From contig JALQTV010000004.1 in the NCBI GenBank assembly GCA_023268675.1, positions 1 through 40,221 on the forward strand: a stretch of DNA of 40,221 bases. The letters are read 5' to 3'. This stretch comes from Saprospiraceae bacterium (GTDB taxonomy: Bacteria; Bacteroidota; Bacteroidia; Chitinophagales; Saprospiraceae). Position 1 is the stretch's first letter; each line of letters begins with the position of its first letter. Of this stretch, positions 1 to 40,221 are shown in pieces. The position numbers were made by a program, and so were the translations under genes. The notes below the pieces were generated by a model that searched no databases, was not told the origin of the DNA, and saw nothing but the letters and a program-made list of their open reading frames with translations.

Positions 1-52
1 GATGACCCTCGCTTTACAAGAGCGATGCTCTGGCCAACTGAGCTAAGGCGGC
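1..52 (-). tRNA. tRNA-Thr (TGT), 3' part outside window
   Basis: Read on the minus strand, the sequence begins GCCGCC at position 52, continues with a normal D arm (TTAGCTCAGTTGG) and has an anticodon loop CTTGTAA, so the anticodon is TGT (Thr). The anticodon stem (TCGCT/AGCGA) pairs perfectly. The variable loop, T arm and 3' acceptor strand lie beyond the left edge, so the acceptor stem cannot be checked. It lies 21 nt downstream of tRNA-Asp on the same strand, and the two are probably cotranscribed from the promoter at 198-229. Confidence 0.92.
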
Positions 53-73
53 GTATTTATATTTAATTATGAG

Positions 74-147
74 CGACCTTGACGGGACTCGAACCCGCGA
101 CCCCGTGCGTGACAGGCACGTATTCTAACCAACTGAACTACCGGACC
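74..147 (-). tRNA. tRNA-Asp (GTC) with unusual acceptor stem
   Basis: This is a 74-nt tRNA read on the minus strand. The anticodon stem CGTGC/GCACG encloses the loop CTGTCAC, giving anticodon GTC (Asp). The D arm, the T arm (TTCGAGT loop) and the discriminator base G73 are all typical of bacterial tRNA-Asp. CCA is not encoded. The acceptor stem is odd: the 5' strand GGTCCGG faces the 3' strand CAAGGTC, leaving C5/A68 and G6/A67 unpaired, with two G-U type pairs in addition. The expected partner would be CCGGACC. It is either a genuine tRNA with a weakened acceptor stem, a degenerate gene, or a sequence or assembly error. Confidence 0.88.
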
Positions 148-197
148 TTTAACTGAGGATTTGGACACTGTTGCCCGCCTTTCTCTCAGTGCGTGTG

Positions 198-229
198 CAA
201 ATGTAAAACCAATTTTGAAATTATACAAG
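198..229 (-). promoter_or_regulatory. Promoter of the tRNA-Asp/tRNA-Thr unit
   Basis: On the minus strand, CTTG (229-226) is followed by a 20-nt spacer and TACATTTG (205-198). This fits the Bacteroidota primary sigma consensus TTTG, 19-21 nt, TANNTTTG, with one mismatch in the -33 box. Transcription would start near 191, about 44 nt before the tRNA-Asp 5' end. It lies back to back with the accA promoter. Confidence 0.6.
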
Positions 230-254
230 ATGTGAAGTAAAAAAAAGGAAAAAG

Positions 255-286
255 TTTTCAATCAACCTCGGAACAAGCTACCTTTG
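255..286 (+). promoter_or_regulatory. Promoter candidate for the accA operon
   Basis: TACCTTTG at 279-286 matches the Bacteroidota -7 box TANNTTTG exactly. TTTC at 256-259 is a 3-of-4 match to the -33 box with a 19-nt spacer. The predicted start near 293 gives a leader of about 40 nt before the accA ATG at 336. Confidence 0.5.
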
Positions 287-335
287 CAAGCCTTGGTAAA
301 CTTGCTGCTTATCATCAAACCTAAACTCGATTGCT

Positions 336-1322
336 ATGGTATTCCTTGATTTCGAAAAGCCCCTGGAAACTTTATACGAGCAACTGGAAAAAATCCAACA
401 GGTTGGTAGCGAAGGAGACATTGATGTGACGGAGATGATCAAAGAACTCGAAACGCGCATCAAAAACAAACGCAAAGAGATCTATGGCAATCTCAATGGC
501 TGGCAAAAAGTCCAGCTGTCCAGACACCCGGAAAGGCCCTATACCTTGTTCTATATCAGAGAAATGTGTAAAAAGTTCGTCGAATTGCACGGAGATCGCT
601 ATTTCCGCGATGACAAAGCCATTGTAGGCGGCATCGGCAATATGGACGGACAAACCGTAGTGATCATCGGACACCAAAAAGGAGTAAATACCAAAATGCG
701 CCAATACCGCAACTTCGGGATGGCCAACCCCGAAGGTTATCGCAAAGCGCTGCGCCTGATGAAACTGGCAGAACGGTTCAATTTCCCTGTCGTGAGCCTG
801 ATCGACACCCCGGGTGCATTCCCCGGTCTGGAAGCGGAAGAACGCGGACAGGCTGAAGCCATCGCACGCAACTTACTCGAAATGGCCCAACTGCGCGTAC
901 CGGTCGTCTGTGCCGTCATTGGCGAAGGAGCCTCCGGTGGCGCCATAGGCATAGGCCTGGGCGATCGTGTCTTTATGTTGGAAAACACCTGGTACTCTGT
1001 CATTTCACCAGAATCCTGCTCTTCTATCCTCTGGCGAAGCTGGGATAACAAAGAACAGGCTGCCGAGGCACTCAAATTAACTGCCGACGACATGCTCTCC
1101 TTCGGATTGATAGACGACATTATCAAGGAACCACTCGGTGGCGCACATACCGCTCCGGAAGAAATGGCCAAGACGCTGAAAAGACACCTGAAAAAAGCGA
1201 TTGCCGAATTGCAGGAACTGGACCCCGACGAACGCATTCGCCAGCGCATTGACAAATACGCCAATATGGGCGTTTATGATACCATTCCGGAAGGTGCCGA
1301 CGACGAAGGGACAAAAAAATAA
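336..1322 (+). CDS. accA: Acetyl-CoA carboxylase carboxyltransferase subunit alpha
   Basis: AccA pairs with AccD to form the carboxyltransferase of acetyl-CoA carboxylase, which moves the carboxyl group from carboxybiotin to acetyl-CoA to give malonyl-CoA, the first committed step of fatty acid synthesis; it is cytosolic. The 328-residue length is close to the usual ~320. The N-terminal FLDFEKPL segment and helical region match the family start, which supports the ATG at 336. The crotonase-fold core shows IDTPGAFPG (156-164) and the glycine-rich GEGASGGA (196-203) that forms the oxyanion hole region. accD is not in the window. The gene is first in a tight run with the DUF6913-like gene (9 nt downstream) and dapA. 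Known family, confident call. Confidence 0.97.
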
Positions 1323-1331
1323 ACCTATACC

Positions 1332-1880
1332 ATGAGCTTTTTCCAAAGCATCAAGTCCGGAATGTTTGATTTTTCGCTAAAGCGAAAATTGAAACAAAGG
1401 CGCTCCATCCCTTCTAAAGCGGTCAACCTGGAGAATGCCAAAAAAATCGGATTGCTGTTCGATGCCACAGAAGCCGATCAGCGGAAAATAGCTTTGGACT
1501 TTGCTGAAAAATGGCAAAAACAAAAAAAACAATTTCGCCTTCTGGGCTTTTTCAACAGCAAGCTGAAAAACGAAAACTTTACCTTCGATCACTACAATCT
1601 GAAAGACATCAATTGGTTTGGTGCTCCTGCCGGAGAAACCGTCAATAAATTTTTGGCAGAAGATTTCGATCTGCTCATTCACTTGTCCACCCACCCCAAC
1701 CTCCAGATGGAATACATCAGCCTGCTAGCCGTAGCTCCGCTGAAAATAGGTCCCCCTCCCGCAAGTATATCGGGCTATGACTTGATGTTCGAAGTGGCAG
1801 CTTCTTCGGGATTAAAGCAGTTTATCCAACAAATGGAAACCTTTTTGCAAAAAATAAATACGTCTCCTTCTCATGCTTGA
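1332..1880 (+). CDS. DUF6913-like conserved protein
   Basis: A 182-residue protein resembling a small family conserved in Bacteroidota (DUF6913), whose function is not known to me. It has no signal peptide or membrane segment and is probably cytosolic. The N-terminus is very basic (FSLKRKLKQRRSIPSKAV), which may suggest RNA or nucleic-acid contact; that is inference only. The middle alternates predicted strands and helices (KKIGLLFDATE, DLLIHLST, KIGPPPASISGYDLMF). It begins 9 nt after accA and its last 8 nt overlap the start of dapA, so it is almost certainly translated from the same mRNA. The family assignment is from memory of sequence style rather than a search. Confidence 0.8.
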   Translation: MSFFQSIKSGMFDFSLKRKLKQRRSIPSKAVNLENAKKIGLLFDATEADQRKIALDFAEKWQKQKKQFRLLGFFNSKLKNENFTFDHYNLKDINWFGAPAGETVNKFLAEDFDLLIHLSTHPNLQMEYISLLAVAPLKIGPPPASISGYDLMFEVAASSGLKQFIQQMETFLQKINTSPSHA

Positions 1881-2760
1881 TCTTTCCGGTACTGGAGTGG
1901 CACTGGTTACTCCTTTCAAAAACAACCAAATCGATTTCGAATCTCTGACCGGCATCATCCATCATGTCATTGAGGGAGGAGTAGAATACATTGTTTCACT
2001 GGGTACAACCGGCGAGGCCATCACCCTCAGCCCGGAAGAATGCATAGACGTACTACACTTTACCCGCGAGGTAGTCAAGGATCGCGTTCCTATCATAGCA
2101 GGCCACTTCGGCGGCAACTATACCGAAAAGTTGTACGAAAGGATTGCCAATTACGATCTGACGGGCATCAGTGCAATCATGTCCAGTAGTCCGGCTTACA
2201 GCAAACCCGCCCAAGAGGGCATCTTCCTGCATTACATGCGCATTGCCGAGGCGTCTCCCCTGCCCATCATAATCTACAATGTTCCCGGTCGTACCGCTTC
2301 CAATATCAGTGCGGATACGATCGTTCGCCTGGCACATGCCAACGAAAAATTTATTGCCGTCAAAGAAGCTTCAGGGGACCTGACACAGTCCATGCAAATC
2401 CTGAAAAACAAACCCGACAATTTCAAACTCATATCCGGCGACGATGCCCTTACGCTTCCTCTTATTTCCTGTGGAGCTTCGGGTGTGATCTCTGTAATAG
2501 CCAATGCTTATCCGCATACTTTTTCCCAAATGGTTCGCTCAGCGCTAAACGGCGATTTTGCGACAGCCCGTGACCTCAACAACGAACTGCTGGATGTGCA
2601 TCCCTGGCTGTACGTCGAAGGCAATCCGGCCGGTATCAAAACAGCAATGGCCATCAAGGGCTTTTGCGCTTCGGACATGCGCATTCCTCTGGTTCCCCTT
2701 TCTGCTCCTTCGCGCAAATCGCTCGAACAAGCCATGGAGGGAGTCAGATTCAATCATTGA
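1873..2760 (+). CDS. dapA: 4-hydroxy-tetrahydrodipicolinate synthase
   Basis: DapA condenses pyruvate with aspartate semialdehyde in the diaminopimelate/lysine pathway, which feeds peptidoglycan and lysine synthesis. The 295-residue TIM barrel is of normal length. Visible active-site features are the GTTGEA loop (44-49, Thr45/Thr46), Tyr135 in YNVPGRT, Arg140, and the Schiff-base Lys164 in VKEASGD. The ATG at 1873 sits inside the 3' end of the upstream gene (8-nt overlap), which suggests translational coupling. A stretch reading AGHFGGN at 76-82 replaces the more usual GTGSN-type sequence, but the catalytic residues are intact, so normal function is expected. Confidence 0.96.
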   Translation: MLDLSGTGVALVTPFKNNQIDFESLTGIIHHVIEGGVEYIVSLGTTGEAITLSPEECIDVLHFTREVVKDRVPIIAGHFGGNYTEKLYERIANYDLTGISAIMSSSPAYSKPAQEGIFLHYMRIAEASPLPIIIYNVPGRTASNISADTIVRLAHANEKFIAVKEASGDLTQSMQILKNKPDNFKLISGDDALTLPLISCGASGVISVIANAYPHTFSQMVRSALNGDFATARDLNNELLDVHPWLYVEGNPAGIKTAMAIKGFCASDMRIPLVPLSAPSRKSLEQAMEGVRFNH

Positions 2761-2794
2761 TTGTGCTTTGGGCTTGCCCGCATTAAACCATATC

Positions 2795-2817
2795 CCTTAT
2801 AACTGGGTTTTATAAGG
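2795..2817 (+). promoter_or_regulatory. Perfect 8-bp inverted repeat before the MoaD-like gene
   Basis: CCTTATAA (2795-2802) and TTATAAGG (2810-2817) form a perfect 8-bp stem with a 7-nt loop. The 3' arm ends in AAGG, 14 nt before the ATG at 2832, and is followed by AAAAGG. The hairpin could occlude part of the ribosome-binding region or mark an operator; it lacks a T-run and is A/T-rich, so it is a weak terminator at best. Confidence 0.4.
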
Positions 2818-2831
2818 AAAAGGAAAATTCT

Positions 2832-3104
2832 ATGCCTACTGTACACTTCACTCAGGCATTGAGAAGGTTCTTCAATGACCTGGACTCCGTAGAGACTTCA
2901 GAGCAAAGCATTACCAGCATTCTCGAATACATAGACCAACAGTGGCCAGGTATCCGCGACTACATCGTGGACGATCAGGGCAAACTGCGCCAACACGTCA
3001 ATATTTTTATTGATGGAGAATTGATTCAGGACAGAGAGGGATTAAGTGATCCTGTATCTCCCAAAAGCGAGGTTTATTTCTTTCAGGCCCTGTCCGGTGG
3101 ATAG
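2832..3104 (+). CDS. MoaD/ThiS-like sulfur-carrier or ubiquitin-like protein
   Basis: A 90-residue protein that begins with a beta strand (MPTVHFT) and ends in Leu-Ser-Gly-Gly. The C-terminal di-glycine is the signature of MoaD/ThiS ubiquitin-fold proteins, which carry sulfur as a C-terminal thiocarboxylate after activation by an E1-like enzyme. The segment HVNIFIDGELI (55-65) matches the VxVNG-type strand and turn of the MoaD family. No MoaE, MoeB, ThiF or ThiG partner lies in the window, so the acceptor (molybdopterin, thiamine or another cofactor) cannot be named. It lies 71 nt after dapA and may be cotranscribed. A strong stem-loop starts 2 nt after its stop. Confidence 0.85.
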   Translation: MPTVHFTQALRRFFNDLDSVETSEQSITSILEYIDQQWPGIRDYIVDDQGKLRQHVNIFIDGELIQDREGLSDPVSPKSEVYFFQALSGG

Positions 3105-3105
3105 T

Positions 3106-3140
3106 AAGTTGCTGCCTGAAATGATTTCAGACAGCAACTT
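3106..3140. terminator. Long bidirectional stem-loop between convergent genes
   Basis: Positions 3106-3121 and 3125-3140 form a 16-bp stem with a single C/A mismatch and a 3-nt loop. It lies between the MoaD-like stop at 3104 and the convergent M20D gene ending at 3153. There is no T-run on either strand, so it may act as a transcript-end stabiliser or a non-canonical terminator for both directions. Confidence 0.7.
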
Positions 3141-3152
3141 GAGAAAGTCTAT

Positions 3153-4781
3153 TTAATCTTTCTTACCCTCTCCACTTTCGATCTTTTCTTTCTGATCCGC
3201 TCTCAGTGTAGGATACTGGATGCCCAGCTGCTCGAGGTAGCTGTTGTATTTTGTTTCGTCGTAGTAGAAAGGCTCCAACTGCGACTTGAATTCCTGCATG
3301 ATCTCCGTATTAAGATAAATCGCAGGCTGATCGTCTTTGGTAACCATCGGGATGTACTCTTGCTTCATGCCCTGCTCTTCCTCGAAATATTTTTTGGCGT
3401 CAGCCACTAATTCGGGCTGCAACAAAAAGTCCAGCAAAGTCATGGCTTCTACCTTGGCCCCTGCAACTACGCCTTTATGAGCGATAGGAGTAGCCATAGA
3501 AATGGCGTTGGACCAGTGGTGTCCCTGCAAACCCGGGATATTGGACGGGAAGCGAAGATTTACTGTAGGCAACTTCCAGGAAATATCCCCGATGTCATCG
3601 CTGCCACCGGATCGGGGATTGCTGGTAGGTCTGCCCAGATCTGACAATTCGGTCTCCAAACCGTCAGTTATATTAGAATTTACTTCTATTTGTACTCCTT
3701 TAGCAAGCATTTGATCGGCTTCTGACCATTCTGGAAGTCCTACAGTCTGAATGTTCTCGTACATTTTTTCGGCAATCACTTTGTTGAAGTGGCGGGGCCA
3801 GGCTGAGCCCAAAACCTTCTTACTTACCGTAGTTTTGGTCATTAGCGCTGCTCCATCGGCAATTTTGTTGGCCCAGTCGTACAACTCCATGATCTGGGGG
3901 TACGTAAGGTGTCGGAAATAATACCAGATGGAAGCCTTGGAAGGAACCACATTGGGCTGGTCACCCCCATTGGTAATGACAGAGTGCGAACGCTGGTAAG
4001 GATCCAGGTGTTCGCGAGCGTATTGCCAGCCTATGTTCATCAATTCCACTGCGTCGGCAGCACTGCGGCCTCTCCAGGGGGAACCTGCGGAGTGGGCAGA
4101 TTCTCCTTCGAAAGTATATTCCACAGAAATCAAACCCGTACCGGGTGCCTGCCCATAAGCCACACTCATATTGCTGCTTACGTGTGTAAAAATACACATG
4201 TCCACATCGTCAAAATAGCCGTCGCGGGTATAATAGGCTTTGGTACCTACCAGTTCTTCTGCTACCCCGGGCCATACAATCAGGGTACCCGAAATGCCCT
4301 CTCTTTCCATGATTTCCTTTACTGCAAGTACAGAAACGACGTTGAGCGGAGTGCCTGCATTGTGGCCTTCACCGTGTCCGGGAGCGCCATCTACGATGGG
4401 GTCGTGGTAGGCTACTCCCGGCTTTTGTGAAGCTTTGGGGATGCAGTCGATATCACTGCCGATGGCAATTACGGGACTGCCGGAACCCCATTTGGCCCAC
4501 CAGGCAGTAGGTACGCCCGAGATGCCGTGTTCTACTTCAAAACCATTGTCTTTCAGGATATCGGTGATGTATTTGGAGCCTTCAAATTCCTGGAAGCCCA
4601 ATTCAGCAAAACTGAACACCTTATCAACCATCACCTGAGCCATTTTGGCGTTGGCCTGGATTTTCTCCTGCACCTCTTGTTTCAGCGCATCAATTTTTTC
4701 CGGAGAATATTTTTGGCCGAAGGCAAAAGAAGCGGTAGCAACCCAAAGGATGGCCACCATGAATGTTTGTTTCAATTTCAT
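3153..4781 (-). CDS. Secreted M20D-type amidohydrolase (AbgB-like), copy 1
   Basis: A 542-residue metalloamidase of peptidase family M20, subfamily D, related to AbgB (p-aminobenzoyl-glutamate hydrolase subunit). The N-terminus is a signal peptide ending near FAFGQ (residue 23), so it should act in the periplasm or outside. Likely metal-site residues are Asp110 (GSDID), His140 in GHGEGHN, Glu175/Glu176 (VAEE), His200 (FTH) and the late GLQGHHW. The motif that is usually Cys-Gly-His in M20D is Glu-Gly-His here (Glu138). The dimerisation-domain segment AHSAGSPWRGRSAADA is intact. Its neighbour 34 nt upstream is a close paralogue on the same strand, so the pair is a tandem duplication. The substrate is unknown: N-acyl amino acids, small peptides or folate breakdown products are possible. 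Confidence 0.88.
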   Translation of the reverse strand: MKLKQTFMVAILWVATASFAFGQKYSPEKIDALKQEVQEKIQANAKMAQVMVDKVFSFAELGFQEFEGSKYITDILKDNGFEVEHGISGVPTAWWAKWGSGSPVIAIGSDIDCIPKASQKPGVAYHDPIVDGAPGHGEGHNAGTPLNVVSVLAVKEIMEREGISGTLIVWPGVAEELVGTKAYYTRDGYFDDVDMCIFTHVSSNMSVAYGQAPGTGLISVEYTFEGESAHSAGSPWRGRSAADAVELMNIGWQYAREHLDPYQRSHSVITNGGDQPNVVPSKASIWYYFRHLTYPQIMELYDWANKIADGAALMTKTTVSKKVLGSAWPRHFNKVIAEKMYENIQTVGLPEWSEADQMLAKGVQIEVNSNITDGLETELSDLGRPTSNPRSGGSDDIGDISWKLPTVNLRFPSNIPGLQGHHWSNAISMATPIAHKGVVAGAKVEAMTLLDFLLQPELVADAKKYFEEEQGMKQEYIPMVTKDDQPAIYLNTEIMQEFKSQLEPFYYDETKYNSYLEQLGIQYPTLRADQKEKIESGEGKKD

Positions 4782-4814
4782 TATTCGCTTTGTTTTTACA
4801 TTAAAAAATTCAGA

Positions 4815-6428
4815 TTATTTGTTCCCTCCACCGGATTGCACTGCACTTCGGAGGGTAGGGTATTTGATGCCCAACTGTTCCATATAGGAATTGTACTTGG
4901 TTTCATCGTAATAAAAAGGTTCCAGCTGCGACTTGAATTCTTCCATGATCTCCTTGTTGAGGTACACTGCAGGCCGATCATCTTTGCCCACCATCGGGAT
5001 ATACTCCTGTTTCATGCCCTGCTCTTCGCGGAAATAGGTTTTGGCATCTTCTACCAGTTGTGGCTGCAAGAAGAAATCAAGAAGCGTCATGGCTTCGGCT
5101 TTGGCGCCTGCCACTACTCCTTTGTGTGCAATCGGAGTGGCCATGGCTACTGCGTTGGACCAGTGGTGGCCTTGCAAGCCGGGAATATTGGAGGGATAAC
5201 CCATGGTCACGGTTGGCAATTTCCAGGAAATATCTCCGATATCGTCACTTCCGCCTGATGCAGGATTTCTGACAGGACGCCCCAGCTCGCTGATCTCTGT
5301 TTCCAGTCCTTCCGTTTTGTAAGAATTCACTTCTTTTTGCAGAGAAACTGCCAGTGCCTGGTCTTCTTCGGACCACTCGGGCAAACCTACAGACTGTATG
5401 TTTTCATACATTTTTTCGGCAATCACCTTGTTAAAGTGGCGGGGCCAGGCAGAACCTAAAATTTTTCTGGATACTGTGGTTTTCGTCATCATGGCCGCTC
5501 CATCGGCCACTTTGTTCGCCCAGTCGTAAGATTCCATGATCTGTGGGTAAGTCATATGGCGGAAATAGTACCAGATCGAAGCCTTGGAAGGCACTACATT
5601 AGGCTGATCTCCCCCATTAGTGATCACTGAATGCGAGCGTTGCAGGGGATCCAGGTGTTCGCGGGCATATTGCCAACCTATGTTCATCAGTTCTACTGCA
5701 TCGGCAGCACTGCGGCCTCTCCAGGGAGAACCTGCAGCGTGAGCGGACTCTCCTTCAAAAGTATATTCTACAGAAATGAGCCCGGTACCTTGTCCCTGTC
5801 CCCAGGAAACCCCCAGATTGCTGGCGACGTGGGTAAAAATACACATATCCACCTCGTCAAAATAGCCATCGCGGGTGTAGTATGCCTTGGTACCCAATTG
5901 TTCTTCCGCAACTCCCGGCCACACGATGATTGTTCCGGGAATGCCCTCTCTTTCCATGATTTCTTTCACAGAAAGTACAGCAATGATATTCAGCGGCGTT
6001 CCGGAATTGTGCCCTTCACCATGTCCCGGAGCACCTTCTACGATGGGATCGTGATAAGCTACTCCCGGTTTTTGTGAAGCTTTGGGGATACAATCAATGT
6101 CACTGCCCAGAGCTATGACCGGACTGCCGGAGCCCCATTTCGCCCACCAGGCGGTAGGTACACCTGAAATGCCGTGCTGTACTTCAAAACCATTGTCTTT
6201 AAGGATATCGGTCAGGTATTTGGAAGTTTCAAACTCCTGAAATCCGAGTTCGGCAAAACTGAACACTTTGTCCACCATCACCTGAGCCATTTTGGCTCTT
6301 GCCTCCACTTTTTCAACTACCTCTTTTTTCAAAGCTTCGAGTCGTGCATCTGAAGGGGCCTGTGCCTGCATTTGGCCAACGCCGACCAATAGGGCAAGCC
6401 CCAGCAATAAAGTTGGAATTCGTTTCAT
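4815..6428 (-). CDS. Secreted M20D-type amidohydrolase (AbgB-like), copy 2
   Basis: A 537-residue paralogue of the downstream gene, with matching residue numbering through the catalytic domain. It has a signal peptide ending near MQAQA (residue 24). Glu138 again replaces the usual M20D Cys in GHGEGHN, with His140, Glu175/176 and His200 present. Most of the two proteins align without gaps; differences concentrate in the signal peptide, in the 205-212 loop (LGVSWGQG against MSVAYGQA), around 365-380 and at the C-terminus, where copy 1 has an extra lysine/glutamate-rich tail. This copy is first in the pair and probably carries the promoter, although no good TANNTTTG box was found in 6429-6554. 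It is divergent from the deacylase-family gene at 6555. Confidence 0.88.
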   Translation of the reverse strand: MKRIPTLLLGLALLVGVGQMQAQAPSDARLEALKKEVVEKVEARAKMAQVMVDKVFSFAELGFQEFETSKYLTDILKDNGFEVQHGISGVPTAWWAKWGSGSPVIALGSDIDCIPKASQKPGVAYHDPIVEGAPGHGEGHNSGTPLNIIAVLSVKEIMEREGIPGTIIVWPGVAEEQLGTKAYYTRDGYFDEVDMCIFTHVASNLGVSWGQGQGTGLISVEYTFEGESAHAAGSPWRGRSAADAVELMNIGWQYAREHLDPLQRSHSVITNGGDQPNVVPSKASIWYYFRHMTYPQIMESYDWANKVADGAAMMTKTTVSRKILGSAWPRHFNKVIAEKMYENIQSVGLPEWSEEDQALAVSLQKEVNSYKTEGLETEISELGRPVRNPASGGSDDIGDISWKLPTVTMGYPSNIPGLQGHHWSNAVAMATPIAHKGVVAGAKAEAMTLLDFFLQPQLVEDAKTYFREEQGMKQEYIPMVGKDDRPAVYLNKEIMEEFKSQLEPFYYDETKYNSYMEQLGIKYPTLRSAVQSGGGNK

Positions 6429-6554
6429 GTCATCTAGTTTGTTTTAAGAATGTTTGAATTTATCATTTTTTCGCTCAATTCCTGCCAATTTAAAAGCCTG
6501 AAATTCTATATTTAGCATAAATATTCAAGGAACCGACTTTAAATCTACTGCTCT

Positions 6555-8135
6555 ATGCTAAAGAATATCACCAGTCTGTTTGCTGTCCTGCTGATGCTCA
6601 ACTCCTGCAGCGATCCTTCCTACGACCTCATCATCAAAAACGGTACCGTTTACGACGGCAGCGGCGCTCCAGGCCAATCGCTGGATATAGCCATCCGGGG
6701 TGATAAAATCGTCAAAATAGCTCCGGATATTACGGGGGAAAGCACCGAGGTAATCGATGCCACGGGGATGGCAGTCAGCCCGGGGTTCATAGATCTGCAC
6801 ACCCATCTGGAGCCCCTTCCAGTAGACCCCAAAGCAGAAAGTCACGTCAGACAGGGTGTTACACTGGCTTTGGGCGGACCTGACGGCTCCAGTCCAATGC
6901 CTCTGGCTCACTACCTCGACTCTCTCGAAAAGATTACCATAGGTATGAATGTGGCTTATCTGGTCGGGCACAACAGCGTTCGGTCAGAAGTCATGGGATT
7001 GGTTGACAGAGACCCTGATGCAGAGGAACTAGAGCAGATGAAAGCATTGATAGAACAGGGAATGAAAGATGGCGCTTTCGGCATATCTACCGGGCTCAAA
7101 TATTTGCCGGGTACTTATTCCAAAGTGGAGGAAGTCATAGAACTATCCAAAGTCGCCGCTGCTCACGGCGGCATTTATACCTCGCATTTGCGTGAAGAAG
7201 GACTGCAACTGCTTGATGGAGTTACTGAAGCCATCCGCATTGCAGAGGAAGCCGCTATCCCGGTAGTTCTGACGCACCACAAAGTGGTAGGCTATCCCAT
7301 GTGGGGCAGTAGCAGCAAAACCCTGGCACTGGTCGACGAAGCGAATGCCAAAGGGCTCGATGTAATGATTGACCAATATCCCTACACCGCCAGCCATACC
7401 AGTATCAGCATTATTATTCCTTCCTGGGCTTTGGAAGGGGATCCGGTAAAAAAATTCACCCAACGATGCCAGGATCCCGCTCTGCGAGACAGCATCAAAG
7501 AACGCATTATTTTTAACCTCATCAATGACAGAGGAGGCAATGACCTTCGTCGGGTACAGTTTTCTCGAGTATCGTGGAATCCTGAACTGGAAGGCAAGAC
7601 CCTCTACGATTGGGTTTTACAGGAAGGGATGGAACCCACCCTCGAAAATGGAGCCGAGTTGGTTATTCAAGCACAACTCAACGGAGGAGCCAACTGCATC
7701 TTCCATGCGATGTCTGACGAAGATGTGGACCGCATCATGCAGCATCCAAAAACCATGGTCGCTTCTGATGGACGTTTGTCACAACCCGGCAATGGGCACC
7801 CACATCCCCGGGCTTATGGAACTTTCCCCCGGGTATTGGGACACTATGTCCGCGACAAGCAAGTATTGCCGCTGGAAACCGCGCTCTACAAGATGACCGG
7901 CATGCCTGCAGATCGCATGGGACTGAATGACAGAGGATACCTTCGCGAGGGATACTTTGCAGATATTACCATTTTTGATCCTGCTACAGTAGCTGACCAA
8001 TCTACCTTTGAAGCTCCGCACCAATATCCTTCCGGAATAGACTATGTCTTTGTCAATGGCGTCAAGGTAGTGGACAAGGGCGAGTATGTCGATAAGAGAG
8101 CAGGTAGGGTGCTTCGAAAAGCGAGTGGGCACTAA
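6555..8135 (+). CDS. N-acyl-D-amino-acid deacylase family lipoprotein, copy 1
   Basis: A 526-residue amidohydrolase-superfamily protein of the D-aminoacylase type; characterised members remove the acyl group from N-acyl-D-amino acids with Zn. The lipobox LNSC puts the lipidated Cys at 18, so it should be membrane-anchored. Metal-site residues visible: His82 and His84 (HTH), His211 (YTSHLRE), His241 (THHK) and Asp405 (ASDG). The metal-ligand Cys of the Alcaligenes enzyme appears to be replaced by Asp110 (GGPDG). The small N-terminal beta domain (YDLIIKNGTVYDG) and the C-terminal return (ADITIFDPATV) are typical. It shares a 4-bp tail-to-tail overlap with the paaK-like gene. Substrate specificity (D-amino acids, imides or other acyl amides) is not readable. 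Confidence 0.88.
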   Translation: MLKNITSLFAVLLMLNSCSDPSYDLIIKNGTVYDGSGAPGQSLDIAIRGDKIVKIAPDITGESTEVIDATGMAVSPGFIDLHTHLEPLPVDPKAESHVRQGVTLALGGPDGSSPMPLAHYLDSLEKITIGMNVAYLVGHNSVRSEVMGLVDRDPDAEELEQMKALIEQGMKDGAFGISTGLKYLPGTYSKVEEVIELSKVAAAHGGIYTSHLREEGLQLLDGVTEAIRIAEEAAIPVVLTHHKVVGYPMWGSSSKTLALVDEANAKGLDVMIDQYPYTASHTSISIIIPSWALEGDPVKKFTQRCQDPALRDSIKERIIFNLINDRGGNDLRRVQFSRVSWNPELEGKTLYDWVLQEGMEPTLENGAELVIQAQLNGGANCIFHAMSDEDVDRIMQHPKTMVASDGRLSQPGNGHPHPRAYGTFPRVLGHYVRDKQVLPLETALYKMTGMPADRMGLNDRGYLREGYFADITIFDPATVADQSTFEAPHQYPSGIDYVFVNGVKVVDKGEYVDKRAGRVLRKASGH

Positions 8136-9430
8136 GCCTCTCTTCGCAGATCCAGAATCCTGCTGAGTTTGCCCCCTTCACTGCGGGGTATGCTATCCCG
8201 GGGCACCAGTTCCACATCCATGTGCAAACCGATATTGTTGCGTATTTTTTGCATCAGGTGGGTTCTCAAACCCTCAAGCTGTGAAAGTTCCATCGCGGTC
8301 GATTTCACCTCTACCCGCACATCTACTCTGTCGAGCGCTCCTTTTTTGGATACAACGAGCAGGTAGTGCGGTTCCAGTTCCGGGATATCCCGAATCAGCA
8401 CTTCCACCTGGGTAGGGAACAGATTGACCCCCCGGATAATCAACATATCATCAGCTCTGCCCTTGATTGAGCTCATCTTGACATGGGTGCGTTTGCTGCT
8501 TTTGTCATAAGAAAGATTGCAAATGTCATTGGTCCAGTATCGGAGCAGGGGCATTCCTTTTTTTGTCAGGGTAGTAATGACCAGCACCCCATCGGCACCT
8601 TCGGGTAAGGGTTCTTTTGTTTCGGGATCCAGGATTTCCGGAAAAAAATGATCTTCCCAGATATAACTCCCGCTGCCCTTCTCCTCGTGGTCTTCCTGAG
8701 ACACTCCCGGCCCTATGATTTCACTCAGACCATAAATATTGGTAGCCACTATGCCCAGTCCCGCTTCTACATCTTCCCGGATCGTTTCCGTCCAGGGTTC
8801 CGCCCCCAGCACCCCAAATTTCAGGTTCAGTGCCTTTTTTCCAATGCCTCTCTTTTTCACCTCTTCTGCCAGCGTCTGGGCATAAGAGGGCGTACAACAG
8901 ATCACTTCAGGTTGAAAATCCTGCAACAACATCAGTTGACGATCGGTCATACCTCCTGAAACCGGAACTACTGCCAATCCGAGTTTTTCCGCTCCTGCGT
9001 GAATGCCCAAACCTCCCGTAAAAAGTCCGTATCCGTAAGCATTGTGAATCTTCATCCCCGGTCGTGCTCCTCCCGCGTACAAACTTCGCGCATTGACTTC
9101 TGCAAAAATCTCCAGGTCGCCTGCAGTATAAGCTACCACTGTGGGCTTGCCAGTCGTTCCACTCGAAGCGTGGATGCGGCGGATCTCCTCCTGAGGTACG
9201 GCCAGCAGGCCAAAAGGATAGTGATCGCGTAGGTCATTTTTGTAGGTAATGGGCAATTTTGAAATGTCACTGATGTTCAGGATAGTGGAGGGTTTTAGCC
9301 CCAGTTGATCAAAAGTTCCCCGGTAAAAAGGCACGCGATCGTACACATAAGCAGCCAGTTGTGACAAGCGCTCTGATTGAAGGCGGCGAAGTTTTTCCAG
9401 GGGCAGGCTTTCGATTTCAGGATTGAACAT
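8132..9430 (-). CDS. paaK: Phenylacetate-CoA ligase family protein
   Basis: A 432-residue adenylate-forming enzyme closely resembling PaaK, which makes phenylacetyl-CoA from phenylacetate, ATP and CoA. Length and start (FNPEIESLP) match the family. The ATP-binding loop SSGTTGKPT is at 89-97, followed by the NIYGLSEIIGPGV acyl/adenylate motif and the C-terminal hinge segment GRADDMLIIRGVNLFP. No paa oxygenase or ring-cleavage genes accompany it in the window; lone paaK-like genes may activate other aryl acids, so the substrate is inferred only. It is transcribed toward the upstream deacylase gene, with 4 bp of overlap at the 3' ends and no terminator seen. Confidence 0.9.
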   Translation of the reverse strand: MFNPEIESLPLEKLRRLQSERLSQLAAYVYDRVPFYRGTFDQLGLKPSTILNISDISKLPITYKNDLRDHYPFGLLAVPQEEIRRIHASSGTTGKPTVVAYTAGDLEIFAEVNARSLYAGGARPGMKIHNAYGYGLFTGGLGIHAGAEKLGLAVVPVSGGMTDRQLMLLQDFQPEVICCTPSYAQTLAEEVKKRGIGKKALNLKFGVLGAEPWTETIREDVEAGLGIVATNIYGLSEIIGPGVSQEDHEEKGSGSYIWEDHFFPEILDPETKEPLPEGADGVLVITTLTKKGMPLLRYWTNDICNLSYDKSSKRTHVKMSSIKGRADDMLIIRGVNLFPTQVEVLIRDIPELEPHYLLVVSKKGALDRVDVRVEVKSTAMELSQLEGLRTHLMQKIRNNIGLHMDVELVPRDSIPRSEGGKLSRILDLRREA

Positions 9431-9594
9431 AGCGTTGGTATTTTTAGCGTTTCGTTTGATGCCTGACTGATTTTTTGGCGAAGCCTAAAAAGCAAGACGG
9501 ACGGAAAACATTGGAAACAACAATTATTTTAGGTATCAGACAAATAGATGCAAGAATCCTTTAAAATAACAAGATATCCGTATTAAATTAACTG

Positions 9595-9623
9595 TTGACG
9601 CCCTCAAAATTGCTGTAAATTTC
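9595..9623 (+). promoter_or_regulatory. Promoter candidate for deacylase-family copy 2
   Basis: TTG at 9595-9597 (GTTG, 3 of 4 of the -33 box) is followed by an 18-nt spacer and TAAATTTC at 9616-9623, a 5-of-6 match to TANNTTTG. The predicted start near 9630 gives a leader of about 25 nt before the ATG at 9656. The surrounding 9431-9655 intergenic stretch is A/T-rich and otherwise featureless. Confidence 0.42.
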
Positions 9624-9655
9624 GATAAGCCTATTTTTTCAATAAAATTTTTCAC

Positions 9656-11329
9656 ATGAAAGCGAAAAACCTCCTGATTACTGCCATAGCAGCCCTCATG
9701 ACGGGTGCCTGTGCCGGCCCACCTGCCGAATACGATGTTTTAATCACCAATGGAACCATCTATGACGGTACCGGTGGCAAACCCTATCAAGCAAGTATAG
9801 GCATCAACAGCGATACCATTGCCTTCATAGGTACGGGGCCTGCCCTCGGTAAAGAAACCATCGATGCTGCCGGAATGGCAGTCAGCCCGGGATTCATCAA
9901 TATGCTGAGTTGGGCAACCGAAAGCCTGATCCGCGATCCACGGGGGCTGAGCGATATCAAACAGGGCGTTACTCTGGAAGTCATGGGTGAAGGAAACTCC
10001 ATGGGGCCTTACAAAACAGTCCGTACGATGAAAAACCCCAGAGAAGAAGGACCGGATTCTCTCTCCTGGACTACTCTAGGCCAATACCTGCAAATGCTAG
10101 AAGACATCGGGGTATCTACCAACGTCGCGTCCTTTGTAGGAGCCACGTCCCTGCGCATACACGAAGTTGGCTACCAAAACCGCCCGCCTACTGCCGAAGA
10201 GCTGGAAAACATGAAAAAACTGGCAAGGCAAGCCATGGAAGAAGGAGCACTGGGCATAGGTTCCTCTCTGATTTACGCTCCGGCATTTTATGCCTCTACC
10301 GAAGAACTCACAGAACTGTGCAAGGTCGCCGGCGAATACGGTGGTATGTACATCACTCACATGCGAAGCGAGGGAAACCGATTCCTTGAAGCCATCGACG
10401 AAACCATCCAGATTGCTGCCGAGGCAGGGGTTCCGGCGGAAATTTATCACCTCAAAGCAGGAGGAGTGGACAACTGGCCGAAAATGGATCTCGCTATCGC
10501 AAAAATTGACAGCGCCAGAAGTGCCGGAATAAAAATCACTACCGACATGTACAACTATGCCGCCGGTTCTACCGGACTCAACGCTACCATGCCCCCCTGG
10601 TGCCAGGAAGGCGGTTACAAAGGCTGGGTAAAAAACATGAGCGATCCGGCCACCCGCGCAAAGATCAAAGCCGAAATGTACACCAATACCAATGAATGGG
10701 AAAACTTCTTCTACCTGGCCGGACCGGATAACATATTATTGGTAGGCTTCGAAAATGAAACCCTCCGCAAAACCTATACCGGCAAAACACTTAGAGAAGC
10801 AGCTGAAATGATGGGCATAGACCCCGCAGATGCTGCCATGAACCTGGTCATCGAAGATGGATCGAGAGTAGGAACGGTCTATTTCCTGATGTCCGAAGAA
10901 AATGTCAAGAAAATCATGCAATTGCCTTATATGAGTTTTGGATCAGACGCAGGAGCTGTTGCAGCTGAAGGCGAGGTGCTGGAATCCATGACACACCCCA
11001 GAACCTACGGCAATTTTGCACGCTTGCTGGGAAAATATGTAAGAGATGAAAAGGTATTGCCTTTAGAAGAAGCTGTCCGAAAGTTGACTGCTCTTCCGGC
11101 AGACAACCTGAAACTCAGTGGAAGGGGCATGCTCAGCCCCGGTTTCTATGCTGATGTCGTGATTTTCGATCCGGACAAGATCCAGGACCATGCCACTTTC
11201 GAAGAACCGCATCAGTACTCCACCGGGGTCGTACATGTGTTGGTCAATGGCCGGCAAGTCCTCAAAGATGGAGAACATACCGGCGCAAAGCCAGGGAAAT
11301 TTGTTAAAGGTCCGGGTTGGAAAAATTAA
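9656..11329 (+). CDS. D-aminoacylase-like lipoprotein lacking the HxH metal motif, copy 2
   Basis: A 557-residue member of the N-acyl-D-amino-acid deacylase family with lipobox TGAC (Cys19). The N-terminal beta domain (YDVLITNGTIYDG) and C-terminal return (ADVVIFDPDKI) are intact, and likely metal or substrate residues His235 (THMRSEG), His265 (YHLKAGG) and Asp431 (GSDAG) remain. The segment that reads GFID-LHTHLE in copy 1 reads GFIN-MLSWAT here, so the two HxH histidines are replaced by Leu84 and Trp86. The Cys position reads GEGNS. It may bind one metal, use a different ligand set or no longer be a hydrolase; the intact reading frame and otherwise strong conservation argue against simple decay. 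An intrinsic terminator follows directly. Confidence 0.86.
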   Translation: MKAKNLLITAIAALMTGACAGPPAEYDVLITNGTIYDGTGGKPYQASIGINSDTIAFIGTGPALGKETIDAAGMAVSPGFINMLSWATESLIRDPRGLSDIKQGVTLEVMGEGNSMGPYKTVRTMKNPREEGPDSLSWTTLGQYLQMLEDIGVSTNVASFVGATSLRIHEVGYQNRPPTAEELENMKKLARQAMEEGALGIGSSLIYAPAFYASTEELTELCKVAGEYGGMYITHMRSEGNRFLEAIDETIQIAAEAGVPAEIYHLKAGGVDNWPKMDLAIAKIDSARSAGIKITTDMYNYAAGSTGLNATMPPWCQEGGYKGWVKNMSDPATRAKIKAEMYTNTNEWENFFYLAGPDNILLVGFENETLRKTYTGKTLREAAEMMGIDPADAAMNLVIEDGSRVGTVYFLMSEENVKKIMQLPYMSFGSDAGAVAAEGEVLESMTHPRTYGNFARLLGKYVRDEKVLPLEEAVRKLTALPADNLKLSGRGMLSPGFYADVVIFDPDKIQDHATFEEPHQYSTGVVHVLVNGRQVLKDGEHTGAKPGKFVKGPGWKN

Positions 11330-11338
11330 TTTCCGGGC

Positions 11339-11364
11339 GGAGATGGGCTATTCATCTCCTTTTT
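11339..11364 (+). terminator. Intrinsic terminator after deacylase copy 2
   Basis: GGAGATG (11339-11345) pairs with CATCTCC (11353-11359) across a 7-nt loop and is followed by TTTTT (11360-11364), a classic intrinsic terminator on the plus strand. It overlaps the stop codon of the convergent porP/sprF-like gene at 11363-11365. Confidence 0.8.
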
Positions 11365-12322
11365 AAAACATATATTGATAGCCAACGTAAAAGTCGTAAC
11401 TGCTGCCCCGGGTAGCTGCAATATCTCCCATATTGAAGCTGCCCCGGGTACCGGCTTTGATCAGGCCGTCCCTGGTCAATACATTCCTGAAGTACACTCC
11501 GGCCTGAAAACTCATCAAATTTGCCGAAGAATAATCCAGTCCTGCCCAAAATGTTTCTATCATTTCCAGCCTTATACCCAAGTGTGTATTGAACAGATTT
11601 TGCTGCGCATAATCCACCCAGACAGAAGGTTCAATTAAAAATACATCTCTCACTATACGCACTCCTATCACAGCATTGGCGTGTAACCTATTTTCATATT
11701 TGGCGGCACTACCGAGACCGGAATAGTCAAAACTACCCGGAATCAAGCCTGTGACAGCTGCACCGAAGTAAAAAGAACTTTTGCCATACAAATCTGATGC
11801 ATTGGACAGATATAAGAATCCTGCTGCCGCATTGAAGTCAAACTGGTTGAGTTCTCCCCCAGGAATGAGGTTGTCGTCCGGATCATTGACGACCAGATCC
11901 AATCCATCAAACAACTGCTGGTTTACCATACCTGCAAGGCCTATTGCCAGTCGATCCTTTTGTCCCAGTCCCGGTCGGAATCTATAGGCATAAGTCATGC
12001 CAATCTGATTAAAAACCATAGGCTGTATCTCGTCGTGGTTAAAAAAACCACCCAGACTCATCTGCTGGTCCATTAGCGGAACCTGCACTCCCAACATGGC
12101 AGTTTTGGGTGACCCGTCGAAACCTGCCCACTGCCGGCGATAAGCCATACTGACCTCCATGCTCTCTCCCATAGCTGTCATCGCAGGATTCCAAAGATAA
12201 GACAACTCCCCAAACGCCGGCCTATTGGCCACTTGCTGTGCCTGAATCCCTATGGTCCAAAGTCCGGAAAACAGTCCGAACAGCACTCCTATTTGCCGCA
12301 AATTATACCACTTTGCTTTCAT
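11363..12322 (-). CDS. PorP/SprF family type IX secretion outer-membrane protein
   Basis: A 319-residue outer-membrane beta-barrel protein of the PorP/SprF family. A signal peptide (to about residue 29, GIQAQ) precedes the family hallmark: an early NPAMTAMGES segment, then AYRRQWAGFDGSP. The remainder is a series of amphipathic strands, ending DFYVGYQYMF with a C-terminal Phe. SprF is needed for the surface export or attachment of the giant adhesin SprB in Flavobacterium johnsoniae, and PorP/SprF genes typically sit right after a gene encoding a type B (CHU_C) sorting domain. That is the case here: its ATG shares one nucleotide with the upstream TGA. Function in this species is inferred from that arrangement. 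Confidence 0.93.
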   Translation of the reverse strand: MKAKWYNLRQIGVLFGLFSGLWTIGIQAQQVANRPAFGELSYLWNPAMTAMGESMEVSMAYRRQWAGFDGSPKTAMLGVQVPLMDQQMSLGGFFNHDEIQPMVFNQIGMTYAYRFRPGLGQKDRLAIGLAGMVNQQLFDGLDLVVNDPDDNLIPGGELNQFDFNAAAGFLYLSNASDLYGKSSFYFGAAVTGLIPGSFDYSGLGSAAKYENRLHANAVIGVRIVRDVFLIEPSVWVDYAQQNLFNTHLGIRLEMIETFWAGLDYSSANLMSFQAGVYFRNVLTRDGLIKAGTRGSFNMGDIAATRGSSYDFYVGYQYMF

Positions 12323-14229
12323 CAGTTTCTCAGTATGGTCAGCGTCTGTTTGATTTGCTTGTTGCGAAAAGCAAGCACATAAAAATAATTTCCATCAGGT
12401 AGCGGTGAACCCTTGTAGGTACCGTCGAAACGCTCATCATCCCACTGGTAATTTATCTTTTGATAGACTATATTTCCCCAGCGGTTAAAAACCCTGAGCA
12501 CATTATTTCCATATTTTTCTGCCTTCGGAAAAAAAAGCACATCGTTCTTCCCATCTCCATTGGGAGTGATCAAACTTATGCGAGGCAGTTCAATGTCGCT
12601 GTCAAGCACCTCCACAACAACAGAATCCCTTATCACACAGCCGTTTTCATCTATCATCACCACCTTGTAGGTAGTTGTTTCCAGTGCTTGTATCACAGGA
12701 TTGGCAATAGCAGGATCGCTTACGGGATAGGCTGCGGGCAGCCAAAAATAACTCAGCGCTCCATCGGCCTGCAATTGAATGGTAGTACCTTCCACTATAC
12801 AGGTATCCGGTCCTGCATCAGCTGCTATCGGAAACAGTTCTACCATTACAGCAGCCGTATCTGCTCCACATGCGTTTGTTCCGATTACGCTGTACAAAGA
12901 AGAATAGACCGGTGCTGCCAGCACTTCTGAAGTATTGGACTGGTTCAAGGTCGCAGAAGTATCTATCCAGATATATTCCGAAGCACCTGAAACAGTCAGT
13001 GCAACTGATTCTCCCGGGCATATTTGCCAAAAGGTATCCGTTACATTCACTTGGGGAGTCTGAGCAGTAAGCACTTCTACCGTATCAGCATAACTGCAAT
13101 CGTACTCATTTGTTATTGTCAGGCTATAGGTTCCGGGCTCGACTATGGTAATAGCCGCTTCGGTGGCACCTGTGGACCATTCATAAGATTTGAAACCCGT
13201 TCCCGGAGAGAGCGTCAGACCCTGATCACCGCAAATGGCCTGTTCGCCCCCCAGATCAAATACCGGAATATGCGAAGCCTCTATTTCAAAAGCTTTCTCT
13301 GTCGCACAATTGTTGGCATCTGCTACCTGCAGGGTGTAATTGCCTGACTCCATTGCTACCAGGAAGGTATCGGTCATGATTTTATTCCCTATGCGAAACT
13401 GATAAGGCGGAACCCCACCCCGAACGGACCAGCTCACAGAAGCAGGCTGTACTTCACAGGGTTTTTCTTGCATCGTTATGTCCATAATCTCCGGAGCGCT
13501 CTCAGGTTGCGTTACGGAAATGTCTCCTCGGTACATCAGCGTTCCATCTGTATCTCTGAACTCAAAAGTGTAATTTCCTGCCTGCAAACCACTCAGGCTG
13601 GCTCCCGAAGCAGTAAAATCACCGGGGCCTTTCCAGGTAAGGTCCGTGTCGATAAGTTCCTGTGGAACCTGCAGCTGAATGCCACCATCTTCGGCACCAT
13701 AACAAGTAGCCGGGCGTACCGTCCATCCCACATTGAGCGGCTTTAGCAGACGAACCACTCCGGGTTTGGCATCCAGGTCTATCGCTTCGTGCTTGTCAGC
13801 TGAGGCCGTAGTCGCCTGCACAATTTCTATGGGAAGCGGTTCATTTTGAATGCGAATGAGCGTAGAATCACCCGGATTCCCTGATACCCTAAACTGCAAA
13901 CGGACGATAGCACTGTTATCAGCCAGCGTCTGCCCTATGCCGTTAATGTCAAACCAGGAGAACCGCAGGATGCCATTTGCAGAGGAAGTACTGCCCAAAG
14001 CAGTATTCGACAGATCCCCCTTAGAAAACGAAAGGTATTCCAATACCTCCGGATTCCAGGCAATGGAAAAATCCATACTCACGATCCTGCTGAAGTCCCT
14101 CACCCGTAGTTCGAGATCCAGAGAATCGCCGGATACCGCGGAGGTATCCGGCAAAACCATGGTTAAAGGTTGACTATAACTCAGACTCATAGCAAAGAAT
14201 GCCAAGCCGGCCAGCAATTGATATTTCAT
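12322..14229 (-). CDS. Cohesin-like, SprB/Ig-like surface protein with CHU_C (type B) sorting domain
   Basis: A 635-residue T9SS cargo protein. The signal peptide ends near SLSYSQ (residue 20). Residues ~21-165 resemble a cohesin-type beta sandwich (SGDSLDLELRVRDF, MDFSIAWNPEVLEYLSF, ILRFSWFDINGIG). Residues ~170-335 hold SprB-like repeats (VPPYQFRIG, GNYTLQVADANNC). About 340-545 is Ig-like, including EYDCSYADTVEV and GPDTCIVEGTTIQLQADG. The last ~85 residues form the gliding-motility-associated C-terminal domain: ITPNGDGKNDVLFFP, LRVFNRWGNIVYQ, then LPDGNYFYVL. That domain targets proteins for type B secretion and PorP-linked surface retention. It lies 27 nt after the giant gene and one nucleotide into porP/sprF, so a three-gene operon is clear. 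The cohesin call rests on pattern recognition. Confidence 0.92.
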   Translation of the reverse strand: MKYQLLAGLAFFAMSLSYSQPLTMVLPDTSAVSGDSLDLELRVRDFSRIVSMDFSIAWNPEVLEYLSFSKGDLSNTALGSTSSANGILRFSWFDINGIGQTLADNSAIVRLQFRVSGNPGDSTLIRIQNEPLPIEIVQATTASADKHEAIDLDAKPGVVRLLKPLNVGWTVRPATCYGAEDGGIQLQVPQELIDTDLTWKGPGDFTASGASLSGLQAGNYTFEFRDTDGTLMYRGDISVTQPESAPEIMDITMQEKPCEVQPASVSWSVRGGVPPYQFRIGNKIMTDTFLVAMESGNYTLQVADANNCATEKAFEIEASHIPVFDLGGEQAICGDQGLTLSPGTGFKSYEWSTGATEAAITIVEPGTYSLTITNEYDCSYADTVEVLTAQTPQVNVTDTFWQICPGESVALTVSGASEYIWIDTSATLNQSNTSEVLAAPVYSSLYSVIGTNACGADTAAVMVELFPIAADAGPDTCIVEGTTIQLQADGALSYFWLPAAYPVSDPAIANPVIQALETTTYKVVMIDENGCVIRDSVVVEVLDSDIELPRISLITPNGDGKNDVLFFPKAEKYGNNVLRVFNRWGNIVYQKINYQWDDERFDGTYKGSPLPDGNYFYVLAFRNKQIKQTLTILRN

Positions 14230-14256
14230 ACAAACTTCTCTCGCTCGGTTATGAGA

Positions 14257-17200
14257 TTATTCTATGATAATCATGCTCTTTGTAGCAATGAAGTCTTCTG
14301 TTTTCAAAGTGTAGTAATAGGTTCCCGGAGCAAGTCCGGCCTTTTCAAAATTGATCTGATGCGTACCTTTTCCGTACTGTCCACGTATGCGCCTGACCAA
14401 TCCTCCCATGCTATCAAATACATCCATTTGAAGGCCTGAAGGTTTTGGCAAACTGAATTTGATCACCGTTACATCCACAAAGGGGTTGGGTTGGTTTTGG
14501 AACAAAGTGTAATCACCTGTTTCCCACTGTGGAGCAAATGGCGGCGGCAAACTCGGAGGAGTTACAGCCGGAGTATTATTGCTTTCAGCAACAAAATTCA
14601 GCGCAATTTCCATAGGTTCTGAATCCGGCGTATGAGCTACGGAAGACAAGGCATTTTTATCGAGCCAGATCAGGTCTTTCAATGATCCCGCCGCTTTGGT
14701 AGCTTTCAGACGCAGGGTAAATACCTCTTCTTCTTCCGAAGCATTTACACCTTCTCCGGTCATGCTAAACCAGCTGAAGCGCAGTTGGCCTCTGTTGACA
14801 TTGCTGGTACCTACTGACAGGGAGTTCAAAGCATCTGACTCAGGTTTGTCGATGGCTACAAATTCCAGTTTGGAATTGTCAAAAGCCAGGGCAAACTGAT
14901 AGCTCGCAATATTGTTAAAATCTTTACTGGCAAAGGGTAATTCTATTATTTCACCCGGTGCAATCGCCTGATCCTGCAGATCAAAAGTAAGTACCTCTTC
15001 TCCGCGTGGAGAAGCATCTACCTGTTGCAATTCATTCGTTTTTGCACGTCCCAGGATGTCTCCGACTTTCACAGCCGTGAAATTGACAGCATGCTCTCCT
15101 TCCATGGTCATTTCAACCGAATTATTGTAGGGGAATACATTGTATGCATCAAATGACTCCGGCATGTTTTGCTTTTCAGAGACAAACACCCAGGGTTTGC
15201 AATCGCCAAAGGAATCAGAGGTTCCAATAATCAAGCGCTGGATCAAGAACAAATCAAGGGTAGTAAAGGCACCATTACAATTGGCATCGCCTGCGATGAT
15301 TTGGTAAGGAGAATAAATCTGTTCCGGCTCCAATCCAAGGATAAAGCGCTGGCCTACAAACAATGCATAGGTTGACAAGCCATTGGCAGGATTATCTCCT
15401 CTTTCAGGCACGATTACATAAGAACCACCCACCGGTAAATCTTCCAACACATAGTTACCCAAATCGTCGGTTTCTCCGATGATCTCCAGGTCTCTGCTTC
15501 GCACATGAATATCCACACCCTTTACTCCGGCTCCGGTAAAAGTAGCAACTGAACCTCTCAAACCGGTACTCTGTACCACAGTCACCATACCCTTGATCGC
15601 TATGAAGGCAGGTTCTGACACAGATCCATCCCGCATACCTGCCAATTCCATTTGCAGCGGACTATTGGCAAAACGGATAGGTGTGGCTTGCCCCGGAGTA
15701 CCCAGAAGTTCTACTGTAAGGAAAAACAAAGTATCGTTGTCGTTCAGATCTACCCCCAGGCCACTGTTGTCGTAGTAATTGAAAGTAAGGTTGCTCACAT
15801 TCAGAATAGGCGTAATCTTGCCGGCAGTCACCCCTGTAACTCTTGCAACAGAGGGATCATCAATCGTAAGTGAGCCCGCAAGTGAAGCAATTTTTGACAA
15901 GTTACTGATCACCACAGGCAGTTGGATTACTGCTCCGGGAGCACCGCGGGATTCGGTGATGTTGAGTTCAACCAAACTGCTATCCAGTTCTACATTGATT
16001 AAGAAGCAACGCTGTGTACCTCCACAGCTGTTGGTTACTTCCAGACATACGTTATAAGTACCCTCGTCACAGAATTCATGTACCGGGTTCTCTTCGGTAG
16101 AAGTTGCTGTCCCATCACCAAAGTTCCAGACATAGGTTCCATCAGAAGAATTATTGACAAAAGTTGCCGTTACTCCATCCAGAGTATAAGTAAAATCAGC
16201 TGTTGGCATGCCACCTGTAGAACTTCCAATCGTCACAGCTGCAATACCTGTACATCCTCTACTGTCTTCCACTGTCAGGTTATAGTTGCCCGCAGATAGG
16301 TTAGACAAGAGATAGATACTGCCGCTGGAGGTAGTAGAACCACTGGATGAACCTGACCAGGAGATGGTATAAGGAGGCTGATCCGTAAAAAATTCAAACG
16401 TAATCACATCGTTTCCACCACAATTGCCACTTTCAATCGTATAATCAAACAAGTTTGCCGGGCCTTCTGCTACAGTAACCATTCTCGCAATAGAACAACC
16501 ATTGGCATCTTCCACCCGGATTAGATAATCACCTGCAGCCAGATCTGTGAAAGTCCAGGTATTTGTATTGATTTGTGTACTCGTAGAACCCGTGCCACTA
16601 TTGTAGGAAACAATGAATGGCCCGGTACCCTCGGTAATTGCCAACGCAATATTATTGGCTTGTCCACATTCATTAGCCACCAGTGTAGTAGTAAAATCAA
16701 GCGATGATTCTACATTCACAAAAGTAAAGGAACTACTCTCAGAACATTCGTTGTACACACCCTTAGCCTCGATTCCATAAGTACCGCTGGGAAGGTTCTT
16801 GATTTCAAAGCTGGTACCAGTCACGCGGATACTGCCATTTACAGGACCCGTCCAGGAAAGATCATAAGGTCCAAAGCCCTGGGTAAAGTTGACCAAAACA
16901 GAACCTTCGGCCGTACAGGGATCCGAATTGACAACGGTGCTGAACAAATCTGCACTTGACTCGACAATATTGACTGTCTGACTAAGCCAGCAACCCAATG
17001 CATCGGTGATGTATATGGTATATCTTCCGGAAAGAAGATCTGTGATCTCATAGGCTGCCCCACTGATGGTATCCACCCCGTTACTTGGACCATTCCAATT
17101 GATGGTATAGGGACTGGCTCCGCCCAAAATGTCTACCCAGATGGTATTGTACGCGCCACACTCTCCCTGGATGAGCGATGACTCTGATTCCAGATCGGAA

Positions 17201-20200
17201 GTCGAACCAATCGTAATGGTCTGGGAAGACTCGCAACCATTGGCATCAACGATGGTTACAATATAGGTTCCTGCCGTCAGATTGTTTTTGTCAAAATCAT
17301 TGCTGAAAGTAACCTGACTGCCACTTTCAGGTCCGGTCCAGCTAACCGTAAAAGGAGCCTGACCACTGAAAATGGATATCCACATGGCCGCCGGTGCTCC
17401 GCAACTGGTTTCTACCTCTTTCACCATCATATCCAAAGCACTTTCAGGACTGATTGACTCAAAAGTAGTAGTAGCAACGCAATTTCTGGAGTCCTTCACA
17501 GAGAAAACATACACACCAGGTTCCAGGTTATGCAACTCAAAATTGGGGTTTTGAGTAGTCATGGTACCGCTGGATGGGCCTGTCCAGGAAACACTGTAAG
17601 GTCCCTGATCTGAGATGAATTCTATAAACAAGCCGGTAGTTTCCCCGCAAAGTCCACTTTCTGCTGACAATTCAAAAATACCCAGAGTATTCTCGACTAC
17701 TTCAATAGTTTGTACCAATTCACAACCATTGCCATCAATCAGCGTAAGCGTATAATTATCAGGAGCAAGATCTGTAATCTCCAGTGCTCCGGTATTTGTC
17801 TGGAAGTTGTTGTTCAAAGTAGATCCTTCAACATTTACGATGTAAGGAGATTTACCACCAAGAACATCTATCCAGATGGTATTGTATTGACCACACTCGT
17901 TGACCAGTAGAGAAGCGTTCATCTCAAGGTCCGATTCAGTATTGGTGATCGTGAATGTGCTTGTTTCCAGACAGTTTTCAGAGTTGGTCACGGAAACCAT
18001 ATAGGTTCCGCTTACCAAACCGGTAATATCTACCCAGGTCTGGTTGGTAGTTTTGGTTCCTCCGGTAGGTCCATTCCAGGAGATGGTGAATGGAGGCGTT
18101 CCTTCTGTTATATCCAAACCAATGCCGCCGTTATTTCCGCAAGTACCGGAAATAGCCATCCCATCGAACAAATCTACCTCAGATATTACCACAGCTTGTG
18201 TGAATTCAGCAATACAACCACTGGCATCTGTTACTTTTACGCGGTAATTACCTGTAGCGAGGTTGGAAATTTCAAATGCAGGTACCGTGCGTGTCATAGA
18301 ACCTATGCGGGCACCGGTCCAACTGATGAAATAAGGACCTGTTCCACCTGTAATTTCTCCACGAATTACATTGTAGTTTCCACAGCCGTTTTCGGCTAAA
18401 AAGGTATTGACTTCGATTCCGGATTCAGGATTACCCAAAGTTATCTCAATAGATTCCTGGCAACCATTATCATCTTCCAGCGTAATCACATAATTACCCG
18501 GAGGGGCATTCAGAATGTCATAGCTGTTTCCGGTAATATTCGTGGAACCATTCATCGGCCCCGTCCAGGTTATCGAAAACGGACCAGGCTTGCTGGAACC
18601 TACCCAAATGGTACCGGGTTGTCCACAGTCGCCTTCCGCAGTAGAAGCTCCGATATTGAGACTAGTCTCCAGATTGATCCCTACATAATTCACTTTGGTA
18701 CAGCCCTGGGAATCTGTTACCAGGAAGGAATAGTTCCCTACAGGTAGGTCTGTTACAGTATAAACGCTGTTGGTAATTCTCACAGAACCACTTCTGGGAC
18801 CTGTCCATTGAATGTCATAGGGACCCACACCACCTGTTACGGGAATAGTAATTTTCCCATAGGGAGTGCTGCAATTCGCATGTTCGGCCAACAAACTGAA
18901 TGACAGGTTGCTGGTAGTATTGACCACCGTTACAGGCAGGCTGGTCACACAACCCTGTGCATCGGTAACTTCAATCATATTTTCGCCGGTAGGCAGGTTG
19001 TCGATAACAAATGTTCTGCTACTGGTATTTTCCCAACCATCCGTAATACCGTCCCATTTCACAACGAAACCAGGAGATCCACCGTATATATCCAGGACAA
19101 TCTCTCCGCGCTCTCCGCAGGTTCCCCCCACGGCTGTAGCCTGAATTTCCAGATCGCTCTCGCCCTGCAATATGCTCACTACTTCTGAAGCCGCCAGTCC
19201 AATTGCATCTCTAAGAGTAAGGGTATAAGTCCCTACAGGAAGATTGCTGATAGTCGTACTGGTCGCATTTCCTACAAACTGTGTACCCGTAACCGGTCCG
19301 GACCAGCTCAAAGTAAATGCAGGGTTGCCAATTTGGATATCTACCTGAATGCTACCGGTCAAACCACAACGGGCAGCGGAAGGCGTAGCTGTGAAGAGCA
19401 AATCGCTCTCCTGACCGGAAATAAATACGTTGCGTGCGCGTGCGCAGCCCGCTGCATCTACTACGGTCAACTGATAGACCCCTATCTGAACGTCATTTAT
19501 GGTAAGCGTTCCGTTGAGTGAACTGATGGTACCTGAAGTAGGGCCCGTCCAGCTTATTTGATAAGGTGCCTGACCTCCTTCTACCAATACCTCAATGTCG
19601 CGATTACCGGTACTTCCCAATACTACTTCAGCAAATAGATCGTAGGGGTTAGATTCTGCAACACCTAGAGTAACAACGGTTTGACAACCATTCAGGTCAC
19701 GTACAGTCACAATAGTAGTCCCAGGGTTCAAATCAGAGAGTAAAACAGTGCTGTTGTTCGTTGCAACAGACATTTCATTGCTTCCTGTCAGCTCGACCGT
19801 ATAGCCGGGACTTCCATTGGCAATTTGTACCAACAGGCCCAGGTTGTCTCCACAATCACTCTCTGTCTGACTGACAGCTACTGTAATTCCCTCGTCCGTA
19901 TTATCAACAGTAACAACTTCCACAACGGAACACCAGAAATCATCTTCTATCAGAATAGTATAATCCCCGTCAGGCAAATTGGGGATGATAATCATGCTGT
20001 CGCTGGTATAGATATCCCCATCAACCGGACCACGCCAGGAAATGGTGTAAGGTGCCTGACCTTTGTTCATTTTTATCATGACGCTTCCCAACATTCCACA
20101 GGCTCCGTTCATCACCTCTATATCCGCTGCCACACCGTTGTTTTCGACCGTCAGGTCGCGGCTGTAAATACAACCGTTGCCATCGGTAATTGAAAGGGAA

Positions 20201-22344
20201 TAATCCCCTGCAGAAAGATTGGAGATGCTGAAATTGCTGGTAGTATAGGTTCCAACTCCACCATCGGGGCCTACCAGTACAACAGAGTAATTAGATACCC
20301 CATTGAAAGTCTGCACATTAATGGCTCCTGTGCTTCGGCAAGAAGTTGGAGTGGTAGTTGCGGTAAAGTAAAAGGCATTTTCAGGTATTGCCAGTTGGAA
20401 ATTACCAAATTCCAAGCAGCCATTGGCATCTTCCACTTGAATTTCATAAGCACCCGCCGAAATATCTACATTGAAGTTACTCGCTGTAGTGATGAAATTT
20501 TCCCGCGTAGGCCCGTCAATGATCACCTGATAAGGACCTGTGCCGCTGGTGACGATCACATTCACACTACCTGTAGCTCCGCAAGCCAGGTCAGCGAAAG
20601 TATTGGTTGTGATGGTCATGCTTGTATTCGAAGACAACAACACTTCCTGCGTATCCGTACAGCCATTCACATCTGTTTTGCTGATCTGGTAGCGACCTGC
20701 AGGCAGGTTGGATATCGTATTGGAAATGCTGGACGTAGTTACACTCCCTACATCCGGGCCTTCCCAACTCACCACATAAGGAGGCAAACCGCCTGATGAA
20801 GTTACAGTGATAGAACCACTGCTGAATCCACAAACAGGCTCTACTACACTTGTTCCGGTAATATCCATGCCACAACCACTGGGACATTCTACTCTAAGAG
20901 AATAATTACTGGTGGCACCATTGTAACCATCTACTACCACGTAGTAGGTACCTGCAAGCAGGTTGGCGTTTATTTGTTCGTCAGCGTTGCCGGCATTTTC
21001 ACTGAAGTCTATACAGGCATTCCTGTCGCAATCATCCAACAAAAACAACTCAAGGTTGTCCGTAAGACCGGAAAGATAAATATTGACATTGCCATTTTCG
21101 GTGATGGTAAAAGTATGCACCACTTCCGGGCCATTGTTTTCTACATTGATCACTCCCTCGCAGCCATACCCCGATACCAGATCTGTACCGTTAACGTTAC
21201 TGCCACTATAGGTTACGCCACAGCTAAGAGCTATTGCTGTACCACAGTCCAGATTGCCACAACTCAATTCCAGATTATAATTGCCAGTGGAAGCGGCATT
21301 CTCACCATCTACTACTATATAATAAGTACCCAGAGGAGCATCCTCCAGAACAATTCCTTCGTTTACAGAACCCGAATTCGAAGACAAACTGGCATCAATA
21401 CAGGTCACCTGACTACAATCTCCGCTAAGCAAAATCAAATCCAGGTCTAATCCGGGTGTTAGTATTTCCAACCCGATTTGAATATCCGTTACCGCCGTGT
21501 TGTAGAAAACATAAACCTTCTCTGCTGCCAAAAAAGTACCGTCACTACAATCAGAGTAACTCGAGATAAGATTGATTCCACCAACAGTTGTTTCATTGAT
21601 CAGGAGATCTCCACATTGAATAGGCGTTGCCTGTACGCACCATTGAGAACTCCCCAGACAAGGTCCGGCAGTAGTACTCAATACACCTGCTTTGGTAGCC
21701 TCGCAATCATTCAGGTAGGTCACTCCGTTACAACCACATACAGGGTCATAAGTAGTAGGACAAGGAGCCAAAGGGTCAACCTGGGCAGGGTCAACACATC
21801 CGGTACAATTGCCGTCTCCAAACGTAGTAATCCCACTCGCTTCAGCAACACAAGCATTCTCATAAGTAACCCCATCGCAACCACATACGGGCGTATTATC
21901 CGCCGCACAGATGTAAGTCAAAACTCCTGTTGTAGCATTGACAGTTACTGCGGAAGAATTGATCACAGCTGAAGGATCATAACAGGCATTTTTCCCCGTA
22001 CATACACCCGACGTATAAGTCGTAACCCCCCTTGCCTCAGCGATACAAGCATTGTCATAAGTGATGCCATTGCAACCACATACAGGGTCATAGGTCGTAT
22101 CGCAAATTGCCCCCGGATCAATACGGGTATAATCAATACAACCACCAAAACTAACTCCCTGAACGTATTCATAAGAAGCCAGGCCTGCTTGCTCCGCATA
22201 GCAGCTATTGAGATACACCACCCCATCAATGCCGGTTACCGGATTGACTTCCGTCGGCGAACAAGAAGTTACCTGAGCTGAAACAGACTGAAGCTGAAGA
22301 AAACTGAAAATTAATGTGAGAAGAACCACGTACAACTTGCCCAT
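14257..22344 (-). CDS. Giant T9SS surface protein: Kazal, PPC, 19 SprB-type repeats, PKD, cohesin- and dockerin-like modules
   Basis: A 2695-residue protein, by far the longest in the window. Order: signal peptide 1-24; Kazal-like modules at ~28-70 (degenerate), 80-117, 146-182 and 194-230, with DPVCGCNGITY-type cores; two PPC-like modules ~236-365 and 366-490; 19 SprB-type repeats 494-2045, about 82 residues each with a GP(x)G core and a DxxGC end; PKD domain 2046-2118 (WNFGDGTAT, CDEGTYNVCLEVTN); cohesin-like module ~2122-2256; carboxypeptidase-regulatory-like segment 2262-2315; dockerin-like segment 2351-2380 (GDANCNGAFTTLD); second cohesin-like module ~2446-2588; proline-rich linker; type A T9SS sorting domain 2610-2695 (NQPNPFVDVTVIKFSLP to the end). 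It should be exported by T9SS and act as a surface adhesin, with possible protease inhibition by the Kazal modules. First gene of the locus. Confidence 0.95.
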   Translation of the reverse strand: MGKLYVVLLTLIFSFLQLQSVSAQVTSCSPTEVNPVTGIDGVVYLNSCYAEQAGLASYEYVQGVSFGGCIDYTRIDPGAICDTTYDPVCGCNGITYDNACIAEARGVTTYTSGVCTGKNACYDPSAVINSSAVTVNATTGVLTYICAADNTPVCGCDGVTYENACVAEASGITTFGDGNCTGCVDPAQVDPLAPCPTTYDPVCGCNGVTYLNDCEATKAGVLSTTAGPCLGSSQWCVQATPIQCGDLLINETTVGGINLISSYSDCSDGTFLAAEKVYVFYNTAVTDIQIGLEILTPGLDLDLILLSGDCSQVTCIDASLSSNSGSVNEGIVLEDAPLGTYYIVVDGENAASTGNYNLELSCGNLDCGTAIALSCGVTYSGSNVNGTDLVSGYGCEGVINVENNGPEVVHTFTITENGNVNIYLSGLTDNLELFLLDDCDRNACIDFSENAGNADEQINANLLAGTYYVVVDGYNGATSNYSLRVECPSGCGMDITGTSVVEPVCGFSSGSITVTSSGGLPPYVVSWEGPDVGSVTTSSISNTISNLPAGRYQISKTDVNGCTDTQEVLLSSNTSMTITTNTFADLACGATGSVNVIVTSGTGPYQVIIDGPTRENFITTASNFNVDISAGAYEIQVEDANGCLEFGNFQLAIPENAFYFTATTTPTSCRSTGAINVQTFNGVSNYSVVLVGPDGGVGTYTTSNFSISNLSAGDYSLSITDGNGCIYSRDLTVENNGVAADIEVMNGACGMLGSVMIKMNKGQAPYTISWRGPVDGDIYTSDSMIIIPNLPDGDYTILIEDDFWCSVVEVVTVDNTDEGITVAVSQTESDCGDNLGLLVQIANGSPGYTVELTGSNEMSVATNNSTVLLSDLNPGTTIVTVRDLNGCQTVVTLGVAESNPYDLFAEVVLGSTGNRDIEVLVEGGQAPYQISWTGPTSGTISSLNGTLTINDVQIGVYQLTVVDAAGCARARNVFISGQESDLLFTATPSAARCGLTGSIQVDIQIGNPAFTLSWSGPVTGTQFVGNATSTTISNLPVGTYTLTLRDAIGLAASEVVSILQGESDLEIQATAVGGTCGERGEIVLDIYGGSPGFVVKWDGITDGWENTSSRTFVIDNLPTGENMIEVTDAQGCVTSLPVTVVNTTSNLSFSLLAEHANCSTPYGKITIPVTGGVGPYDIQWTGPRSGSVRITNSVYTVTDLPVGNYSFLVTDSQGCTKVNYVGINLETSLNIGASTAEGDCGQPGTIWVGSSKPGPFSITWTGPMNGSTNITGNSYDILNAPPGNYVITLEDDNGCQESIEITLGNPESGIEVNTFLAENGCGNYNVIRGEITGGTGPYFISWTGARIGSMTRTVPAFEISNLATGNYRVKVTDASGCIAEFTQAVVISEVDLFDGMAISGTCGNNGGIGLDITEGTPPFTISWNGPTGGTKTTNQTWVDITGLVSGTYMVSVTNSENCLETSTFTITNTESDLEMNASLLVNECGQYNTIWIDVLGGKSPYIVNVEGSTLNNNFQTNTGALEITDLAPDNYTLTLIDGNGCELVQTIEVVENTLGIFELSAESGLCGETTGLFIEFISDQGPYSVSWTGPSSGTMTTQNPNFELHNLEPGVYVFSVKDSRNCVATTTFESISPESALDMMVKEVETSCGAPAAMWISIFSGQAPFTVSWTGPESGSQVTFSNDFDKNNLTAGTYIVTIVDANGCESSQTITIGSTSDLESESSLIQGECGAYNTIWVDILGGASPYTINWNGPSNGVDTISGAAYEITDLLSGRYTIYITDALGCWLSQTVNIVESSADLFSTVVNSDPCTAEGSVLVNFTQGFGPYDLSWTGPVNGSIRVTGTSFEIKNLPSGTYGIEAKGVYNECSESSSFTFVNVESSLDFTTTLVANECGQANNIALAITEGTGPFIVSYNSGTGSTSTQINTNTWTFTDLAAGDYLIRVEDANGCSIARMVTVAEGPANLFDYTIESGNCGGNDVITFEFFTDQPPYTISWSGSSSGSTTSSGSIYLLSNLSAGNYNLTVEDSRGCTGIAAVTIGSSTGGMPTADFTYTLDGVTATFVNNSSDGTYVWNFGDGTATSTEENPVHEFCDEGTYNVCLEVTNSCGGTQRCFLINVELDSSLVELNITESRGAPGAVIQLPVVISNLSKIASLAGSLTIDDPSVARVTGVTAGKITPILNVSNLTFNYYDNSGLGVDLNDNDTLFFLTVELLGTPGQATPIRFANSPLQMELAGMRDGSVSEPAFIAIKGMVTVVQSTGLRGSVATFTGAGVKGVDIHVRSRDLEIIGETDDLGNYVLEDLPVGGSYVIVPERGDNPANGLSTYALFVGQRFILGLEPEQIYSPYQIIAGDANCNGAFTTLDLFLIQRLIIGTSDSFGDCKPWVFVSEKQNMPESFDAYNVFPYNNSVEMTMEGEHAVNFTAVKVGDILGRAKTNELQQVDASPRGEEVLTFDLQDQAIAPGEIIELPFASKDFNNIASYQFALAFDNSKLEFVAIDKPESDALNSLSVGTSNVNRGQLRFSWFSMTGEGVNASEEEEVFTLRLKATKAAGSLKDLIWLDKNALSSVAHTPDSEPMEIALNFVAESNNTPAVTPPSLPPPFAPQWETGDYTLFQNQPNPFVDVTVIKFSLPKPSGLQMDVFDSMGGLVRRIRGQYGKGTHQINFEKAGLAPGTYYYTLKTEDFIATKSMIIIE
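16210..20865 (-). repeat. 19 tandem SprB-type protein repeats inside the giant gene
   Basis: Residues 494-2045 divide into 19 head-to-tail units averaging 81.7 residues (about 245 bp). Each unit starts with a short strand and Cys-Gly, has a G(x)PY-x-(I/V)SW-x-GP core, then a (S/T)NLPxGxY turn and ends D-x-x-GC. The units are diverged at DNA level: no long identical stretches were noticed, so this is an old, stable array rather than a recently expanded one. The two-Cys pattern is kept in 17 units; unit 6 lacks the first Cys and unit 7 lacks the second. Confidence 0.88.
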
Positions 22345-22387
22345 AGTACCTGAATTTGAGATTATTCATGAGATTAAAACCGACAAA

Positions 22388-22412
22388 GCACAAATGAACA
22401 CAACGTTTGTGC
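22388..22412. promoter_or_regulatory. Inverted repeat upstream of the giant gene
   Basis: GCACAAA (22388-22394) and TTTGTGC (22406-22412) form a perfect 7-bp dyad with an 11-nt centre, 44-68 nt upstream of the giant gene's ATG. It could be an operator or a leader-RNA hairpin if transcription starts at the distal promoter near 22632. A 7-bp dyad of this kind can arise by chance. Confidence 0.35.
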
Positions 22413-22516
22413 CAAAACACCTTGTCGAAAATCAAAACTGTTTGGGTGAAGCGTAATTTACTACAGATTCAAGTAAACCGATTAGAACAAAACTCTAGGA
22501 CGAGCTCTACGATTCA

Positions 22517-22548
22517 ATTGAATGTAAATGCTTCTTGTAGTAAATTTG
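22517..22548 (+). promoter_or_regulatory. Plus-strand promoter candidate for the beta-propeller operon (distal)
   Basis: ATTG (22517-22520), a 20-nt spacer and TAAATTTG (22541-22548) match the Bacteroidota promoter pattern, with the -7 box exact and the -33 box 3 of 4. The predicted start near 22555 leaves a leader of about 218 nt. A nearer -7 box at 22689-22696 lacks a -33 partner. Confidence 0.42.
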
Positions 22549-22638
22549 TGAAGGGTTGCATCAAACAAGAATACAACAATGTGGGTGATAATATGCCCAT
22601 TTTTAAAGGGTTTGGGCTATTATCTTTCTCATACGAGG

Positions 22639-22669
22639 CAAATATAAGCATTTTTTTCAAAAAATCAAT
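22639..22669 (-). promoter_or_regulatory. Minus-strand promoter candidate for the giant-gene operon
   Basis: Read on the minus strand: ATTG (22669-22666), a 19-nt spacer and TATATTTG (22646-22639), an exact -7 box and a 3-of-4 -33 box. The start near 22632 would give a leader of about 288 nt to the ATG at 22344. No other TANNTTTG was found on this strand in 22345-22640. Confidence 0.48.
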
Positions 22670-22707
22670 ACTATCTGTTATCTTAATTTAAATTTGATAG
22701 CAGATAC

Positions 22708-22745
22708 AGGCTCCGGCCAACAAACATATAGCGAAACCGGAGGCT
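22708..22745 (+). promoter_or_regulatory. Leader hairpin before the beta-propeller gene
   Basis: AGGCTCCGG (22708-22716) pairs with CCGGAGGCT (22737-22745) at 8 of 9 positions across a 20-nt loop. It ends 27 nt before the ATG at 22773 and lies inside the mRNA for either promoter candidate. Its role is unknown. Confidence 0.35.
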
Positions 22746-22772
22746 ATTCCTTCAAACTGAAAATACAAACAA

Positions 22773-25700
22773 ATGAAGAAAATCAACTTAAGCAGCTTTT
22801 TATACTGCCGACCAGCTTTACTACTCTTGATTGGCCTCTTTTTATGGACTGATCCTGCCATTGCTCAAATAGGAACCTCGGACCTCCAGGGGCTCAGTTA
22901 CCGATCCATAGGCCCTTCCAGAGGCGGTCGGGCAACTGCCGTGGCCGGTGTACCACAAGAGCTGTTTACCTTCTATATGGGTTCCACCGGCGGAGGAGTC
23001 TGGAAAACCACCGATGGTGGACTCAACTGGAACAATATATCGGATGGCTTTTTTAAAGTTGGTAGCATAGGTGCTATAGAAGTAGCCCCTTCTGATCCTA
23101 ATGTAGTATATGTAGGTACCGGTTCTGCCGACCCGCGTGGCAATGTATCCCCTGGAAAGGGAATTTACAAATCTACCGATGCCGGCGATACCTGGACCTT
23201 TGTCGGGCTCGAAAACGCCGGACAAATCGGCAAATTATCTATACACCCTGACAATCCGGATATCGTGTATGCTGCCGTACTAGGCAATGTTTTTGGCGCC
23301 AGCCCGGAAAGGGGCGTGTACAGAACTACCGACGGAGGAAAAAATTGGGAAAAAATCCATTACGTAAGTGAAAGGACAGGCTGTATTGATCTGGCAATGG
23401 ACCCCAATAACCCCAGAATCCTGTATGCAACTATGTGGACCGCCGAACGCAAACCCTGGACCTTCATAGATGGAAGCGAAGAAGGAGGAGTCTGGAAATC
23501 CACAGATGGTGGCGATACCTGGGAAAAATTGGGAGGCGGACTGCCCGGTGGACTATTGGGCCGCATAGGGGTGGCTGTTTCGCCTGTAAACTCAAAAAGA
23601 GTATGGGTACTCCTGGAAGCCAAAGAAGAAAAAGATGGAGGACTCTATCAATCTACCGACGGAGGCCAATCCTGGGAACGCATCAACCGCGACCACCAAC
23701 TGCGCCAGCGAGCCTGGTATTATACCCGCATTTTTGCCCACCCCACAGAAGAAAATACCGTCTTCGCAGTGAATGTGAGCTTCCTGAAATCCATTGACTC
23801 AGGCAAATCCTTCCAGCGCATCCGGGTACCGCATGGCGACAACCACAACCTGTGGATCAATCCACAGCACCCCAACGTCATGATTGAATCCAACGATGGC
23901 GGAGCATGTGTCACTTTTAACGGAGGACAATCCTGGACCACTCAAAACAATCAGCCTACCTCTGAATTTTATCGTGTAACAGTTGACAACCAATTCCCTT
24001 ATCGCGTTTATGGTGCGCAGCAAGACAATACTACCCTTTCTGTGCCCAGCCGATGGGAAGAGACGCTGGACCCTGTCCAAAACTGGTACGAAGTAGGGGG
24101 TGGAGAAAGTGGACATATCGCTGTAGATCCCAGAAACCCCGACATCATCTATGCCGGAACTTACATTGGCCAGATTACCCGCAAAGACAGACAAAAAGGA
24201 CATACACGGGATGTGGTCGCCTATCCGCAAATGCACGACGGAACCGCTCCCCGCGACATCAAATATCGCTTTCAGTGGAATGCTCCCATACGCTTGTCTC
24301 CACACAACCCCGATGTGCTCTACCACTGCTCACAATACGTCCACCGCTCACCCGACGGAGGCAGAACCTGGGAAATTATCAGTCCCGATTTGACTACCGA
24401 CAACGACGCCTACCACAATATTCCCGGTGAACCCATACAACACGATCATACCGGAGTTGAACTTTATACTACCATCTTCGCTTTTGAAGAATCTCCCCAA
24501 ACTCCCGGGGAATTATGGGCCGGCAGCGACGACGGACTCCTGCATATCTCTCGTGACAATGGCCAAAACTGGCAAAACATCACTCCTCCGGACATGCCCA
24601 AAGAAGGTACTATAAATATGATAGAACTCTCTGCCCATGCAGCCGGTCGTGCCCTGATCGCCGTTTATAAGTACCGGGAAGATGACTACCGACCCTATAT
24701 TTTCCTTACCAATGACTATGGCAAAAACTGGAAATTACTGACCAATGGCAAAAATGGCATCCCCGAAGATCACTTTGTAAGGGTAGTCCGCGAAGATCCC
24801 TTCAAAAAAGGATTGCTGTATGCCGGCACAGAATTCGGAATGTTTTTCTCTCCGGATGAAGGCGGCAACTGGCATCCCTTTCAACTCAACCTTCCCGTGA
24901 CGCCCATTACCGACATGGTCATCAAAAACAAGGATCTGGTCGTAGCCACCCAGGGAAGAGCATTCTGGATACTTGATGATTTGTCTCCCCTTCATCAAAT
25001 AGACCTCAAAGCGAACAAACTTTCCACTAGCCTGCTGAAACCGGAAGATGCCTTCCGCACCCAATTGTCCAATTTCAGAGGCAACAACGGACCCGACCCT
25101 GCTCCCAACGGCGCGGTCATCTACTTTACCCTGGACGATGCCAATAAAAAAGTGACCCTGAAAATTGCCGATGCCAATGGAAATATCCGACGTAGCTTCT
25201 CCACCCAACCTGACAAAAGCAAAAACGAAAGCCGCCTGCGCACCCAACAAGGGCTCAACCGTTTTGTCTGGGACTTGAAATACGAAGGACTCAAACCACA
25301 ACCGGGCTCTTTTTTCTCCCTCGCCAATACCGGAGGGATTATGGCTCCAAGCGGTACACACAAAGTTATCCTTGAAGTCGGGGATGAAAGTTTCCAACAA
25401 GCTCTGGAACTAAAAAAAGACCCCCGATGGACCGTTACCGATGAGGATCTCATGGCCCAATACGAACTCGGCATGGATATAAAGACCACCTTCAATGGCT
25501 GCCACGAAATGATCGGACAACTGCGTACCATTCGCAGCCAGGTTCAGGATGCTGCCCGACGCAGCAAGGAAGCAGGCCTGGAAAGCAATATTCAGGATAA
25601 GGCCAAAACCATAACAAGTCTTTTGAGCGAGCTCGAAGCAAAACTCATACAAACCAGGAACGAATCCGGGCAGGATCCGATTAACTATCCATCTATGATT

Positions 25701-25901
25701 GACGATCAGTTTGCCTACCTGTATTCTGTAGTCAATTCTCAGGATGACAGGCCCAACCAGGGAGCTTACGAGCGCCTTGCAGACCTGAAAAAAGAGCTGA
25801 AAGTACTGGAAGAAGCCTATCGCCAAATAATCGATGCAGAAGTCATTCCGTTCAGGGACTTCCTCGACAGGTCAGGACTAAGTCTGATCGACATTCCATA
25901 A
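22773..25901 (+). CDS. Secreted BNR/sortilin-like beta-propeller protein
   Basis: A 1042-residue exported protein with a signal peptide ending near DPAIAQ (residue 32). About 11 Asp-box (BNR) motifs of the S/T-x-D-x-G-x-x-W type are spread from about residue 75 to 700 (for example KTTDGGLNW, KSTDAGDTW, RTTDGGKNW, KSTDGGDTW, QSTDGGQSW, RSPDGGRTW), as in sialidases and VPS10/sortilin propellers. This count suggests two propellers or one large one. The segment ~770-870 looks like a beta sandwich and ~890-1042 is helical and charged. No T9SS sorting domain is seen. These proteins are often annotated as glycosyl hydrolases, but sialidase catalytic residues were not identified, so binding or peptide capture is equally possible. 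It is first of three genes, 17 nt before the next. Confidence 0.9.
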   Translation: MKKINLSSFLYCRPALLLLIGLFLWTDPAIAQIGTSDLQGLSYRSIGPSRGGRATAVAGVPQELFTFYMGSTGGGVWKTTDGGLNWNNISDGFFKVGSIGAIEVAPSDPNVVYVGTGSADPRGNVSPGKGIYKSTDAGDTWTFVGLENAGQIGKLSIHPDNPDIVYAAVLGNVFGASPERGVYRTTDGGKNWEKIHYVSERTGCIDLAMDPNNPRILYATMWTAERKPWTFIDGSEEGGVWKSTDGGDTWEKLGGGLPGGLLGRIGVAVSPVNSKRVWVLLEAKEEKDGGLYQSTDGGQSWERINRDHQLRQRAWYYTRIFAHPTEENTVFAVNVSFLKSIDSGKSFQRIRVPHGDNHNLWINPQHPNVMIESNDGGACVTFNGGQSWTTQNNQPTSEFYRVTVDNQFPYRVYGAQQDNTTLSVPSRWEETLDPVQNWYEVGGGESGHIAVDPRNPDIIYAGTYIGQITRKDRQKGHTRDVVAYPQMHDGTAPRDIKYRFQWNAPIRLSPHNPDVLYHCSQYVHRSPDGGRTWEIISPDLTTDNDAYHNIPGEPIQHDHTGVELYTTIFAFEESPQTPGELWAGSDDGLLHISRDNGQNWQNITPPDMPKEGTINMIELSAHAAGRALIAVYKYREDDYRPYIFLTNDYGKNWKLLTNGKNGIPEDHFVRVVREDPFKKGLLYAGTEFGMFFSPDEGGNWHPFQLNLPVTPITDMVIKNKDLVVATQGRAFWILDDLSPLHQIDLKANKLSTSLLKPEDAFRTQLSNFRGNNGPDPAPNGAVIYFTLDDANKKVTLKIADANGNIRRSFSTQPDKSKNESRLRTQQGLNRFVWDLKYEGLKPQPGSFFSLANTGGIMAPSGTHKVILEVGDESFQQALELKKDPRWTVTDEDLMAQYELGMDIKTTFNGCHEMIGQLRTIRSQVQDAARRSKEAGLESNIQDKAKTITSLLSELEAKLIQTRNESGQDPINYPSMIDDQFAYLYSVVNSQDDRPNQGAYERLADLKKELKVLEEAYRQIIDAEVIPFRDFLDRSGLSLIDIP

Positions 25902-25918
25902 CAAGTAAAAAAACAGCC

Positions 25919-27412
25919 ATGCTGCGATATTTCCCATTATTGCTTCTGGTACTGACCTTTTCCTGCCAAGCTGAAAAGGTCAGCTCTACCCTGATTGAAA
26001 ACGTCCGAATTGCAGATGGCTCCGGAAACCCAGTTTTTGAAGGGGCCGTTCGTATTGACAAAGGCCAAATCAAAGAGGTTGGCACCTTGCAAGCCCTGCC
26101 GGGCGAAAACCGAATCAACGGAGCAGGCAAGATACTCGCTCCCGGTTTTATCGACACCCATAGCCATCACAGCGATGCCCTCTTTGAGCAACCGGAAGCA
26201 GCCAAATTGCTCAGTCAGGGAGTCACCACAATTATTGTCGGTCTGGATGGATTTTCGCGCTATCCGCTAAAAAATTGGCTTCAACGCATAGATACACTCC
26301 CCATTGCTGTAAATATGGGTTCTTTCGCCGGACACAACACCCTCCGGGAAATGGCCATGGCTGATTTTAAAAGGCCGGCAAATCCGAAAGAACTAGCATT
26401 TATGGACAGCCTCCTGCGGCAGGAACTTGCCGCAGGAGCGCTGGGGATGTCCAGCGGACTGGAATACGATCCGGGGATTTATGCAGATGCTTCAGAACTG
26501 CAGTTCCTCGGAAAAACGCTGAAACAATACGACAGTCGCTATTCCAGTCATTTGCGCAGTGAAGACAGATACCTGTGGGAAGCCGTCCGGGAAATTATCG
26601 AATTGGGCAAAACTACCGGTATACCCGTCAACATCTCGCACATAAAATTAGCCATGGTTGACCTCTGGGGACAGGCAGACAAACTGCTTGCCCTCCTCAA
26701 TAGTGCCAGAGCAGCAGGAATAGCTGTCACGGCAGACCTCTATCCTTACGAATACTGGCAATCCACCATGACCGTTTTATTTCCCGATCGCAACTTCGAC
26801 GACGACCAAGCCTACGAATTTGCCCTGACAGCACTTACCCGGCCCGAGTTTATGATCATTGCCGATTATGAAGCAGATACTTCGCTGGTAGGCCTCACCC
26901 TCGCTGATATAGCTGCTGCAAGGGAAGAGCCAGCCGAAAAGACCTATAAATACCTCATCAAAACAGCCCTCGAAGCACAAGCAGACGAGTCCATTATCTG
27001 CAAAAGTATGACAGAGGACGACATTGCCATTTTGCTGAAATGGCCATATACCAACATCTGTACCGATGGCGCTTTCCATAGCCTGCATCCCAGAGGTACA
27101 GGAAGTTTCCCACGGATCCTGAGCAAGTACGTCAGACAACGGAAAGATCTCAGCCTCGAGCAAGCCATACAAAAAATGAGTGCCCAGGCAGCTGCCAACG
27201 TGGGAATCAAAGATAGAGGCCAAATTGCACCTGATTTTTGGGCAGATTTAGTACTTTTCGATGCAGAACGCATTACCGACCACGCCAATTTTGATGCCCC
27301 TGATGCCCTCTCCAGCGGAGTAGCCAAAGTATGGGTCAACGGCGATCTCGTTTGGGATGGTAAGCCAACAAATGTATTTTCCGGACAAGCCATAACTAAA
27401 AATCATGAATGA
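25919..27412 (+). CDS. N-acyl-D-amino-acid deacylase family lipoprotein, copy 3
   Basis: A 497-residue D-aminoacylase-type amidohydrolase with lipobox TFSC (Cys16). His81 and His83 (HSH), His211 (YSSHLRSED), a later SHIK histidine and the CTDG aspartate near residue 383 provide a full metal-ligand set; Asp110 (VGLDG) stands where the Alcaligenes enzyme has its metal-binding Cys. It is the shortest of the three family members here and the most diverged. It lies 17 nt after the beta-propeller gene and its last 8 nt overlap the following PLP-enzyme gene, so the three are one operon. An 11-bp inverted repeat lies in its coding sequence at 26411-26438. Known family; the substrate is not readable. 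Confidence 0.88.
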   Translation: MLRYFPLLLLVLTFSCQAEKVSSTLIENVRIADGSGNPVFEGAVRIDKGQIKEVGTLQALPGENRINGAGKILAPGFIDTHSHHSDALFEQPEAAKLLSQGVTTIIVGLDGFSRYPLKNWLQRIDTLPIAVNMGSFAGHNTLREMAMADFKRPANPKELAFMDSLLRQELAAGALGMSSGLEYDPGIYADASELQFLGKTLKQYDSRYSSHLRSEDRYLWEAVREIIELGKTTGIPVNISHIKLAMVDLWGQADKLLALLNSARAAGIAVTADLYPYEYWQSTMTVLFPDRNFDDDQAYEFALTALTRPEFMIIADYEADTSLVGLTLADIAAAREEPAEKTYKYLIKTALEAQADESIICKSMTEDDIAILLKWPYTNICTDGAFHSLHPRGTGSFPRILSKYVRQRKDLSLEQAIQKMSAQAAANVGIKDRGQIAPDFWADLVLFDAERITDHANFDAPDALSSGVAKVWVNGDLVWDGKPTNVFSGQAITKNHE

Positions 27413-28616
27413 ATTTATCAGAAATCAGTTTCCCTCGCTAAAGCGAAAAATACAAGACAAGCCCATCATATTTTTGGATGGACCCGCCGGAACACAAGTA
27501 CCAGAAAGTGTCATCCGGTCCATATCACATTATTACGAAAATTCCAATTCCAATCTCCACGGTCCCTTTCTGTATAGCCAGGAAAGTGACCAGGTGATGG
27601 ATGATGCCCGACAAGCAATGGCCGATATGCTGGGAGCAGCAGGTCCTGAGAATATCTCCTTCGGACAAAACATGACCACCCTCAATTTCGCGCTCAGCAG
27701 AGCCATAGGAAAATACCTGCAACCCGGGGATGAAATTCTGATTACCCAACTCGACCACGAAGCCAATCGGGGACCCTGGCTCAGTTTGCGCGAAATGGGA
27801 ATAGAAGTGAGAGAAATTGCCTTGAAATCTGATGGAACCCTGGACTACGAAGATTTCGAATACAAAATAAATGAACGCACCCGACTGGTTGCCGTTGGTT
27901 GTTCGTCCAACCTACTTGGAACCGTCAACAACATCGACTTAATCCGCCAGGTAAGCCATCAGTACGGTGCCTGGCTGCTGGTGGATGCCGTACATTATGC
28001 CCCCCACTTCCCCATAGATGTACAAGCCATGGACTGCGACTTCCTGCTTTGTTCCGCCTATAAGTTTTATGGACCTCACGTAGGAGTGCTGTACGCCAAA
28101 ACGGGACTACTGGACCGCTTACCAACAGATCGCCTTCGCACAGCAGCCCAATATGCTCCTTATTCCATAGAAACCGGCACCCTCAACCATGCTGCCATTG
28201 CAGGAGTACATGCTGCCGTGGAATTCCTGGCTGCACTGGGCAAAGGGGAAAATCGACGCCAAAAAATACTGGATATCATGCAAATAGTGCAATACCACGA
28301 GTTTACCCTGGCGAAAAAACTGGCAGAAGGCATCAACAGCCTACCAGGTTACCGGGTACTGGGTCCGGGTTTCGAAACTACCCACCGCGCACCAACGCTG
28401 GGCATCGTTCTGGAGGGACAACAGGCAGAGGAAGTCGGCAAAGCACTGGCCCAACACAACGTCTTCTCCTGGACAGGTCACTTTTATGCCCTTCGGGCGA
28501 CAGAGGTACTGGGTTTGCTGCCCATCGGCGGTGTCACGCGCCTGGGTATTTCCATCTATACCCAAAGCGAAGAGATAGACCAAACCCTTAACATTCTGGA
28601 AAAAATCAGCAAATAA
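27405..28616 (+). CDS. Class V PLP-dependent aminotransferase-like enzyme (cysteine-desulfurase-like, no catalytic Cys)
   Basis: A 403-residue fold-type I PLP enzyme of the class V (NifS/Csd/isopenicillin epimerase-like) group, cytosolic. PLP-site residues: His118 (LDHEAN) stacking on the ring, Asp194 and His197 (VDAVHYAPH), and the Schiff-base Lys220 in SAYKFYGPH. It resembles the cysteine-desulfurase-like subgroup. In the C-terminal region where desulfurases carry the persulfide Cys, the sequence runs EEVGKALAQHNVFSWTGHFY with no Cys, so desulfuration is unlikely. A lyase, racemase or epimerase role on an amino acid is possible and would suit its position after a deacylase-family gene (8-nt overlap), but that is inference. 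The 3' end is 19 nt from the convergent DUF202 gene. Confidence 0.88.
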   Translation: MNEFIRNQFPSLKRKIQDKPIIFLDGPAGTQVPESVIRSISHYYENSNSNLHGPFLYSQESDQVMDDARQAMADMLGAAGPENISFGQNMTTLNFALSRAIGKYLQPGDEILITQLDHEANRGPWLSLREMGIEVREIALKSDGTLDYEDFEYKINERTRLVAVGCSSNLLGTVNNIDLIRQVSHQYGAWLLVDAVHYAPHFPIDVQAMDCDFLLCSAYKFYGPHVGVLYAKTGLLDRLPTDRLRTAAQYAPYSIETGTLNHAAIAGVHAAVEFLAALGKGENRRQKILDIMQIVQYHEFTLAKKLAEGINSLPGYRVLGPGFETTHRAPTLGIVLEGQQAEEVGKALAQHNVFSWTGHFYALRATEVLGLLPIGGVTRLGISIYTQSEEIDQTLNILEKISK

Positions 28617-28634
28617 GTCCTCCGTCCGGCAATC

Positions 28635-29000
28635 TTATTCAAATATCAGAAAGCCGATTAGCATACCGATCAATACGCTGAGGAAACCGCTGACATAAAC
28701 CGACGCAAGAGACCGATAGCGGGGTGGCAGTTCGATAGGATCCAAACTCTTGAAAAACCACCTGAATTGAATTGTCGGCAACAGGATGCTCAACCAGCCT
28801 AAAACCACAAAGGCCATGCCAAGGTAAAACGAAGCATGGCTTTTGACCATAGTGAAATCCTCCTGCTTGAACGAGGATAAAAAAAGTTGGTAACGGGAAA
28901 TAGCCAAACCCATGGCCGTAAGGGCAAGTCCTGTGCGCAACCAGGAAAACAGCGTGCGCTCTGCAGCAAAAAAGACTCTGGGATCCTCCAAATAAGACAT
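28635..29000 (-). CDS. DUF202 (YidH-like) small membrane protein
   Basis: A 121-residue inner-membrane protein of the DUF202 family. The signature FFAAERTLFSWLRTGLALTAMGLAI covers the first transmembrane helix region (split here: FFAAERTLFSWLRTG, then LALTAMGLAI). Two further helices follow (FYLGMAFVVLGWLSILL and SVYVSGFLSVLIGMLIGF). The frame extends upstream to 29153, but the added 51 residues are not family-like and overlap the divergent yifB start at 29132, so MSYLEDPRVF at 29000 is chosen. A TANNTTTG box (29021-29028, minus strand) lies just upstream, without a clear -33 box. Function unknown. Confidence 0.85.
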   Translation of the reverse strand: MSYLEDPRVFFAAERTLFSWLRTGLALTAMGLAISRYQLFLSSFKQEDFTMVKSHASFYLGMAFVVLGWLSILLPTIQFRWFFKSLDPIELPPRYRSLASVYVSGFLSVLIGMLIGFLIFE

Positions 29001-29131
29001 AAAACACGATTGTTGTAATCCAAAAATATGACAATTTAAGGCAAGTGTCCGGGAATGTCCACTAATGGCACAGCTTGCCCTTTCATTATTGCCAAACAAT
29101 TGAGATATTGTCGTAACTGAATGTAAAAAAT

Positions 29132-30688
29132 ATGCTTTACAAGGCTTATGCAAGTGCTGTGCAGGGAATTGATGCGCAAACCATCACCATCGAAGTCAAT
29201 GCCGGCGGCAACGTAACCGTCGGGAAACAATTTTATTTTTTAGTTGGACTACCCGACAACGCTGTGAAGGAAGGCGCACAACGCATGGAGGCCGCGTTCA
29301 AAAATTCCGGTTTCCAGATGAAGCGCCTCAAAACCGTCATCAATCTTGCTCCTGCACACCTCCGCAAGGAAGGTTCAGCCTATGACTTGCCTATATCCAT
29401 TGCCTACCTGGCTGCTACGGAACAAATCATTACCAAAGATCTCGACCGCTACATACTGATGGGAGAACTTTCCCTGGATGGAGGGCTCAGACCAGTCAGA
29501 GGAGTACTTCCGATTGCCATACAAGCGCGAAAAGAAAAATTCAAGGGCATCATTCTTCCTCGTGAAAATGCCAAGGAGGCAGCCATTGTCAAGGATTTGG
29601 ACGTCTTCGCTGCTGACAACCTAAAGCAGGTAGCCGGTTTCTTTGAAGGAAAAACCCAGTTGGATCAGGTTTTTTTCGATACACGGGAACAATTTTTCTA
29701 CGATCAATCCAATCCCGACATTGATTTCTCGGATGTAAAAGGCCAACGCAACATCAAACGCGCATTGGAAATCGGAGCAGCAGGCGGACACAATATCCTG
29801 CTTATTGGCCCTCCCGGTTCGGGAAAAACCATGCTCGCCAGACGACTGCCTACTATCCTGCCACCTCTGGCACTACAAGAAGCACTGGAAACAACCAAAA
29901 TACACTCAGTTTCGGGCTTGCTTGCTCCCGGCAAAGGTCTGGTAGCCCACCGCCCCTTCCGTGCACCCCACCATACCATCAGCGATGTCGCATTGGTCGG
30001 TGGAGGTTCCAACCCTCTCCCTGGTGAAATATCGCTGGCACACAACGGCGTTTTGTTTCTCGACGAGCTTCCCGAATTCAAACGTGCCGTACTGGAAGTC
30101 CTGCGACAACCTATGGAAGAAAAAAAAGTGACCATATCCCGAGCCCGCCTGTCTGTAGACTTTCCTGCATCCTTTATGTTGGTAGCCTCAATGAACCCTT
30201 GCCCCTGCGGCTATTACAACCACCCTACACGGGAATGTGTCTGTGCTCCGGGGGTAGTGCAAAAATACCTCAATAAAATCTCAGGCCCCCTACTCGATCG
30301 CATAGACCTACACGTGGAAGTTACACCTGTTGACTACGACGAAATTACAGCCACCGGATTCCCCCAGGAAAGTAGTCGCGATATCCTGGGCCGGGTGCAA
30401 GAAGCCAGAAAAATTCAAGCTGAACGTTTTCAAAACCACCCGGGAATTTATAGCAACGCACACATGAGCAATAAATCTGTTCACGAGCATTGTGCCATAC
30501 AACCCGCCGGAAAACTACTGATCAAAAAAGCCATGGAAAAACTTCGTCTCTCTGCCAGGGCTTACGATCGCATCCTGAAAGTATCACGAACCATAGCAGA
30601 CCTGGCAGGAAGCGAACAAATAGAAATCGAACACCTGGCAGAAGCCATACACTTCAGAAGCCTGGACCGCGAAAACTGGGCCGGCTGA
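29132..30688 (+). CDS. YifB/ComM family Mg-chelatase-like AAA+ ATPase
   Basis: A 518-residue member of the YifB family. Relatives such as ComM drive branch migration during natural transformation. The N-terminal ~180 residues have the Lon-protease-like (ChlI) fold. The AAA+ core has Walker A GPPGSGKT (226-233) and a Walker B of the form FLDELPEF. The cysteine cluster MNPCPCG...ECVCAPG follows, and the C-terminal helical Mg-chelatase domain ends near the stop. Length is typical (~510). The gene stands alone: it is divergent from the DUF202 gene, and the next plus-strand gene has its own promoter. Whether the host is transformable is not shown here. Confidence 0.94.
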   Translation: MLYKAYASAVQGIDAQTITIEVNAGGNVTVGKQFYFLVGLPDNAVKEGAQRMEAAFKNSGFQMKRLKTVINLAPAHLRKEGSAYDLPISIAYLAATEQIITKDLDRYILMGELSLDGGLRPVRGVLPIAIQARKEKFKGIILPRENAKEAAIVKDLDVFAADNLKQVAGFFEGKTQLDQVFFDTREQFFYDQSNPDIDFSDVKGQRNIKRALEIGAAGGHNILLIGPPGSGKTMLARRLPTILPPLALQEALETTKIHSVSGLLAPGKGLVAHRPFRAPHHTISDVALVGGGSNPLPGEISLAHNGVLFLDELPEFKRAVLEVLRQPMEEKKVTISRARLSVDFPASFMLVASMNPCPCGYYNHPTRECVCAPGVVQKYLNKISGPLLDRIDLHVEVTPVDYDEITATGFPQESSRDILGRVQEARKIQAERFQNHPGIYSNAHMSNKSVHEHCAIQPAGKLLIKKAMEKLRLSARAYDRILKVSRTIADLAGSEQIEIEHLAEAIHFRSLDRENWAG

Positions 30689-30797
30689 GTGCTACAAATC
30701 CTCAATTCCACATGCCTGCCTGAAAACTTAACTATTTTTGGGTGTTTTCTGCAAGCGCAGCTGACGCTAAAAGATCCGTTTTAGTCCGAAGGATAAT

Positions 30798-30828
30798 TTT
30801 GAGATAGCTTTCAGGTTGCTTAGCTTTG
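30798..30828 (+). promoter_or_regulatory. Consensus Bacteroidota promoter of the exonuclease III gene
   Basis: TTTG (30798-30801), a 19-nt spacer and TAGCTTTG (30821-30828) match the TTTG / TANNTTTG consensus at every defined base. The predicted start near 30835 lies about 48 nt before the ATG at 30883. This separates the gene from yifB upstream. Confidence 0.7.
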
Positions 30829-30882
30829 CACAGGTATATTCTTAACCCCTAAAGCAGCAACCAACACGTGGCAAGCGATCCA

Positions 30883-31647
30883 ATGACCATCATATCCTAC
30901 AATGTAAACGGCATAAGGGCCGCCATCAACAAAGGCCTGATCGAATGGATGAAAGAGACAACTCCAGACATCCTTTGCATACAGGAAACCAAAGCACAGC
31001 CCGACCAAATTGATATGGCCCCCTTCGAAGCATTGGGTTTCAAATCTTACTGGCATTCCGCTGAAAAAAAAGGCTACAGCGGCGTAGCTACCTTTTCCAG
31101 GCGTGAACCAGACAAGGTAGTAGTAGGTTGTGGCATAGACAAATACGACCAGGAAGGCAGGATCATACGGACTGACTTCGGTGACTGGTCTCTGCTCAAC
31201 TGTTACTTTCCCTCCGGTACTACCGGCGAGCCGCGGCAATCCTTCAAAATGGAATTTCTCGATGATTTCTACAAATGGATTGAAGCACTCCGAAAAGAAC
31301 GCCCCCAGTTAATCATCGTGGGAGATTACAACATAGCGCATACCGAACAGGATATCCACGACCCCAAAGGCAACAAAAAAAGCTCCGGATTCCTACCCGA
31401 AGAAAGAGAATGGCTCAGTAAATGGTACGACAATGGCTTTACGGATGCCTTCAGATACCTGCACCCCGACAAAACAGAATACAGCTGGTGGTCCTACCGT
31501 GCCGGTGCCCGTTCCAAAAATAAAGGCTGGCGCATAGACTATCAATCCGTCAGCGACAACCTCAAATCAAACATTCAACAAGCATACCACCTCAATGACG
31601 TAGTCCACTCCGACCACTGTCCGGTGTTTATGGAAATCAATTTGTAA
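30883..31647 (+). CDS. xth: Exodeoxyribonuclease III
   Basis: A 254-residue exonuclease III/AP endonuclease of the EEP superfamily, a base-excision repair enzyme that cuts at abasic sites and removes 3' blocks. Motifs in order: SYNVNGIRA (Asn), QETKAQPDQ (metal Glu), GYSGVATFSR, GDYNIAH (Asp and Asn), SFLPEER-like GFLPEEREW, a WSYR...GWRIDY segment and the terminal HSDHCPV (Asp-His pair). All catalytic residues are present. An in-frame GTG at 30868 would add five residues (MASDP), but the ATG at 30883 places TIISYNVNG at the usual distance from the N-terminus and is preferred. The promoter at 30798-30828 fits either. A 55-codon gene follows after 23 nt. Confidence 0.94.
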   Translation: MTIISYNVNGIRAAINKGLIEWMKETTPDILCIQETKAQPDQIDMAPFEALGFKSYWHSAEKKGYSGVATFSRREPDKVVVGCGIDKYDQEGRIIRTDFGDWSLLNCYFPSGTTGEPRQSFKMEFLDDFYKWIEALRKERPQLIIVGDYNIAHTEQDIHDPKGNKKSSGFLPEEREWLSKWYDNGFTDAFRYLHPDKTEYSWWSYRAGARSKNKGWRIDYQSVSDNLKSNIQQAYHLNDVVHSDHCPVFMEINL

Positions 31648-31670
31648 ACTTCAATCAAATTTTTCCTCTT

Positions 31671-31838
31671 ATGGGCTTTCAAAGTCGAAAACGCGGATTC
31701 AGAAGTCGCCGGGAAAAGCTGGACACCTCCCTTCGAAACATCCGAATGGCAATCATCTTCGGTACCATCGCACTGGCCGTCCTCATCTACAAAAACAGAT
31801 GGGATTTGTGGAACTGGCTGAAAACGTATTTTTATTAA
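31671..31838 (+). CDS. 55-residue basic single-pass membrane protein
   Basis: A short open frame (ATG 31671, TAA 31836-31838) encoding 55 residues. The first 25 are very basic (MGFQSRKRGFRSRREK) and soluble; residues 26-40 (MAIIFGTIALAVLIY) form one likely membrane helix; the tail is aromatic (WDLWNWLKTYFY). The positive-inside rule predicts the N-terminus in the cytoplasm. It starts 23 nt after the exonuclease III gene, so cotranscription is likely. I do not recognise a named family; small basic membrane proteins of this style are common in Bacteroidota. The basic-helix-aromatic layout favours a real gene over a chance frame. Confidence 0.6.
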   Translation: MGFQSRKRGFRSRREKLDTSLRNIRMAIIFGTIALAVLIYKNRWDLWNWLKTYFY

Positions 31839-31889
31839 AACTGATTCACCACAGGAATAGCAAAACCATCTCTTCCTACCTGTCTCAAC

Positions 31890-31933
31890 AAAAAACACGA
31901 GGGGCGGTAACCAGTTCCTGTTTACCGCCCCTC
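31890..31933 (-). terminator. Intrinsic terminator of the uppS-bamA unit
   Basis: A perfect 12-bp stem (31899-31910 with 31922-31933, GAGGGGCGGTAA type) has an 11-nt loop. On the minus strand it is followed by GTGTTTTTTG (T-run at 31895-31890), a strong intrinsic terminator 26 nt after the bamA stop. On the plus strand it lacks a T-run but could still slow transcription from the exonuclease III side. Confidence 0.88.
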
Positions 31934-31958
31934 ACATCAGCCTGTATGCTATCCGTAT

Positions 31959-34586
31959 CTATTCTGGTTCGAAGCCCAGTACAATATTAAAGTCACCCAA
32001 ATTTTGGAGCGTTCTCGCTCCTGTCTTGTCAAACCCTATACCATAATCAAAGCCCAGTGTTCCAAACATAGGCAAGAAAACACGAAGACCTATACCCGCA
32101 GAGCGCTTGAAATCGAAAGGATTGAAATCTCTGAACTCTCTCCAGGCATTACCTCCCTGAGCAAAGGCCAATACATAAATGGTAGAAGTTGGATTTAAGG
32201 ATAAAGGATACCTCAATTCTACCGTGAACTTATCAAACACTGGTGTTGACAAGGTAGGGCTATTGGCCTGAGCGGGGTTCTCCCGGTTGTTTTCCAGATC
32301 TGCAATTTCGTACCCTCTCATAGAAATGATATCTACCCCGGCAAAACCAAATTGCTGGTTGTTGATACCATCACCTCCCAATTGAAAGCGTTCAAACGGA
32401 GAAGTTCCGACGTCTTTGTTGTAATATCCCAGCATACCGATCTTAGCTTGCGCCTTGAACACCAGTTTGCCCACCAGCGTAGCATACCACTCCGCATCAA
32501 AACGCCACTTGTGGTACTCCAGGAAGCGAAAACGCTCGGTAGTAGGCTCATCGGCATAGTTGCGGTCCTTGTTAAACAAGGAGTAAGGAGGGGTAAATTG
32601 AACAGACAAAGAAATCAACGAACCTTCTTTTGGGAAAAGCGGATCGTTGATGGTATTCCGGGCAAAGGTCTGCTTTATACTGAAGTTGTTGTAATTGCCA
32701 TCCACTACCACATCTCCATCATCCGTTCGGAACAATCCCCTCGCCCAGTTATTGAGATACAGGGTTTGTATATTGATGGCAGTACTGGAAATAAAGTTAT
32801 CATCCGGCCACTTCAGACGGGTACCCAGACTCACTGACCCCTGTACAATGTTGAAGCGCTGATAAGTAGAAGTATTTCTATATCCAAAAGCAAATCGGTT
32901 GTAGAAACCGGCCACAGTCAAAGAAGTGGGTTTCTTACCACCCAACCAGGGTTCTGTAAGCGATACATTATAAGACTGGTAGAAATCACCATTGGTTTGT
33001 GCACGGATGGACAAGCGCTGGCCATCCCCCTGAGGAAGAGGTCTCCAGGCACTCTTATTGAAAATATTCCGCATGGAGAAGTTGTTGAAGGATACCCCCA
33101 AAGTACCGATTACACGACGGTTACCTCCCCAACCTGCGGATAATTCCAACTGATCCGAAGGCCTTTCTTCAACGCCATATTCTATGTCTACCGTACCTCG
33201 CTGTGGGTTGACCGGAGTATTGATACTCAGATTTTCAGGGTTAAAATACCCCAGGTTTACAATCTCCCGCTGAGAACGCATGATATCCGAACGGCTGAAT
33301 TTTGCCGCAGGCAGGGTCCTAAGCTCCCGTCTGACTACGTGCTCGTGTGTACGATCATTTCCGGTAATCACTACCTTGTCTATCGTGGCCTGTGGTCCTT
33401 CAAACATACGAAGTTCCAGGTCGATGGAATCTTCGGTAATGGCTACCTCAATTGGATCCACACTAAAGAACAAATAACCGTCATCCATGTACAGCGTACT
33501 AATATCCCGGCCATCCTGGCTGAAACTCAGTCGCGTCTGCAACAACTCCTGGTTGTAAACATCTCCTTTTTTGATACCCAGCACCTCACTCAGGTACTCA
33601 GATTCGTACAGAGAATTGCCTTTCCATTTGATATCTCTGAAATAATAACGGTTCCCTTCTTCGATATTGATGGCAAGCATCAATTCCCCATCTTCCGTAC
33701 GCCAGGTAGAATCCCCAAGGATACGGGCATCGCGATAACCATTGTTGTTGTAATAGGTAATAATGCTTTCCTTGTCCTCCTCAAACTGAGATCCGATAAA
33801 CTTTGATGAAGCGAACAAGCGCTTTTTTCGCTTGGTATTCTTCATTTCCTTCCTCAATTTCTTTTCCTTGAGGCTTTCCACTCCGTTGAATACGATGTCT
33901 TCAACCTTCACCTTAGGTCCCTTATCCACATTAAAAACCAAACGAACAGAGTTGATTCGCACACTATCTTGAATTTCTTCTGCGGTGGCTTTGGCATCAA
34001 GGAACCCCTTTTCAATATAAAAGCCTTCTATTGCCTCTGAAGCATTGGCCTTGATATTTTCAGTAACAATCCCGCCTTTCAGCAGAAAGCGATCCAACTT
34101 TTCGTTCAGATCATCATGATCCCCTTTCTTATTACCCACAAAGGTATGTCCTGATAAGCGAGGCCTTTCCTGAACAGCCACCTGTAAAAACACTACATCT
34201 CCAATAATCCGCTCCTTGAAGATTTGCACATCGGTAAACAAGCGCAATTTCCATAAAGCCTTGATCGCTTTCTGAATGGCCGGACCAGGCAATCGGATTT
34301 TATCTCCCACCTTGAGGCCGCTCACCCCAATGATTGCATTGTCATCACTATAACTTGCGCCGGTAATGGTGATCCCACCAATTTCGTAGTCCTTGGGTTC
34401 TGCATACGAAAATACGGGAATACTGTCGGCATCCTGTGCCTGGGTCATGCCTGCGGCAAAAATAAAACAGGCAAGGACAAAAATCTTTTTCAACACGCTT
34501 TGAGATTGTATCACAGGTAAAAAGTCTGTTTTGAATTTGTTGAAGAACAAGTACCCCTGCGGGTGATTAGCCGTAATGATCCTCAT
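31959..34586 (-). CDS. bamA: Outer-membrane protein assembly factor BamA
   Basis: A 875-residue Omp85 protein that folds and inserts outer-membrane barrels. POTRA repeats fill roughly residues 70-450 (IGGITITGASYSDD, LRLFTDVQIF, VKVEDIVFNGVESL, ATIDKVVITGNDRT); the 16-strand barrel follows, with VRFGRGL-type motif equivalents such as ELRYPLSLNPTSTIYVLAFAQGGNAW and a final strand NLGDFNIVLGFEPE. The annotated ATG at 34586 puts a 30-residue polar stretch before the hydrophobic signal. A GTG at 34496 would give 845 residues starting (M)LKKIFVLACFIFAAG, a much more typical signal peptide, and may be the true start. It lies downstream of uppS on the same strand and is ended by the terminator at 31890-31933. 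Confidence 0.93.
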   Translation of the reverse strand: MRIITANHPQGYLFFNKFKTDFLPVIQSQSVLKKIFVLACFIFAAGMTQAQDADSIPVFSYAEPKDYEIGGITITGASYSDDNAIIGVSGLKVGDKIRLPGPAIQKAIKALWKLRLFTDVQIFKERIIGDVVFLQVAVQERPRLSGHTFVGNKKGDHDDLNEKLDRFLLKGGIVTENIKANASEAIEGFYIEKGFLDAKATAEEIQDSVRINSVRLVFNVDKGPKVKVEDIVFNGVESLKEKKLRKEMKNTKRKKRLFASSKFIGSQFEEDKESIITYYNNNGYRDARILGDSTWRTEDGELMLAINIEEGNRYYFRDIKWKGNSLYESEYLSEVLGIKKGDVYNQELLQTRLSFSQDGRDISTLYMDDGYLFFSVDPIEVAITEDSIDLELRMFEGPQATIDKVVITGNDRTHEHVVRRELRTLPAAKFSRSDIMRSQREIVNLGYFNPENLSINTPVNPQRGTVDIEYGVEERPSDQLELSAGWGGNRRVIGTLGVSFNNFSMRNIFNKSAWRPLPQGDGQRLSIRAQTNGDFYQSYNVSLTEPWLGGKKPTSLTVAGFYNRFAFGYRNTSTYQRFNIVQGSVSLGTRLKWPDDNFISSTAINIQTLYLNNWARGLFRTDDGDVVVDGNYNNFSIKQTFARNTINDPLFPKEGSLISLSVQFTPPYSLFNKDRNYADEPTTERFRFLEYHKWRFDAEWYATLVGKLVFKAQAKIGMLGYYNKDVGTSPFERFQLGGDGINNQQFGFAGVDIISMRGYEIADLENNRENPAQANSPTLSTPVFDKFTVELRYPLSLNPTSTIYVLAFAQGGNAWREFRDFNPFDFKRSAGIGLRVFLPMFGTLGFDYGIGFDKTGARTLQNLGDFNIVLGFEPE

Positions 34587-34666
34587 GGTAATTGATCTTC
34601 TTCAATAGTGTTTGTAAAAGCTAAAAAGGTTGTATGCACCCGTCTTATCCATCATAGTGCACTTTA

Positions 34667-35443
34667 TCAGGGTACTAATTGATCGCTGGTTTTTCCAAAT
34701 CGACGCTCCCGTTGCTGGTACTCCACTATGGCTTTGTACAAGTGTTCTTTCCCAAAATCGGGCCAGAAAACAGGAGTGAAATACAATTCGGTATAAGCCA
34801 TTTGCCAAAGCAAAAAATTACTGATTCGCGACTCGCCACTGGTGCGGATCAGCAACTCCGGATCCGGTACCTGACCGGTACTCAGATGGCTGGCAAAAAG
34901 TGCATCGTCAATGCCCTCAGGCTTGATTTCACCCTTGTTTACTTTTTCTGCTATAGCTCGGGTAGCCTGCAAAATATCCCACTTACCACTGTAGTTGAGG
35001 GCCAGATTAAGCGTCATCCGCTTGTTGGTTTTGGTTCGCTCAATACCTTCCAGCAAAGTCTTGTAGGTAGCCGTTGGCAATTGCTCTATAGCACCAATCG
35101 CTTTCAGGCGAATGTCATTTTTCAATAGGGTAGCCAACTCCTGATGCAATGTCTCCACCAACAGGGTCATCAATGCACTCACTTCCAGTTTGGGGCGATT
35201 CCAGTTTTCGGTAGAAAAAGCATATAAAGTAAGGTATTCTATACCAAGCTCTGCAGCTGCCTCAGTAGTTTCCCTGACTGCCCTGACACCATTTTTATGG
35301 CCAAAAACACGCGGTCTGCCATGCTGTTTGGCCCAACGTCCATTGCCATCCATGATGACGGCAATGTGGCGGGGTAACTTGTCCAGATCTATTTCTGATT
35401 TGATATCCATTCCTGATCTTAGGTGCTTTTCTGTTTTTTCCAC
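34667..35443 (-). CDS. uppS: Isoprenyl transferase (undecaprenyl diphosphate synthase)
   Basis: A 258-residue cis-prenyltransferase that builds undecaprenyl diphosphate, the lipid carrier for peptidoglycan and surface polysaccharides. Signatures: HIAVIMDGNGRWA (catalytic Asp in the first motif), TLYAFSTENWNRP and the C-terminal RTSGE...SNFLLWQ...ELYFTPVFWPDF (split here to stay short). The ATG at 35443 is 29 nt after a likely transcription start; a second ATG at 35410 (MDIKSEIDLDKLPRHI) gives the length usual in Bacteroidota and may be the real start. bamA follows 80 nt downstream, an order common in this phylum, which links envelope lipid supply and outer-membrane assembly. Confidence 0.95.
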   Translation of the reverse strand: MEKTEKHLRSGMDIKSEIDLDKLPRHIAVIMDGNGRWAKQHGRPRVFGHKNGVRAVRETTEAAAELGIEYLTLYAFSTENWNRPKLEVSALMTLLVETLHQELATLLKNDIRLKAIGAIEQLPTATYKTLLEGIERTKTNKRMTLNLALNYSGKWDILQATRAIAEKVNKGEIKPEGIDDALFASHLSTGQVPDPELLIRTSGESRISNFLLWQMAYTELYFTPVFWPDFGKEHLYKAIVEYQQRERRFGKTSDQLVP

Positions 35444-35478
35444 AGAGCCGCGGTGCCTCCCTGCGGAAAAAATTCTGA

Positions 35479-35507
35479 CAAAATTAAGAAAAAGAAAAGG
35501 AAAATGA
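35479..35507 (-). promoter_or_regulatory. Promoter candidate for uppS-bamA
   Basis: On the minus strand TAATTTTG (35486-35479) is an exact TANNTTTG box. The -33 region about 20 nt upstream reads ATTC, a poor match to TTTG. The predicted start near 35472 lies 29 nt before the first uppS ATG. The spacer is a run of pyrimidines on this strand. Confidence 0.4.
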
Positions 35508-35636
35508 ATTCCCAGACGTTTTTTGAAAGCAGGATAATTAAATTTGTATGCGGGCTGTCAACAAAACCCTTTGAGAAAACCTTATTTACATACACACTTT
35601 GCCTCCCAAATTACCGGGCGACACAACTACATACCT

Positions 35637-37331
35637 ATGAAATTTGACTCTTTTGCTTACCAAAGGCCTGATGTCCAAAAAACTACCGAAACATTCCAGC
35701 AACACCTCAGCGCTTTTCAATCCGCCAGCAATTTCGACGAGGCAACCCAGGCTTTCGAAGCCATCAACCAACTCCGAACCGCCGTCTCTACCCAATGGAA
35801 CATTTGTCATATCAGACATACCATAGATACACGCGATGCTTTTTACGCCGATGAAAATACTTTCTTTGATCAGGCAACCCCACAGTTTCAAGGCCTCGAC
35901 AATCAATTTTACAAAGCCCTGCTAAAGAGCCCCTTCCGAAATGAACTGGAAGACAAATGGGGAGCTCAGCTCTTCAAACTGGCCGAAACAAGCCTGGCTA
36001 CTTTCAAAGACGGCATTCAGGAAGCACTGCAAAAAGAAAACAGCCTGGCCAGCGCCTACATGAAGCTAAAGGCAGGTGCGCAGATCCCCTTCCGGGGCAA
36101 AACCTACAACTTATCCAATATTCAACCACTGGAACTGGATCCCGACCGCAATACCCGAAAGGAAGCTTCTATCGCCAAATGGAATTTCTTCGACCAGAAG
36201 CAACAGGACATTCACGACATCTTCGATCAATTGATCCAAACCAGACACAACATCGCTCAAAAACTCGGGTTTGACAATTTCATCGGCCTGGCATACGCCA
36301 GATTGTCACGTACAGACTACGATCATAGAGATGTAGCAAAAGTGAGAGAGGCCATCGTCAAATACGTGGTTCCCGTCACCAACCATTTGTACGCCCAACA
36401 ACGCGAACGATTGCAACTCGACCAGCTATCCTTCTACGACGAATCCTTCCGCTTTACTTCAGGAAACCCCAAACCTGCCGGAGATGCCACCTGGATCATG
36501 AAGCAAGCCAAAAAAATGTACAGCGAATTATCTCCTGAAACCGACACATTTTTCAACCACATGGAAGCCAATGGCTTGATGGATCTGGTTGCAAAAGACG
36601 GCAAAGCTACCGGAGGATATTGTACCTATATCTCAGACTATGAATCGCCGTTTATCTTTTCTAACTTCAATGGTACCAGTGCCGACATAGATGTACTCAC
36701 CCACGAAGCCGGACACGCATTTCAGGTGTACAGCAGCAGACACTGGAAAATCAAAGAATACCAGTGGCCTACCATGGAGGCCTGTGAAATCCACTCCATG
36801 AGCATGGAGTTTCTCACCTGGCCCTGGATGCATTTGTTTTTCGAAGACGATACCCCCAGACAACTCTTCGCGCACCTATCTGGAGCTGTCATGTTTTTGC
36901 CCTACGGCGCCGCCATTGACGAATTTCAGCACTGGATTTATGAAAATCCGGAGGCCAAACCGGAAGAAAGAAGTCAACAATGGCGCAAACTTGAGCAGAA
37001 ATACCTGCCCCATCGCAATTATGAGGGCTACGAATTATTAGAAAACGGCAACTTCTGGATGCGCCAGTCACACGTCTTCTCTGTACCCTTTTATTACATA
37101 GACTATGTACTGGCACAATTCGGCGCCTTCCAATTCTGGCTCAGAAGCCGTCGAAACGATCCGGATACCTGGACCGACTACCTCAAATTATGCAAAGCAG
37201 GCGGCAGTCAGTCCTTTACTGAATTATTGAAAACCGGCAACCTGAAAAGTCCCTTCGACGAAAACAATATCCGGGAAATCATGTCCGGTGTAGCTGATTG
37301 GTTAGAACAATCAGATACGGCCAATTTTTGA
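35637..37331 (+). CDS. M3 family oligoendopeptidase (PepF-like)
   Basis: A 564-residue zinc metallopeptidase of family M3, which cuts short peptides in the cytosol. The active site is HEAGH (His356, Glu357, His360) in DVLTHEAGHAFQ, with the downstream Glu in ACEIHSMSMEF as the third ligand. The C-terminal substrate-binding region YVLAQFGAFQFW is conserved. The frame is open from 35544, but the extra 31 residues are not family-like and overlap a TANNTTTG box at 35539-35546; the ATG at 35637 (MKFDSFAYQRPD) is the normal start. No signal peptide. The gene is convergent with the small secreted-protein gene, 11 nt away. Confidence 0.93.
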   Translation: MKFDSFAYQRPDVQKTTETFQQHLSAFQSASNFDEATQAFEAINQLRTAVSTQWNICHIRHTIDTRDAFYADENTFFDQATPQFQGLDNQFYKALLKSPFRNELEDKWGAQLFKLAETSLATFKDGIQEALQKENSLASAYMKLKAGAQIPFRGKTYNLSNIQPLELDPDRNTRKEASIAKWNFFDQKQQDIHDIFDQLIQTRHNIAQKLGFDNFIGLAYARLSRTDYDHRDVAKVREAIVKYVVPVTNHLYAQQRERLQLDQLSFYDESFRFTSGNPKPAGDATWIMKQAKKMYSELSPETDTFFNHMEANGLMDLVAKDGKATGGYCTYISDYESPFIFSNFNGTSADIDVLTHEAGHAFQVYSSRHWKIKEYQWPTMEACEIHSMSMEFLTWPWMHLFFEDDTPRQLFAHLSGAVMFLPYGAAIDEFQHWIYENPEAKPEERSQQWRKLEQKYLPHRNYEGYELLENGNFWMRQSHVFSVPFYYIDYVLAQFGAFQFWLRSRRNDPDTWTDYLKLCKAGGSQSFTELLKTGNLKSPFDENNIREIMSGVADWLEQSDTANF

Positions 37332-37342
37332 CCGAAGGTCTG

Positions 37343-37801
37343 CTAATTACTGCTATTTTCAACCTTAACAGCACCGTGCAAGGCATAAATGAGGCGGTTG
37401 ATATCGGAGCTGTTGAGTTCCAGCTTGCCGCGAATCACTACAGGCTCAGTAGTGTACTTGATGTCTTCGTTGGCATACACCTCCATCACTGTTTCCGGAC
37501 CTGCCCCCCCGCAAAAGAAACACATGTTGTAAGGATACGCTGAAAAGATGAACTCCTTGTGGCTTTTGTACCCTTCCACAGGGATGATGTACCCCTTGAT
37601 TGTGATTTCTTTGTCTTCCAATGCCTGTATTTCGTCACTGAACTGCGGAACATCCACTTTGAAGCCCAAAATCTCGTCGTATTCCTTGGTGTACGTGATT
37701 TTAGAAAGGGTTTTCCACATATTTGCCTCATTCTGCGCCTCAACCTTCACGATCGTAAACAGCATACAAAACAGACTACCCAATAAAATGATCTTCTTCA
37801 T
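37343..37801 (-). CDS. Small secreted protein with CFFCGGAGPE motif
   Basis: A 152-residue protein with a clear signal peptide (MKKIILLGSLFCMLFTIV, cleavage near VEAQ, residue 23). The mature part looks like a small beta-rich domain: KEITIKGYIIPVEGYKSHKEFIFSAYP, then CFFCGGAGPETV (Cys94 and Cys97 approximately), then VVIRGKLELN. The pattern resembles the DUF3299 style of OB-like secreted proteins, but I do not assign that family firmly. The CxxC could bind metal or form a disulfide. It is transcribed alone on the minus strand with its 3' end 11 nt from the M3 peptidase gene. Function unknown. Confidence 0.82.
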   Translation of the reverse strand: MKKIILLGSLFCMLFTIVKVEAQNEANMWKTLSKITYTKEYDEILGFKVDVPQFSDEIQALEDKEITIKGYIIPVEGYKSHKEFIFSAYPYNMCFFCGGAGPETVMEVYANEDIKYTTEPVVIRGKLELNSSDINRLIYALHGAVKVENSSN

Positions 37802-37920
37802 TGAAATTTGATTTTTTTGATTTTTCTATGCCAAATTAACGATTCTGACCGAAATAACGTTTACCGCGAATGGTTAAATGCCATTTTTACCTGTAGGGCA
37901 CTGCAGTAGGAGCAATGTTG

Positions 37921-37952
37921 TTTGTAAGAGCTTTATTGTTTGGTTATATTTG
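37921..37952 (+). promoter_or_regulatory. Consensus Bacteroidota promoter of ileS
   Basis: TTTG (37921-37924), a 20-nt spacer and TATATTTG (37945-37952) match the consensus at all defined bases. The predicted start near 37959 gives a leader of about 50 nt before the ileS ATG at 38010. No T-box or other riboswitch-like structure was seen. Confidence 0.72.
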
Positions 37953-38009
37953 CGCTGCGCAAAAAGGAAGCACAGGAATTGATAACGGTTTTTTGCAAAT
38001 TCATTCTTT

Positions 38010-40221
38010 ATGTACAAGTTATTTGATACGCTTGACCTGTCGGCAATTGACAAGGAAATACTGGAATTTTGGAAGGAAAACGACATCTTCAATAAAAGTA
38101 TCGAGCAAAGAGATAAAAACAATACTTACGTTTTCTACGAAGGCCCTCCTTCTGCCAACGGCATGCCCGGTATTCACCACGTCATGGCCAGAACCATCAA
38201 GGATCTTTTCTGTAGGTACCACAGCATGAAAGGACAACGAGTCGAGAGAAAAGGAGGCTGGGATACCCACGGATTGCCCATAGAACTAAGCGTAGAAAAA
38301 GAACTGGGCATTACCAAAGAAGATATCGGGGGCAAAATTTCCGTTGATGAATACAATGCCAAATGCCGGGAAACCGTCATGCGCTATAAGGATGTCTGGG
38401 ATGACCTGACGGAAAAAATGGGCTATTGGGTAGATCTGGACAACCCCTATATCACCTATGAAAACGATTACATAGAAACCGTCTGGTTTTTGCTCAAGCG
38501 CCTATACGACAAAGGACTGCTATACAAGGGCTATACCATCCAGCCTTATTCACCGGCTGCCGGTACGGGACTAAGTTCGCACGAACTCAATATGCCCGGT
38601 GCTTACAAAGAAATCCGGGACGTTTCGGCAGTAGCACAGTTCAAAATCAAAGGTACTCAAAATGAGTATTTCCTGGCTTGGACTACCACCCCCTGGACCC
38701 TTCCCTCCAATACCGCCCTGGCTGTAGGAGCAAAAATCGAATACGTCAAGGTCAAAACCTTCAACCGCTATACCCAGGAGCCCATTACCGTGATCCTGGC
38801 AAAAGATCGTCTCTCCGCTTATTTCAGCGGAGAAAACCCCGAACTGAAAGCGGAAGAAGTCCAGCCCGGAAACAAACCCATACCCTACATCGAAATCATT
38901 GATCAAATGACCGGTGCAGAACTGGAAGGCATGGAATACGAACAACTCTTATCCTACGTCCAGCCCGATGCTCCGGCATTTAAAGTCCTGTTAGGAGATT
39001 TTGTTTCTACCGAAGATGGTACGGGTATTGTACACATCGCGCCCACTTTCGGTGCCGATGACTTCAGAGTAGCTCAAAAATATGGCATCCCGGCACTGCT
39101 CGTCAAAGATGAAAATGGAAATACCACTCCACTCGTAGATGCTCAGGGGCGCTTTGTGAAAGAAGTGACAGATTTTGCAGGTCGCTATGTCAAAGATTAT
39201 GGACAAGAAGAAGAAAGACCGGTAGATGCTGATATCGTTATCAAGCTGAAAAACGAAAACAAACTCTTCCATTCCGAAAAATACCTGCACAACTATCCCC
39301 ACTGTTGGCGTACCGACAGACCCGTGCTGTACTATCCGCTCGATAGCTGGTTTATCCGCGCTTCAGCAGTAAAGGATCGCATGTTCGAACTCAACAAAAC
39401 CATCAATTGGAAACCCGCTTCTACCGGAGAAGGAAGGTTCGGAAAATGGCTGGAAAACCTCCAGGACTGGAATCTTTCCAGGTCGCGATACTGGGGAATC
39501 CCTCTGCCCATCTGGCGCACCAAAGACGGTAAATTTGAAAAATGTATCGGTTCACTAGCCGAGCTGGAAACAGAATTGAAAAAAGCGAAAGAAGTCCTGG
39601 GAATGGATCAGACCCTCCCGGCTGACCTGCATAGACCTTATATTGATGAAGTCGTACTGGTTGCCGACAACGGCGAACCCATGCACCGCGAAACCGACCT
39701 GATTGATGTATGGTTTGACAGCGGTTCCATGCCTTATGCCCAATGGCACTATCCTTTTGAAAACCAGGAAGTATTCAAACGCAACTTCCCGGCAGATTTC
39801 ATTGCAGAAGGAGTAGATCAGACACGAGGATGGTTTTATACCCTGCACGCCATTGCCGTGATGGCTTTCGACAGCGTAGCCTTCAAAAACGTCGTATCCA
39901 ACGGGCTCGTCCTTGACAAAAATGGCGTAAAAATGTCTAAGCGCCTTGGCAATGCCATCGATCCTTTTGAAGCCATCAATACCTATGGCGCCGATGCCGT
40001 GCGCTGGTACATGATTACCAATGCACAACCCTGGGACAACCTCAAATTCGATATCGAAGGCCTGGAAGAAGTCCGCAAGAAGTTCTTCCGCCCTCTTTTC
40101 CATACCTACAATGGCATTTTCGCACAATATGCCAATCTATGTGGCTTCAAATTCCAGGAAGCAGAAATACCACTGGACCAACGCAAAGACATTGACCGCT
40201 GGATCATCTCCAGACTCAATA
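38010..40221 (+). CDS. ileS: Isoleucyl-tRNA synthetase, 3' end outside window
   Basis: The first 737 codons of a class I isoleucyl-tRNA synthetase, which charges tRNA-Ile and edits misactivated valine. EGPPSANGMPG precedes the HIGH-equivalent, which reads GIHH (54-57). GWDTHGLPIE (83-92) and the KMSKS loop KMSKR (641-645) are present, and the editing domain (CP1) lies between. The Cys pair usually seen after the second conserved block (YCPRCGT in Thermus) reads YSPAAGT here, so that zinc site is probably absent, as I recall for other Bacteroidota enzymes. The start is set by the ATG at 38010 (MYKLFDTLDLSAIDKEIL), 50 nt after the promoter. About a third of the protein, including the anticodon-binding domain, is missing from the window. 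Confidence 0.96.
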   Translation, partial: MYKLFDTLDLSAIDKEILEFWKENDIFNKSIEQRDKNNTYVFYEGPPSANGMPGIHHVMARTIKDLFCRYHSMKGQRVERKGGWDTHGLPIELSVEKELGITKEDIGGKISVDEYNAKCRETVMRYKDVWDDLTEKMGYWVDLDNPYITYENDYIETVWFLLKRLYDKGLLYKGYTIQPYSPAAGTGLSSHELNMPGAYKEIRDVSAVAQFKIKGTQNEYFLAWTTTPWTLPSNTALAVGAKIEYVKVKTFNRYTQEPITVILAKDRLSAYFSGENPELKAEEVQPGNKPIPYIEIIDQMTGAELEGMEYEQLLSYVQPDAPAFKVLLGDFVSTEDGTGIVHIAPTFGADDFRVAQKYGIPALLVKDENGNTTPLVDAQGRFVKEVTDFAGRYVKDYGQEEERPVDADIVIKLKNENKLFHSEKYLHNYPHCWRTDRPVLYYPLDSWFIRASAVKDRMFELNKTINWKPASTGEGRFGKWLENLQDWNLSRSRYWGIPLPIWRTKDGKFEKCIGSLAELETELKKAKEVLGMDQTLPADLHRPYIDEVVLVADNGEPMHRETDLIDVWFDSGSMPYAQWHYPFENQEVFKRNFPADFIAEGVDQTRGWFYTLHAIAVMAFDSVAFKNVVSNGLVLDKNGVKMSKRLGNAIDPFEAINTYGADAVRWYMITNAQPWDNLKFDIEGLEEVRKKFFRPLFHTYNGIFAQYANLCGFKFQEAEIPLDQRKDIDRWIISRLN

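Follow-up and report, generated by a model that had tools for sequence, protein, structure and literature searches.

The window analyzed here comprises 40,221 nucleotides from a draft genome of a Saprospiraceae bacterium (3.35 Mb, 88.5% complete). Open reading frame calling placed three co-directional genes on its minus strand. The first (positions 14257 to 22344) encodes a giant secreted protein of 2695 amino acids. The second (12322 to 14229) encodes a protein of 635 amino acids, composed of an N-terminal cohesin, Ig-like repeats and a CHU_C signal, which we propose to be an anchoring scaffoldin. It starts 27 nt past the stop codon of the giant gene and overlaps by 1 nt the third gene (11363 to 12322), whose product belongs to the PorP/SprF family of outer membrane shuttles. 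This assignment is based on matches to PF11751 (E = 1.2e-35) and TIGR03519 (E = 4.5e-39; 134.6 bits against a cut-off of 90.55) and on the position of the gene downstream of a gene for a type B substrate. No tandem DNA repeats were found in the window. A gene for a Sortilin/VPS10-like beta-propeller lies divergent to the operon (22773 to 25901, plus strand), with an amidohydrolase gene next to it; a propeller gene of this kind likewise adjoins one of the orthologous operons (L041).

The order giant, cohesin/CHU_C protein, SprF is kept in at least five other genomes (L041, L042, L044, L045 and L048), and it is kept in part in L043, where the contig stops inside the second gene. The giant of L041 is 73% identical to that of the window over the C-terminal block. 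An earlier reading of the DNA (the original prediction) had proposed that two adjacent secreted proteins form a surface scaffold through cohesin- and dockerin-like modules. The features that it named all lie where it placed them, and the two proteins are encoded in one conserved operon.

Pfam analysis of the giant revealed a long series of domains, all encoded on the minus strand. At the N-terminal, outer end are three Kazal-type inhibitor-like domains (residues ~80 to 226; 21667 to 22107; PF00050, E = 6.9e-17 over three stretches, with a match to ovomucoid, 1yu6). They are followed by two PPC domains (residues ~235 to 487; 20884 to 21642; PF04151, two stretches), SprB-like Ig repeats (residues ~490 to 2040; 16225 to 20877; PF13573, E = 2.1e-10, six stretches) and a PKD domain (residues 2057 to 2111; 16012 to 16176; PF00801/PF18911, with a match to the PKD domain of ColH). 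The chain ends in a type A sorting domain of the type IX secretion system (T9SS) (residues 2619 to 2693; 14266 to 14490; PF18962, E = 4.3e-15; TIGR04183). We considered whether the giant is an SprB adhesin proper; it has the repeats, but its tail is of type A, and the type B signal and the SprF protein belong to its neighbor. Kazal-type serine protease inhibitor-like domains are unusual in a bacterial adhesin, and a possible role is protection from the proteases of prey, hosts or competitors. In their place, the giant orthologues of L042, L046 and L048 start with another dockerin- or EF-hand-like motif, WPGDxNNNG..N..DLLYIGVGY. The original prediction had mentioned neither the Kazal and PPC domains nor the type A tail, nor the PorP/SprF gene directly downstream.

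Both secreted proteins matched the Pfam cohesin family (PF00963, curated cut-off 24.1 bits), the giant as a whole with an E value of 1.7e-15 (57.9 bits) in two stretches. Cohesin 1 (residues ~2125 to 2249; 15598 to 15972) barely exceeds the cut-off, with 24.6 bits over residues ~2125 to 2199; in the AlphaFold model it has the cohesin beta-sandwich, aligning with type I cohesins at a Z score of 15.6 and an rmsd of 1.9 over 127 to 129 residues. Cohesin 2 (residues ~2452 to 2589; 14578 to 14991) scored 43.2 bits, its best stretch being residues 2459 to 2554. As had been predicted, the CHU_C protein also begins with a cohesin (residues ~22 to 159; 13753 to 14166), which scored 40.7 bits (E = 3.5e-10) over residues 23 to 129 and is kept in six orthologous loci. 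A phmmer search of the PDB with the cohesin of this protein and with a tandem-cohesin scaffoldin (described below) returned no significant cohesin match, the best for the former being 2xdh (E = 0.26). We conclude that the cohesin modules of both neighboring proteins are real, which bears out the prediction of two such modules in the giant and one in its neighbor. At its other end, the 635-residue protein carries a type B (CHU_C) sorting domain (residues 553 to 626; 12352 to 12573; PF13585, E = 1.1e-21; TIGR04131, E = 7.7e-14).

The dockerin segment and its probable host domain

Between the two cohesins of the giant lies a segment with two F-hand-like helix-loop repeats (residues ~2316 to 2380; 15205 to 15399). 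The calcium loop that had been predicted near residues 2353 to 2364, DANCNGAFTTLD, occupies exactly these residues (15253 to 15288). It forms the second loop and is canonical (D-x-N-x-N-G...D): among 95 relatives, D2353 and D2364 never vary and N2355 is present in 88, so that the D, N and D positions are each retained in at least 88 of the 95. Loop 1 is degenerate, being one residue short and having A at position 2327, where the relatives have D.

The Pfam model Dockerin_1 (PF00404) gave nothing at an E value of 1 or below when run against the window protein. However, the segment can be aligned end to end with seven paralogues from the same genome (22 to 33% identity across a unit of ~190 residues), and Dockerin_1 matches seven of the eight members of this set (best E = 8.9e-6). 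Since three of the paralogues (C225, C122 and C232) exceed the curated PF00404 cut-off, the window segment is a divergent relative of dockerins. A profile built from the 95 relatives matched solved dockerins, namely, 4uyp/4uyq (E = 4.3e-7), 8zvk (E = 1.3e-6), 4dh2 (E = 2.7e-6) and 1daq (E = 5.8e-5), and the models described below predict the dockerin helices where they are expected. The verdict "no dockerin" that Pfam alone would have given was thus overturned by the paralogue profiles. Judged by these alignments, the giant carries a dockerin that is divergent and in which one of the loops is canonical. Among the checks that the original prediction had proposed, profile searches placed the cohesins above the cut-off and identified the dockerin through its paralogues and the joint profile but not through Pfam on the window protein itself; the search for other dockerin-like proteins in the genome yielded the seven paralogues.

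Structure prediction, another of these checks, was carried out on giant residues 2115 to 2695 with AlphaFold, using 96 sequences (pLDDT 91.2, pTM 0.73). In Foldseek, the best matches of this C-terminal model were 4fl4_I (E = 1.4e-12) and 3kcp_A (E = 9.0e-12), both of which are cohesin-X-dockerin segments of CipA; many cohesins were matched besides. 4fl4_I aligned across model residues 7 to 261, which span cohesin 1, the X domain and the dockerin, with an rmsd of 12.2, indicating that the domains match while the angles between them differ. The cohesin 1 fold and a CipA-like cohesin-X-dockerin block were therefore recovered, whereas the X domain and dockerin, searched on their own, returned chiefly TTR, CnaB and SdrD chains, with the CipA trimodule at Foldseek ranks 36 to 50. 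No isolated dockerin was among the matches listed for this shorter model, which does not speak against a dockerin fold, as the larger beta-sandwich fills the list.

The shorter model (pLDDT 93.1, pTM 0.87) runs from strands through the dockerin helices and back to strands. The first part of the X domain, a CarboxypepD_reg/CnaB/TTR-like domain matching PF13620, precedes the dockerin (residues ~2258 to 2315; 15400 to 15573), and its last strands, with an invariant W and an AxKxGD motif, follow it (residues ~2381 to 2430; 15055 to 15204). TTR/CnaB domains align over model residues 4 to 174, for example, 78 of the 81 residues of 5aq0_A, with Z scores of 6 to 7.6 to what is a common fold. The W and AxKxGD beyond the dockerin are conserved, and couplings, computed from ~86 effective sequences, join the strands before the dockerin to those after it. 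These three lines suggest, with due caution, that the dockerin interrupts a TTR/CnaB-like domain whose final strands come after it (15055 to 15573). The embedding of the dockerin in a beta-sandwich was not part of the original prediction.

Scaffoldins and dockerin proteins in the family

A scan of a genome collection found 576 relatives among the stretches matched, and the best 80 loci were nearly all from Saprospiraceae. With a profile of the X domain and dockerin, 61 related genomes were searched; matches were strong in most Saprospiraceae, with up to 26 per genome, and nearly absent in the other families of the order. Cohesins are distributed in much the same way.

The genome of the window itself encodes tandem-cohesin scaffoldins elsewhere. 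On contig C477, a cohesin/SprB/CHU_C protein (cohesin, E = 9e-33; SprB, E = 1e-68; CHU_C, E = 3e-22) is followed by an SprF gene and then by a gene for a dockerin-cohesin protein, and a second such scaffoldin, with four cohesins, is encoded on C103. The former is apparently split by an assembly break within near-identical cohesin repeats, its parts lying on C477 (L029, 8694 to 13697) and C124 (L030, 1 to 957); joined, the two contigs give a scaffoldin with four or more cohesins. The scaffoldins of other draft genomes may be hidden by like breaks. Tandem-cohesin loci in relatives encode 2 to 10 cohesins, often SprB repeats, a CHU_C signal and an SprF protein downstream. Usually, a gene for a small cohesin protein is followed by those for the scaffoldin and SprF, with dockerin proteins encoded on either side; in L124, for example, the scaffoldin has ten cohesins (E = 5.6e-85) along with SprB repeats (E = 6.5e-78). 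Scaffoldins outside the window combine SprB repeats with a type B signal in a single chain and have SprF encoded downstream, and the tandem-cohesin scaffoldin that characterizes cellulosomes occurs in the same genome and family but not in the window, where the anchor has one cohesin. The suggestion that a cellulosome-like logic is joined to SprB-type repeats is seen more clearly at these other loci, where single chains unite 2 to 10 cohesins with a CHU_C signal and often also with SprB repeats. Dockerin proteins were encoded in the retrieved flanks of 10 of 17 tandem-cohesin loci, whereas the density of dockerins would predict 0.63 (P = 4e-11 if placement is uniform); this statistic is indicative, the 17 loci having been picked mainly by cohesin matches at a time when the list of dockerins was already known.

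Most of the dockerin proteins scanned contained HYR/Ig-type domains or nothing recognized, which points to a role of this putative cargo in adhesion. The sole enzyme found with a dockerin among the proteins scanned was a Lys-C-like protease (C225; L034, 756 to 2636, minus strand; E = 4.4e-33 to 4nsy), which has the X domain and dockerin at its C terminus and lacks a T9SS tail. In a genome of the same genus (G001), a dockerin match (C37, 27801 to 28352) also meets a stop at its end. No carbohydrate-binding module (CBM) or glycosidase family was seen among the proteins scanned, which included part of the dockerin proteins. We considered a cellulosome as a description of the system; the scaffold logic is alike, but the proteins scanned contained no such module or enzyme, and we therefore do not class it as a cellulosome.

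Cohesins clustered by position, as cohesin 1 of the giants, dockerin-adjacent, mono-anchor, scaffoldin and small-protein cohesins, and mostly with their own kind; the anchor cohesins of the giant operons form a cluster of their own. The scaffoldin cohesins (L029 and L121 to L140) mostly share two cysteines, one in an early strand and one in a "CF" motif of a later strand, which the other classes lack and which are likely to form a class-specific disulfide. The dockerins likewise fall into two classes. In all nine giant-orthologue dockerins, loop 1 has A or G, helix 1 has F and each of the two helices has Q, and all 86 dockerins of the other class have D in loop 1 and H in helix 1, usually with RK in helix 2. 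This is how dedicated, orthogonal pairs would look, and the pattern is consistent with such pairs without proving them. Neither the family-wide spread nor the separate cohesin classes had been anticipated by the original prediction.

Candidate partners of the dockerin

In Flavobacterium johnsoniae, each type B substrate depends on a cognate SprF-like protein, which is encoded directly downstream and also determines where the substrate is located, and type A substrates use PorV (PMC12618676). Since SprF is needed by type B substrates and the tail of the giant is of type A alone, we take the CHU_C protein as the candidate outer membrane anchor, to which the giant would be held by dockerin-cohesin contact. 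The following sequence of events is the best explanation of the whole that we can offer, and we give it a probability of roughly 0.45. The CHU_C protein would be exported by the T9SS and kept at the outer membrane by the product of the SprF-like gene just downstream, by analogy with F. johnsoniae, thus becoming an anchoring scaffoldin that displays one cohesin at its free N terminus. For export, the giant would rely on its own type A tail, and its X-embedded dockerin, probably with calcium in its loop, is predicted to bind this cohesin in trans. The Kazal/PPC end and the SprB-like repeats would then extend outward, presumably in an adhesive function. In a second branch, dockerins of the H/RK class would be collected, several at a time, by the tandem-cohesin, SprB-repeat scaffoldins with CHU_C and SprF, and the Lys-C-like protease may be among them. 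The giant orthologues have their own dockerin class and the anchor cohesins their own cluster, as dedicated pairs of giant and anchor would.

The dockerin might instead act in cis or in self-assembly, by binding the neighboring cohesin 2, or cohesin 1, within a stiff intramolecular C-terminal block or in head-to-tail fibers of giants. A cohesin follows within about 10 to 20 residues of nearly every dockerin unit in the same chain, and in almost all of the 115 full units 215 to 251 residues remain past the dockerin, which correspond to a cohesin and a sorting tail; this arrangement suggests a role in cis or in self-assembly, and the pTM of 0.73 for the five modules together hints that they are packed in an ordered way. 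However, the linkage was partly selected, the query for the 80 loci having contained the cohesin, and some dockerins lack an adjacent cohesin: the protease C225 stops at its dockerin, and C72 runs directly into a sorting tail. Moreover, among the top 60 couplings, those between dockerin and cohesin 2 were underrepresented (3 against ~11 expected) and those between dockerin and X domain numbered 14 against ~9, which gives no sign of cohesin 2 filling the dockerin in cis, although with ~86 effective sequences this is weak evidence of low power. We regard binding in cis as improbable. Neither a cis cohesin as a rival partner nor the SprF gene as the likely means of anchoring the CHU_C protein had been raised in the original prediction.

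It is similarly doubtful that the modules are structural blocks inherited within T9SS adhesins, serving as stalk or as the segment before the sorting tail, in which binding has been lost. The degenerate loop 1, the marginal Pfam score of cohesin 1, the setting among many Ig-like stalk domains and the fact that the dockerin is coupled mostly to its own X domain would all fit such a loss, and the pairing within the operon is also explicable by common ancestry of the parts without contact. Against it stand the retention of the D, N and D of loop 2 across the relatives, helix residues that are fixed and specific to each class, and the repeated linkage of dockerin and tandem-cohesin proteins in genomes. 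Least probable is that the giant docks onto the tandem-cohesin, SprB-repeat scaffoldins elsewhere in its genome and not onto the adjacent anchor, for although C477 with C124 and C103 offer four or more cohesins each and the genes of other dockerin proteins adjoin those of such scaffoldins, the dockerin of the giant is unlike those of its paralogues at several helix positions and the anchor cohesin is a separate conserved class within the same operon.

Docking in trans onto the CHU_C/SprF anchor would form part of a wider proposal, to which we would give even odds. Across the Saprospiraceae, a non-cellulosomal surface network may exist in which mono- and tandem-cohesin scaffoldins, fixed by CHU_C and SprF and often fused to SprB repeats, gather dockerin proteins, as many as about two dozen in one genome, through TTR-embedded dockerins, sorted by separate cohesin and dockerin classes. 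If so, cohesin-dockerin assembly would serve adhesion or protein degradation, not cellulose, in a large group of ecological importance (activated sludge, marine and predatory Bacteroidota), with an outer membrane anchor of a kind not known in cellulosomes. The proposal would explain the many dockerin proteins of Saprospiraceae genomes and would give SprF-type shuttles a role in anchoring other adhesins. Such a network could be tested directly by pull-down and could supply new orthogonal cohesin-dockerin pairs.

Comparison with known systems

Aureispira is a member of the Saprospiraceae. In the 635-residue protein, the Ig-like repeats and the CHU_C end match the grappling hook protein GhpA of this genus (9flp; E = 1.5e-27), and the cohesin lies outside the matched regions. 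Cohesin-like genes have been noted in another member of the family, MAG096, and read from CAZyme annotation as a cellulose-degrading cellulosome (PMC8547425); neither an operon nor a T9SS anchor nor a pairing with dockerins is mentioned in the parts of that account available to us. In the openly accessible literature, we found no account in Saprospiraceae beyond these cohesin-like genes, and family-wide cellulosome-like surface scaffolds on the T9SS are apparently undescribed there. The closest described system is in another phylum: a T9SS-sorted tandem-cohesin scaffoldin with dockerin-bearing peptidases or hydrolases, proposed to form a cellulosome-like complex, in the Cloacimonadota ("Candidatus Stygibacter") (PMC8542988). 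The original prediction was not aware of a described system of this composition; with a comparable arrangement proposed outside the family, the idea is not entirely without precedent. That complex is described with CBMs and hydrolases, and the accessible portion of its description makes no mention of SprB repeats, CHU_C/SprF pairs or X-embedded dockerins (PMC8542988).

With the SprB/SprF pair of F. johnsoniae, the proteins share the SprB repeats as well as a type B signal whose SprF shuttle is encoded directly downstream (PMC12618676). There, SprB bears the type B signal itself; here, that signal belongs to the cohesin protein, the giant having a type A tail. SprB as described has neither cohesins nor dockerins.

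The best structural match remains the C terminus of CipA from Clostridium thermocellum (CohI9-X-DocII; 4fl4 and 3kcp), where, as in the giant, a cohesin, an Ig-like X module and a dockerin stand in this order at the end of a scaffoldin. The partner of the CipA dockerin is a separate surface protein that combines a cohesin with an anchor. Unlike CipA, the system described here showed no CBM or glycoside hydrolase among the proteins scanned, and its anchor is of the CHU_C/SprF type in place of SLH. In CipA the X module is followed by the dockerin, whereas here the dockerin is apparently inserted in an X-like domain, with a second cohesin and a T9SS tail coming after it.
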